IMG/VR virus record: IMGVR_UViG_3300025311_000004
Span: 1 to 46,658 of that record
DNA: 46,658 nt
Strand: one strand, 5' to 3'
Source of the DNA: a virus
Part shown: in pieces, positions 1-46,658 of the stretch
Numbering within the stretch: position 1 is the stretch's first letter
Layout: every line of letters begins with the position of its first letter
The notes under the pieces: model-generated
Told to the model about the DNA's origin: nothing
The model's database searches: none
The model's input: the letters and a program-made list of their open reading frames with translations, nothing else
Made by a program: the position numbers and the translations under genes

Positions 1-18
1 TAGTTTACGTAGTATTTC
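1..18. repeat. Terminal 18-base direct repeat (circular closure)
   Basis: The first 18 bases recur at 46640-46657. The last base of the window (T) differs from base 19 (G). Overlapping the two copies gives a circle of about 46,639 bp, and a minus-strand reading frame stays open across the join and ends 2 bases before the next start codon. This suggests an assembly overlap rather than a functional repeat, but a short real repeat cannot be excluded. Confidence 0.75.
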
Positions 19-147
19 GTTTACTTCGGCAAGGTCAACCTTATCATATTCACTATCTGCCTTGTAAACTCTATCAGTTAGTATTCGCCGTTCGTCTTTC
101 AATAGGCGAATAACCGTATTTAGTTCTCGTGGTGTTAACTTCTGCAT
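1..147 (-). CDS. Small early protein, split by the window ends
   Basis: Begins at ATG 147 (MQKLTPREL...), preceded by GAGGTAACTAACCC, and runs 49 codons to base 1 without a stop. If the ends are joined, it continues leftward from 46639 as E-D-N-stop (stop at 46628-46630), giving 52 residues. It is charged and helical, with no recognised domain. The next gene starts 2 bases after the stop, as is typical of this packed cluster. Function unknown. The small size and position in the tiny-gene cluster suggest an early, host-directed role, which is inference only. Confidence 0.7.
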   Translation of the reverse strand, partial: MQKLTPRELNTVIRLLKDERRILTDRVYKADSEYDKVDLAEVNEILRKL

Positions 148-181
148 GGGTTAGTTACCTCATTAATTGGTTAGTAGCACG

Positions 182-423
182 TTAGGCCGGTCTGAAATGT
201 TGCTAGTTGTAATATCCCAATGGGATATCTATTCGGCGCGTAGTTCCGTCTTTTCTTACTACCTGAATGCGGATTATTTCTTTTCCTTCTCTGTCCGCAC
301 AAGTATCGATAGCGACTGCAAACGGCTGTCTGTTCATGTAGTCGCATAACGATTCTAATTCTTCTTTGATATGTTCGGCTGTTCTGTAGGTCATGGTTAG
401 TTTCCTATTCATGACCGGCCTAA
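182..423. repeat. 11-base inverted repeat flanking a small gene
   Basis: TTAGGCCGGTC at 182-192 and its exact reverse complement GACCGGCCTAA at 413-423 bracket the gene at 203-394. The arms are 220 bases apart and GC-rich in an AT-rich genome. They could be paired binding sites, ends of a mobile cassette or chance. No target duplication is seen. Confidence 0.5.
203..394 (-). CDS. Small early protein, unknown
   Basis: 63 residues from ATG 394 (MTYRTAEHI...). An upstream ATG at 412 is in frame, but ATG 394 has GGAAACTAACC just before it, the same leader used by neighbouring genes, so I prefer it. The N-terminal half is helical and acidic; the C-terminal half looks like a beta hairpin (KEIIRIQVVRKDGTTRRIDI). 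No family recognised. The gene lies between inverted copies of an 11-base sequence (182-192 and 413-423). Confidence 0.7.
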   Translation of the reverse strand: MTYRTAEHIKEELESLCDYMNRQPFAVAIDTCADREGKEIIRIQVVRKDGTTRRIDIPLGYYN

Positions 424-740
424 TCTGCCACTAATCAATTATTCAGTTATCAAAGACCTATCGGCCGCGTTCCGTCTAACTTGTCAACGATTCAATTCGC
501 ACTAACTAACAATGCAATTGTTGTGCCATAAATAAATCTTGATAATACTGTCGGTTCGCTTGAGGCTAATTCAAATAGTACGTAATTCCCCTGACTTTAG
601 TCTACTAATCTGTAATTCTAATAACAATCTTGAAAATTGAATAACTAATTCAATTAAATGAATAATCATATGTCATTTAATTGACATGTTAGACAAACCA
701 ATAAATTGAATATTGAGTCCAATTTATTGGTTGTGCGGTT
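413..740. other. Non-coding stretch between small early genes
   Basis: No convincing gene on either strand. It contains the 13-base inverted repeat at 696-732, a small palindrome ATGTCA-tttaat-TGACAT at 670-687 and, on the minus strand, a perfect TTGACA (487-482) with no good -10 at the right distance. It probably holds control signals for the leftward tiny-gene cluster. Confidence 0.45.
696..732. repeat. Perfect 13-base inverted repeat
   Basis: AACCAATAAATTG (696-708) and CAATTTATTGGTT (720-732) with an 11-base loop. It lies 8 bases past the stop of the minus-strand gene at 741-881, so it could end that transcript. The minus-strand side is followed only by TTTGTCT, so it may instead be an operator. 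Confidence 0.6.
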
Positions 741-881
741 TTAGTTAACGCGCCTTGCTGGGCGGTGAAACAGATTGTATGCTTTACCTAATACGCGGGC
801 GTATCTCCGAAGTTTACGAAGGTCGGAACAGTCAATAATGGAAATAATCTTTCCATCTCGATATGCGATTCTGCGATACAT
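741..881 (-). CDS. Very small basic early protein
   Basis: 46 residues from ATG 881 (MYRRIAYRDGKII...), preceded by GTGAGGTAAACC, a strong ribosome-binding site. The stop is TAA at 741-743. The protein is arginine/lysine-rich, with a central helix (DLRKLRRYARVLGKAY) that could bind nucleic acid. No homologue recognised. It is the first gene of the leftward cluster that runs through the window ends. The plus-strand frame at 863-1060 is judged spurious. Confidence 0.65.
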   Translation of the reverse strand: MYRRIAYRDGKIISIIDCSDLRKLRRYARVLGKAYNLFHRPARRVN

Positions 882-1496
882 GGTTTACCTCACGAACAAT
901 AACAATGCAGTTCTCATGCCAATATTCATGTGCGCGATTCTGGCCTGATTCAGTCGTGCACAGTTCAGCATGTCATCTGTTAGGTAGATATTTGTCTACT
1001 ATTCATAACTCTACGAAAACCCTCGTACTTAATTTTGATTACTCAAAGTTATATCTTTGACTTATCAAATATGTATGCCCCTATCACCATAATTCAAGCT
1101 ACAATCAGACGAAAAAGGGAGAAGGTTGTTATTAAGCTCTATGGATACAATTATCCTAATGATTAATATAATTAATTTAGGGTCCCATATTTAGGTACCA
1201 TCAAATAAATTTTTACAAAAAATAAAAATTATTCCTAAATTTTAATAAAGTCAAAATAAAATAATAAATATTCATGGGATTTCAGACTTGCCCTAGAATC
1301 AACGAAGGTGGGCCGGAGGATATTGGGAGTCATCTCAGCTCCGAAGTTGGCCTATATTCAATTGTGGCTTGAAATAAGACCATCCTAGCGCGTGTCCGAA
1401 TTGACATACCATTTGACATGGCCCGTTACTTGTGGTATAAAGACGGTGGCATACTAGATATAGACTGAAATCTGGAACAAGTTATAGGATTATCAA
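882..1496. promoter_or_regulatory. Control region upstream of the late operon
   Basis: No gene is supported here. Contents: GTAGA-tatttg-TCTAC hairpin near 985-1000; an AT-rich double stem with ATTTAGG (1189-1195) pairing CCTAAAT (1234-1240) around AATTTTT/AAAAATT (1208-1230); a GC-rich stem with GGCC/CGGAG (1311-1318) facing CTCCG/GGCC (1339-1352); and tandem TTGACA boxes at 1401 and 1413, the second part of a near-consensus promoter. This is the divergence point between the leftward tiny genes and the rightward late genes. Confidence 0.6.
1413..1441 (+). promoter_or_regulatory. Late-operon sigma70 promoter
   Basis: TTGACA (1413-1418), a 17-base spacer and TATAAA (1436-1441) give a near-consensus promoter. 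A second TTGACA at 1401-1406 has no matching -10. Transcription would start near 1448, about 50 bases before the first late gene at 1497. I see no comparable promoter later in the rightward gene block, so this may drive much of the 26-kb operon. Confidence 0.8.
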
Positions 1497-2042
1497 ATGC
1501 CTTTAGGTATTTTATCTGATGAAGAATTTGAGAAAGAACTGATTAAAGGTAATAATGTAGATGAAAATAAATCAGTAGTTAAAGAACTACCTACAAGTGG
1601 AAGAAATGAAGGTGATATTAATAAGCCTGAAACTATACGTCAGATAATTGCTGAATGTAAAATTAATGGTGATAGTGATAATGACATAAAAGAATCATTT
1701 AAGACTTCTACATCAAGTATTAACGCCTATTCAAATGGCAAGAATGGAACTAATGATAAAACTAATACAAAACTTGCGCGCTTTGTTAAGAACGCGCGAA
1801 ATGTAATTACTCGTAAAGCGTCGCGCACGTTAATTAAAACATTAGATCATATCACAGAAGATCGAATATCTGAATTGCGCGCCAATGAAATGTCAGTTCT
1901 TGCTAAAAATATGAGTTCTATTATTGCTGACATGGAAGAAAAGAATCGAAATGTTAATAATGGAATTCAAGCCAATTTTGTTGTTTATGCCCCACCACAA
2001 AAATCCATAGAGAAATACGAAGTTGTTGAGGTAGATAATTAA
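1497..2042 (+). CDS. Putative terminase small subunit / DNA-binding protein
   Basis: 181 residues, first gene after the late promoter. Residues 47-77 (ETIRQIIAECKINGDSDND...) resemble a helix-turn-helix unit, followed by a basic segment (about 92-112: KLARFVKNARNVITRKASR) and a coiled-coil region. The C-terminus has ANFVVYAPPQ followed by an acidic tail, reminiscent of small-terminase C-termini. The large terminase lies about 3.6 kb downstream rather than next to it, so this call rests on motif look and operon position. Confidence 0.5.
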   Translation: MPLGILSDEEFEKELIKGNNVDENKSVVKELPTSGRNEGDINKPETIRQIIAECKINGDSDNDIKESFKTSTSSINAYSNGKNGTNDKTNTKLARFVKNARNVITRKASRTLIKTLDHITEDRISELRANEMSVLAKNMSSIIADMEEKNRNVNNGIQANFVVYAPPQKSIEKYEVVEVDN

Positions 2043-2060
2043 CTTGATAAGTAGATAATT

Positions 2061-2387
2061 ATGGTAAACCATTTTACAGTTACAATTGCTGCTTCTGCTA
2101 CACCACAAAGATTATCTACTGGATTAAGTGCAGTAGTTGGTACCCCTAAGGCTGGTGATTTATTAAGGTATTTATCATTGCAAGCCGGTGGTGGTAATGC
2201 TGGAATAATTTATGTTGGTGGTAATCAACGTACAGTAAGTTCGACTGATTATGGATTCCGTATAGAAATTCCTCCTGCAACTATTCCTGGTGTTCCTATA
2301 GAAATTTCATTAGGTGTTGTATCATTAGATGATTTCTTTGTTGTTGGAACTATTAATGATACAATAAAGATACTTGCAATAACTTAG
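2061..2387 (+). CDS. Small beta-rich virion protein candidate
   Basis: 108 residues, rich in V, I, G, T and S with alternating strands and no charged helices, resembling phage decoration or fibre-associated proteins. Its composition resembles the products at 11586-11927 and 20801-21130. The start at 2061 has only a weak ribosome-binding site (GATAATT). No family assigned. Confidence 0.6.
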   Translation: MVNHFTVTIAASATPQRLSTGLSAVVGTPKAGDLLRYLSLQAGGGNAGIIYVGGNQRTVSSTDYGFRIEIPPATIPGVPIEISLGVVSLDDFFVVGTINDTIKILAIT

Positions 2388-2396
2388 GAGAATTAA

Positions 2397-2816
2397 ATGA
2401 AAGCATTATTTCTCGGAGTTTTATTTGCATTAGTATTAAATACTAGTACTGATGCAGCTCAGATTCAAACAATATCAACTTTACAAGCAGCTAATTGTCT
2501 TGCAGAATTTGATCAAGCCGCGCCAAGTTTATTTGTTGCACAAGCATTTGAATATAAAGTTTCAATTAACGCTGGCGCGCAAATAGTAGTTCCAGTTACG
2601 TGTTCTGGTACAACTTCTCCATTTGCTTGTAATACCCCCTTACCAAATAAAACTGTAGGTACCTGGACTATAGCATTTACATCAGCAGAAATATTATCTG
2701 ATGGTACTAGATTACCTTCAAGTCTTAGTACATCATATACTTATCGCATTGCAAACCCTCCAAGTGCCCCTGTAAATATCCGAATAATCCTTGGGGCTGG
2801 ATTGTTAAACTTTTAA
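2397..2816 (+). CDS. Exported or virion protein with signal-peptide-like start
   Basis: 139 residues with a clear signal-like N-terminus: MKA, a hydrophobic core LFLGVLFALVLN (4-15), then small residues STDAA for cleavage. The remainder is beta-rich with four cysteines after the signal region, fitting a disulfide-bonded secreted protein. AGGAGAATTAA precedes ATG 2397. Export by a late phage gene is unusual; it could modify the periplasm or cell surface before lysis. No homologue recognised. Confidence 0.65.
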   Translation: MKALFLGVLFALVLNTSTDAAQIQTISTLQAANCLAEFDQAAPSLFVAQAFEYKVSINAGAQIVVPVTCSGTTSPFACNTPLPNKTVGTWTIAFTSAEILSDGTRLPSSLSTSYTYRIANPPSAPVNIRIILGAGLLNF

Positions 2817-2826
2817 AGAAATGTAG

Positions 2827-3228
2827 ATGCTGACTAATGAGGAATTGCGTTTACTTATATTAAAAACAAATAAGGTTTATTCTGAGCGTTTTCAAAAAGC
2901 AATTAATCTTGCACAAGAAATGGGTGCGCATAATTTGGCTGCTGCAATGGAAACAATGGCGCAGGAAGCCGGATTAATTGCAACTATAAAAAAAGAAGTT
3001 TGTAAGTCAACTAGTGGGTTTATTGATTTAGATTATGCAAAGAATAGAATTCTAGAGTTAATTCATAAAGACCAAGATATTACTATTCATGAAATAGCAT
3101 TTGATATGGGAATAGGAATGAATACTGCTAGTAAATTAGTTCAGAACTTATGTGATGAAAAGAAATTAATCAAGAATGGATTTGGTAAAAGTCGTACTTA
3201 TTCATTTCCATTAAGACGAATTAGTTAA
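2827..3228 (+). CDS. Winged-helix-like DNA-binding protein
   Basis: 133 residues. The N-terminal half is helical. Residues about 79-130 have the layout of a winged helix: ILELIHKDQDITIHEIAFDM, then a recognition helix NTASKLVQNLCDEKKLI and a wing NGFGKSRTYSFP. Could regulate late transcription or bind DNA in packaging. The match is to the fold pattern only. Confidence 0.55.
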   Translation: MLTNEELRLLILKTNKVYSERFQKAINLAQEMGAHNLAAAMETMAQEAGLIATIKKEVCKSTSGFIDLDYAKNRILELIHKDQDITIHEIAFDMGIGMNTASKLVQNLCDEKKLIKNGFGKSRTYSFPLRRIS

Positions 3229-3229
3229 C

Positions 3230-3481
3230 ATGAATGAAACTGTACTTCAAATAATTGGATTAATTCTTGGTGGTGGTATTCTTGTTACTATTTTAAGAAT
3301 TTCATTTCAAATTGGTAAGTATACTAATCGGCTTGAAGTATTAGAGCGCGCGTTTGGGGAATTAAGACAAGGTGTTGCTACTTATAATGTTAAAGTAGAT
3401 GCAATAGATAAGAATGTTGGAATTCTTTTAGATAGACAAACTTATATTAAACCACAAGAACTAATAAGGACTGGTCACTAA
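3230..3481 (+). CDS. Small membrane protein, holin/XhlA-like layout
   Basis: 83 residues: one membrane segment at 5-25 (VLQIIGLILGGGILVTILRI), then a charged coiled-coil (36-68). This resembles XhlA-type or holin-accessory proteins. It starts 1 base after the upstream stop and overlaps the next start. First of three small membrane proteins in a row followed by a phospholipase-like gene, so a lysis role is likely. Confidence 0.55.
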   Translation: MNETVLQIIGLILGGGILVTILRISFQIGKYTNRLEVLERAFGELRQGVATYNVKVDAIDKNVGILLDRQTYIKPQELIRTGH

Positions 3482-3729
3482 TGAGCCAATTAGAAGAAAT
3501 AGCAACCGCGCCATTAACAAATAAACTTATTGATTGGAAAGTTACTAGAGATAGTTTAATTTGGTTTTGGGGTCGGTTATCTATGGGCGCACTTTTAGTT
3601 GCATCAGGATTTGTTCCATTAGATACTTATGTTGGTGAATGGTCTAAATATATTCAAGCTGGTGCTGTAGTTATCTTGTGGTTATCTGGTAAGTATGATA
3701 GTTCACCATTACCAGGAGGAAAGAAATGA
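3481..3729 (+). CDS. Putative holin (two membrane segments)
   Basis: 82 residues. An N-terminal soluble segment is followed by two hydrophobic stretches (about 30-45 and 57-69, the latter AGAVVILWLSGK), with a short charged tail ending GGKK. Size and layout fit a class II holin. Its stop TGA overlaps the next ATG as ATGA, implying translational coupling. Confidence 0.55.
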   Translation: MSQLEEIATAPLTNKLIDWKVTRDSLIWFWGRLSMGALLVASGFVPLDTYVGEWSKYIQAGAVVILWLSGKYDSSPLPGGKK

Positions 3730-3896
3730 ATCTTATACTCTTAGTTATTGCAGCATTAATTGGTGTAGCAATTTGGTTAATTGAAGGAATGCCATCTAAG
3801 TTAAAGACTGCACTAACAGTTGCCGCGGTTGTTCTAGTAATTGCATGGGTTCTTGCATTCTTAGGATTTGATTTACAAGGCATTCTTAAATCGTGA
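3726..3896 (+). CDS. Small two-membrane-segment protein, holin-like
   Basis: 56 residues from ATG 3726 (MNLILLVIAALIGVAIWLIE). Two hydrophobic helices (2-18 and 30-48) are separated by a short basic loop (GMPSKLK); the C-terminus is FDLQGILKS. The start overlaps the upstream stop, and the stop overlaps the downstream GTG start. AGGAGGAAAGAA is a strong ribosome-binding site. Likely holin or antiholin. Confidence 0.6.
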   Translation: MNLILLVIAALIGVAIWLIEGMPSKLKTALTVAAVVLVIAWVLAFLGFDLQGILKS

Positions 3897-4186
3897 AACT
3901 AACACCTGAAGAACGTACAGAAATTAGAAAGCAATGTTTTGATATTGGTAGTGATGGTTGTTCTAAGTCAGTAGATTGGAATCAGATTTGTTGCTTTGAA
4001 CATGATATTGCTTATCGGACTGGTAAAAATTTTAAAGGTGAAACTGTAACAAAGCGCGCGACTGATAAAAGATTTAGACAATGTATTCAAGAAGAATCTA
4101 AGTTTGGTAAGTTTTCTATTTCAGCATGGTTTCGTTGGTTTGGAGTAGCAGTATTTAATTTTAATGGTGGTGTATGGGGAAAATAA
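3893..4186 (+). CDS. Phospholipase A2-like protein in the lysis cluster
   Basis: 97 residues from GTG 3893, overlapping the upstream stop. It carries the A2 active-site pattern C-C-x-x-H-D-x-x-Y at 33-41 (CCFEHDIAY), with His37/Asp38 as candidate catalytic and calcium residues and a second acidic site at Asp58 (RATDKRFRQC). The spacing HDxAY, GKN, then D-x-R-F also resembles the parvoviral capsid phospholipase domain. A DIGSDGC segment (17-23) may form the calcium loop. Sitting between holin candidates and a lipoprotein, it may attack membrane lipids at lysis or entry. Activity is untested. Confidence 0.65.
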   Translation: MKLTPEERTEIRKQCFDIGSDGCSKSVDWNQICCFEHDIAYRTGKNFKGETVTKRATDKRFRQCIQEESKFGKFSISAWFRWFGVAVFNFNGGVWGK

Positions 4187-4611
4187 TTTTAATACTTATT
4201 ATTATTTTTTCCATATCTTGCGCTACTTTCAGACATAATACTATTCCTATAGCTACTAAAATTACTTCATTACTTGAAGAAATATCTGATCTTGCTGATA
4301 AATCATTTGATAAAACTCAAAGGCAATCCTTTGCTAAATCAGTAATGTTACCAGCTATTGAAGCTACTGAAGGATTGCGCGGTTGTTTAGCATCTGGTGA
4401 ATGTAGAGATTTAGCTGCGCATTTAACTAAACTTTCTCAATCATTACTTATTGGTATTAATATATTTGCTTCTCAGATTCCTAATGGAACTGATAAAGAT
4501 AAGTTGATTGGTAAACTTCAATCAGCAATTGCTTTCGTAACCGATCTTTATAATAAGATTAGCCATGAAGAAACGCCTTATTATTCTTATCCTGAAATGG
4601 TCATTCAGTAA
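4174..4611 (+). CDS. Putative lipoprotein (spanin-like?)
   Basis: 145 residues. A hydrophobic N-terminus (4-15, IILILIIIFSIS) ends at Cys16, giving an imperfect lipobox (S-I-S-C). The mature part is helical, with two further cysteines (GLRGCLASGEC). It overlaps the phospholipase-like gene by 13 bases. By position it could be an outer-membrane lysis lipoprotein, but it is long for a typical o-spanin. Confidence 0.55.
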   Translation: MGKIILILIIIFSISCATFRHNTIPIATKITSLLEEISDLADKSFDKTQRQSFAKSVMLPAIEATEGLRGCLASGECRDLAAHLTKLSQSLLIGINIFASQIPNGTDKDKLIGKLQSAIAFVTDLYNKISHEETPYYSYPEMVIQ

Positions 4612-4627
4612 ATTACAAAGTTCTAAT

Positions 4628-4807
4628 ATGGCTTTATCAGATAAGGAATTAAAAATTCTTATAGAAGTTTTAGAAGGATTGATTGGTTTTATTATTACTA
4701 AAACTTCATTAAGTCCTGAAGATAAAGATAAGTTAATTGAACTTCAGGATAGATTGAATGTTCTTAAATCTAAAGAACAACGAATTGCTGATGGAACAGA
4801 TAGTTAA
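4628..4807 (+). CDS. Small helical protein, unknown
   Basis: 59 residues from ATG 4628 (MALSDKELK...). An upstream in-frame ATG at 4565 would overlap the lipoprotein gene by 47 bases, so I prefer the internal start. Two amphipathic helices with many K/E/D; residues 14-25 (EGLIGFIITKTS) are hydrophobic. Possibly a lysis accessory; no family known. Confidence 0.5.
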   Translation: MALSDKELKILIEVLEGLIGFIITKTSLSPEDKDKLIELQDRLNVLKSKEQRIADGTDS

Positions 4808-4821
4808 TGGTAACTAATTAA

Positions 4822-5604
4822 ATGCCATATATCCATCGTGATGTAGCAGAAAAGAATGAAATATTAGCCAAGGTTAAGATTATTGGAAATGAATTATTAT
4901 TTAATAATGATTCTCCAATAACCCTTCCTGATATTGGTCTATTTGCGCGCCTTGGATTTGGTATTAATGGACTTATATCAGTTTGTAAGTTTCCAAAAAC
5001 TACTAATATTGATTTTGCTTTATTAGTTAAACAAGACGGAAGTAAACTTGAATTAGGATTAACTATTGGTAATTGGTCTTGTGCAATAGGACCAACAGGA
5101 GAAATATTTGTTCAAGATAGTTTTATAGAAATACCTGGAAAAGAACCTGAAACAAATTTAAAAGTTTATAATGAATCTGGAACATTCTTACGTTTTCATA
5201 GAACGATGTATTCATCTGTAGGAATTAACTATGTTGATGTAAATAATATTCCAATAATGAGTTTAGGTTTACCAATTACAAATATTGGTGGAGTAGACGT
5301 TCTTCTCCCAATGTTTGATAAGTTTGGTAATGTAATCGCGCAAACAGATAAGTTTACTAATAGCGGCGCGGTTCTAATTAAAGCTAATGGTCAGAAGTTA
5401 TTTTGGAATTCGTTTGTTAATCGTTATCCATTTATTGCATCTAATAGTCAAAAAATATTGTGTGCGCTTCAAGGATTTGATACACCTGAACCTGATGATT
5501 TTAGCCAATGGGTAACTGAGGGAACTACGCCGGTTCCAATTAATATTAAACAGGAACTAATAATTATTCGTGATAAAATAGATGTTTTAATTAATCAATT
5601 ATAA
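4822..5604 (+). CDS. Beta-rich protein of unknown function
   Basis: 260 residues of short beta strands with repeated G-x-I/V patterns, suggesting a propeller or sandwich, and a helical C-terminus (VPINIKQELIIIRDKIDVLI). No signal peptide or catalytic motif. It lies just upstream of the large terminase and ends 2 bases before it. A virion or host-surface role is possible. Confidence 0.55.
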   Translation: MPYIHRDVAEKNEILAKVKIIGNELLFNNDSPITLPDIGLFARLGFGINGLISVCKFPKTTNIDFALLVKQDGSKLELGLTIGNWSCAIGPTGEIFVQDSFIEIPGKEPETNLKVYNESGTFLRFHRTMYSSVGINYVDVNNIPIMSLGLPITNIGGVDVLLPMFDKFGNVIAQTDKFTNSGAVLIKANGQKLFWNSFVNRYPFIASNSQKILCALQGFDTPEPDDFSQWVTEGTTPVPINIKQELIIIRDKIDVLINQL

Positions 5605-5606
5605 TT

Positions 5607-7235
5607 ATGGAACCAATCATTGAAATTAACGAATCAGCAGAATTCAATGAATGGAAACCTACACCTAAACAAGCTAAGTTTCTAGAATTACCCTATGATA
5701 TATTAGAGGGATTTTATGCGGGTGCTGTTAATGCAGGTAAAACTCACGTATTGCTTGCATATATTTTAGTACATAAGTTTTATTTACGAAGCAATTTTAA
5801 GGGGTTATTTTTAAGACGTACATTTCCTGAACTAAAGAATGAAGTAATACCACGCAGCAGATTATTTTTCGAACATCCAACTATTGGTGGAACTTATAAT
5901 AAACAAGATAAATGTTGGACGTTTCCATCTGGTGCGCTTTTCTTTTTTGGTCATTGTGAAGATGAAGAAGATGTACATAACTACGATTCAATGCAGCCTA
6001 ATTACGTTGCATTTGATGAGTTAACATCATTTACTGAATGGCAATATTTATATATAACATTACAACGAGTTCGTGCTGCGACTGATAGTGGATTACCTGC
6101 AATAGTTCGTTCTGCGAGTAATCCTGGTAATATCGGACATAATTGGGTTCGCGCACGTTTTATTGACCCATGTCCAGAAGGATTAAAGGTATTAACTAAT
6201 AAGGCTGGAGTTAAAAGAATATTTATTCCAGCAACGGTTAAAGATAATCCTTATGTTAGTCAGCAGTATTTAAATCAGTTAGAGTCTTTACCTGAAGCTG
6301 AAAAGCAAGCTAAACTTTATGGTAATTGGTCAGCATATGAAGGTTCAGTATTTGATGAATTTAGGGATAAAACTTATCCTGATGAACCTGAAAATGCATT
6401 GCATGTAATTGAACCATTTGATATTCCATTATTTTGGCCTAAGATTTATTCTATAGATTGGGGATACGCGCCGCCAGCAATAAATTATATAGCATGTGGC
6501 GCGGTCACTCCAGATGAAAGAATAGTTCTTTATAAAGAAAAAGGTTGGCAGAAAACTAAAATTGCTGATTGGACAGCAGAAGTTAAAGAATGGGCTGATG
6601 TAGAAAATCCACGTATTATTAAACTTTGTAAATCAGCTTCACAAAAACGCGGACAAGAACATACAGTTCAATCTGAAGTTGAAAAAGGATTAGGTAGACC
6701 AGTTGAATTAACTAATAATGATCCTGGTAGTAGAATTGCTGGTAAGATGTTAATGCATGAATACTTTAGGTGGAAGCCTAAGTATATTCCATCATTAACG
6801 TCGCGCATTTATAATGACGAACAAGCAATGTGGTTGTTAAGAAATAGAGGAGTAGAAGAATATCAATCTTATTTAGATTCGTTTAGACCTATTAAAGAAG
6901 AAATTAATATACCAAAATTCTTAACATTTAACATTAATAAGTTATTTATAAATGCTATTAAATCTTGCGTTTATGATAAAGTTCATACTCAAGACGTAGC
7001 AGAATTTCCTGGTGATGATCCATATGATTCAGGAAGATATTTAATAGATGCTGCTGATCGTTATTTTAATGAAGCAGTAAATGAAAAGAAGAAGTTAGAT
7101 GATAGAAATAAATTAGATGAAATGTTACGTAAAACTGGTGATATGACAGCGTTTTATAGAGAGAGTAAGAAATTAGATAATACAGTAAGTATGAAACCAA
7201 TACGTAGATTTCATCATGGTAGAAGATATACCTAA
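5607..7235 (+). CDS. terL: Terminase large subunit (ATPase-nuclease)
   Basis: 542 residues. Packages DNA into proheads. Q-like motif TPKQAKF (19-25), Walker A GAVNAGKT (39-46), Walker B YVAFDEL (133-139, acidic pair D138/E139) and coupling motif SNPG (171-174). The C-terminal RNase-H-like nuclease starts at YSIDWGYAP (Asp284) and has a late acidic site in DDPYDSGRYLIDAADRY near the end. Full length for the family. Ends inside the start of the next small gene. Confidence 0.95.
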   Translation: MEPIIEINESAEFNEWKPTPKQAKFLELPYDILEGFYAGAVNAGKTHVLLAYILVHKFYLRSNFKGLFLRRTFPELKNEVIPRSRLFFEHPTIGGTYNKQDKCWTFPSGALFFFGHCEDEEDVHNYDSMQPNYVAFDELTSFTEWQYLYITLQRVRAATDSGLPAIVRSASNPGNIGHNWVRARFIDPCPEGLKVLTNKAGVKRIFIPATVKDNPYVSQQYLNQLESLPEAEKQAKLYGNWSAYEGSVFDEFRDKTYPDEPENALHVIEPFDIPLFWPKIYSIDWGYAPPAINYIACGAVTPDERIVLYKEKGWQKTKIADWTAEVKEWADVENPRIIKLCKSASQKRGQEHTVQSEVEKGLGRPVELTNNDPGSRIAGKMLMHEYFRWKPKYIPSLTSRIYNDEQAMWLLRNRGVEEYQSYLDSFRPIKEEINIPKFLTFNINKLFINAIKSCVYDKVHTQDVAEFPGDDPYDSGRYLIDAADRYFNEAVNEKKKLDDRNKLDEMLRKTGDMTAFYRESKKLDNTVSMKPIRRFHHGRRYT

Positions 7236-7401
7236 GAAATTAATAAAACTTGAAGATAATAATACTGATAAAGAATTGTTTGTTATTCCTGAAGTTAGTT
7301 ATGAAGAAATTATACCTAGAATAAAAATTTATGATCATTATGGTTCTTATTATTTTCGTAGAATTGGATTCAATCGAAAGATAAATGATGATGGTAGATA
7401 A
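7216..7401 (+). CDS. Small protein overlapping terminase end
   Basis: 61 residues from ATG 7216, overlapping the terminase by 20 bases and the next gene by 17. Acidic N-terminus, then aromatic-rich IYDHYGSYYFRRIGF. AT-biased codon use matches the neighbours, supporting a real gene. No family recognised. Confidence 0.55.
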   Translation: MVEDIPKKLIKLEDNNTDKELFVIPEVSYEEIIPRIKIYDHYGSYYFRRIGFNRKINDDGR

Positions 7402-7777
7402 AATTAAGATTTGGTGGCATCATTTTATTAATCCTCATTGTGTTGAATGTAAGTTTGAAGCCAATGAGAAATATCAACGTGAACGTAATCTAGTTATAGA
7501 AGAATATAGAGAACTTCTTGCATCAGCACGATTAGAAATTGGACGTTTAACTCAAGCTCTTGTAGATGTAACTAAACCACCCGAAATTATTAATCAAACT
7601 GTAACTAATGATTTTAAACCATTAGCGCGCAAGATGAGAATGAATGAATTAGCTGATAAATTAACTCGTGAATCTGCTGAAGAAGCTCATAGATTAAGAA
7701 CTAATAAAATTAATCAAGCTAACGAATTAAGAACTAATGAAGTAGAAAAATTAGAATCCGAAATCGGAGTTAATTAA
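7385..7777 (+). CDS. Coiled-coil structural protein candidate
   Basis: 130 residues. A short aromatic/CxxC start (WWHHFINPHCVECKF) is followed by a long charged coiled coil (30-125). Three ATG codons lie in a row at the start; 7385 is taken. Placed between terminase and portal; could be a packaging or head-assembly helper. Confidence 0.55.
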   Translation: MMMVDKIKIWWHHFINPHCVECKFEANEKYQRERNLVIEEYRELLASARLEIGRLTQALVDVTKPPEIINQTVTNDFKPLARKMRMNELADKLTRESAEEAHRLRTNKINQANELRTNEVEKLESEIGVN

Positions 7778-8119
7778 ATGGCTAAAAATGATGTTCGTCA
7801 ACGTATGCTACGTGGTATTCAACCTGGATTAGCTCCAATACCACCAATGATGGAAAATAATCAAGTAGGAGCTGGTATTAAACCTAATATGCCAATTGGT
7901 GCTATGGAATCTATGGGTATGCCATTTGGTGCTAATCCCGTAGCAAATTCTAATCCAATGGGATTTGCTGGTCCTAAGGAAAGAATTGATCCTAGTAGCT
8001 TATTAGCTCCTTCATTTGAATCGGTAATGAATCAGAATCCAAATATGGAGAATTCGGTTAAAAAGCGCGCAATTGGAACTCGCGCGTCTTTAATGAATAA
8101 ATTTAATTCTGGTTACTAA
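7778..8119 (+). CDS. Met/Pro/Asn-rich low-complexity protein
   Basis: 113 residues, largely disordered, with many M, P, G and N (PNMPIGAMESMGMPFGANP). A short basic C-terminal stretch (KKRAIGTRASLMNKF) could bind nucleic acid or a partner. Starts right after the previous stop, and its last base overlaps the portal start. Probably a minor head protein; unproven. Confidence 0.55.
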   Translation: MAKNDVRQRMLRGIQPGLAPIPPMMENNQVGAGIKPNMPIGAMESMGMPFGANPVANSNPMGFAGPKERIDPSSLLAPSFESVMNQNPNMENSVKKRAIGTRASLMNKFNSGY

Positions 8120-10344
8120 TGGATCAACTACCTGAAGATAAACGTAAGGAATTACGTTTAATATGTGAACATTTTGATAATGAGGATAAGTCTGTTCGTG
8201 AAAGACAAATTCGTACTTGGAAAAAGTTAAAGTTTTATTGGGAAGGTTTAAACAATATTTATTGGAATGAAGTTGCACATGATTGGCGCGTTGTTGATTT
8301 AGGAATGTTAGAAGATGATTCTTATCAAGACTATTATGATAAAAGAGTTAATGTCTTTCGCGCTTATTTAGAATCAATCATTGCTGCTCTTTCAGTTATT
8401 GTTCCTGCTGTTGTTTGTTATCCTGATGATGCAGATAATCCTGATGATTTAGAAACAGCTAAAGCTGGTAATACAATATCTAAATTAGTTTATCGTCATA
8501 ATGATGCACATCTATTATGGTTACATGCACTTTATATTTTTTGTACTGAAGGATTAATCGCATCTTATAATTACAATCATTCTGATAAATCTTATGGTGA
8601 AACAGATAAATCTTCTTATAAACAATATGAAGAAGAAGTAGATACTAAGAATTGTCCATTTTGTGGAATGCCAATTACTGATGATTTAGAAGATGGATAT
8701 GATTTAGAATCTCCACCATTACCAATTTGTTTACAGTGTGGATTTGAAGTTGTACCTGAATTAAAACGTGAAAAGGTATTTGTTACTCGTTTAGATGGAG
8801 TTACTAAAGAACCTAAATCACGTCAGTGTATTAAAACTTATGGTGGTCTATTTGTTAAGATAGCTAATTATGCTAAATCTCAAAGAGAAACACCATACTT
8901 AAGACTAATTGAAGATAAGCATTATGGAATTGCTATTGAAGATTATCCAGAACTTCATGATAAACTAGTTAATTCTGCTGGTGGTCTTAAAGGTGGTTCA
9001 TATGATGATGTTTATGAGCAATGGGCACGTTTAAGTACTCAATATAATGGAACTTATCCAGAGAATACTGTAGCTTGCGCGCATTATTGGTTTCGTACTT
9101 CCGCTTTCAACATTTTACCAGTTGATAAAGTAGATTGGTGGAAAAAGAAGTTTCCATCCGGCGTACATTGTATTTGGGTAAATGATTTATTTGCTGAATG
9201 TGAAGATGAGTCATTAGATGATGTATGGACATTAAGTAATAATCCATTATCAGATTACATGCACCATGATCCGTTAGGTAACTTGCTAACTTCTGTTCAA
9301 GATATAACTAATGATTTAATCTCTTTAGCATTACAAACGATGGAACACGGTATTTCTACAACGATGTTTGATGCTGGAGTATTAGATGCAAATGCTTATG
9401 CTAATCGTGAAGTAAATCCTGGTGAAATGATACCTGTAATTCCTAAATCTGGTAAAACAGTTAGTGATGCATTTTATAATTTAACTACAACAACATTTAG
9501 TGCAGAAATATTACCATTTGGAAATAAGGTTCAGGAGTTAGGACAATTAGTTAGTGGCGCAATTCCAAGTTTATTTGGCGGTGAAATGGCAGGTAGTAAA
9601 ACTGCTGCTGAATATTCAATGTCGCGCGCTCAAGCATTACAAAGACTTCAGAATACTTGGAAGATGCTTTGTATTTGGTGGAAAACTATATTTGCTAAAG
9701 TTATTCCAGCCTATATTAAGAATGTAGCTGAAGATGAAAGGCTAGTTGAAAAAGATAAGAATGGAAATTTCATAAATACATTCGTTCGTGTTAGTCAATT
9801 GCGTGGTAAAATTGGTCATGTTGAATTAGATGCAAGTGATCAAATTCCAATTAATCCCGCGCAAATGAAAGATACAATAATGCAGATTCTTCAGACTAAT
9901 CATCCGGGATTAATTGAAGCAATGATTGATCCTGAAAATATACAGATGATGAAGGATGCGTTAGGTATGCAATCTGCTGTAATTCCTGGTGAAGATGATA
10001 GAGAAAAGCAACTTGAAGAAATTAGAATGTTATTAGAAGCTGAACCTATTGAAACTGGTGAAATAGATGAAACGGGTCAACCAGTTTTAGCACCATCTAT
10101 TGATATTGATCCACAAGTTGATGATAATGAATTACAAGCAGATACAGTTAGAAAATGGGCAGTAAGTTTAGCAGGTAGATTAGCTAAGATAGAAAATCCT
10201 CCTGGTTATAAAAATGTTCTTCTACATGGTAGTAGGCATATTCAAGTAACTCAGGCATTAATGACAATGAATGCTCAGCAAAGTCAGATGCCAAATGATG
10301 CAAATAAACCTGAGCAAAAACCTAAGGAACAAGCAAATGCCTGA
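8119..10344 (+). CDS. Portal protein
   Basis: 741 residues, the size of podovirus portals. It sits after terminase and before scaffold and capsid genes. The N-terminal part has helices followed by a region like DNPDDLETAKAGNTISKL seen in phage portals; the C-terminal third is helical and Q/E-rich, as in portal barrels. It contains a zinc-knuckle-like pair, CPFC (179-182) and CLQC (204-207), in the wing region, unusual for portals. It should form the 12-subunit DNA channel at one capsid vertex. Confidence 0.85.
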   Translation: MDQLPEDKRKELRLICEHFDNEDKSVRERQIRTWKKLKFYWEGLNNIYWNEVAHDWRVVDLGMLEDDSYQDYYDKRVNVFRAYLESIIAALSVIVPAVVCYPDDADNPDDLETAKAGNTISKLVYRHNDAHLLWLHALYIFCTEGLIASYNYNHSDKSYGETDKSSYKQYEEEVDTKNCPFCGMPITDDLEDGYDLESPPLPICLQCGFEVVPELKREKVFVTRLDGVTKEPKSRQCIKTYGGLFVKIANYAKSQRETPYLRLIEDKHYGIAIEDYPELHDKLVNSAGGLKGGSYDDVYEQWARLSTQYNGTYPENTVACAHYWFRTSAFNILPVDKVDWWKKKFPSGVHCIWVNDLFAECEDESLDDVWTLSNNPLSDYMHHDPLGNLLTSVQDITNDLISLALQTMEHGISTTMFDAGVLDANAYANREVNPGEMIPVIPKSGKTVSDAFYNLTTTTFSAEILPFGNKVQELGQLVSGAIPSLFGGEMAGSKTAAEYSMSRAQALQRLQNTWKMLCIWWKTIFAKVIPAYIKNVAEDERLVEKDKNGNFINTFVRVSQLRGKIGHVELDASDQIPINPAQMKDTIMQILQTNHPGLIEAMIDPENIQMMKDALGMQSAVIPGEDDREKQLEEIRMLLEAEPIETGEIDETGQPVLAPSIDIDPQVDDNELQADTVRKWAVSLAGRLAKIENPPGYKNVLLHGSRHIQVTQALMTMNAQQSQMPNDANKPEQKPKEQANA

Positions 10345-11581
10345 TGATGTTGTTATAACTCCAAAACCGGATTTAACTGAGAATGATGTCTTAGCTAAAC
10401 TTAATGAACTTGATACTGATGAACCAATTAAAGAAGAAAAAGATTTAGATATTCCTGATATTAAGGAAGATGAAAAGAAAGATAAGAAAGAACCTAAAGA
10501 AAAGAAATCTGAAGAAGATGAAGAAGAAAAACTTGATGAAGATGAAGATGATGATAAAGATGAACTAGAAGATTTAGAAAAACTTGATGAGGATGAAGAT
10601 GAATTAAAACTTCTTCTCCCAGCGCGACGTAAGGATATTTTAAAGACTTATCCTGATTTATTTAAAAAGTTTCCTGCTCTTGAACGCGCAATGTATCGTG
10701 AACAGGGATATACAGAAGTATTCCCAACGATTAAAGAAGCTAAGGAAGCAGTTGAAAACTTAAGAGAATTTAAAGAAATTGAAAGTTCAATACTTGATGG
10801 AGATATTGAGTCTCTTCTAAAAACTGTTAAAGAACGTGATAGTGAAGCATTAAATAAGATTGCTGATGAATATTTATCTTCTTTATATAAAGTAGATCAG
10901 AATGCATTTCAACATGTTCTGAATAATTTATATAAGCAAACTGTCAAAACTATGGTGCAAACTGCCAAAGATTCTAATGATGATCAATTAATGGCAGCAG
11001 CGGAATTATTCCATAAGTATTTATTTGGTAATGCTACTTTTAGTGAACCAAATAGATTAGCTAAAGCTAAAACTGAAAAAGATAGTGAAATCGAACGCGA
11101 ACGAAATGAATACTTACAAGAGAGATTTGTGGACGCGCGAAATGAATTAGTTGTAAGAGTTGATAATCGTCTTAAATCAGTAATTTCGTCTGCAATTGAT
11201 CCTAAAGATGAAATGTCTGATTATGTTAAATCTAAGGCGATTGGAGATTGTGTTGAGCAATTACATAAACAAATTGGTTCTGATACTCGAACTCAGACAA
11301 TTCTAAGAAATTTGTGGGCTAAATCTAAGGATACTAAATTTTCTAAGGACTCAGTAAATAAAATTGGTAGCGCGTACTTATCTGTTGCGAAGTCATTATT
11401 ATTACCAATCATCCGAGAAAATCGTACAAAGGCTTTATCGGGAGCCAAAAGGTTGGTAGTTAATAAAGATGATAAAACGAAAGAAAGATTTAAGGGTTCT
11501 AATGATGAAAAAGGTGAAAGAACCTCACCTAAGAAAATGAAACCCGGTGAATCGATTGAAGATTTCATGATGAGAGATTGA
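10337..11581 (+). CDS. Scaffold-like protein
   Basis: 414 residues from ATG 10337 (MPDDVVITP...), overlapping the portal end by 8 bases, with AAGGAAC upstream. An earlier in-frame start at 10271 lies inside the portal gene and is rejected. Residues about 30-100 are almost only E, D, K and L (highly acidic, disordered); the rest is helical. Position just before the capsid gene and composition fit a head scaffolding protein. Confidence 0.75.
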   Translation: MPDDVVITPKPDLTENDVLAKLNELDTDEPIKEEKDLDIPDIKEDEKKDKKEPKEKKSEEDEEEKLDEDEDDDKDELEDLEKLDEDEDELKLLLPARRKDILKTYPDLFKKFPALERAMYREQGYTEVFPTIKEAKEAVENLREFKEIESSILDGDIESLLKTVKERDSEALNKIADEYLSSLYKVDQNAFQHVLNNLYKQTVKTMVQTAKDSNDDQLMAAAELFHKYLFGNATFSEPNRLAKAKTEKDSEIERERNEYLQERFVDARNELVVRVDNRLKSVISSAIDPKDEMSDYVKSKAIGDCVEQLHKQIGSDTRTQTILRNLWAKSKDTKFSKDSVNKIGSAYLSVAKSLLLPIIRENRTKALSGAKRLVVNKDDKTKERFKGSNDEKGERTSPKKMKPGESIEDFMMRD

Positions 11582-11585
11582 TAAA

Positions 11586-11927
11586 ATGGCTATTACTAGT
11601 GAACGCATTGTAACTATAAAACTTTCAGGTGACTATGATGCTGCTATAGAATATCAAGCAGATAACGCCGCATCACCGGGCGATATAGATATAGTTACTT
11701 TAGCTGCTGGTAATAATGCTATATCAGTTCCATCAAGTGCAACTGGTGTTACAATTAGACCCCCAAGTGCTAATACTGAATTGATTACACTTAAAGGTGT
11801 TAATGGTGATACAGGAGTTGCATTGCATTTAACAGACGCTACATCAATTGGATTAGGAACAGCAGTAACTAGTTTTGTACTGAATGTTACTTTACAATTG
11901 ATTGGCGTGCGATTAATTTGGAGTTAG
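11586..11927 (+). CDS. Putative head decoration protein
   Basis: 113 residues, beta-rich with few charges, directly upstream of the capsid gene. It has the I/V/T/S/G/N composition of small decoration or fibre-head proteins. No specific family seen. Confidence 0.6.
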   Translation: MAITSERIVTIKLSGDYDAAIEYQADNAASPGDIDIVTLAAGNNAISVPSSATGVTIRPPSANTELITLKGVNGDTGVALHLTDATSIGLGTAVTSFVLNVTLQLIGVRLIWS

Positions 11928-11930
11928 TTA

Positions 11931-13184
11931 ATGTCATTTGATAATGCGTCAGTAATTGCTACGGAACTTGAGAAAGTTACAACCAAGTTACCGGAAGCAT
12001 ATGAATCTGACGATAAGTTCTTTTCCAACATTAAGAAAGCAGATGTTGAGAAGGTTTCTTATCGACAGTTGCGCGCTCCTATAAATATTAGACCAGGTGG
12101 AAAATTCCAGTATTTTGGACCAAATGGTTCTGATTTAGGACGTGGTGGTGGACCTACATACGAAAAGGCAGTATTACAGCCTGTGTTCATGAGTCAGAAC
12201 ATTGAGTATACTAAACTTGCTCAGTGGGGAACTGATAGTGATAGAAAGGCTATAGTTAATGCCGTTCGTAAACTTACAGCAGGTGCATTAGTTGAATTAC
12301 GTCGTCAGATTGATTCTCAGATGATGGGTTCAGGTAATGGTGTTGTAGGTACAATTAGTGCGGTTGATGCAACTGTTGTAGGTACAGATCAGTATACGCT
12401 TACAGCAGAATTCGGAGCACGTTTAGTACGTTTTGGTCAGACGATTCAGGTGTTTGATAGTACTTTAGCAACTAATCGTGGTAATGCTGAAATTACGTTC
12501 TGGGATGTTGCAAATGGCATTATTAAAGTTAATGCTAATATTGCTGGTGCAACTGCTACAGACGTATTAGTTGTTCAGGGTATTACTTCTCCTGCATCTA
12601 TGCCTGCATTGTATGGTGTGCCATATCATCATTCTAATGCAAGTACTGGAACGTGGTTAGGATTTAACAGAGTTAGCACACCAGAAATACGTTCTAATGG
12701 TATTAATGGTAATAGCTCTGCTTTATCTTGGCCGCTTCCAAGACGCGCAATTAATACCATTGGTAATCGTGTTGGTATTGATAAGAATTTTAAAGCGCGC
12801 GCTTGGATGCATCCGTGTCAGCAGCAGCAATATGAACAGATGGGCTTTAATGTTTCCATCATACAGAAACAGCCTAGACAAGAAGGTTTAAATCTGTATT
12901 TTGGTGATGATATGCAGATGGCCGGCGCTCCAGTTATGCCGCATTTTAATTGGAGTAAGGAAAGAATTGACTTCGTTGTTGATTCTGTTTGGCATCGTGC
13001 AGAAATATTGCCTATCGGTTTTTATACTACAGATGGAAGAAATATCTTCGAATTACGCGGACCATCTGGTGGTGTAATGACTGCTGATATTTTCTACATG
13101 GTTGTGGGTATGCAGACATATGTTGATAATCCAGCATCAACGTCTTATATCTACGATTTATCAATTCCTGCTGGTTACAATTAA
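11931..13184 (+). CDS. Major capsid protein
   Basis: 417 residues. The N-terminal helix is followed by segments typical of HK97-fold capsids of short-tailed phages (KFQYFGPNGSDLGRGGGPTY; a spine-helix-like KAIVNAVRKLTAGALVELRR). GGAGTTAGTTA just before the ATG is a strong ribosome-binding site. Codons here use more C/G-ended forms (cag, cgt, gct) than neighbours, as often seen in the most highly expressed gene. A hairpin follows one small gene downstream. Confidence 0.9.
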   Translation: MSFDNASVIATELEKVTTKLPEAYESDDKFFSNIKKADVEKVSYRQLRAPINIRPGGKFQYFGPNGSDLGRGGGPTYEKAVLQPVFMSQNIEYTKLAQWGTDSDRKAIVNAVRKLTAGALVELRRQIDSQMMGSGNGVVGTISAVDATVVGTDQYTLTAEFGARLVRFGQTIQVFDSTLATNRGNAEITFWDVANGIIKVNANIAGATATDVLVVQGITSPASMPALYGVPYHHSNASTGTWLGFNRVSTPEIRSNGINGNSSALSWPLPRRAINTIGNRVGIDKNFKARAWMHPCQQQQYEQMGFNVSIIQKQPRQEGLNLYFGDDMQMAGAPVMPHFNWSKERIDFVVDSVWHRAEILPIGFYTTDGRNIFELRGPSGGVMTADIFYMVVGMQTYVDNPASTSYIYDLSIPAGYN

Positions 13185-13194
13185 GAGGTGATGT

Positions 13195-13506
13195 ATGTCA
13201 GCCAACTGGAATGATATTTCATGTGTACAATCTGAGCAGCAGTTAGAACCTTTAACTATTGCATCAGCAACTACAATCGCTCCGAGAACTAGATTAACAT
13301 TCGTTACTGGTACCGTACAGGTTGCAACTATTACGCCTCCTGTTTTAGGTTATCATGAATTAGTGTTAATCTTTACTAATGGTAGTCCTGGTGCTTTACT
13401 AACTTCTGGTAACATCAAGACTGCTTATACACCATTACAGAATAAGTCCTTTAGTTTACATTACAATCCGATTGATGGAAAGTATTGGACTGAAGCTGTA
13501 GCTTAA
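13195..13506 (+). CDS. Small virion protein after the capsid gene
   Basis: 103 residues, beta-rich, preceded by AAGAGGTGATGT. It resembles a capsid-stabilising or fibre-like subunit (strands LTFVTGTVQVATITPP, YHELVLIFTNGS). It shares the capsid transcript and ends before a hairpin. Confidence 0.6.
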   Translation: MSANWNDISCVQSEQQLEPLTIASATTIAPRTRLTFVTGTVQVATITPPVLGYHELVLIFTNGSPGALLTSGNIKTAYTPLQNKSFSLHYNPIDGKYWTEAVA

Positions 13507-13519
13507 TTACAAATAGGGG

Positions 13520-13549
13520 GCGCGCATCTATAAAAACGCGCATTTTATT
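13520..13549 (+). terminator. GC hairpin with T-rich tail after the capsid block
   Basis: GCGCG (13520-13524) pairs CGCGC (13537-13541) across a 12-base loop and is followed by ATTTTATT up to the ATG of the next gene. The stem is short, so it probably ends only part of the transcription, raising capsid output over later genes, or protects the message end. Confidence 0.5.
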
Positions 13550-14128
13550 ATGACTATTGAAAAACTTAATTCTTATTTAGCTCGCGATTTTGGTTATTCG
13601 ATTGGTACTTTTCCAACATATCGTGTTGTTTGGAGTGAAGATCAATTTGAAAAGCGCGCAACTAAATATACTGAAGAAGGATTTGAATTACTATATGAAG
13701 AAGTAAGGCTTCTTCCTAAATATAGACAACAGCATCAAAACAAGTATATTTTAGAACGATTCTTGGTTGTACCTGATTTTGTTAAGACTGAACTAGTTGA
13801 TAGATATTCATATGAACCCTTACATGTATTTCGTATAGGTAAAGGTGATGATTATGAATTTGACACATTTTATGGTGCTTGTAAGTTCATTATAAATACT
13901 TTTACTGAACGTGTAAAATTATCTCATTATGGAGATAGATATAAATCACCAGAAGAAAAGATGTTACCTGAAGAATTATTACATGCTCGAAAGTTAGAAG
14001 TAGAAAAGATGCAAGAATTTTTATTTGGAAATGAATCAGATGTTACGGATAATTTAAAGTTAGGTAGTGGTGAAGTTGTACCAAACAATTATGAGGCTAA
14101 AGGTACTAGCCAAATAAAGGAGAATTAA
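13550..14128 (+). CDS. Conserved-looking protein of unknown function
   Basis: 192 residues, mixed helix/strand, with aromatic-rich motifs (RDFGYSIGTFPTYRVVWSED; HVFRIGKGDDYEFDTFYGAC) and a helical charged C-terminus. Lies between the capsid and connector genes, so it may be a packaging or neck factor. No known domain recognised. Confidence 0.6.
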   Translation: MTIEKLNSYLARDFGYSIGTFPTYRVVWSEDQFEKRATKYTEEGFELLYEEVRLLPKYRQQHQNKYILERFLVVPDFVKTELVDRYSYEPLHVFRIGKGDDYEFDTFYGACKFIINTFTERVKLSHYGDRYKSPEEKMLPEELLHARKLEVEKMQEFLFGNESDVTDNLKLGSGEVVPNNYEAKGTSQIKEN

Positions 14129-14130
14129 TC

Positions 14131-14817
14131 ATGGCAATTGGTATTGGATCGTTTGCAAATGCTTCAAGAACGGCAATTAGAAGTGCAACTAATCCTTTGG
14201 ATAGATGTACTATTGTTTCATTAATGCATAAAGGATTTACCTCACGCAAGCCTACATTAGAACCAGGTATATTCTTTATTCCATCTGGTAGTATGGAAAA
14301 ACCTGGAATTGCAGTTATTGGGCCAAGTTCATGGTTTTTAGATACTGATCCTGATAGAGAAATTGCTGAGATTGTTACTCCATCTAATATTGTTGCTGAA
14401 TCAGTTGTTAATGATTATGTTAATGGATTATTAGCATTTGATCGTAATGGTAGTATGCCTGGACTTTTCTGGGTATTAGGTGAGAAAACTCAAGCTCAAA
14501 TTTTAAAAGATCATCAACCCGAACTTAAACGATATGATACTTTTCAAAGACAGTGGTATCGTAATTTAGTAGGTTTAGCTGATAGTTTGTGGGCACAATC
14601 AAACGGGAATCCATTAACAATTAGTGATGATTTTAGGATTGCAGCTTCAGTATTAGGATTAAATAAACCTTGGATTAATGCATTTAGTTCTGTTGAATTA
14701 GTTGCTTGTAAACTTTGTGGTAAACTGCGCGATCCGAATTATCCAATTTGTGCAAATTGCAATCATATAGTTGATCCTGAAGCATATGCTAAGTTAGGAT
14801 TAAAGAAGGTTGAATAA
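14131..14817 (+). CDS. Unknown protein with C-terminal zinc ribbon
   Basis: 228 residues. The C-terminus has CKLC (193-196) and CANC (207-210), a zinc ribbon. The N-terminal part is mixed. A strong ribosome-binding site (AAGGAGAATTAATC) precedes it, and its stop overlaps the next start. The neighbourhood suggests a structural or assembly function. Confidence 0.6.
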   Translation: MAIGIGSFANASRTAIRSATNPLDRCTIVSLMHKGFTSRKPTLEPGIFFIPSGSMEKPGIAVIGPSSWFLDTDPDREIAEIVTPSNIVAESVVNDYVNGLLAFDRNGSMPGLFWVLGEKTQAQILKDHQPELKRYDTFQRQWYRNLVGLADSLWAQSNGNPLTISDDFRIAASVLGLNKPWINAFSSVELVACKLCGKLRDPNYPICANCNHIVDPEAYAKLGLKKVE

Positions 14818-15491
14818 TGCTAAAGGCATCCGATATTTTTGGTGACGTTCGCGCACATCTTAATGATGTAGGTAATGCCATATTTACGGATACAGTTCAA
14901 TTACCTTATCTTAATATTGCTGCGGACGAGTTACAGCAAGAACTAGAAAATCATAATATTGGATTAACAAATGCAGTTGAAACTGATATAGCTTTAACTG
15001 CCGGAGAAACTGAAATAGGTGGTTTGGATTTACCTGAAGGATTAATTGAAATCGAAAATGTTTATGAACGAATCTCAGGTTCATCTAATGAATATCAATT
15101 AATGCAAAGGGTAAATTTCTTACCACCTGTTGATGTGTTAACAAGTTATTTACAGTGGTACGCATTTAATGACCAGAAGATTCAATTTGTTGGTAGTACT
15201 TCTGATGAACAAATAAGAGTTGAATATATAAAGCGTCGGGTTCCTAATCTTATTAATGCTTCAAGTACAATTGATATTAATGGTGCGCGTTCTGTTTTAG
15301 CATATAGAACAGCCGGATTATGTGCTCAAGAAATTGGTGAAAATGAATCAAGAGCGGAGGTGATGAACGGAAATGCAAAATTACGATTAGACATTTTACT
15401 TTCAATTAATCTTAAAGGTAAACAAGCAATTGTTATAAGACGTAGACCGTTTCGTGCAGGATTTAAATTTCGTAGTCGTTTGTATCGTTAA
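14817..15491 (+). CDS. Head-tail connector (adaptor) candidate
   Basis: 224 residues. The start (LKASDIFGDVRAHLNDVGNAIFTD, then LPYLNIAADELQQEL) matches the helical opening of phage head-tail adaptors that bind below the portal, with a beta insertion (EIENVYERI) and a helical region (ARSVLAYRTAGLCAQEIGE). Ends with a very basic tail (RRRPFRAGFKFRSRLYR). Position after the capsid fits. Confidence 0.65.
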   Translation: MLKASDIFGDVRAHLNDVGNAIFTDTVQLPYLNIAADELQQELENHNIGLTNAVETDIALTAGETEIGGLDLPEGLIEIENVYERISGSSNEYQLMQRVNFLPPVDVLTSYLQWYAFNDQKIQFVGSTSDEQIRVEYIKRRVPNLINASSTIDINGARSVLAYRTAGLCAQEIGENESRAEVMNGNAKLRLDILLSINLKGKQAIVIRRRPFRAGFKFRSRLYR

Positions 15492-15501
15492 CAATAAGCT
15501 G

Positions 15502-15526
15502 ATTGATAATTAGTTCGATTATCAAT
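15502..15526 (+). repeat. 9-base hairpin upstream of the beta-helix gene
   Basis: ATTGATAAT (15502-15510) pairs ATTATCAAT (15518-15526) with a 7-base loop, in the 57-base gap before the gene at 15549. No T-tract follows. It may protect or process the late message. Confidence 0.5.
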
Positions 15527-15548
15527 TGTCCATTAAGGATGGCTAAGT

Positions 15549-16397
15549 ATGAACATGTCATTGTGGGAACAAGTTAAATATGCTCAGGAATCAGGTTTAC
15601 TTTTAGGTGGTAGACCTTGGTCACAAAATACTTATTGGGTTGGTGGTAATGCTCCATTAGGTACAGCATTAGTTGACTCAATTGAAAAAGCACTAGATTT
15701 AATGATTGATAATGATACATTATTTCTGGGGCCTGGTGCTCATGAGGAAGGAAATTTAAGCATTCCAGCAACTAAAACAGGATTAATAATTGTTGGATAT
15801 AACAGTCGCGGTCAATCCTTTATTGAACCATCAACAGCAGGGGATGAAGGTTTAGAAATTCTTGCTGATGATGTAACACTAATTAATGTTGGTGTTGCTG
15901 ATGGTGGTAGTGGTGACTATGGATTATCTGTAGGTAGCGCAGCAGTTTCACCTGATAGATTTAGAGCCTATGGCTGTAAATTTGAAGGTTCTGCTATTGG
16001 TGCGCGATTGTATGGTGCAGGTGATATATTATTAGATGATTGTGAATTTGCCTGGGCAAATGTTGGGTTACAATTTAGAGCAAATCTAATTGGATTTGTT
16101 ACTCAAGCATTTATTCAGAAATCACGATTTCATAATAATACTGATGCTTGTATAAGTGAAGCAGCAGCATCACAGGTAGTTAATAACCTTCAGTTGTGGA
16201 ATAATATCTTTGATCAGTTAGAAGATGGAACTGAACCAACAGATTTTATTCTACTTTCTGATAATGGTAATACTGGTATTATTGCTGGTAATCAGTTTGC
16301 GATTGCTACTAGTGATGCAGCAAAACTTACCATTGGTTCTGGTTTAATGTGGGGTCCAAACGGTACGGAAGCTGGTTGGAGTTCTGCAAGACCTTAG
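15549..16397 (+). CDS. Right-handed beta-helix virion protein (tailspike-like)
   Basis: 282 residues. From about residue 50 it shows repeated short strands with turn residues (LIIVGYNSRG, VTLINVGVADGG, FRAYGCKFEGSA, ILLDDCEFAWANVG, LQLWNNIFDQ), the pattern of a pectate-lyase-like parallel beta-helix. Short for a full tailspike and without an evident trimer-forming tail. Could be a spike or a head/tail fibre subunit. Preceded by TTAAGGATGGCTAAGT. Confidence 0.65.
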   Translation: MNMSLWEQVKYAQESGLLLGGRPWSQNTYWVGGNAPLGTALVDSIEKALDLMIDNDTLFLGPGAHEEGNLSIPATKTGLIIVGYNSRGQSFIEPSTAGDEGLEILADDVTLINVGVADGGSGDYGLSVGSAAVSPDRFRAYGCKFEGSAIGARLYGAGDILLDDCEFAWANVGLQFRANLIGFVTQAFIQKSRFHNNTDACISEAAASQVVNNLQLWNNIFDQLEDGTEPTDFILLSDNGNTGIIAGNQFAIATSDAAKLTIGSGLMWGPNGTEAGWSSARP

Positions 16398-16429
16398 TAA
16401 TTAAATTTTAGTTAAAAGGAGATATTCAA

Positions 16430-16642
16430 ATGGCACTTTCACTTACAATTACTGGTAATGCTGGTCCTGGTGAAGCTCTATCTGCTCAGGTATTTACTGA
16501 AATAACTGAGCTTAAAATCCTTCCCGATACAAATATTATTGAATTTGTTAAGGATGGATATGCGCGACAGGTAGATATTACAGATGAAGCTACCGTAACA
16601 GCTACTAAGTCTGGTACTACTTGGACGTTAACTATTTCTTAG
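16430..16642 (+). CDS. Small beta-strand protein
   Basis: 70 residues with an excellent ribosome-binding site (AAAGGAGATATTCAA), suggesting high expression. Strands LSLTITGNAGPG, KILPDTNIIEFVKDG and TVTATKSGTTWTLTIS. Likely a small virion subunit associated with the upstream beta-helix gene. Confidence 0.6.
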   Translation: MALSLTITGNAGPGEALSAQVFTEITELKILPDTNIIEFVKDGYARQVDITDEATVTATKSGTTWTLTIS

Positions 16643-16681
16643 TGTCATCTCCCAAGATAAATCACTGAGAAAATGGTTTCT

Positions 16682-16711
16682 TGTTAATTCTTTCCATAAT
16701 AAGAATTAACA
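16682..16711 (+). repeat. 11-base perfect hairpin before a small gene
   Basis: TGTTAATTCTT (16682-16692) pairs AAGAATTAACA (16701-16711) with loop TCCATAAT. It stands 14 bases before ATG 16726, so as RNA it sits next to that ribosome-binding site. No T-run follows. It may stabilise the upstream message or modulate translation. Confidence 0.6.
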
Positions 16712-16725
16712 CTTTAGGATTTAAT

Positions 16726-16866
16726 ATGAAACTGAAATGTTATCTTATAACTCAATTAGAAGTACAAGATTATTTAGATAAGTATCAGGAAAAGATTAAA
16801 TTTATTTACACAACTAATAAGGCACAAGGGTTACAAAAAATAATGATTGTTATCGACGAAGCATAA
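16726..16866 (+). CDS. Small protein, unknown
   Basis: 46 residues from ATG 16726 (MKLKCYLITQ...), chosen over an upstream in-frame start at 16681 that lies inside the hairpin region; AGGATTTAAT precedes it. Basic helix then KIMIVIDEA. No domain recognised. Confidence 0.55.
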   Translation: MKLKCYLITQLEVQDYLDKYQEKIKFIYTTNKAQGLQKIMIVIDEA

Positions 16867-16868
16867 AG

Positions 16869-18395
16869 ATGCGCGATCATGAACCAATTGAAATAACCGA
16901 ATTTAATGGTCTTTGGAAACGTGGTGATAGAGAATCTACGCCTGAAGATCATTTTAGTGATTGTAATAATATTGAATTTATTGAATCAGGATTTCAATCT
17001 AGACCTGGAATTGCTGCTTTAGATATTGATGATGCTTGTGATAATTTACAAAATGTTGTTAGGATGTATACTTATTTACGTCCTGACCGTCAGTCATTAT
17101 TAGTATTAGATGCATCTGGAAATGTATACGATACTGGTAGTCCTACACCGTGTACACCTATTTTAACTATTGCTGGAATGACAGATTTTGCATTTCAAGC
17201 ATGGGCAGGTCGCGCATATATATCTCCACATGATGGAGTAATGGGATTAAATGGTGAATTTCTTTATGTTTATTTAGGTTATGGTGCTGCTGCTAGAAAA
17301 GCTGCTGGATTAGCTCCTACAGGTGCAATGACAGGAGCAAATGGTGACCCAATTAACACAAAATTACAAGCAGGTTATCATATATTTGCAGTAGTATTTG
17401 AAACTGATACAGGATTTTTAACTAAACTTGGAGGTAATGTAGCATTTTTAGCAACCGGCGCACATAAATGTACTTTAACTAATATACCAATTAGTCCTCA
17501 AACATTTGTTACCAAGCGCCATATTGTTACAACTAAGACTATTGACCCATTAACATTTACTGGTGACTTAGAAAATTATCAATTTTTCTTTGTACCAAAT
17601 GCTATATTAAATGATAATACAACTACAACTTTAGCTGATATTGATTTCTATGACGCTGATTTATTAGAAGATGCTAGTTATCTTTCAGATTTATTAGAAG
17701 AAATACCAGCAGGAGTTAATTTAAGTTTATATCATGGTCGTCTAATCTCAATGACTGAATTTGGTCAGGCTAATAGCGATCCATTATTAGATACTAGTGG
17801 TAATATTTCACTTGCGCGCGTTTCAGAACCGGGTGAACCAGAAGCGTTTAATGCAGTAAGTGGATTAATTATTGCACCAATTGATGGTAATCCATTAACG
17901 AACGCGCAAGAATATCGAGATAATTTATACTTCTTTAAGAATACACGAACCATATCTTATACTGATAATGATGATGTTCCTTCTTCTTGGGAACCAGTTT
18001 ATATAGATAATGGTATAGGTTGTCCGATTCATGGATTAGCATTAGTACTTGATTCTGGTGGTTCTAACGTAGACTATCTTATCATGGCTGATTATTCAGG
18101 AGTTATATTATTTAATGGTGGTTATATACGTCCTGAACTTAGTTGGAAGATTCAATCACTTTGGTTAGACCTTGATAGAGATTTATTTCAGGATATACAA
18201 GTTCTTAATGATTCAATAAGTCAAAGATTGTATATGACACTTCCTGATGGAACATTATTATATGCTGATTATGGCGATGGAATGAATCCGAAAGATATTA
18301 AATGGGCGCCATGGACATCTGATTTATTTATTACTACTATTGCATTGATTAATACTAATACACTTGCTATTGGAAGTTTAGAGGAACAGCCCTAA
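16869..18395 (+). CDS. Tail nozzle / DNA-stabilising protein candidate
   Basis: 508 residues. The start (EPIEITEFNGLWKRGDRES...) with the phrase FQSRPGIAAL and repeated beta segments is like proteins that plug or extend the tail below the portal in short-tailed phages (P22 gp10-like, a beta-propeller nozzle of similar length). Assignment by size, order and pattern rather than clear homology. Confidence 0.55.
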   Translation: MRDHEPIEITEFNGLWKRGDRESTPEDHFSDCNNIEFIESGFQSRPGIAALDIDDACDNLQNVVRMYTYLRPDRQSLLVLDASGNVYDTGSPTPCTPILTIAGMTDFAFQAWAGRAYISPHDGVMGLNGEFLYVYLGYGAAARKAAGLAPTGAMTGANGDPINTKLQAGYHIFAVVFETDTGFLTKLGGNVAFLATGAHKCTLTNIPISPQTFVTKRHIVTTKTIDPLTFTGDLENYQFFFVPNAILNDNTTTTLADIDFYDADLLEDASYLSDLLEEIPAGVNLSLYHGRLISMTEFGQANSDPLLDTSGNISLARVSEPGEPEAFNAVSGLIIAPIDGNPLTNAQEYRDNLYFFKNTRTISYTDNDDVPSSWEPVYIDNGIGCPIHGLALVLDSGGSNVDYLIMADYSGVILFNGGYIRPELSWKIQSLWLDLDRDLFQDIQVLNDSISQRLYMTLPDGTLLYADYGDGMNPKDIKWAPWTSDLFITTIALINTNTLAIGSLEEQP

Positions 18396-19867
18396 TGCCT
18401 GCTCCAACTAATATATCGGCAGCGACAGCAATAGTAATATCATCTCTGCCTTATGCTAATTCCCAGCAAATACATGATACTGGAGTTACATATCCGGTTT
18501 GGTATAAGTATACTCCACCAGCTAATGCTAATTTAAGTTTGCTTGGATTTGGAACTGATTTTAATGCTAATACAGATGTCTATTTAGATGATGCTGTAAC
18601 TTTATATTTAGATTTAACTGGTGTTGCAGCAGATATAAACCGCCCTTATTCATTTCCAGTTGTTGGTGGTGAAACATATTATTTCTTATTTTATGCTAAT
18701 AGTGGTGATCCAAATCCTGCTAATCTTGATGTTAGTTTAGAAGAATTAACAGCAGCATCATCAGCAGCAGGTTCATTTTTAGTTAATAATGAATTAGATA
18801 ATGATTTTGAATTTCCATTAACAGTATTATCACCAACAGTTGATAATACTACAACCAAGTTTGTCCAGCTTGGAAATATTGTTGGTGATGGAACTAGAGG
18901 TACTGATGGATTACCTCATGGTGAATATGGAATAATTTTTAATAATGGCAATTTCGTTTATGGTGATGAACAATATTTATTTCTAAAATACTATGATTTA
19001 TTCTATAATGAAATAGCTGATATTCGTGATTATGAAACTAGTACTACATTACTAATTTTAGGTATAAGTGCTGTTCTTCAACGTCTATACATAGCTCATA
19101 AAGTTGGTGGTAATCCATATAAACTTAATAGTCGTACTGATGCTGGAGTAAGTTTAACTGATTGGACATTAACAGGCGTTACGGTTATAAATAGATTAGC
19201 TGTTGATGATACCGAATCAATAATGTACTATACTCAAGGCGGCGCAAGTGCAATTAAGCGATGGGATTTATTAACTAATGTAGCATTATCAGATTTAGTT
19301 GCTACTGATGCTAATTTTGATAGTTATGATTTATTAGTTCTCGAAGATGATACAATTCTTATTTGTTTATTAGGTGCTGCTGGAACTCCAAGACAAGTTT
19401 TAGTTAGAAGATATAATACTGCTGGAACATTACTTAATGAATATGATTTTGGAACTTTATGGAGAAGTGAACTTAATGTTCCACGAATTGGATTCTCATT
19501 TAGTTCAACCACATTTTGGATTTTACTTAAGCCTGAAGCTGATTATGGTTTGAGTTATTATCGACTAATTAGGCTAAGCGATGGCGTGCAATTAGATGAA
19601 GTAATACATACTAATTACTTAATAGGTAAATATCTTGGTGCAGCTTCAGCAACCCCTACTAGTGGATTTGGAGCAGAAAAGTCAGGACCATTACTTGTAA
19701 CTCCATTAGCAGAAGATACAAGAAATCCTGGTTCTGGTTTATATATTTTAACAGGAACTAGTGTACCAGTTGCGCGTCATGATGAAATAGTTGATGAAAA
19801 TGGCGCGTCATCAAATGTTATGATACCTAATCCATTTGCTGAGTTCGCGCAATTACCAAAGATTTAG
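18395..19867 (+). CDS. Large beta-rich tail protein
   Basis: 490 residues. Residues about 1-115 form a sandwich-like domain (VWYKYTPPANANLSLLGFG, TYYFLFYANSGDPN) like carbohydrate-binding/Ig-type modules; later repeats (RLYIAHKVGGNPYK, TILICLLGAAGTP, FWILLKPEADY) suggest a propeller. Probably tail-associated and possibly receptor- or glycan-binding. Overlaps the preceding stop by 1 base. Confidence 0.55.
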   Translation: MPAPTNISAATAIVISSLPYANSQQIHDTGVTYPVWYKYTPPANANLSLLGFGTDFNANTDVYLDDAVTLYLDLTGVAADINRPYSFPVVGGETYYFLFYANSGDPNPANLDVSLEELTAASSAAGSFLVNNELDNDFEFPLTVLSPTVDNTTTKFVQLGNIVGDGTRGTDGLPHGEYGIIFNNGNFVYGDEQYLFLKYYDLFYNEIADIRDYETSTTLLILGISAVLQRLYIAHKVGGNPYKLNSRTDAGVSLTDWTLTGVTVINRLAVDDTESIMYYTQGGASAIKRWDLLTNVALSDLVATDANFDSYDLLVLEDDTILICLLGAAGTPRQVLVRRYNTAGTLLNEYDFGTLWRSELNVPRIGFSFSSTTFWILLKPEADYGLSYYRLIRLSDGVQLDEVIHTNYLIGKYLGAASATPTSGFGAEKSGPLLVTPLAEDTRNPGSGLYILTGTSVPVARHDEIVDENGASSNVMIPNPFAEFAQLPKI

Positions 19868-19869
19868 TT

Positions 19870-20151
19870 ATGGCTAACGAGCTTAATCATTATGCAGGTT
19901 ACACAATAAGAGTAGTTGGTAGTGGAAACTTGCGCGTTACATTTAAAGGTTTAGATAATATAGAAACTAGTGTTCTTACACCATTAGTTTTAGCTTCAAC
20001 TAATAGACGTGAGCCAACTAAGTTAGCTAATTTTATTGCACAACGAATGGTATTAAGATTAGAAACAACAGCAATAGATGAATGGTTTAAGATAAATAAT
20101 TTCACAGTTTGGATTAAACCAGTTTGGACTCAATATCCTGAAACAACGTAA
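19870..20151 (+). CDS. Small virion-associated protein
   Basis: 93 residues, beta-rich with an aromatic C-terminus (FTVWIKPVWTQYPETT). Its last base overlaps the next start. Context is the tail/fibre gene block; no family recognised. Confidence 0.55.
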   Translation: MANELNHYAGYTIRVVGSGNLRVTFKGLDNIETSVLTPLVLASTNRREPTKLANFIAQRMVLRLETTAIDEWFKINNFTVWIKPVWTQYPETT

Positions 20152-20573
20152 TGGCTAATCAAATTGCGCGCCTTAAATCATCGCTTGCTAATAGTAAGAT
20201 GCAGAAGGAAAATAATGCTCTGTATCAAACTGTATTAGGATTAATTAATAGTTTAGAAGCAACTGAGTTAAAAGCTAGTAGGGCAATAAGTTTATCTGGT
20301 TCTGGTGGTGGCAGTGGAAGTAATATTACATTAAGTGACTTATTTCCAGCTGCTATGTTATTGATGGGTGGAGTTAATAGAAATAACTCATCATCTTCGT
20401 CGGCTAGTAGTGATCCATTTCCACAAATAATGATGTTAATGGGTGGTGGTAATAAAAATAATGATGAATCGATTGCTTCAGTTGATTACGTAGTTATGAG
20501 CGATGGAGTTGAACCACCTACGCCATTATCAGATGGATTCGGTAATTTCATTTATATTCCATATAGTGTTTAG
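20151..20573 (+). CDS. Repeat protein with Met/Leu-Gly-Gly motifs
   Basis: 140 residues. N-terminal coiled coil (1-45), a GSGGGSGS linker, then two copies of a motif (LFPAAMLLMGGVNRNN at about 64-79 and PFPQIMMLMGGGNKNN at about 89-104) joined by a serine-rich spacer. The downstream gene carries a related ending (DLFLGGMLLGGM). Could be fibre-tip or membrane-active segments. Not a known family to me. Confidence 0.6.
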   Translation: MANQIARLKSSLANSKMQKENNALYQTVLGLINSLEATELKASRAISLSGSGGGSGSNITLSDLFPAAMLLMGGVNRNNSSSSSASSDPFPQIMMLMGGGNKNNDESIASVDYVVMSDGVEPPTPLSDGFGNFIYIPYSV

Positions 20574-20575
20574 TT

Positions 20576-20800
20576 ATGAGTGATACTGCGATTAATCAAG
20601 TAATTCAATATGGAACTGCTGCTGCTCGTGCTGCGTATACTCCAAATCCAGCAGTAAGTAGTCAAGTTTTATATCTTTGGTATGAAACTGATAACGTACC
20701 AGATACTTATGCTTGGAATGGTAGCGCGTGGGTACAAATAAATTCTGGTGCTGGTGCAGGTGATTTATTTTTAGGTGGAATGTTATTAGGTGGAATGTAA
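20576..20800 (+). CDS. Small fibre-like protein
   Basis: 74 residues. The region LYLWYETDNVPDTYAWNGSA, then WVQI, resembles the small modules found in phage fibre or baseplate proteins. It ends with the hydrophobic DLFLGGMLLGGM repeat shared with the upstream gene. The next gene begins immediately after the stop. Confidence 0.6.
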   Translation: MSDTAINQVIQYGTAAARAAYTPNPAVSSQVLYLWYETDNVPDTYAWNGSAWVQINSGAGAGDLFLGGMLLGGM

Positions 20801-21130
20801 ATGGCTAATTCATATCAAGTTCTTGGACAATCGAATCCATTAGCAGCAACATTAACTACTTTATATACTGTTCCTGCTGCTACTCAAGCAATTGTTAGTA
20901 GTATTGTAGTTGCTAATAGAAGTGCTACACCTACTACATTTCGTATTGCATTAAGACCTGCGGGTGCAGCAGCTTCTAATGAACATTATATTGCTTATGA
21001 TGTTGCAATTGGGGCTAATGAAGTTATTACATTTACATTAGGTATTGGATTAGAAACAACGGACGTTATAAGTGTTTATGCTACATTAGCAACAGTTAGC
21101 TTTAATGCTGTTGGTGTGGAGATTGCATAA
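20801..21130 (+). CDS. Small beta-sandwich virion protein
   Basis: 109 residues with regular alternating strands (LTTLYTVPAATQAIVSSIVV, TFRIALRPAG, TFTLGIGL, VISVYATLA), a pattern common in small phage head/tail fibre proteins. Its last base overlaps the next start. Confidence 0.6.
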   Translation: MANSYQVLGQSNPLAATLTTLYTVPAATQAIVSSIVVANRSATPTTFRIALRPAGAAASNEHYIAYDVAIGANEVITFTLGIGLETTDVISVYATLATVSFNAVGVEIA

Positions 21131-21801
21131 TGGTAAAAACTATTCCGGGAAAATCCGGACCTGTTTCTATTTCATTATTAACATCTGGAACTGCTGCTAC
21201 ATATACGGTACCTAATGGTATTTTTAGATTAAAAGTTAGATTAGTTGGCGGTGGTGGCGGTGGCGGTGGTGCTGATAGCGCAGTAGGAAATGTAGGTGTA
21301 GGTGGTGGTGGTTATAGTGGTGGATATGCGGAAAAAATATATGTTACAACTCCAGGCGCAACATTTACATATACAATTGGTGCAGGTGGCGCAGGCGGAT
21401 TAGCAGGAAATAATAGTGGTACAACTGGTGGTAATACTTTATTTGATGAAGCTGGTTCTGTTGTAACTGCCCCTGGCGGTCCCGGTGGTGGAAGTATGGC
21501 TGCTGGTACTACTATGAACGCTACAGGTAAACCAGCACGTGTACAAGCAACTGGTGGTGATTTAAATTTATTTACTGAAGGTGCAACAAGAGGTTGGAGA
21601 TTAAGTTCTACACAATGGATTGGTAGTTGTGGTGCATCTGGATTATTAGGTAATGGTGGTGGTGATGGTTTTAATGCTGATGGTGTAGCAGCAGAAGGTT
21701 ATGGTGCAGGAGGTGGTGGTGGACAAAGAGTAAATAGTGCAACAGATCAAGCAGGCGGCGCAGGAACTATTGGATTAATTATTGTTGAAGAATATAATTA
21801 A
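21130..21801 (+). CDS. Glycine-rich adhesin / tail-tip protein
   Basis: 223 residues. A beta start (TAATYTVPNGIFRLKVRLVG) is followed by many glycine tracts (eight consecutive Gly near 40-47, then GVGGGG, GAGGAGG, PGGPGGG, AGGGGG) and a hydrophobic end (TIGLIIVEEYN). This resembles polyglycine-rich tail-fibre adhesins such as T-even gp38-type tips. It is the best receptor-binding candidate here. Confidence 0.65.
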   Translation: MVKTIPGKSGPVSISLLTSGTAATYTVPNGIFRLKVRLVGGGGGGGGADSAVGNVGVGGGGYSGGYAEKIYVTTPGATFTYTIGAGGAGGLAGNNSGTTGGNTLFDEAGSVVTAPGGPGGGSMAAGTTMNATGKPARVQATGGDLNLFTEGATRGWRLSSTQWIGSCGASGLLGNGGGDGFNADGVAAEGYGAGGGGGQRVNSATDQAGGAGTIGLIIVEEYN

Positions 21802-21802
21802 A

Positions 21803-22126
21803 ATGACTCTAAGACAAAAGCAATCTCAATTCGTTAAACTTATCTGCTTGTTAATTGTTAAAGCAGAAGAATTGGGATATGAATTAACATTTGGTGATGC
21901 TCATAGATCAATCGAAGAAGCAACTAGGTTAGGTAAAAAGAATTCAGTTCATACAATAAGATTAGCTGTTGATTTTAATTTGTTTAAAGACGGCGTTTAT
22001 TTATCATCTACTAAATCACATGAACCATTAGGATTATATTGGGAATCGTTATCACCTATTTGTAGATGGGGTGGTAGATTTGGTGATGGTAATCATTATA
22101 GTTTTGAACATAATGGCGTAAAATGA
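21803..22126 (+). CDS. Endolysin, M15-type L-Ala-D-Glu peptidase
   Basis: 107 residues from ATG 21803 (MTLRQKQSQF...); an in-frame start at 21782 overlaps the upstream gene and is rejected. Peptidase M15 landmarks: GDAHRS (31-36), zinc ligands His50 and Asp57 in SVHTIRLAVDFN, and the late HYSFEH with His98; RWGGRFGDGNH is characteristic. Compact like T5-type endolysins, with no wall-binding domain. Cleaves peptidoglycan peptide bridges after holin action. Overlaps the next gene by 4 bases. Confidence 0.85.
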   Translation: MTLRQKQSQFVKLICLLIVKAEELGYELTFGDAHRSIEEATRLGKKNSVHTIRLAVDFNLFKDGVYLSSTKSHEPLGLYWESLSPICRWGGRFGDGNHYSFEHNGVK

Positions 22127-22500
22127 TAATTCGAGAATTTGAAGAACGTGATTTAGATGAATTGAAACGAATTCATAAAGAATTTTTTGAAAATGAATTC
22201 CCTATTGAAAATTTTACTGATCTAATCGAACGTGCATTTGTAGTAGAAAAACATGATAAGATAATTGCAATAGGTGGTATAAAAACTCTAGCAGAAGCAA
22301 TATTAGTTACCGATTTAAGTGTTAATGAATTTACTCGCGTAAAAGCTCTTAAGCAAGCTCTAAACATTTTTGGTTATATAGCGCGCCGAACAGGTCATGA
22401 TTCAATTCATGTCTTTATTCAAGATGATCAATGGCGCAATCATCTTATGAGTGAAGGATTTAAGATTTGTAAAGGAACTCCATTAATTTTGGAGATTTGA
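22123..22500 (+). CDS. GNAT-family acetyltransferase
   Basis: 125 residues. Starts MIIREFEERDLDELKRIHKEFF, the classic GNAT opening; then IIAIGGIK (beta 4), a helical CoA-binding region (TRVKALKQALNIFGYIARR) and a C-terminal HVFIQDDQWRNHLMSEGFK. Probably acetylates a protein or small molecule. Co-translated with the endolysin. Confidence 0.7.
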   Translation: MIIREFEERDLDELKRIHKEFFENEFPIENFTDLIERAFVVEKHDKIIAIGGIKTLAEAILVTDLSVNEFTRVKALKQALNIFGYIARRTGHDSIHVFIQDDQWRNHLMSEGFKICKGTPLILEI

Positions 22501-22503
22501 ATT

Positions 22504-23835
22504 ATGGCAAAAGGTGATAGACAGCGCGCCACTCAAGACCAAGCTACTTTAGATAAAAGACTTGGACTTGATACATCTAATTATCAAGATAGTCTAACAC
22601 GAAATCTATCATCTTATGATGATATAATGAATTCGTATAAAAACTATTTTGGTGGTGATAGGTCTGGTAGTAATTACTTAACTTCTGCCGGCGAAGGTTA
22701 TGGTAAATTTGCTGCCGATGGTGGTATAAATGTAGAAAATATTAGAGCGCGCGCTATTAGTCCAATTCGCGCGGTCTATGCTAACGCGCAACGTAATGTA
22801 GATAGACAAAGAACATTACAAGGTGGTTATAGTCCTAATTATACAGCTGCTATGACCAAAATGGCACGCGAGCAAGGTGCTAATGTAGCTGATGCTAATA
22901 CTAATGTTGAAGCAGCAATAGCAGAATTAATTTCAAGAAATAAACTTGCTGGCTTATCTGGTATGACTGGTGTTGGTGAATCTATGTCAAACCAAGATTT
23001 AAATGCTTTATCTGGTATGACTAGTTTATATGGAACTTCACCAGGATTAACTAGAACATTAGGAGATCAAATATTACAAGCAGAAGCAATACGACGTGGT
23101 ATTTATAACATGCCTAGTACTGGTGAGCAAGTTATGAATAATGTAGGACGTGGTATTGGTTATGCATCTCAAGGCGCGCAAGCTGCTAATGCATTTGGTA
23201 AATTTGGTGGTGCTGCTGGTGCAGGAGCAGGTGCAAGTGCAGGTTTAGTTTCTGGTACTGGTGCAGCAGGTTCATTAGTTCCGGGTGCTACAACATTAGG
23301 TGGTATTAGTGGAACTGGTGCAGGTGCAACATCTATAGGTGCAGGATTTAGTGCTGGTGTTCCAATTGCAGATATAGCAGCTACAGGTGCAGGTACTAGT
23401 ATTGGTACTGGTGTAGGTACAGCAGCAGGTACAGGAACTAGTGCAGGTATGATGGCAGGTTTAGGTACAAGTGCAGGTGCATCATTAGCAATGGGCGGAA
23501 TAATGGGAGGTGTAGCTGCTGCAATAATTATAGCTGCTGATGCCTATGCAAGAAATAGAAATGATACAAGAATAGGTAGAGAGAAATTTGCTAAACAATT
23601 AGGATTACCCAATATTGATGCTTTATATAACCAATTAGGATCTATGGGTCCAGAAGGTGAAGCATTAAGAATAGAAGGTATGCGGATGGGTAAAAAGGAT
23701 TATACTAATAACTTTAACTGGTTCCAGAAAGTTGCTAAGTTATTACAACGTCCTGACTTAATTAGTAATATAAATAATCCTGGTACTGGACCACAAATAT
23801 TTACACCGCAGGATAGAAAGACTGTTGGGTTATAA
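22504..23835 (+). CDS. Ala/Gly-rich internal virion protein candidate
   Basis: 443 residues. Helical first half (about 1-220), then a long Ala/Gly/Ser/Thr stretch (about 225-345) including hydrophobic runs near MGGIMGGVAAAIIIAADA that could insert in membranes, then a charged C-terminus. First of three proteins in the position where short-tailed phages encode ejection proteins. GGAG precedes the start. Confidence 0.6.
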   Translation: MAKGDRQRATQDQATLDKRLGLDTSNYQDSLTRNLSSYDDIMNSYKNYFGGDRSGSNYLTSAGEGYGKFAADGGINVENIRARAISPIRAVYANAQRNVDRQRTLQGGYSPNYTAAMTKMAREQGANVADANTNVEAAIAELISRNKLAGLSGMTGVGESMSNQDLNALSGMTSLYGTSPGLTRTLGDQILQAEAIRRGIYNMPSTGEQVMNNVGRGIGYASQGAQAANAFGKFGGAAGAGAGASAGLVSGTGAAGSLVPGATTLGGISGTGAGATSIGAGFSAGVPIADIAATGAGTSIGTGVGTAAGTGTSAGMMAGLGTSAGASLAMGGIMGGVAAAIIIAADAYARNRNDTRIGREKFAKQLGLPNIDALYNQLGSMGPEGEALRIEGMRMGKKDYTNNFNWFQKVAKLLQRPDLISNINNPGTGPQIFTPQDRKTVGL

Positions 23836-23837
23836 CA

Positions 23838-25034
23838 ATGCCAATTAACTTTCCTGACATACAACAATTATTAAGGCTCAAGAGAATATTTGACCCTGAA
23901 AATAATCCTGGTGGTCCATATTGGAATCCTGCGCGTGAAGGTGTAGATGAAGTAGAGAATGATATATTTCCAGTTGGTCAATCTAATAATCAACCTATGT
24001 TAGATAGAAGTATGTCTGACATGCCAACTTTTTCTACTCCAGCTAATGATGAATTTAATAGATTTATAGGTGAATTTCCACAAAGAGAACAACCTGGTAA
24101 ATTACGTAGAGTTGGCGCGTTTGTAGCTGCATTAGGTAGTAATAATCCAATGCAGACAGTTGATGATTATTTGAACTTTAATTATAATCAAAAACTTTCT
24201 GATTGGAGACAGCGCGCACCATTCTTACAAAATGCAGCTAATTTAGAACGTCAATCTAATACTGCTTTATCTAGTCAAGCGATGGCTGATAGAAGATTAG
24301 ATGAAACAGAAAGAAGAAATCTAGTTTTACAACAGCAAAAAGATAGAGATTTAACAAGATTAGAAGAAAAAGATAAAGCTACGTTAGATTTAAATAATAG
24401 AAAGTTAGCTCTTGCGCGATTTAAAGCTGAAAATAAAGACTATATTTTAAAGACCCGTTTAGATGGAATGATTGTTGGTATTAATCCACAAGATCCATCT
24501 AAAACTGTTGAAACTAAAGTTATGTCCAATGAACTTAGTGATATGGAAAAAATCACTTATGGACTTGATGCTGATTTACAAAAGATTCAAGCATCTGGTA
24601 ATGTTCAATCTGGGTTAATAGAACAACGTGGTGAAGTTGAACGTGATCTAATTGGTGCTCGTGGAGAAGAAACTAGAAAAAATATAGCTACTCCTAGACC
24701 ACCTAGAGCATCTACAACAGCAGGTGAAACAGAACAAGCAAGAAAAGTTCGTTTGTTTAATAAAGCTCAAGAAGCAGCTAATACACATCCCGAATGGAAG
24801 AAGTATATAAAACTTCAAACTAGTAATAATTTTTCTATTACGCCACCTGGTAATTTTATGGGAGTTGGACCAGCAACAGGACCAACTAAATCAGATTATG
24901 ATAAAATTAATAACTTTATTTATGGAACTACATCTAGAACTGGTGGAACAACTAATGTTAATACCGATAAAAAATACATACCTGATGCAAATGGAGTAAT
25001 GGTTCTAAATCCTAATTATAAAGGAGGTAAATAA
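23838..25034 (+). CDS. Internal virion / ejection protein candidate
   Basis: 398 residues. Pro/Asn-rich N-terminus, then a long helical charged middle (about 120-280) resembling coiled coil, and a Gly/Thr-rich end. Sits between two other presumed ejection proteins; its last base overlaps the next start. Confidence 0.6.
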   Translation: MPINFPDIQQLLRLKRIFDPENNPGGPYWNPAREGVDEVENDIFPVGQSNNQPMLDRSMSDMPTFSTPANDEFNRFIGEFPQREQPGKLRRVGAFVAALGSNNPMQTVDDYLNFNYNQKLSDWRQRAPFLQNAANLERQSNTALSSQAMADRRLDETERRNLVLQQQKDRDLTRLEEKDKATLDLNNRKLALARFKAENKDYILKTRLDGMIVGINPQDPSKTVETKVMSNELSDMEKITYGLDADLQKIQASGNVQSGLIEQRGEVERDLIGARGEETRKNIATPRPPRASTTAGETEQARKVRLFNKAQEAANTHPEWKKYIKLQTSNNFSITPPGNFMGVGPATGPTKSDYDKINNFIYGTTSRTGGTTNVNTDKKYIPDANGVMVLNPNYKGGK

Positions 25035-27985
25035 TGGCTCAAGATGTTAAATTAAAACATCCTAAAACTGGTGCTGTTGTTACCTTTAAATGGGATAAAC
25101 CAACTCCACCAACTGACACTGATTTGGATGAAATGTATGCTTCATTAGAAGATTTAGATATTCCTGCGATTGAAACTAAACCTGAATTACCTCAAGCTAG
25201 TCAAGGATTTTTATCTAGATTTATACCTCAAGTTAAAGGATTAGGTGAATTTGCTGGTAGAACTTTAGCTGCTGGATTAATTGGTCCAAACGCGCAAGTT
25301 CAAATGGGCCGAGAAATGATTGAGCAACCATATAACGAATTAACTGATACTAATAAATCATTACCTACTAGATTAGTTCGCGCAGGTAGTACATTAATCG
25401 GTGCTAATCCTGATCAAATATCTGAAGATTGGCAAGCTGGTAATATCCCTGCATTATTAGGTGATGTTGCTTTACCTGCTGCAATGTTGGCTGGACCCAA
25501 ATTATTAAAAGGTAGAACTCCATTAAAATCAAAAGGTACTTTAAATATACCAGAAGTTTTACCTGCTGAAACTCCAATTCCTACTGGTACTAGAATGTTA
25601 AATGCGCCATCTCAACCGCGTGCATTATTACCAGCAATAGGAGAAACGTCTCAACCTGCTAGATTTATATCTGGAAAAGCTGGTATTGCAGATGTTACAA
25701 ATCAGCATTTAATTGATTTAACTGACCAAGCTAAAGTTAGAAAACCTGGAACTTTATTACCAGAAGAAAAAGGACAACTGGTTGATATTGGACCAGAATT
25801 AGCTGCTGAAAGAACTATATTTGCTCCTAAAGATCCAGCATTATTAGACCCAGCTTTTGAAGCGTTAGTACCTAATAGATATAAAAAAGATTTATTTTCT
25901 CCTGATAAGTCTAATATTACTTTACCAAAGCCAAAAGAATTTGATATTAAATTAGCACAACCAGAAGGTGGTGCAATTTTAGAAAAACCAACTAGGCCAT
26001 TTTCAACTCAATTTCCGGGTGAAACTAAATTAGAATCATTAGGTAACGTAATAAAACAAGATGCTTCGAAAATAGTCGACAAAACTGGATTATCACCTAA
26101 AGTTATAAATGAGGGATTAAAAGTAAATCCTGAAGTTCAAAAAGTAATTTATGATTATGCAAGAGAAAATGATAAGTTAGGCCCATTATCATTTGCTGGA
26201 ACTAGATTAAAAGCAATGGGTGATGCAGGAATTGAACTATTTAGAAAAGGTGCGCGCTTTACTCAACAAGAAAGATTTAATTTAAAAGATTGGGCTGAAC
26301 CTTATCGTAATGCAATTCTTAGAATTACTACTCCAGAACGTGCTAATTTTGGTAGATATGTAGAAGGTGAATTACCAATTCCAAATGATCGTGTTGCTAG
26401 TGCTATTGCTGAATGGAAACGCGCAGAACAATTAGCAGGTAACGCAGCAGAACAATCTGGAATGATGATTGAAACTGCATCCGGTAAGAAAATTCCATTT
26501 AAGAAAATTGAACAAGGTTATTGGCCCCGTAGATTAAAGCAAGAAACATTAGAACAATTACCTACTAAAATAGATCAGATGGTAAAGGAAGGTTTAACGC
26601 GTAAAGAAGCAGAACGTATAATTACTAATGCTCGTAAATATGGTGAGCTAATTCTTCCACAACAACATTCACGTCTTGGTAAGTTATTTGAATATGAGAC
26701 TGATGCTAAGTCAGGATTAGTTCATCTTGAATCAATGGCTAAATCTGTAGCACGTACTAAAGAATTTGGTAGGTTAGATTTAGCTGGTAAAGGTGAATTT
26801 GGTATTGCTGATTTAATTGAGCAAACGTCTAATCCTGAATTATCTCATAGTATAATGAAACGTGTTATTGGTAGAGATGAAAAAATAGCCAAATCATTAG
26901 ATCAATCAGTTCGTGTTGCGCGTACAGCAGTATCATGGTTAAGATTACAGAATTATGGTATTAGTTCTATTATTGGTAATCAGCTTCCTAATATGTTAAG
27001 AGGTAATGCTAGACAATATATTAAATCATTAGGAAATTTTATTGGAAAGAATAGAGCTATAACTGATCAATCTGCTGCATTAATTGATATAAGTCATGGT
27101 GTGTTTGAACAAACGCGCAAACTTAATCCAATGAAAGTTTATGGTGGTCAACTAGCAGAAAATATTGTACGTGGTCAAGCAGCAGGAATAGGTGAAGGTT
27201 TAGCTAAAAGTTATTTTAGAGAACTTAAGAAGAACCCTAACAATTGGCAAGCAAAGAAAGAACTATTTAACTTAATACTTGAAGATGTTAATACTGTTAT
27301 TAAACAAAGGGAATTAACATCTGATCAAATTCGTATGGCTGCTGGCAGAAATGCAGAAATTAGTCAAGGATTAACTGCACCATTAAATATTCCACTTTTT
27401 GCTAGTGAACCAGTTTCAGGATTTGGTACTGCATTAGGACAAATGAGTTTAATCTTTAAAAAACAAGCTGCAATTCAGAGCAAGATGATTAAAGATTCGA
27501 TGAAAAAGAATCCTGTTAAAACTACTGCGTTACTTATTGGATTTAGTCAAATTGCTGGTGGTATAACTGGTGGAATTAAATCTTCTATTATCGGAACTAC
27601 TAGAGGTGTTATTGGTAATAGAGATATTGGTGAAGCTATTGAACAGGAATATGAGCATCGCGCTGATTATGTAGGTAGATTTACTGGTAGTGATAATGAG
27701 TTGTTAAATCGTTCTATAGATCGCGCACTTCAAAGTTGGGCATTTGGATTAGCATCTGATATGCTTTATTTGGCATTAGATAAAAATGCATGGACAGAAT
27801 TTGTTGCTGGTCCAGTCGTTGGTGGTATAGGTGATATTGCTGGTAATGTTGCTAATCCTACTCAGTTAGGTAGAGAATCATTACGTATGTTACCTATTCC
27901 TGGTGGTGTAGGTACTGGTGCGCAAAGAGAATTATTACCAACACAAGCACAACAACCAAGTGGTCAAATTAGGCCGATTAGATAA
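25034..27985 (+). CDS. Large internal virion / ejection protein
   Basis: 983 residues, the longest gene and the last in the rightward operon. Disordered, Pro-rich first third (to about 340), then long helices. Hydrophobic stretches near the C-terminal third (TTALLIGFSQIAGGITGGIK and similar) could form a transmembrane conduit during DNA entry. A lytic transglycosylase motif is not evident. Its end overlaps the convergent gene by 8 bases. Confidence 0.65.
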   Translation: MAQDVKLKHPKTGAVVTFKWDKPTPPTDTDLDEMYASLEDLDIPAIETKPELPQASQGFLSRFIPQVKGLGEFAGRTLAAGLIGPNAQVQMGREMIEQPYNELTDTNKSLPTRLVRAGSTLIGANPDQISEDWQAGNIPALLGDVALPAAMLAGPKLLKGRTPLKSKGTLNIPEVLPAETPIPTGTRMLNAPSQPRALLPAIGETSQPARFISGKAGIADVTNQHLIDLTDQAKVRKPGTLLPEEKGQLVDIGPELAAERTIFAPKDPALLDPAFEALVPNRYKKDLFSPDKSNITLPKPKEFDIKLAQPEGGAILEKPTRPFSTQFPGETKLESLGNVIKQDASKIVDKTGLSPKVINEGLKVNPEVQKVIYDYARENDKLGPLSFAGTRLKAMGDAGIELFRKGARFTQQERFNLKDWAEPYRNAILRITTPERANFGRYVEGELPIPNDRVASAIAEWKRAEQLAGNAAEQSGMMIETASGKKIPFKKIEQGYWPRRLKQETLEQLPTKIDQMVKEGLTRKEAERIITNARKYGELILPQQHSRLGKLFEYETDAKSGLVHLESMAKSVARTKEFGRLDLAGKGEFGIADLIEQTSNPELSHSIMKRVIGRDEKIAKSLDQSVRVARTAVSWLRLQNYGISSIIGNQLPNMLRGNARQYIKSLGNFIGKNRAITDQSAALIDISHGVFEQTRKLNPMKVYGGQLAENIVRGQAAGIGEGLAKSYFRELKKNPNNWQAKKELFNLILEDVNTVIKQRELTSDQIRMAAGRNAEISQGLTAPLNIPLFASEPVSGFGTALGQMSLIFKKQAAIQSKMIKDSMKKNPVKTTALLIGFSQIAGGITGGIKSSIIGTTRGVIGNRDIGEAIEQEYEHRADYVGRFTGSDNELLNRSIDRALQSWAFGLASDMLYLALDKNAWTEFVAGPVVGGIGDIAGNVANPTQLGRESLRMLPIPGGVGTGAQRELLPTQAQQPSGQIRPIR

Positions 27986-28427
27986 TAGTAATTCCACATC
28001 TATCACAAATATATTGTTTATTTGTTATAGACCATGTATAAGATTTTACAAATAAATGATTACATATTGATTGATTTCTATCACTATTACTAAATATATT
28101 ACTAGGTGTTATAATTGGATTAGTTTTATTTCTCTGTCTATAACTTTTCCATAAAACTACATATGTAGCTAAATCTAAAAAGCTATCATCTATTGATTCA
28201 TTATTCGGTACTTCATCTTTATTAAGTAATGTAGCTAATCGCGCGAGTTTAGTTCCAATTAGAATTACAAAACTCTTATCAATCGGATCATTAAACCATT
28301 CAGCTAAATTTCCACTACGTTCAAAATTCTCAAATGGATTATCATTAGATGCATAATCAGCATTTTTCTTCTCATGAATTAATTTCATATCTTCAAGCGT
28401 TTTGAGAAATTCTTGAATTACGGACAT
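27978..28427 (-). CDS. DUF1599-like / nucleotide-modification-associated protein
   Basis: 149 residues. KKNADYASNDNPFENFERS (20-38) is the hallmark of DUF1599 (Nmad1-like) proteins associated with phage nucleotide metabolism; residues 45-95 are helical (KSFVILIGTKLARLATLL, DLATYVVLW). The C-terminus adds a CxxC zinc site (ICDRCG) with an upstream Cys/His (ICNHLF). Last gene of the leftward operon, overlapping the rightward operon end. Confidence 0.65.
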   Translation of the reverse strand: MSVIQEFLKTLEDMKLIHEKKNADYASNDNPFENFERSGNLAEWFNDPIDKSFVILIGTKLARLATLLNKDEVPNNESIDDSFLDLATYVVLWKSYRQRNKTNPIITPSNIFSNSDRNQSICNHLFVKSYTWSITNKQYICDRCGITII

Positions 28428-28581
28428 ATTTTCTCCTAATTGAAACCTTCATTCTATGCTTAAAACATAATACAAATTTAGGTGAAGGATTAAGACATTG
28501 GGTACATAATCCTTTTCTACGTTGTGAATAATAATAGTTACGTTCTTGTCTACGTTTTAATATCGGATTAGAATTAGCCAT
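28393..28581 (-). CDS. Small basic zinc-binding-like protein
   Basis: 62 residues, strongly basic. CTQC (26-29) and CFKH (39-42) form a CCCH site. A related CFKH sequence ends the protein at 44278-44400. Overlaps the downstream gene by 35 bases, and its start lies 12 bases after the Met tRNA. Real but weakly supported. Confidence 0.5.
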   Translation of the reverse strand: MANSNPILKRRQERNYYYSQRRKGLCTQCLNPSPKFVLCFKHRMKVSIRRKYVRNSRISQNA

Positions 28582-28592
28582 AAAATTTGATA

Positions 28593-28666
28593 TGGGCCAA
28601 ATAGGATTTGAACCTATAACCTAATGATTATGAGTCATTTGCTCTGACCATTTGAGCTATTGGCCC
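28593..28666 (-). tRNA. tRNA-Met (CAU), elongator type
   Basis: 74 bases. Acceptor GGGCCAA/TTGGCCC, D arm GCTC/GAGC, anticodon stem AATGA/TCATT with loop CTCATAA (anticodon CAU), T arm ATAGG/CCTAT with loop TTCAAAT, discriminator A. CCA is not encoded. The anticodon stem lacks the three G-C pairs of initiators, so it is elongator Met; an Ile2 (lysidine) identity is less likely. Confidence 0.95.
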
Positions 28667-28674
28667 ATTAATAA

Positions 28675-28878
28675 TCAATCCACTTTTATTTTAGTTTCAG
28701 TTCTTTTTACAATTTGAACTAAATGAAAATCAGGATTTTTTAATAGATTATCTATAAAAGGCTGAGCATACTCTATCACACTAAATTTCTTTTCGATTAT
28801 AGAATATGAATCAGTATAATAAACTATTATTTGTTCCTCTTTAGGAACAAGATGATTCATCGAATTAATCCAGTTCAT
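28675..28878 (-). CDS. Small protein, unknown
   Basis: 67 residues from ATG 28878 (MNWINSMNHL...); a TTG start three codons earlier is also possible. GGATTGATTTAT precedes it. Mixed fold (IIVYYTDSYSIIEKKFSVIEY). Lies between the two tRNA genes. Confidence 0.5.
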   Translation of the reverse strand: MNWINSMNHLVPKEEQIIVYYTDSYSIIEKKFSVIEYAQPFIDNLLKNPDFHLVQIVKRTETKIKVD

Positions 28879-28951
28879 ATAAATCAATCCACAATAATCT
28901 TAATTACATCAGTTGAATTTGTTTTCATTGAATTTTATCCTTAAATTTAAA

Positions 28952-29028
28952 TGGTGCCCCAGGTCAGATTCGAACTGACACTTTAATGATTTTAAGTCAT
29001 TTTTCTCTGCCTATTGGAATACTGGGGC
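28952..29028 (-). tRNA. tRNA with anticodon UAA (Leu by codon), short variable loop
   Basis: 77 bases including an encoded CCA. Acceptor GCCCCAG/CTGGGGC, 3-4 base-pair D arm, anticodon stem AATGA/TCATT with loop CTTAAAA (UAA, reading UUA), 5-base variable loop AAAGT, T arm GTCAG/CTGAC with TTCGAAT, discriminator A. UUA is the dominant Leu codon of the phage, so the gene makes sense. Bacterial Leu tRNAs normally have a long variable arm, so its true amino acid is uncertain. Confidence 0.9.
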
Positions 29029-29041
29029 GCTTAAATTGAAA

Positions 29042-29224
29042 TTATTTATACCCAAATTTTCCCATTGCTATAATAAAATTATCTACAACTTCAGATTCTA
29101 AACAAATTTCATTAGTAGCACTAACTCCATTATGGGTAAAAATCCATAATCTATCAATATCATCTAGTCCAATATAAACTGCATCACCCAAATATTCTAC
29201 TAATTTATATTTACCTAAGTTCAT
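29042..29224 (-). CDS. Small protein, unknown
   Basis: 60 residues, beta-like start (KYKLVEYLGDAVYIGLDD). The start overlaps the upstream stop (ATGA). No family recognised. Confidence 0.55.
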   Translation of the reverse strand: MNLGKYKLVEYLGDAVYIGLDDIDRLWIFTHNGVSATNEICLESEVVDNFIIAMGKFGYK

Positions 29225-29388
29225 AATGAAATTATCTCCGTCTTATGATCTTCAATCCAAACGATTAATTGCTTAAGACAACTAATACAAATGTTAGCAT
29301 TACTAATTTGAACTACTGGTAAAGATAATTCAAAACAACTAGCACAATAATATCTACCAATAGTTTCTATTCTGATTGATTTTATCAT
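29221..29388 (-). CDS. Small zinc-ribbon protein
   Basis: 55 residues from ATG 29388 (MIKSIRIETIG...) with GAGGAATAAAT upstream. CASC (15-18) and CISC (34-37) form a two-CxxC zinc ribbon. ATGA overlap with the next gene. Confidence 0.65.
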   Translation of the reverse strand: MIKSIRIETIGRYYCASCFELSLPVVQISNANICISCLKQLIVWIEDHKTEIISL

Positions 29389-29390
29389 AT

Positions 29391-29606
29391 TTATTCCTCA
29401 ACCAAACTAACATTGCGCGCTCTTGGGCCTTTAGCAGAATTGCCTTCTTCAAAATTAACTCTAATAGTTTTAAGTAATTTCATATCGCGTTTTAATTCAG
29501 TCCAGTTACCTAAATAATCATCAACATGAAAGAAATAATCCTTATTGTTATAATTGATAAATCCAAAATGTTTACCTTCAGCAATACGAATGACTTGACC
29601 AATCAT
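29391..29606 (-). CDS. Cold-shock-domain protein
   Basis: 71 residues. GKHFGFINYNNKDYFFHVDD contains the RNP1-like GFI and RNP2-like FFH elements of the cold-shock fold, followed by VNFEEGNSAKGPRARNV. It should bind single-stranded RNA or DNA and melt message structure. GGGGAAGTAAAATT is a strong ribosome-binding site. A second such protein lies at 34786. Confidence 0.85.
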   Translation of the reverse strand: MIGQVIRIAEGKHFGFINYNNKDYFFHVDDYLGNWTELKRDMKLLKTIRVNFEEGNSAKGPRARNVSLVEE

Positions 29607-29610
29607 AATT

Positions 29611-30798
29611 TTACTTCCCCTTCAAATGCTTTCTAACTTCCTCAACCTTTTCATCACTCATTACATAAGTAAGTTCATTACCAATCATTATCTTAGTTAT
29701 TGCACCTGACGCTTCTAATGAATCAGTTATCTTATCCCATTCTTCACTAGACGCATTAGCCCAATATTTCTTATTAAGCTGCTTACGTGATATTTTATGA
29801 TCTGTACGTTCACATAACTCAATCATGACTAATGCCATTTCATTAGCCATTGCATTTTTACCACGTCCCATTGTAGTACGTCTCACATTTCCAATTAACT
29901 TTTCACAATTTTCAATTGCATTAATGATGTCGATTTCTTTTATAACTAATTCAGGACGAGTAGCTAATGCAGTAACAAGAGCTACCTTAAGAACCGAATC
30001 ACCAAATCTATTTAATGTTCCCGTTGGATCTTTAATTTGATGTGCATCTACGGCTTCAGAAAATTCATGATACCACTTATCATAATAATCTTTAGCATCA
30101 TCTTCAATAATTACTTCACCATGTAATTTTGAAAGAACAGTTAAATACTCTCTAAATTCATTATAATCAGGTAACTTATCTGGCTTATACATGAGAGAGT
30201 TAATCTTATTTCGATGCGTTTCATGTATAATAAACGTTCGCGCAAAATAACCACCATGTATATCTTTACGTAAGAAAAATTCTTCACCTTGAGCTTCATT
30301 AGTACCAGTTAACATAGTAATAGTAGGTGATACAAGTGAAAAGAATTCCATTTTTAATAACGATTTCCAATCACCTTCATTATAGTTTCTATCATACAAA
30401 TCAGTAAGAATAGTTAATGCTACTTTATCATCAACGATTGAAGAAGTAAGTTCAGATGAGCAAATGAATGCTTTAGTTTTATCTAGAAATTTACCTCCAG
30501 GCATAGTTTGAGTAGAACCCATATCTTTTAATATACCTTGAATAGATGACCTACCTACATAACAATGCGCTAGATTTTTAGTTAACTTTCGCGCCATTGA
30601 AATAGGTGGGCCTTTTTTAATACCAGAATCAGCATGTAACATAACATAGATATTAGGATATAACTTGTATATATAACGGTCAATAAATACGTTGTCTTTT
30701 AAAACAGCAGATACAGATGCTAATGCACTCCAATACCAAAAACTAATTGGTGATTCGTACTCTTTATGTTGATCTACGATGGAGTCGATGAAGCTCAT
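29611..30798 (-). CDS. DUF3987-like ATPase (replication)
   Basis: 395 residues. N-terminal region SPISFWYWSALASVSAVL, then YVMLHADSGIKKGPPIS (52-67), a P-loop-like turn where the usual GKS is GPP, and a Walker-B-like AFICSSEL (110-117). Arrangement matches DUF3987/primase-associated ATPase proteins. The altered P-loop may mean weak ATP use. The C-terminus has a winged-helix-like KISRKQLNKKYWANASSEEW. ATGA overlap with the upstream gene. Confidence 0.65.
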   Translation of the reverse strand: MSFIDSIVDQHKEYESPISFWYWSALASVSAVLKDNVFIDRYIYKLYPNIYVMLHADSGIKKGPPISMARKLTKNLAHCYVGRSSIQGILKDMGSTQTMPGGKFLDKTKAFICSSELTSSIVDDKVALTILTDLYDRNYNEGDWKSLLKMEFFSLVSPTITMLTGTNEAQGEEFFLRKDIHGGYFARTFIIHETHRNKINSLMYKPDKLPDYNEFREYLTVLSKLHGEVIIEDDAKDYYDKWYHEFSEAVDAHQIKDPTGTLNRFGDSVLKVALVTALATRPELVIKEIDIINAIENCEKLIGNVRRTTMGRGKNAMANEMALVMIELCERTDHKISRKQLNKKYWANASSEEWDKITDSLEASGAITKIMIGNELTYVMSDEKVEEVRKHLKGK

Positions 30799-31001
30799 TT
30801 TTCTTCAACAAACTTAATCATTCTCATCATTACTTCTGATGCTAATGGATTTTCATTAACATTTATAAATGAGTGAGAGAATTCTCGTACTAATGATCGG
30901 ACCTCATCTGAATTCAACATGAAGTATTTATTTCCAGCACAATCTATTAGCTTTTCTGTATAACCTTCTGGTGGTTCAATATTAGTTATCTTTTTATTCA
31001 T
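30795..31001 (-). CDS. Small helical protein
   Basis: 68 residues; start IEPPEGYTEKLIDCAGNKYF, then two helices. GGAAGTTTAATT precedes ATG 31001. Its stop overlaps the ATPase start, suggesting a partner of that protein. Confidence 0.55.
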   Translation of the reverse strand: MNKKITNIEPPEGYTEKLIDCAGNKYFMLNSDEVRSLVREFSHSFINVNENPLASEVMMRMIKFVEEK

Positions 31002-31003
31002 AA

Positions 31004-31534
31004 TTAAACTTCCCCAATTCCGCCAAATTTTTTAATCATTTCAGTTTCTTCTTTTCTTCGTTCCTGTTGAGATTCATTTTTACAGGTTCTACATTGTCTG
31101 CCTTTTATTGGATGAGTATAAGTATTTTCTTCGTTGTACTCATGACCTTGGGGACAATGTGTTTTAATTGTATTATGAATTCCTGGTTCTAATCTTTTAT
31201 TTATTATTGTATCATTTATATTTTCAGCTTGCGTTCCAATATATAAATGTCCTGGATTCCAACAGTTCTTATTATTACATTTATGATTCACTTGTAATGT
31301 ACTAAGAAAATTATAGTCTAAAAATAAATGTGCTGATAACCTATGGATATATCTCATTCCTCCATTATACCATACCATTCCATAACCACCATTACTAGTT
31401 TGGCTTTTACCACTTATACCTCCAATCCATAACCAACATTCAGTTTCTATATCAATTTTGGTTTTTGAAATTAAACGATAACATAACTTACTATTTAATT
31501 TCAAATCTTGAAAGCTCTTGATAATTGTGTCCAT
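31004..31534 (-). CDS. HNH homing-type endonuclease
   Basis: 176 residues. Core motif: HR at 64-65, NHKCNNKNCWNPGHLYIGT (83-101) with His84, Asn93 and His96, as in NUMOD-less HNH nucleases; then a second zinc site CPQGHEY (127-133) and CRTC (148-151). Starts inside the end of the polymerase gene (44-base overlap). Its position right after the polymerase gene and a paralogue on the other side suggest selfish insertion. Confidence 0.85.
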   Translation of the reverse strand: MDTIIKSFQDLKLNSKLCYRLISKTKIDIETECWLWIGGISGKSQTSNGGYGMVWYNGGMRYIHRLSAHLFLDYNFLSTLQVNHKCNNKNCWNPGHLYIGTQAENINDTIINKRLEPGIHNTIKTHCPQGHEYNEENTYTHPIKGRQCRTCKNESQQERRKEETEMIKKFGGIGEV

Positions 31535-34001
31535 ATTCTAGTTCAACTGGTATAATTAAGTTACCTTCACCTAATGTACACTTATCAAAATTAATTGGTT
31601 TTTCAAGTTCTTCTTTAATTATTAATCCAGCTTCTAACTTCCTCTCAATTCTTACCATTGTCAATAGCGCATCATGAGCTTCAACTAATATTAATATCCA
31701 AGGCGCGCGACTTCTAATTCTCATTGCAGCAGCTTTTAAATGCTCACTTACAGTACGCTGAGGAATATAACTATATGCTTGTCTAAATAATTCATCTCCC
31801 CATCGTTCAAAGAAAGTTCTAATTCCACCAACTTCAGCATCTATTCCATAAGGTATTGGAGCAATTAATCTCCCGTCTTTTTGTAATGCTTGTTGAATAC
31901 CTAGATGGAATACTTCTTTTATCTTCGGTTGCTTCCTATGAAAGATTTTAATTGCGCGGTCTGCCACGAGTTCAGAGATTCTGAAATCAATTTTATTCTT
32001 GCGAGCCTGAGTATTAACTTCAATGGAAGCGCGTTTTTTTGACGCTCCAAGATGGCATGCATGTCGCAAAGTTTTACCACAGAACCTAATTGGCGTTTCT
32101 TTACCATTGTTAAACTTCTTTGAATGTTCTTGCCATTCACCACCAAAAAACCATGATGCGGTTAATGCATGATAATCAACTTTATCAATTAGCTCTAAGG
32201 CATCATAATCACCAGCTAATTTAAATATAACTCGTGCTTCAGCTTGAGATAAATCGCCTTGAACAAATATGCAACCTTCATCAGGAACTAAAAACCTTCT
32301 TATATCTTGACCAATATCACCATGTTTAGTAATAGTCTGAAATGCCATACCGCGCGATTGCTTACGTTTAACTTTAACACCAGACTCATTAACTTTCTTA
32401 TATTCAACATTAGGTCTTATTGGTGGGTCTTGTTGAGTAGTAGAAGAACGGCCGGTTTCTAAACATAAAAAGAAACTTGTTCTCATTCGCCCATCAAAAT
32501 CTGGTAATGCATATAAATAAGAATCAAGTGTTTTCTTAACTCTACGATTTTCTAATATTAGTTCTATTCCACGAGCATGAACTGGATTCTTAACTACATT
32601 ATTAAGTAAGCTAATCAATACTTCTTCACCAGTTCCTTGACGAAGTGGTAATTTCCAAGTTTCATAAAGTAACTTACCTACCTGTTGCCATGAACCAGTA
32701 TTGATATATTCCTTAGTAATATGAAATAACTCATGACGTTGCTGTTCATCGCGTTCAATATATTTAGTAATGAGTTCGCGACGTACATCTTCATTACAAC
32801 GAAATCCAACTTGTTCTATTGCGGTATCAGTTTCATTAAAAGCATAAAGTGAATGTAATGGAAGAAGGAAATTACGATAATAATCATTTAAGTGTAACTC
32901 ATCTATATCAGACTGCATTGCATCATTAATTTCTTTTGTTACACAACAATCCTTACCACAACCTATCATTAAATCATCTAAAGAACCTTCATACATTCCT
33001 TCATCTTTATAATAAGGTTCTTCAGTAAATATTGAAGTATTAAAAGCAAGTCCTTTAGGTAGTTCGGGATTTATTGCAAATGATTTATACATTGTATCAT
33101 CTTGCAAACCGCGCACTGTAAATCCAAATCGTTTTATTTTATCTCTATCATAACCAAAGTTTTGTCCTATTACATCATGTTGAGATAAGAAGTTGGAATA
33201 CAATAACCAACATCTAACTATCTCATTCTTTGGCATTGATGAATAGTTTTCCCACATAGGTAATACAAATGCTTCATCTTTATTAAAAGCAGTACCCATC
33301 ATTATTGGAATACATTTATGAGCTTCAATGTCAATAGATGGATGAATGGATGACGAATATTTATTTAATAACTGTTCTAACTGCCACGAAGATTTGATAA
33401 TAATTATATTACGTTTTGGTGTACGTATTTCAGGGAAATCAGATTGAATCTTAGCACGTCTTAAATCAAATAGCATTACTTCTTTATTCCAATAACCTTT
33501 AACATCACCATCTTGATGTAATATATGTGCTGGATGATAAGTAGGTACGCACTTAAATCCCATTCCATTTATAATACTACCGCGCCATGCTTGAATACCA
33601 CCAGCTACATAATTACCTTCTTTATCTTTTTTACCGCTCTTTCCAGTTAATGCATATAAAGCAGTTCCACCTAAAGGAACAATTACGTTAGGTTTAAGTT
33701 GAGAAATTTCTGTATGTAATTCATTGAACTGTTGATCTAAATCTATTCCTACTGAATTAGCACGAACTTTAAATGAAACTTTCTTACCTTTTTTAGGATT
33801 AGATGGAACCATGAATTTACATGCATTAGTAACCCAACATTCATCACGATTAATACCTACAGCAGATAAGAGCATATTAAAGAACTTACCACTTGGACCA
33901 GTAAATGGTTTACCAGTAACTTCTTCGTCGTAGCTTGGACTTTCTCCTACAAAACAAATTCTAGGATTTCTAGGTCCAATGCCAGGTACATATACTTGCA
34001 T
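31491..34001 (-). CDS. Uracil-DNA-glycosylase-like/exonuclease/family A DNA polymerase fusion
   Basis: 836 residues. (1) 1-180: UDG family 4/5-like domain with FVGESP (17-22), GKPFTGPSGKFF (30-41) and YHPAHIL (155-161). (2) About 195-370: 3'-5' exonuclease with DIE (224-226) and NFGYD (281-285). (3) About 380-836: family A polymerase with motif A GDLSQAEAR (Asp583), motif B R639-x3-K643 and motif C HD (776-777). Motif B has His647 where most enzymes have Phe/Tyr/Leu, and Leu651 in place of the usual Tyr. Replicates the phage genome; the UDG part may recognise uracil or act as a clamp. Confidence 0.9.
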   Translation of the reverse strand: MQVYVPGIGPRNPRICFVGESPSYDEEVTGKPFTGPSGKFFNMLLSAVGINRDECWVTNACKFMVPSNPKKGKKVSFKVRANSVGIDLDQQFNELHTEISQLKPNVIVPLGGTALYALTGKSGKKDKEGNYVAGGIQAWRGSIINGMGFKCVPTYHPAHILHQDGDVKGYWNKEVMLFDLRRAKIQSDFPEIRTPKRNIIIIKSSWQLEQLLNKYSSSIHPSIDIEAHKCIPIMMGTAFNKDEAFVLPMWENYSSMPKNEIVRCWLLYSNFLSQHDVIGQNFGYDRDKIKRFGFTVRGLQDDTMYKSFAINPELPKGLAFNTSIFTEEPYYKDEGMYEGSLDDLMIGCGKDCCVTKEINDAMQSDIDELHLNDYYRNFLLPLHSLYAFNETDTAIEQVGFRCNEDVRRELITKYIERDEQQRHELFHITKEYINTGSWQQVGKLLYETWKLPLRQGTGEEVLISLLNNVVKNPVHARGIELILENRRVKKTLDSYLYALPDFDGRMRTSFFLCLETGRSSTTQQDPPIRPNVEYKKVNESGVKVKRKQSRGMAFQTITKHGDIGQDIRRFLVPDEGCIFVQGDLSQAEARVIFKLAGDYDALELIDKVDYHALTASWFFGGEWQEHSKKFNNGKETPIRFCGKTLRHACHLGASKKRASIEVNTQARKNKIDFRISELVADRAIKIFHRKQPKIKEVFHLGIQQALQKDGRLIAPIPYGIDAEVGGIRTFFERWGDELFRQAYSYIPQRTVSEHLKAAAMRIRSRAPWILILVEAHDALLTMVRIERKLEAGLIIKEELEKPINFDKCTLGEGNLIIPVELEYGHNYQELSRFEIK

Positions 34002-34433
34002 TTATGCCCACCCGCCACATTTTTTACATACCCTTTTTCCTTTTTTGCTTATATGAGTATTTTCTTGAGTATATAAATGGCCTTTCGAACACATTATTTT
34101 ATTTTGTTCTACTAACGATCTATGTGTTCCAGCAATAATTGAATCACTTACATTTTCTCCGTGGGAACCAATATAAATGTGCTCCGGATTGAAACAATGT
34201 TTATTTGGACAAATATTTTTATGTAAAACAATAAGATAAGGATGATTTAGGTCGTACTTCAAATATAACATTGCAGAAAGTCTGTGAACTTTTTCTGATT
34301 TATAATTAAACTGTATTGCTCCATAACCTCTTGATAAGGCTCCAGTATATAACCAACAACCAGTACTTTTATCTATTTTTCGTTTAGATAAAAGTCTTTG
34401 TTCTACATTTTCAGACGTTATAGCTTTATTCAT
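34002..34433 (-). CDS. HNH endonuclease, paralogue upstream of the polymerase
   Basis: 143 residues; closely follows the layout of the gene at 31004 (GCWLYTG, VHRLSAMLYL, CPNKHCFNPEHIYIGSHGEN, CSKGHLYTQENT, CKKC). Its stop abuts the polymerase start (TAA then ATG). Probably a homing nuclease cutting polymerase alleles lacking the insert. Confidence 0.85.
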   Translation of the reverse strand: MNKAITSENVEQRLLSKRKIDKSTGCWLYTGALSRGYGAIQFNYKSEKVHRLSAMLYLKYDLNHPYLIVLHKNICPNKHCFNPEHIYIGSHGENVSDSIIAGTHRSLVEQNKIMCSKGHLYTQENTHISKKGKRVCKKCGGWA

Positions 34434-34436
34434 AAG

Positions 34437-34622
34437 TTAGGTTGGTGTTTTCTCTGCATAAATTCTTTCTAAGATTTCTTCTTGTTTATCACTAATCCAA
34501 TACTTAGCTTCAAACTGGTCAGAAATAGATTCTACAAAATCAAATTCCCATTTAGTTAGATTAATACCTTCATCATTAATGGTAGTAATCCAATGTTCAA
34601 TTACTTGTGGTTTTTGGGTCAT
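34437..34622 (-). CDS. Small conserved-type protein, unknown
   Basis: 61 residues. The C-terminal half (FVESISDQFEAKYWISDKQ, then EEILERIY) resembles a short module often seen near phage replication genes. Overlaps the upstream stop (ATGA). Confidence 0.6.
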   Translation of the reverse strand: MTQKPQVIEHWITTINDEGINLTKWEFDFVESISDQFEAKYWISDKQEEILERIYAEKTPT

Positions 34623-34783
34623 ATTTCAACATCTGTCATATGAATTAGTTGAACCTGAATTACATCCATTGATAAACTATTTGCAATTTGTTCAAAAGAA
34701 TTTCCGTTCTTAATTAACCATTCAATAGCTAACTTTCGCGCATGTAAAAAGTTGCTCCAAGGATGTGTATCTTTCATTATCAT
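34619..34783 (-). CDS. Small helix-turn-helix protein
   Basis: 54 residues from ATG 34783. The segment AIEWLIKNGNSFEQIANSLS, then MDVIQVQLIH, matches a sigma-region-4/HTH pattern. Possible regulator. Coupled to the next gene by ATGA. Confidence 0.6.
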   Translation of the reverse strand: MIMKDTHPWSNFLHARKLAIEWLIKNGNSFEQIANSLSMDVIQVQLIHMTDVEI

Positions 34784-34785
34784 AT

Positions 34786-35049
34786 TTAATTCACCAATTC
34801 AATCCTAATTCCACGCCAACCACCATCTTCGTTCTTTTTCAATTCAAAACTAACTTTAGTTCCTATAACTAATTTCTCAAATTCAATCTTATGATTTAGT
34901 GCTTGCCAATGAAAGAAGATTCTAGTAAATGGTTTCTCCTTAGAATTAATAAATCCAAATCCTTTAGGATTAATATGAATAATTGTTCCAGTTAGACGAT
35001 TAGTAATTTCATCCATAATATTAAGTTCTTTTACTTCTGCTTCTTTCAT
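34786..35049 (-). CDS. Cold-shock-domain protein, second copy
   Basis: 87 residues. TGTIIHINPKGFGFINSKEK and RIFFHWQAL supply the KGFGFI and FFH nucleic-acid-binding elements; VIGTKVSFELKKNEDGGWRG completes the fold. ATG 35016 is an alternative start, removing 11 residues. Confidence 0.85.
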   Translation of the reverse strand: MKEAEVKELNIMDEITNRLTGTIIHINPKGFGFINSKEKPFTRIFFHWQALNHKIEFEKLVIGTKVSFELKKNEDGGWRGIRIELVN

Positions 35050-35052
35050 TAC

Positions 35053-35268
35053 TTAATCAACTCCATTAGTTTTTAATCTTTTAGCTCTACGACCAACAAA
35101 TTGTTCAAATTCATCAAAAAGAATATCTTGAATTTTCATTCTCAAGTTTGATTCAACTTCTTGTTTCATCTCATTAGGTGTTATTGATAATATATATTCA
35201 ACAAATCTATTTTCAATTTGTTGACATAATATTGTATCTTCATCAATTAAAATATAATCCCAACTCAT
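35053..35268 (-). CDS. Small helical protein
   Basis: 71 residues, acidic-helical with a basic C-terminus (RRAKRLKTNGVD). Its first base overlaps the upstream stop. Unknown. Confidence 0.55.
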   Translation of the reverse strand: MSWDYILIDEDTILCQQIENRFVEYILSITPNEMKQEVESNLRMKIQDILFDEFEQFVGRRAKRLKTNGVD

Positions 35269-35501
35269 TACTTAATCAACTCCAATGCATCTTTTCTAGT
35301 TAAACAATTCTTAACCTTATCATAGTTCTTAAAAAGATTTAAGTTTTCACTCACTAATCCAATTGAAACATTAAAGTATTTACTTGTATCAGATAATTTC
35401 CATAAAGGTTTATCTATCTTATGATAACTATGATACATAGCAATTAGTATAACTTTACGTTGCCATGTTTTAGCTTGGACGTATGAATGTAATGGTTTCA
35501 T
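35268..35501 (-). CDS. Helix-turn-helix-like small protein
   Basis: 77 residues, basic; KLSDTSKYFNVSIGLVSENL (35-54) is HTH-like. Could regulate or load replication proteins. Confidence 0.6.
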   Translation of the reverse strand: MKPLHSYVQAKTWQRKVILIAMYHSYHKIDKPLWKLSDTSKYFNVSIGLVSENLNLFKNYDKVKNCLTRKDALELIK

Positions 35502-35509
35502 TTAATTAA

Positions 35510-35872
35510 TTAAACAAAAATAACAGGTGGTTCGGGAATTACAATACCAATTGGTCTCCACATATGTAAAACATTAGGATGTCTATTAATATAATTTAAT
35601 TTCTTAGGATGATATTGAATAACTACATCTTTCTCATCCCAAAATACATTTTTTAATCTATTCATTTCATCCCAAGTTGGAGTTCTACTTTCAATATCAA
35701 ATCTTCTAGCATGAACTGATACATGTTCCCAATTTCCTGCATCAGAAACTATACACACTAATTTCCATCCAGTTATTGGTGAATTAAGTATAAACGCTCC
35801 ATTATTTCCATAAGAATCATCTGAAGCTAGTTCTCCTTCTATAATTCTGCCAAATTTAGGTACATGAAACAT
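35510..35872 (-). CDS. DUF7694-like protein
   Basis: 120 residues. NWEHVSVHARR, PTWDEMNRLKNVFWDE, VVIQYHPKK, NVLHMWRP and IVIPEPPVIFV are successive signatures of a widespread small phage/bacterial domain of unknown function. First gene after the structured non-coding block at 35.88-36.21 kb. Confidence 0.75.
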   Translation of the reverse strand: MFHVPKFGRIIEGELASDDSYGNNGAFILNSPITGWKLVCIVSDAGNWEHVSVHARRFDIESRTPTWDEMNRLKNVFWDEKDVVIQYHPKKLNYINRHPNVLHMWRPIGIVIPEPPVIFV

Positions 35873-35881
35873 AAAATTCCT

Positions 35882-36213
35882 TATTAATCAAAACGAGGGG
35901 GTGCGCGCCTTATATTGTTAGTTCTCTATGAGACAACTCAAAAACGCGCACCCTATTGTTGATAGTGCTTAGTCATGAATTAATGCAGCCTAACTAGTAT
36001 TGAAACTGCACTAACGCATATTCGTCCTCTACCAACAAATGATAAAAGTGCTCGATGGATTTGGCGAGTTATATTTGGCTGATAGTACCTCTTACTATCA
36101 TTTAATGTTCGAGGACTAACAAGAACAACCAATTTCACTCCTATTTATTCCGAGCGTATTCATAGGAATCCATTTCTAATTAAGTACTGTTCGGCATCTT
36201 CAGCACTTAATAG
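35882..36213 (-). ncRNA. Structured non-coding block, possible RNA element
   Basis: About 330 bases without a plausible gene inside the leftward operon. Stems (plus coordinates): GGGTGCGCG 35899-35907 with CGCGCACCC 35945-35953 enclosing an imperfect AGTT/AACT hairpin; TAGTGC 35963-35968 with GCACTA 36008-36013; GTCCTC 36024-36029 with GAGGAC 36111-36116 enclosing TGATAGTA 36080-36087/TACTATCA 36093-36100 and CTCG 36051/CGAG 36065; CTAATTAAGT 36176-36185 with ACTTAATAG 36205-36213 (one bulge). A stop-ended 18-residue frame without a start codon lies at its upstream side. Confidence 0.5.
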
Positions 36214-36223
36214 AATTTACTAA

Positions 36224-36619
36224 TTAACCATTAACCGGACGATACTTAGGAACCTTACCAAGCGAGTTTACTTTCCTATCCTCATAATCATCATTACCAA
36301 TAAAAACAACAGCCTTTTGACCTTTAAGCTGTTTAGGATCAACAGTATCACCAGGCTTTAATTCCTGTCCGAGTGAGATATACAATGGAATAATAAATCC
36401 CGGTGCTTTGGAATTAAAACTCCATCTTGGAACTGGTACACCTGCAAATGCTGCATCACCAGTATCCTTATTAGCAATGATAGTAGCCTTTAAATCCCAA
36501 TTAGTACTATCACCTGCCTTAGACAAACCTTCTTCTACATCATCAATATTGACAAGATAGAAAGCAGGGTCAACTACTTTACCAACGAGAAAATCACGAT
36601 TTGTAAGTGTAAGGTGCAT
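36224..36619 (-). CDS. Single-strand-binding/DUF669-like protein candidate
   Basis: 131 residues. Composition and spacing (VKATI-like DLKATIIANKD, FIIPLYISLGQELKPGDTVD, GQKAVVFIGNDDYEDRK) suggest an OB-fold protein of the type encoded beside phage RecA-like ATPases. AAGGATAAATCAAA precedes ATG 36619. Gene order (ATPase, small protein, this gene) supports a recombination role. Confidence 0.55.
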   Translation of the reverse strand: MHLTLTNRDFLVGKVVDPAFYLVNIDDVEEGLSKAGDSTNWDLKATIIANKDTGDAAFAGVPVPRWSFNSKAPGFIIPLYISLGQELKPGDTVDPKQLKGQKAVVFIGNDDYEDRKVNSLGKVPKYRPVNG

Positions 36620-36643
36620 TTTGATTTATCCTTGTTTGATTGG

Positions 36644-36835
36644 TTATTCGATTTTGTTTAAGAAATTTTGAATGATTGGGTTAGTATCTAATAATTCTAA
36701 TGCCTCCTTTGCGCGTTCTCCAATTTCAATTTGACGTAAGAGTTGTTCACGAATTGATTGCTTTTTAGGTAATTGAAATTGTTCAAATCCTGCTGGCAAA
36801 TTTCTTACTGGTTGTTTAAAATGACCATTACCCAT
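36644..36835 (-). CDS. Small linker protein in recombination cluster
   Basis: 63 residues; Q/P-rich start then helix IREQLLRQIEIGERAKEALE. Lies 1 base after the RecA-like ATPase stop. Could bridge the ATPase and OB-like protein. Confidence 0.55.
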   Translation of the reverse strand: MGNGHFKQPVRNLPAGFEQFQLPKKQSIREQLLRQIEIGERAKEALELLDTNPIIQNFLNKIE

Positions 36836-36836
36836 T

Positions 36837-37652
36837 TTACTTAACCTTCATCTTTTCTATCGCTGGTTGAATATACGTTTTATAGAAGTTAATATCTGGT
36901 CCAAGCGGCATTATCTTATCAAGCGGTAATACAGTTCGCGCATAATCTTCTGATGTATTAACTGTAGATACCTGCACATTAGTTTCTGCACCAATTACTA
37001 ATGCTGGCTTTAATCCAAACTGATATGTTTCATCACATACAGCAGGAATCTTAGCAGCAGGTTTACGTCCAGCAGTAACAAGAGTACGAGTAATAGTAAT
37101 ATTTCCAGATAAATCTTTCTGTTCAACTCTAACTACGTGAGCAATTAAAATTACATTAACTTCGCGCAATTGATTTAAATCTTTACTTAAAGCCATCAAT
37201 TCATTTAATCCAGCACCTTCAGCATTAAAATCTTCTACTTCACTAACATCAATTCCGCCAATAATTTTACCTGCCGATTCACCTGATTTACGTTTTTGTC
37301 CTACTTTAGAATCTAATACTTGACGTAACATCGCATCAGCAATAGTAGTAACGCTATCAAATATAACAGTTCGATAATTACATGATGTAACCATCTTTTC
37401 TAATACTGCTAATGCTGATGGTTGATTATTTGGGCGATGCATTGTCCATGAATTATAATCATCATAAGTAATTTTAGATAGATCAATTCCATGCTTTTTA
37501 GCCGGTAATGCAAGAGCGCGCATTTTTCTATCGAATGAGAACCAATATTGAGGTAATGGATAAGTTACTGCTGTAGAAGATTTCCATGTACCTGGGTCGC
37601 CCTTCATTAAAGTATAAAGAGCATCATAATTTAGAACTTCTAAGGTTGGCAT
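36837..37652 (-). CDS. RecA-like ATPase (Sak4-type recombinase)
   Basis: 271 residues. Walker A GDPGTWKSS (18-26; Trp replaces the usual Gly before Lys), Walker B TVIFD (95-99), and VNVILIAHVVRVEQKD with the sensor His typical of Sak4/AAA_24 phage ATPases. Expected to support single-strand annealing or recombination. Confidence 0.8.
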   Translation of the reverse strand: MPTLEVLNYDALYTLMKGDPGTWKSSTAVTYPLPQYWFSFDRKMRALALPAKKHGIDLSKITYDDYNSWTMHRPNNQPSALAVLEKMVTSCNYRTVIFDSVTTIADAMLRQVLDSKVGQKRKSGESAGKIIGGIDVSEVEDFNAEGAGLNELMALSKDLNQLREVNVILIAHVVRVEQKDLSGNITITRTLVTAGRKPAAKIPAVCDETYQFGLKPALVIGAETNVQVSTVNTSEDYARTVLPLDKIMPLGPDINFYKTYIQPAIEKMKVK

Positions 37653-37654
37653 AT

Positions 37655-37831
37655 TTACTCGTCAGAATAATCAGTTGTTAATACAACAAATTCTTGATTA
37701 GAATCATCATTATCATCTTTATCTATAAATATAGATGGTAATATATCATACCATCCACCTTCAATTTCGACATTTATAGGAGTTTCAGGTGGATATTTAT
37801 TTAATTTATCTATTAGTTCTTTTACTGTCAT
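37655..37831 (-). CDS. Small phage protein (MTVKELIDKL type)
   Basis: 58 residues from ATG 37831. The opening MTVKELIDKLNKYPPETPIN is a common phage small-protein start; acidic C-terminus. ATGA overlap with the upstream peptide gene. Confidence 0.65.
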   Translation of the reverse strand: MTVKELIDKLNKYPPETPINVEIEGGWYDILPSIFIDKDDNDDSNQEFVVLTTDYSDE

Positions 37832-37914
37832 GATTTACCTGCCATTACCCAATGAGAACCAATTGAAATAACTGATATAAAAACAATCATAAATACTATT
37901 GGAATGATAATCAT
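37828..37914 (-). CDS. 28-residue membrane peptide
   Basis: MIIIPIVFMIVFISVISIG then SHWVMAGKS: a single membrane helix. Start overlaps the upstream stop and stop overlaps the downstream start, a tight coupling that favours a real gene. Role unknown. Confidence 0.5.
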   Translation of the reverse strand: MIIIPIVFMIVFISVISIGSHWVMAGKS

Positions 37915-38117
37915 GTTTTTCTCTTTATAAATTCTAATTTTCTACCTTTTTCTTTATATAAAACTTCTTCAGTAGTCTTAATTAATCTTCTAGTATGTCT
38001 AGCATTATAAGACTTTTTCATTTGTCTTTCAGCAATTTCTAGGCTATGATGACTCCAATAGCTTTCATATCTATTTAATGTAGGATTCCATAATTCTATT
38101 CTATACGTAGTAATCAT
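37911..38117 (-). CDS. Small basic protein
   Basis: 68 residues; TTYRIELWNPTLNRYESYW then a basic helix (ERQMKKSYNARHTRRLIK). Possible nucleic-acid binder. Coupled to both neighbours. Confidence 0.55.
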   Translation of the reverse strand: MITTYRIELWNPTLNRYESYWSHHSLEIAERQMKKSYNARHTRRLIKTTEEVLYKEKGRKLEFIKRKT

Positions 38118-38377
38118 TATAATCCCATCTTCTCCACTAAATTATTAATCAATTCCTTCTTAGCACTATTAGTACATCTATCACAATGAGGTTTAGACAA
38201 ATCAAGAGCGCGCGCATCTAATATAAATGTTTCACCACAACGATTACAAACAGAGAATCTACCTACGGCAAATGGCTTTTCTACTTTATGCACACATCCA
38301 GGTAGCGCGCACTTAAAAAATTGCTTAGTGGAATTTGAAGATAATTTAACTCTAACGTACTTATGGATGTGCTTCAT
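38117..38377 (-). CDS. Multi-zinc-site protein
   Basis: 86 residues with three Cys pairs: CALPGC (23-28), CNRC (44-47) and CDRC (65-68), plus His residues. Zinc-ribbon/finger protein, likely binding nucleic acid or protein. Confidence 0.65.
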   Translation of the reverse strand: MKHIHKYVRVKLSSNSTKQFFKCALPGCVHKVEKPFAVGRFSVCNRCGETFILDARALDLSKPHCDRCTNSAKKELINNLVEKMGL

Positions 38378-38380
38378 AAC

Positions 38381-38638
38381 CTAATTAATCTTATTCTTTG
38401 GTAACTTACTTTCATTTAAATCTAATTTCATTGACGGAATTCCCATTGAAGTTAAGAATTCATTTGCATAATTACTCAATAAGAACGCGCAAATCAAATG
38501 AAATGCATTAAAGTTTTCTTCACTTGAGGTAATGTAATCCATCATTAATACAGTTTCAGCTGATAAATTATTCTTTTCATCACCAATTTCTTGATTAAAT
38601 ATTTTACGTAATCCATCGTAGTTATTGGTCATCATCAA
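38381..38638 (-). CDS. Small helical protein
   Basis: 85 residues, three ATG codons at the start; hydrophobic helix FNAFHLICAFLLSNYANEFL. Overlaps the upstream membrane-protein gene by 17 bases. Unknown. Confidence 0.5.
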   Translation of the reverse strand: MMMTNNYDGLRKIFNQEIGDEKNNLSAETVLMMDYITSSEENFNAFHLICAFLLSNYANEFLTSMGIPSMKLDLNESKLPKNKIN

Positions 38639-38807
38639 TTTCTTTTCTTACTTTTTCAAAAACAAGAAAAAGCAGTATTCCAGTAACAAAGAAAAGAAAA
38701 AAGTTTCCCCAATCTTTAGGCCAAATTCCATAGGTATAATAAAAGTTACCTAAGGTTTGTAATGTCATTAATCCAAGTATACTTATCATTGCAATAAATT
38801 TAGTCAT
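38622..38807 (-). CDS. Two-helix membrane protein
   Basis: 61 residues: hydrophobic helices at 4-21 and 34-50 (FFLFFVTGILLFLVF), charged tail EKVRKEIDDDQ. Early-expressed membrane protein, perhaps superinfection exclusion or envelope modification. Inference. Confidence 0.55.
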   Translation of the reverse strand: MTKFIAMISILGLMTLQTLGNFYYTYGIWPKDWGNFFLFFVTGILLFLVFEKVRKEIDDDQ

Positions 38808-38809
38808 AA

Positions 38810-39712
38810 TTAATCATCACCATTCAAAATGTCCCATTTTTTTCCAACTTTAAAATAAACTCTTAATACTTCTTCCCTAACAGATTTATCAGTTTCGTCT
38901 ACTTCTTTAAATCTACAAAGCCCATACTTATTTTCACAATGAGTAAAGTTCATTGGAAAGTTACCTGCTTCAGTATAAGCAAATAACATATTAACGTAAT
39001 AAGGTACGATTTCAGTTCGCCATTCTTCTAATCGTGATAATGAATAAGTAATTGGAACTCTAAGAAATTTCTCATTAGGTTTAAGAGTTTTCTGAAATCC
39101 AATCTTATCTATCATTACCATTCGTGAGCCAATTACATGACATTGACCCATGAATTGATTATTCATTGAAATAGTATCGCGCTTTTGTTTCATAGTTTTA
39201 ATATCCATAGGCATAATAGCCAATGGAGTATCAATTACGCGATCTAATTTCGCCGCCCACATAATTCTTATTTCACTATCTTCATAAATCAAACGCTTTT
39301 TAGTTACTTCAGCTTCAAGTATTGTATTAGAATCATTCTTCCAATAATCGAAGTATTGCTCCATCGTAGAGAAAACATCTTTTACTGATACAATTTTACC
39401 ATTATCTGATTCTAATGGAACGTTTTCGATACCAGTATGAGATTCATCTTTAATAAACTTATTAATTGGTGAAAATGGTTTTACATATTCCTTACCAGCT
39501 TCATAACCAATTAATACAGCGTCGTTATAACTTTTACCTTCAATTCGCGCTTTTGCAAACCATTCAGCAATTACATGAACTAAACTACCTGTACCTAATG
39601 CTGGAGATTTACCAGTAACAGATACTAAATCTCTATTAAATGTATAATCAAATAATTGTGGACAAGCCATTAATGTAGTTAACATTTGGCTGTCTATTAC
39701 GATGTTTTTCAT
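38810..39712 (-). CDS. PD-(D/E)XK nuclease, RecB/Cas4-like
   Basis: 300 residues. Motifs in order: GTGSLVHVIAEW (40-51, His46), KLDRVID (155-161, Asp157), MDIK (169-172, the D-x-K catalytic core) and QFMGQ (186-190). Cysteines at 17, 259 and 266 lie where AddB/Cas4 relatives bind an iron-sulfur cluster, but a fourth is not obvious. Probably processes DNA ends in recombination. Confidence 0.8.
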   Translation of the reverse strand: MKNIVIDSQMLTTLMACPQLFDYTFNRDLVSVTGKSPALGTGSLVHVIAEWFAKARIEGKSYNDAVLIGYEAGKEYVKPFSPINKFIKDESHTGIENVPLESDNGKIVSVKDVFSTMEQYFDYWKNDSNTILEAEVTKKRLIYEDSEIRIMWAAKLDRVIDTPLAIMPMDIKTMKQKRDTISMNNQFMGQCHVIGSRMVMIDKIGFQKTLKPNEKFLRVPITYSLSRLEEWRTEIVPYYVNMLFAYTEAGNFPMNFTHCENKYGLCRFKEVDETDKSVREEVLRVYFKVGKKWDILNGDD

Positions 39713-39721
39713 TTAGATAAC

Positions 39722-39895
39722 CTAAAATGAAAAACATCCATAAGGATTTAAAATACTTGCTGCCCATCCAAAACAAGCAGAACATAATCTTTCTAAATGA
39801 TTTTTATCATCTTTCCATATGTAAGTATTAATAGTTTCTTTTGAAAAACCTTTACAAACTGAACATTTAGCTTCATTTTTAGTATGAATTCTCAT
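39722..39895 (-). CDS. Small zinc-ribbon protein
   Basis: 57 residues from ATG 39895 (MRIHTKNEAK...). CSVC (11-14) and CSAC (38-41). ATGA overlap with the upstream gene. Confidence 0.6.
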   Translation of the reverse strand: MRIHTKNEAKCSVCKGFSKETINTYIWKDDKNHLERLCSACFGWAASILNPYGCFSF

Positions 39896-40095
39896 TTTAC
39901 ATACCTACCTAATAACTGTTTCCAATTCTTCAAATTAATTAAACTATTCTTTAGCAAATCTTCTAATACATCTCTACATGAACGACACAAATTTCTATCG
40001 TCATCAAAGTTCATAGTAGGACATATGTCATTAGATATAACACAAGGATATTCTTTATTACAATAACGACATTTATGGATATGTTCGGTACACAT
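39892..40095 (-). CDS. Small zinc-finger protein
   Basis: 67 residues with CRYC (9-12), C18, C25 and CRSC (37-40), plus His residues near the start. One of a run of Cys-rich microproteins. Confidence 0.6.
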   Translation of the reverse strand: MCTEHIHKCRYCNKEYPCVISNDICPTMNFDDDRNLCRSCRDVLEDLLKNSLINLKNWKQLLGRYVK

Positions 40096-40100
40096 ATTAA

Positions 40101-40364
40101 TTACTTAAAAGAAACCCAAACATGAAAAACTAACGTATCCATAATCACAGTTCCAACAAATTGAACATTATTAGGAATATCTAATTCATGTCCAGTTCCA
40201 CGAATATAAAATTTTCTCTTAGATTTTTGGTTATCAGTATTAACTTTAGCCCAAATACAAATATTTTGATATTGTTTATGAGCCGATAAAACTTCTGCAT
40301 AATCGTACATTTCAACTTCTTGTTCTTCAGTTAATTTTAATGGATACTTATATATTGTAATCAT
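40101..40364 (-). CDS. DUF7352-like protein
   Basis: 87 residues. IYKYPL, then ICIWAKVN, FYIRGTGHEL, FVGTVIM and LVFHVWVSF match the order of a common small phage domain of unknown function. Confidence 0.7.
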   Translation of the reverse strand: MITIYKYPLKLTEEQEVEMYDYAEVLSAHKQYQNICIWAKVNTDNQKSKRKFYIRGTGHELDIPNNVQFVGTVIMDTLVFHVWVSFK

Positions 40365-40367
40365 AAA

Positions 40368-40502
40368 TTATTTCTTTTTATCCTTAATAACTAAAAATGT
40401 CTTACCACAAACCGCGCACAACCAAACCCAAACATCTAACTTTTCAAATATCTTTTCTAGCATTGATAAATCACTATTAAAACAATGGGGGCATTTTGTC
40501 AT
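40368..40502 (-). CDS. 44-residue zinc-ribbon protein
   Basis: MTKCPHCFNS... with CPHC (4-7) and CAVC (29-32). Overlaps the upstream stop as ATGA. Confidence 0.65.
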   Translation of the reverse strand: MTKCPHCFNSDLSMLEKIFEKLDVWVWLCAVCGKTFLVIKDKKK

Positions 40503-40690
40503 AAAACTTTACGAAGTTCTTTATTTCTAATATTTCTTATAATTTCTTTTGGTGAAAGAAAATTTATCTTAAATGGATTATAATTATGAATAATAGACAT
40601 ATCATATTTCTTAATCTTTGGTGTTCTATTATTTTTTCCATTAGGAACCTTATCAGTACCTAGTAATTTACGACGTTTAGATTCGCCCAT
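40499..40690 (-). CDS. Small very basic protein
   Basis: 63 residues; MGESKRRKLLGTDKVPNGK and KEIIRNIRNKELRKVL are strongly basic, suggesting nucleic-acid binding. Lies 2 bases after the helicase stop. Confidence 0.55.
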   Translation of the reverse strand: MGESKRRKLLGTDKVPNGKNNRTPKIKKYDMSIIHNYNPFKINFLSPKEIIRNIRNKELRKVL

Positions 40691-40692
40691 GA

Positions 40693-42402
40693 TTATCTTT
40701 TACCTTTATTCATTATTCTTTGCGCGAGTTCCATTATGATATTCTTTTCTTCCCAAACTGGCATCTTACCTTTATTCATACTTGAGTGAAACGCGCGTCT
40801 TTTACTTTCAACTATTCCATCTAAATCTATATCTATTGTATTATCAGCATGCATATATCTAGCATTAATCTGAGTAGCCTTTTGTCCTATACGTGGAAAT
40901 CTACCTTCTGCTTGTTCTTCATTAGCAGGATTCCATTGTCTTTCATGCATAATACAATCAGCACAAGTTTGTAAATTTAATGCTTCACCGCTTGCTAATG
41001 TTGATGCAATAAGTAATCGATATTTAGTAGAATTAAACTTATCTTGAGTTTCACCACGTTCTAACGAACTCATTTCAGCAGTTAATTTTAATACAGGTGG
41101 AAACGCATTTTCATTACACCATTTTTCCATCTGATTAAATATTAATCTACCACATTCTTTATGATGAACGAAGATAACTAATTTTCTATCAGTTTCTTCT
41201 AAAAATTCTTGTGCTAATTCTACCGTAGTTGGAACTTTACTAATACCAATTATCTGACGCATTGCATTAAAGGTATCATTTAATTGGCGTGAAACATCAA
41301 ATGAACCTTCGGTTCCTTCTAATATAGCGTCTTTCATAATCGCGCGAATTACATCTTCTTCTTTATTATATGCTTTACGCGCATGTTCGGGAACTTCACA
41401 TATATTACGTGTTCGATTTATTAATGGTAACTCAGGTAATACTTCAATACGTTCACGTCTAATTTGAATATGCTTAGTTAATTCGCGGAATTTTTCAGGA
41501 TTAAGAATTCCACCTTCAACTACTTTACCGCCATAACCTAAGTAGGTATCCACCCAACGATTAATAAATTGTTGTCTTTCAGGGAATAGCTTAGAGTCCA
41601 AAATATTTAGTATATTAAAATATTCACTACCACGATTTTTCCAGGGAGTTCCACTTAAAGCAATTACTTGTGGAATTTCTGATGCTAACCTACGAACTGC
41701 TTTAGTTTGAATTGCATCAGGATTTTTAATTGCTTGACATTCATCTAAAATAAGAGTTTTAACTCCCATTTCCAAAAATTCTTCAGGAGATTTATTTCTC
41801 AATCCTGCATATGACGTTATATAGTTCATATTCGGCCACAATATATCACGACTACTATTTATCGGTTGTGGCATTGAATCTGGATCTATAACGCGCACAA
41901 TTTCTTTACCATGTTGATATTTAGAACCGGCTTTAGTTACCCAAATAAATGGCTCGGAGATTAACTTATTAAACTTTAAGTAAGCTAACGCTTGCATTGT
42001 CTTGCCTAATCCACAATCATCAGCAATAAGAAAGCGTCCGTTATTCTGTTCAATAAGACGCGCACCTATTACTTGAAATGGATATAATCTATGTGCTCCA
42101 CAAATTAAACACTCATTCTTATTCCAATCATGAAAACAATTAGGATTAGTAACATCCCAAATTAACTTATCATAATTAGATAACGCGCGTGGTTTAGTTA
42201 GTATTAAATGATTACATTCTAAAGTAATTAATTGACTGACACCTAATTTAGGATGATTTAATTCCTGAATAGATTTAGTCTTAGCTACTTTATTACATGT
42301 TGGACAATGTTCACTTAGTTGCGTTACAAGAGACATAAAATCAAAATTATTAATTAGATGGTTTAAGTTATTTGGATGTAGATGTTTTTTAGTTATAGTC
42401 AT
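40693..42402 (-). CDS. SNF2-family helicase/translocase
   Basis: 569 residues. N-terminal zinc sites (CPTC 33-36; CLICG 98-102), Walker A DDCGLGKT (128-135), DECQ box (220-223), SGTP (250-253) and motif VI EGRFPRIGQ (499-507). A complete two-lobe SNF2 engine that could remodel protein-DNA complexes or restart replication forks. Overlaps the upstream small gene by 14 bases. Confidence 0.9.
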   Translation of the reverse strand: MTITKKHLHPNNLNHLINNFDFMSLVTQLSEHCPTCNKVAKTKSIQELNHPKLGVSQLITLECNHLILTKPRALSNYDKLIWDVTNPNCFHDWNKNECLICGAHRLYPFQVIGARLIEQNNGRFLIADDCGLGKTMQALAYLKFNKLISEPFIWVTKAGSKYQHGKEIVRVIDPDSMPQPINSSRDILWPNMNYITSYAGLRNKSPEEFLEMGVKTLILDECQAIKNPDAIQTKAVRRLASEIPQVIALSGTPWKNRGSEYFNILNILDSKLFPERQQFINRWVDTYLGYGGKVVEGGILNPEKFRELTKHIQIRRERIEVLPELPLINRTRNICEVPEHARKAYNKEEDVIRAIMKDAILEGTEGSFDVSRQLNDTFNAMRQIIGISKVPTTVELAQEFLEETDRKLVIFVHHKECGRLIFNQMEKWCNENAFPPVLKLTAEMSSLERGETQDKFNSTKYRLLIASTLASGEALNLQTCADCIMHERQWNPANEEQAEGRFPRIGQKATQINARYMHADNTIDIDLDGIVESKRRAFHSSMNKGKMPVWEEKNIIMELAQRIMNKGKR

Positions 42403-42589
42403 CTAAATCGTTAGCTAATTGTTTAATACGTTTGGTGTTTTCTCTGATGTTTTCTCTGTCAAATGTATAATAAGTAATTCTAAAGCAGAAAATTGAAATA
42501 CTATATATACCAAATCCCCAATCAATTCCAAAAAGGATTTGTTTAACTAATTCAATATTAATCTTTCCATTCAATAATGATAAATACAT
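42389..42589 (-). CDS. Small protein with hydrophobic centre
   Basis: 66 residues; WGFGIYSISIFCFRITYYTF is hydrophobic/aromatic, the C-terminus acidic. AGGTAATTATTT precedes ATG 42589. Its end overlaps the helicase start. Confidence 0.55.
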   Translation of the reverse strand: MYLSLLNGKINIELVKQILFGIDWGFGIYSISIFCFRITYYTFDRENIRENTKRIKQLANDLDDYN

Positions 42590-42633
42590 AAATAATTACC
42601 TATCATTTCAATTGCGCGGTCAGGGGACTGATT

Positions 42634-42789
42634 TTACATATTATCAATTGTTTTGAAAATATTAACTAAGTCTTCAAATAATCGAATCTTTGACTTTAAC
42701 CAAATCTTAAATTCTTCAGGTCTCATTTTTATCTTGTTTTCTCTAACTTCTTTCAGTAAATTGTCAAATAGATTTTTTTCAAAATTCAT
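42634..42789 (-). CDS. Small helical protein
   Basis: 51 residues from ATG 42789 (MNFEKNLFDNLLKE...), ribosome-binding site GGAGTAATTTAC. Charged amphipathic helices. Unknown. Confidence 0.6.
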   Translation of the reverse strand: MNFEKNLFDNLLKEVRENKIKMRPEEFKIWLKSKIRLFEDLVNIFKTIDNM

Positions 42790-42794
42790 GTAAA

Positions 42795-43148
42795 TTACTC
42801 CGTAAACAACTTCGTGGGTATATTTCTATTTTTAGCTTGCTTTAACATATCTTTAGTGCCAGATGAGTTATTAATATAATTATGAAATGCTAGAACTAAA
42901 TCTATTTTATTCTCATCTAACATTTGTCTATTTCTAATTGGTCCTGCTGCTTTACCATGTAAGAACCAATTAGCAGGAAATGATAAAATCTTAAATCCTA
43001 ACTTTAATCCTTGAAACGCGCAAATTTTATCAGCGCCTCTACAATTACCATGAACTAAAGTTATATCTTGACCTTTATATTGTAATAATACATTTTCAAT
43101 TACTGTTACGTTATTCCAAGCTCTATCACCACAACATAAGATGGTCAT
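42795..43148 (-). CDS. SLOG-domain protein (DUF2493-like)
   Basis: 117 residues. LCCGDRAWNN (4-13), LVHGNCRGAD (31-40) and HGKAAGPIRNRQML (64-77) are the DUF2493/YspA SLOG signatures that bind nucleotide-derived ligands. In phages these could sense or degrade defence nucleotides, but that is conjecture. Confidence 0.8.
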   Translation of the reverse strand: MTILCCGDRAWNNVTVIENVLLQYKGQDITLVHGNCRGADKICAFQGLKLGFKILSFPANWFLHGKAAGPIRNRQMLDENKIDLVLAFHNYINNSSGTKDMLKQAKNRNIPTKLFTE

Positions 43149-43951
43149 GATTTATTACCAAAATTACCTTCATCAATAACCTTCTTAGCTTCATCAAAAG
43201 TTATATTATTCATATCAGCATAAGATTGAATTAACTTATCTTTAGGAGATAGCTTAATTTCTTCTTCTTCTTTTTTAGGAAAATTCTGTGCTTCAATTAG
43301 TAATCTACATTCTGTCTCAGTTTTACCTGTCATCTCCATCATAGTTTTAATAAGTTTTTCGGTCTTATCTAACTTTGATTTAACTTTTGGAGTTATCTTA
43401 GGTTTATTAATAATTGCTGGAGCATAAAACTCATCGGCTTGTTTAATCTTATTGCGCGTTTCCTCACGAACCTTATCTCCAAACGCGCGAAGTTCATTAC
43501 TTATTACAATAACATCTACATTAGCATCATGAACTATAGAACTATGGTCAAATATTACTTGTTGAAAATGCGTATATCTGTCTGCTAAAAATGAAAAATA
43601 CTTTTGATGCTTTTCTTCATCATTTAATTTATCGTCAGCAAATATAATATCTTTTACTTTATGATTAGATATTGTTTTAGCATTAAATACATCGCCTGAG
43701 TAGCGAATTGACGCATCTTCTTCAGAACGAACTAAACGAAGAAAAACGTCAGCATCTTGGATTAATTCATTTTTTCCTACTTCACTATCAGTAATACAAG
43801 AATTACATTTTAAAACTTTATCATAGACTTGAACTTCACCTATTTTACCACAAATTGAACATCGCGCGGCATGAGTATGAGATAAAAAATCGAACGCGCA
43901 AATCGAGCATAATGCAGCGTTATCAATTGATTTAGTAAATGGATGATTCAT
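43145..43951 (-). CDS. Zinc-ribbon protein with UBA-like repeats
   Basis: 268 residues. Cys pairs CSIC (15-18), CSIC (31-34) and CNSC (49-52) make an N-terminal zinc module; the middle is helical. The C-terminus has two similar units, MMEMTGKTETECRLLIEAQNF and YADMNNITFDEAKKVIDEGNF, with the look of a three-helix UBA-type fold. Stop overlaps the next start. Function unknown. Confidence 0.6.
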   Translation of the reverse strand: MNHPFTKSIDNAALCSICAFDFLSHTHAARCSICGKIGEVQVYDKVLKCNSCITDSEVGKNELIQDADVFLRLVRSEEDASIRYSGDVFNAKTISNHKVKDIIFADDKLNDEEKHQKYFSFLADRYTHFQQVIFDHSSIVHDANVDVIVISNELRAFGDKVREETRNKIKQADEFYAPAIINKPKITPKVKSKLDKTEKLIKTMMEMTGKTETECRLLIEAQNFPKKEEEEIKLSPKDKLIQSYADMNNITFDEAKKVIDEGNFGNKS

Positions 43952-43953
43952 AA

Positions 43954-44052
43954 TTAAGCCAACAAAACAATTATTGATATTTCAATTATTAACAATACAA
44001 ATAAAACTCCGGCTGCAATATTTTCAATAGTTTTATTAGGTTTATTATTCAT
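43954..44052 (-). CDS. 32-residue membrane peptide
   Basis: MNNKPNKTIENIAAG followed by a single helix VLFVLLIIEISIIVLLA. GAGATTAATTAATC precedes ATG 44052. Similar in style to the peptide at 37828. Confidence 0.55.
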   Translation of the reverse strand: MNNKPNKTIENIAAGVLFVLLIIEISIIVLLA

Positions 44053-44054
44053 GA

Positions 44055-44270
44055 TTAATTAATCTCAGTTACTTCTATGATAATTAATCTAAAATCTGTA
44101 TTCCAATCTCTATTTGTAACTTCAATCATTGATTGTGCAATTTTTTCAGAAGTCCAAAAACGCGCATAATTCAAAAAATCTGTAGTAAATGGTCTAGTTT
44201 CATTATCAAATCGTTCTAAATACATTTCAGCACTATTCTTTAGACAATACCACTTTGCAGTAGTTTTCAT
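44055..44270 (-). CDS. Small protein, unknown
   Basis: 71 residues from ATG 44270 (MKTTAKWYCLK...), ribosome-binding site GAGATAATT. A longer frame starting at 44351 would overlap the previous gene and is rejected. Mixed fold; W/F/Y rich. Confidence 0.6.
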   Translation of the reverse strand: MKTTAKWYCLKNSAEMYLERFDNETRPFTTDFLNYARFWTSEKIAQSMIEVTNRDWNTDFRLIIIEVTEIN

Positions 44271-44277
44271 AATTATC

Positions 44278-44400
44278 TCAATCCTTATGCTTAAAACAAA
44301 TTCTAATAAACTTATCTTTTTTACCTTTTTCACGTTCAATAATACAACCACAATCTAACTTAATTATCGAACGATTTTTAGTAACGAATTTTATTGTCAT
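44278..44400 (-). CDS. First gene of the leftward replication operon, 40 residues
   Basis: MTIKFVTKNRS..., with CGC (18-20) and CFKH (35-38) forming a possible zinc site like that of the protein at 28393-28581. It is the first frame after the strong leftward promoter. Its ribosome-binding site (AAGTAACGTGATTT) is weak. Confidence 0.55.
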   Translation of the reverse strand: MTIKFVTKNRSIIKLDCGCIIEREKGKKDKFIRICFKHKD

Positions 44401-44558
44401 AAATCACGTTACTTTCAGCAAAAATTAGTAAAATTGCCCGGTCAGTCTCATTGCAATTCTGGTGCCAATCTAGGCTCGTTCTGGCTCGTTTCCCGACGGC
44501 TGAACCGTCCTAAGTTCAATCGAATCAAGCACTTAGCTAGACCTCTGCTCACCTACCT
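44401..44558 (-). promoter_or_regulatory. Leader of the leftward operon
   Basis: About 150 bases between the promoter start site and the first gene. It contains a GC hairpin GACGG-ctgaa-CCGTC (44495-44509) and no clear T-run after it. May stabilise or attenuate the operon message. Confidence 0.5.
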
Positions 44559-44587
44559 ATCATAGCATACCCTATCCAGCCTGTCAA
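44559..44587 (-). promoter_or_regulatory. Strong leftward sigma70 promoter
   Basis: On the minus strand, TTGACA (44587-44582), 17-base spacer and TATGAT (44564-44559). Start near 44552. It should drive the whole leftward replication operon. Its -35 end lies in CCTGTCAAGTG (44580-44590), repeated inverted at 44699-44709 around the -35 of the rightward promoter. Confidence 0.85.
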
Positions 44588-44640
44588 GTGCGGCTCGATT
44601 GACACACTACTAATCCGTGTTAGTTTAGAGTAAGTAAAAA

Positions 44641-44685
44641 TATATAAAAAAAAAAGAACACTACCTCTCATCTGGTATGTAGTGT
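44641..44685 (-). terminator. Intrinsic terminator for leftward transcripts
   Basis: Stem ACACTAC (44658-44664)/GTAGTGT (44679-44685). Read leftward, it is followed by a T-rich run from the A-tract at 44640-44657. It would stop transcripts entering from the right before the leftward promoter. The A-tract might also act as an UP element for the rightward promoter. Confidence 0.75.
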
Positions 44686-44701
44686 GGTCGGATTGACACA
44701 C

Positions 44702-44730
44702 TTGACAGGCGATAGAGGGCATGATAGAAT
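44702..44730 (+). promoter_or_regulatory. Rightward sigma70 promoter P1
   Basis: TTGACA (44702-44707), 17-base spacer, TAGAAT (44725-44730). Start near 44737. The frame beginning at 44721 overlaps this promoter and would start before the RNA does, so it is not called as a gene. Confidence 0.8.
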
Positions 44731-44736
44731 GGATAA

Positions 44737-44913
44737 TAGCCCGATTCGGTCGTTCGGTGGTCGTAAGTCTAGTCAGGTCAGTTACTTACGGTGAACTGAA
44801 ACGGGCCAAAACGTCGAGGAGTTCAATGGTAGTTCGGTGGCATCGTCGAGAAATGCCTAGTAACGTTTTGGTAATGTCTAAAGTTTTCTCAATACTGTGT
44901 CAACCTAGACACA
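44737..44913 (+). ncRNA. Possible structured RNA from promoter P1
   Basis: No gene. Stems: GCCCG (44739-44743)/CGGGC (44802-44806) enclosing CGTAAGT (44762-44768)/ACTTACG (44784-44790); then CCAAAACG (44806-44813)/CGTTTTGG (44864-44871) and TGTGTC (44896-44901)/GACACA (44908-44913). CGTCGAG occurs twice. Could be a leader or an independent RNA; no strong terminator before the next promoter. Confidence 0.45.
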
Positions 44914-44942
44914 TTGACAAGCGATTCGAGATGTGTTATGAT
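44914..44942 (+). promoter_or_regulatory. Rightward sigma70 promoter P2
   Basis: TTGACA (44914-44919), 17-base spacer, TATGAT (44937-44942). Start near 44949. Followed by about 250 bases without a gene before the coding sequence at 45203. Confidence 0.85.
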
Positions 44943-44948
44943 GGGTTT

Positions 44949-45202
44949 GTTAGGTTGATTGGAGTTAGCTACCTTTCAGTCTGACTCAGGGTTATATAGG
45001 GACGACAAAAGATTGGATTCTAGGAAGGTCCAATTTACAAAACGTCCGGCATCCTAGTGCAAATCGTAGGACATAAACCCTACGGCCCTGATATACTTTT
45101 TATCTAGGATGTAATTTTTACATGTTGACAAGTTCCGAGATTCATGTCAACATGTAATTGTTCGTTGTTAGTAGTTCATTGACAAATAAAGAGGTAAATC
45201 AA
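44949..45202 (+). promoter_or_regulatory. Long structured leader of the 120-residue protein gene
   Basis: Contains mutually exclusive stems: ATTGGA (45012-45017)/TCCAAT (45029-45034) versus CTAGGA (45020-45025)/TCCTAG (45052-45057), then CGTAGG/CCTACG (about 45065-45084), and the 13-base inverted repeat at 45118-45157. A TATACT at 45092-45097 could be a further -10. The pattern suggests conditional control of the downstream gene. Confidence 0.45.
45118..45157. promoter_or_regulatory. Perfect 13-base inverted repeat containing TTGACA boxes
   Basis: TTACATGTTGACA (45118-45130) and TGTCAACATGTAA (45145-45157) around a 14-base spacer. Each arm holds a TTGACA in opposite orientation, with only weak CAACAT at -10 distance. 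Looks like an operator or symmetrical promoter. Lies 45 bases upstream of ATG 45203. Confidence 0.65.
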
Positions 45203-45565
45203 ATGGCAGATGGTTCTATCCCTAAGTCTGGTAAGACGACTATTTCGACTGTTGCGGGAGTTACGCTTGCATCATTGGGAAAGCCTGATGTAAACGTGGA
45301 GTATAACTGGTCTGAGTTCGCTACTGTAGAGGAAATGGAAGCGGCCGGCGAAACTCCGAGTAAGGTTGACATTCTTGCTTATGTAAACTCAATTCGTGAG
45401 CGTAATGCGTTGTCGAGCGCTCGTGCAAGTAAGATTAGTGAGTTTACTGAGGAAGTTCGTAACTCGCCTGAGTTCAAGCGTTCCGAGTTTATTAAGGCTG
45501 CTGTGGCCTTTGGTATGACTCAGGAGCAGGCAGAACAGTTGGCTTCGAGTAAGCTTACGCAGTAA
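45203..45565 (+). CDS. 120-residue protein of unknown function
   Basis: Start ATG 45203 with GAGGTAAATCAA upstream, preferred to an earlier start at 45158. MADGSIPKSGKTTIS..., then an acidic middle (TVEEMEAAGETPSKVDILAY) and helical C-terminus. The end, EFIKAAVAFGMTQEQAEQLA (92-111), closely matches part of the protein at 46156-46329. Codon use is less AT-biased than in the replication genes. Its own promoter region and strong ribosome-binding site suggest high early expression. Confidence 0.75.
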   Translation: MADGSIPKSGKTTISTVAGVTLASLGKPDVNVEYNWSEFATVEEMEAAGETPSKVDILAYVNSIRERNALSSARASKISEFTEEVRNSPEFKRSEFIKAAVAFGMTQEQAEQLASSKLTQ

Positions 45566-45581
45566 TTAATCGTAAACTTAT

Positions 45582-45624
45582 ACAGGATAGCTATTGACAA
45601 ACGTAGGTTGATATGCTATCCTGT
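45582..45624 (+). promoter_or_regulatory. Promoter P4 within a 10-base inverted repeat
   Basis: TTGACA (45594-45599), 17-base spacer, TATCCT (45617-45622). The core lies inside ACAGGATAGC (45582-45591)/GCTATCCTGT (45615-45624), so a dimeric regulator could cover it; equally the pair may end transcription from the gene ending at 45565. Start near 45629. Confidence 0.65.
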
Positions 45625-45628
45625 AATT

Positions 45629-45880
45629 ATTAGATGCCTTAAGCAAGCATCTAACGGTCCTAATGAGTTTTGCACGTTATCGCGTTAGGACAAAAATAAA
45701 AATGCGCGGATTAGTAAGCTATCGCTAGTGTAGCCGAACATCCTAATTAATAGCTAGCTAGCATACAAAGCCTAGTAAGGGTTAGGTAGCTCCTAATACC
45801 TGCTAGGCTTTTGTATTTGATTAGACAAAACAATAGCCGATTAGGAATGTAAGTTAACCTAATCGGCTATTGTTGTTTTT
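45629..45880 (+). ncRNA. Putative multi-hairpin small RNA
   Basis: About 250 bases between a promoter and a strong terminator, with no gene on the plus strand. Hairpins in order: TTAGATGC/GCATCTAA (45630-45654); GTCCTAATG/CGTTAGGAC (45657-45691); ATTAG/CTAAT region around 45710-45748 with inner GCTA/TAGC; TACAAAGCCTAG/CTAGGCTTTTGTA (45764-45815) with inner AGG, TTAGG-tagct-CCTAA and CCT; AACAATAGCCGATTAGG/CCTAATCGGCTATTGTT (45829-45874). Four of them share a CCTAA/TTAGG core, permitting alternative pairings. Confidence 0.65.
45829..45880 (+). terminator. Strong 17-base-pair terminator hairpin (bidirectional)
   Basis: Perfect 17-base stem, 12-base loop, followed on the plus strand by G then TTTTT (45876-45880). 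On the minus strand it is followed by TTTTGTC, so it can also end the leftward tiny-gene transcript, whose last stop codon is at 45879-45881. Confidence 0.85.
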
Positions 45881-45998
45881 AGTTAACTCGGCAGAGTTCA
45901 AGCATTCGATAATTGCCAGCGTGGTAATAGAAAACAAACGCCAGCAAATCACTTTCCCTATTAATGCGATACGTAACTCCATTGATTGTGATATTCAC
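45879..45998 (-). CDS. 39-residue early protein
   Basis: GTG start at 45998 overlapping the upstream stop (GTGA), ribosome-binding site GGAGTAAACAA. Reads VNITINGVTYRINRESDLLA (first residue Met), then aromatic FVFYYHAGNYR. The stop touches the terminator. Unknown. Confidence 0.6.
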   Translation of the reverse strand: MNITINGVTYRINRESDLLAFVFYYHAGNYRMLELCRVN

Positions 45999-46159
45999 TT
46001 GTTTACTCCATTCTTTTCGTTAGTCACGTCAGCAAACCTAACGCGCCATCTGTAATTAGTTATAAAGTAAGTTCGCTTACCTACTTCAATAAATACAGAC
46101 AGACCGCGATAAGCCTTCCAATAAACATGAATCGTTAACGCGAAGTGTAGTCTTGTCAT
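45995..46159 (-). CDS. 54-residue basic early protein
   Basis: MTRLHFALTIHVYWKAYRGL..., beta-like with basic/aromatic content (RTYFITNYRWRVRF). GGAGGTAAAGAGCAA precedes ATG 46159; both ends overlap neighbouring genes. Unknown. Confidence 0.65.
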   Translation of the reverse strand: MTRLHFALTIHVYWKAYRGLSVFIEVGKRTYFITNYRWRVRFADVTNEKNGVNK

Positions 46160-46329
46160 TTGCTCTTTACCTCCTTTGTAAACTTCAGTATCTTAGCTGG
46201 TCCTTCGCTTACCTTAGCCTTTTCATTTGCTAGCTGTTCGGCTAGTTCAGGTTCTATTCCGAAGTCTATAGCCGCTTCTATAAACTCCTGACGGCGCGTT
46301 TTGAATTGCGCGATTCGGCCTAGTCTCAT
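46156..46329 (-). CDS. 57-residue protein sharing a motif with the 45203 protein
   Basis: MRLGRIAQFKTRRQ..., then EFIEAAIDFGIEPELAEQLA (15-34), nearly the same pattern as the C-terminus of the 120-residue protein at 45203; basic tail. AAGGTAACTAA precedes ATG 46329. ATGA overlap with the next gene. The motif may be a UBA-like binding helix bundle. Confidence 0.7.
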   Translation of the reverse strand: MRLGRIAQFKTRRQEFIEAAIDFGIEPELAEQLANEKAKVSEGPAKILKFTKEVKSK

Positions 46330-46418
46330 TTAGTTACCTTCTGCCATTAGCTAGATACTAACTAGAATGCCCTAGAATCGCTTACAAGTAACTCTAGGGC
46401 ATATTAGAAGGTATTAAG

Positions 46419-46625
46419 CTACATCTTAGCAATCAACCTTGCATACATCCTTCTGACTACTTGCTTACTTACTGCTAACCGTAATTCGCGCGGCGCTGGA
46501 ATCGCTCGCGCTACTAGAATCATACCATTAGCAATATCAAATGTTTGTCGATTCACTTTCACGGCTCCACAATAAGGGCATGAAAAGTGATTGTGATGGG
46601 CTAGACAAATTGGGCATTGAGTCAT
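46419..46625 (-). CDS. Zinc-ribbon early protein
   Basis: 68 residues: CPIC (4-7), then H..H, CPYC (16-19) and a basic helical C-terminus (PRELRLAVSKQVVRRMYARL). GAGGATAACTAACC precedes ATG 46625. Zinc-bearing and basic, it may bind host RNA polymerase or nucleic acid. The gap 46330-46418 holds TTCTAATATGCCCTAGAGTT facing AACTCTAGGGCAT-like arms (about 46363-46406), a likely hairpin. Confidence 0.7.
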   Translation of the reverse strand: MTQCPICLAHHNHFSCPYCGAVKVNRQTFDIANGMILVARAIPAPRELRLAVSKQVVRRMYARLIAKM

Positions 46626-46639
46626 GGTTAGTTATCCTC

Positions 46640-46657
46640 TAGTTTACGTAGTATTTC
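46640..46657. repeat. Second copy of the terminal 18-base repeat
   Basis: Identical to bases 1-18; lies within the 3' part of the reading frame that continues from 147 through base 1. Base 46658 differs from base 19. Confidence 0.75.
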
Positions 46658-46658
46658 T

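Follow-up and report, generated by a model that had tools for sequence, protein, structure and literature searches.

The window analysed here, i.e., the whole stretch of 46,658 nt, is a 46.7-kb record of a dsDNA phage with ends that connect (both are spanned by contig L010, and positions 1-18 equal 46640-46657). The late genes, among them the terminase, lie in a block on the plus strand, and the early genes, including those for DNA polymerase, helicase, a Sak4-like protein and an exonuclease, in a block on the minus strand (Table 1). Two tRNA genes, Met(CAT) and Leu(TAA), are located where the late and early blocks meet (28592-29028, minus strand); Rfam and ARAGORN searches of the window returned these two only, and no tmRNA, 6S, pRNA or other family. 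All relatives of this phage are uncultured; among 50,697 phage records, the top match to the polymerase reaches 26%, and IMG/VR holds polymerase relatives of ~47-63% identity, many of them in ~46-kb contigs. The window exhibits no DNA similarity to phage records, an exact-pattern search for close relatives returned the identical contig only, and a host search against bacterial genomes gave nothing but 24-28% matches in two metagenome bins.

The interval under study follows the gene of a conserved small phage protein, for which PHROG gave no match. At this position 3' of the gene, referred to below as the slot, a promoter set within an inverted repeat is followed by two hairpins (H1 and H2), an A-rich middle and two terminators (T1 and T2), in that order. 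The promoter consists of TTGACA (45594-45599) and TATCCT (45617-45622) with a 17-bp spacer and an extended -10 TG; sites of the form TTGACA-N14-TG-N-TANNNT number four in the whole 46.7-kb genome, all of them within 44.6-45.6 kb. The first-pass annotation had placed this promoter in a 10-base inverted repeat; the promoter stands, but the repeat is perfect over 11 bp instead. Possibly, the repeat (45581-45625) acts as an operator or forms an RNA hairpin in read-through transcripts. Judged from the boxes, the RNA is predicted to start at 45629, 7 nt past the -10 box and one base 5' of H1.

Table 1. Positions of the features discussed in the text.
Feature	Position	Strand	Remarks
Terminase (late gene)	5607-7235	+	Late block on +
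DNA polymerase	31491-34001	-	Early block on -
Helicase	40693-42402	-	Early block on -
Gene of conserved ~115-aa small phage protein (120 aa in the window)	45203-45565	+	Marks the slot
Perfect 11-bp inverted repeat around the promoter	45581-45591 / 45615-45625	+	Fold z -6.2
Sigma70-type promoter TTGACA-17-TATCCT with extended -10 TG	45594-45622	+	Predicted start ~45629
H1, 5' hairpin, 8 bp, loop CUUAAGCAA	45630-45654	+	Conserved in pistol-associated RNAs
H2, GTCCTAA/TTAGGAC hairpin, long loop	45657-45691	+	Weak support
A-rich, poorly structured middle	45692-45762	+	45700-45766, z +0.6
T1, terminator-like hairpin GCCTAG..GGGTTAGG/CCTAATACC..CTAGGC, tail TTTTGTATTT	45763-45819	+	z -4.3
T2, 17-bp terminator AACAATAGCCGATTAGG / CCTAATCGGCTATTGTT	45829-45879	+	z -7.3; bidirectional
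Last small ORF of the convergent operon, 39 aa	45879-45998	-	Reads toward T2

The ~250 bases after the promoter, previously described as untranslated, indeed contain no convincing ORF; the longest has 21 codons (ATG at 45663), lacks a Shine-Dalgarno sequence and starts inside H2. The 17-base-pair terminator was likewise borne out, as the T2 stem comprises 17 perfect pairs (45829-45845 / 45858-45874). T2 also ends a convergent minus-strand operon of small ORFs, the last of which stops at ~45879. Neither T1 nor T2 was listed by a consensus terminator scan, probably because the loop and tail limits of the scan exclude both.

Further elements were observed on either side of the interval. Two mirror-image extended -10 promoters (44587, minus strand; 44702, plus strand) lie on either side of a poly-A tract at ~44637-44660, and a third is found at 44914 (plus strand), within 44554-44942; this region with its poly-A tract is a candidate replication origin. 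Similar A/T tracts occur near the slot in relatives, often next to repeated CTGTGCG or CTAATCGCG (as judged by eye). A perfect 13-bp inverted repeat 5' of the 120-aa gene (45118-45130 / 45145-45157) contains TTGACA and is a possible operator. Immediately 5' of the same gene is GTTCATTGACAA (45174-45185), which resembles a boxA antitermination element, and the related GTTC[AT]TTGACAA is present in the leaders of G011, G021 and G030. The convergent operon includes a small ORF (46159-46329, minus strand) that is, by likeness, a partial paralog of the 120-aa protein: its product is akin to the C-terminus of that protein, at 56% over a stretch of 27 aa as read in the identical contig.

Folding and the CCTAA/TTAGG repeats

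The segment 45625-45885 folds at -87.2 kcal/mol (z -6.4), a value matched by none of 200 shuffled sequences, and, once GC content is corrected for, no part of the genome folds more strongly than the one that holds the interval. Alongside T1 and T2 (Table 1), H1 reaches z -4.0; H2 alone yields z -2.3 (equalled by 4 of 200 shuffles; pairing probability 0.98-0.995), and the middle as a whole (45655-45766) is no better than shuffled sequence (z -0.15). Since the excess stability is confined to T1, T2 and H1, the fold signal is that of the terminators and the 5' hairpin. Thus, folding beyond shuffled controls, proposed as a check, holds for the entire interval but not for its middle.

CCTAA/TTAGG occurs seven times in 261 nt, where 0.8 copies would be expected, and nowhere in the genome is it denser. 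The first-pass annotation drew four stems in which CCTAA pairs with TTAGG; our analysis yields three (H2, T1 and T2), the fold offers no stable partner to the fourth CCTAA (45742), and a further stem in 45692-45762 is unsupported. Nor are these arms predicted to pair with one another to more than a negligible degree, as had been suggested: in the partition function each local stem exceeds 0.95, and pairing between copies from different hairpins never rises above 0.005. Since the arms pair locally, an RNA switch based on their interchange finds no support, and neither does the protein-binding array or sponge RNA envisaged with it, two of the CCTAA/TTAGG stems being terminators. A search for complementarity to other phage sequence gave nothing above 11-12-nt matches. 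Among the 49 slots surveyed, that of the window is the richest in CCTAA/TTAGG and three Rfam-confirmed pistol slots come next, a ranking noticed post hoc.

The slot in related phages

Orthologs of the 120-aa protein were found in dozens of related phages (profiles A1/A3); L004-L009, initially counted among them, turned out to be helicase genes matched by chance. The slot most often contains a GC hairpin with a small ORF, or a terminator alone. In the closest relative, G011, an 11-bp repeat with a promoter inside it is followed by a 53-aa ORF and two terminators, and a homolog of this ORF sought in the window was absent. In the slot of G024, a pistol ribozyme is preceded by a promoter and a 5' hairpin and followed by more hairpins and two terminators, and in L262 the gene is followed by a promoter in a repeat, a pistol RNA and two terminators. 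The nesting of promoter and repeat is the same in G011 as in the window, imperfect in G024 and in another phase in L262; a similar match in L085 was discarded, as it is located outside the slot and has the look of a palindrome at a gene end. Tandem terminators are common to the window, G011, G024 and L262. A T2-type stem, AATAGCC..GGCTATT, is shared by the window, G024, L199 and L192, the last terminator stem being AATAGCCTGTTAGG..CCTAACAGGCTATT in G024 and AATAGCCGATTAGG..CCTAATCGGCTATT in the window.

Pistol RNAs are often located near phage genes (PMC4604425). Against the Rfam gathering cut-off for RF02679 of 34.5 bits, the slot pistols of G023, G024 and L227 score 45.6, 39.7 and 41.3 bits, and the pistol of L338 scores 49.6 bits. 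The six-pair pseudoknot is intact in G023, G024 and L227, with both sides varying at five of six positions. A pattern scan for the pistol core gave further matches, two of them in the L270 and L327 slots and another in the L262 RNA described above. On the basis of these models, the RNAs are predicted to cleave themselves; where the P3 stem is long, we infer the exact cut site.

Other arrangements were seen as well. A twister-P1-like sequence in the slot of G025 (L058 1855-1918) scores 54 bits against a cut-off of 67. Pistols of 53 bits (L119 4611-4652; L249 3250-3313) lie directly 5' of a gene for a 53-aa homolog of the G011 slot ORF; by sequence, ribozyme and small gene thus trade places between positions.

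The H1 hairpin

An H1-type hairpin recurs in four pistol RNAs (G024, L227, L338 and L369) and in one other slot RNA (L192), so that the family consists of six sequences from distant phages. The loop CUUAAGCAA, or CCUAAGCAA/CACAAGCAA, sits on differing paired stems in G024, L227, L338 and L192, and in L369 on a bulged stem; we describe it as CYUAAGCAA-type, with C[CUA][CU]AAGCAA in G024 and L227. In ~4.1 Mb of sequence there are 48 distinct C[CT]TAAGCAA sites, four of which have stems of at least 7 bp (0.08 expected), and all four belong to slot or pistol RNAs. All eight stem pairs vary on both sides; however, the hairpins were picked for pairing, so the pair counts are not independent, and a leave-one-out covariance model provides the stronger test. 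With the window withheld from its construction, this model (R3) scores 45630-45654 at 30 bits (E=4.9e-7), the next match in the whole window having E=0.48. The covariation in related phages that had been called for is therefore seen in the H1 stems. The window RNA itself is known from one genotype, in a single identical copy.

The hairpin is found directly or shortly 3' of the pistol in G024, L227 and L338. Counted from the pistol start, it lies at 86 nt in G024, 78 nt in L227, 79 nt in L338 and ~130 nt in L369. It was not found in the pistol-carrying L262, L054, L270 and L327.

Nature of the interval

The earlier statement that no known RNA class is obvious here agrees with our searches, as Rfam at gathering thresholds and at E<=10 gives chance-level matches only. 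Pistol RF02679 has no match in the window at either setting, and for the pistol hallmarks, i.e., the P1 loop pseudoknot, the AUAAAUA linker and GCG after the pseudoknot strand, a family-specific model (R1, filters off) reaches at best 4.6 bits in 44400-46658 and at most 0.9 bits within the RNA. With the pistol RNAs of phages (RF02679; PMC4604425) the interval nevertheless shares its place directly behind an ortholog of the ~115-aa gene, the H1-type hairpin present in four of them, and terminators similar to those of G024 and L262. Unlike them, it lacks the pistol core, and its 5' end would be set by a promoter rather than by cleavage. It also resembles stand-alone phage or bacterial small RNA genes in having its own sigma70 promoter, a 5' hairpin, an A-rich middle and 3' terminators. 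The idea of a dedicated small-RNA unit thus gains support from the sequence, i.e., from the promoter, the untranslated interval, the two terminators and the equivalent layout in relatives. A non-coding RNA of ~190-250 bases is very probably produced here.

Given the absence of a recognisable ribozyme and the placement of the promoter at H1, we read the interval as encoding a small RNA of the phage, non-coding and started by a promoter, that corresponds to RNAs freed by pistol cleavage in relatives, and we give this reading an even chance of being correct. Host RNA polymerase would produce the RNA in the early region from its own strong promoter, to a length of ~190 nt when transcription ends at T1 or ~250 nt when it ends at T2. 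In relatives, the pistol would lie at or near the start of the slot RNA, and cleavage would yield a downstream RNA with its 5' end at or near the H1-type hairpin, since in G024 and L227 this hairpin lies almost directly 3' of the ribozyme. The window may have arrived at an equivalent 5' end in a different way, with the promoter so placed that the predicted transcript begins at H1. H1 would then cap the 5' end and T1/T2 the 3' end, while the single-stranded, A-rich middle would likely be the working part, whatever its target, through base pairing or protein binding. Against this reading it counts that in most relatives the slot is occupied by a hairpin with a small ORF or by a terminator alone, and that in G011 the same promoter type drives the 53-aa ORF.

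It would be possible, if on balance doubtful, that the interval is a plain transcription boundary, i.e., a promoter with a short leader, a tiny ORF or none, and, separating the convergent operons, a bidirectional terminator pair, the RNA having no function except insulation or attenuation. The limitation of excess folding to T1, T2 and H1, the position of T2 immediately behind the last minus-strand ORF, and the terminator standing alone in this slot in many relatives are consistent with such a boundary. However, insulation alone needs no dedicated promoter of the strongest class, and RNAs of other phages have conserved H1 on stems that covary. A self-cleaving ribozyme, degenerate or simply unrecognised, could also take the place of the pistol in the unstructured middle (45655-45766), as the slot is shared with pistol RNAs, G025 carries the weak twister-P1 match, and a pseudoknotted ribozyme would escape plain energy folding. 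This seems improbable to us: no Rfam ribozyme appears at E<=10, the family-specific pistol model finds nothing in the middle, and H1 lies 5' of the middle, yet 3' of the pistol in relatives.

We consider it quite unlikely that CCTAA/TTAGG acts at the DNA level, as iterons or as sites bound by a replication or repressor protein. The cluster is the densest in the genome, it holds 4 of the 27 genome-wide copies of TCCTAAT/ATTAGGA, and the candidate origin is ~1 kb off; but the copies are irregularly spaced and belong to the arms that form hairpins and terminators in the RNA, and the high counts in relatives come from ribozyme slots, in part owing to the ribozyme stems. Very unlikely, too, is a small peptide gene driven by the promoter (ATG 45663, 21 codons, MSFARYRVRTKIKMRGLVSYR). 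The G011 ORF, at the same place and behind the same promoter type, offers a precedent; however, the window holds no homolog of it, and the start codon, without a Shine-Dalgarno sequence, lies within H2.

Phage genomes commonly carry self-cleaving ribozymes, and to our knowledge the role of most of them is not established. More tentatively than in the reading above, we speculate that these phages possess a small RNA family starting with a conserved CYUAAGCAA hairpin and acting early in infection, which pistols would free from a longer transcript and for which, in the window, the promoter would have moved to the hairpin. If so, phage pistol ribozymes would gain a definite job. What is new here is the slot context, i.e., pistol ribozymes in relatives together with a 5' hairpin common to pistol-associated RNAs. 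At one and the same genome position there is thus a pistol RNA, a small ORF, or an RNA that shares the 5' hairpin but is driven by a promoter, and this natural swap renders the idea of a ribozyme freeing a small RNA directly testable.

Another conserved structured RNA with GUAG[CU]UCAG .. CUGAGUUAGAAUAGCC occupies the slot in L192 (1573-1700) and L199 (5898-6030); Rfam gave no match to it at the thresholds used. Its second domain (GUAG[CU]UCAG..CUGAGUUA) is missing from the window, but the slot and the AATAGCC..GGCTATT terminator are the same, and the L192 RNA begins with an H1-type hairpin.
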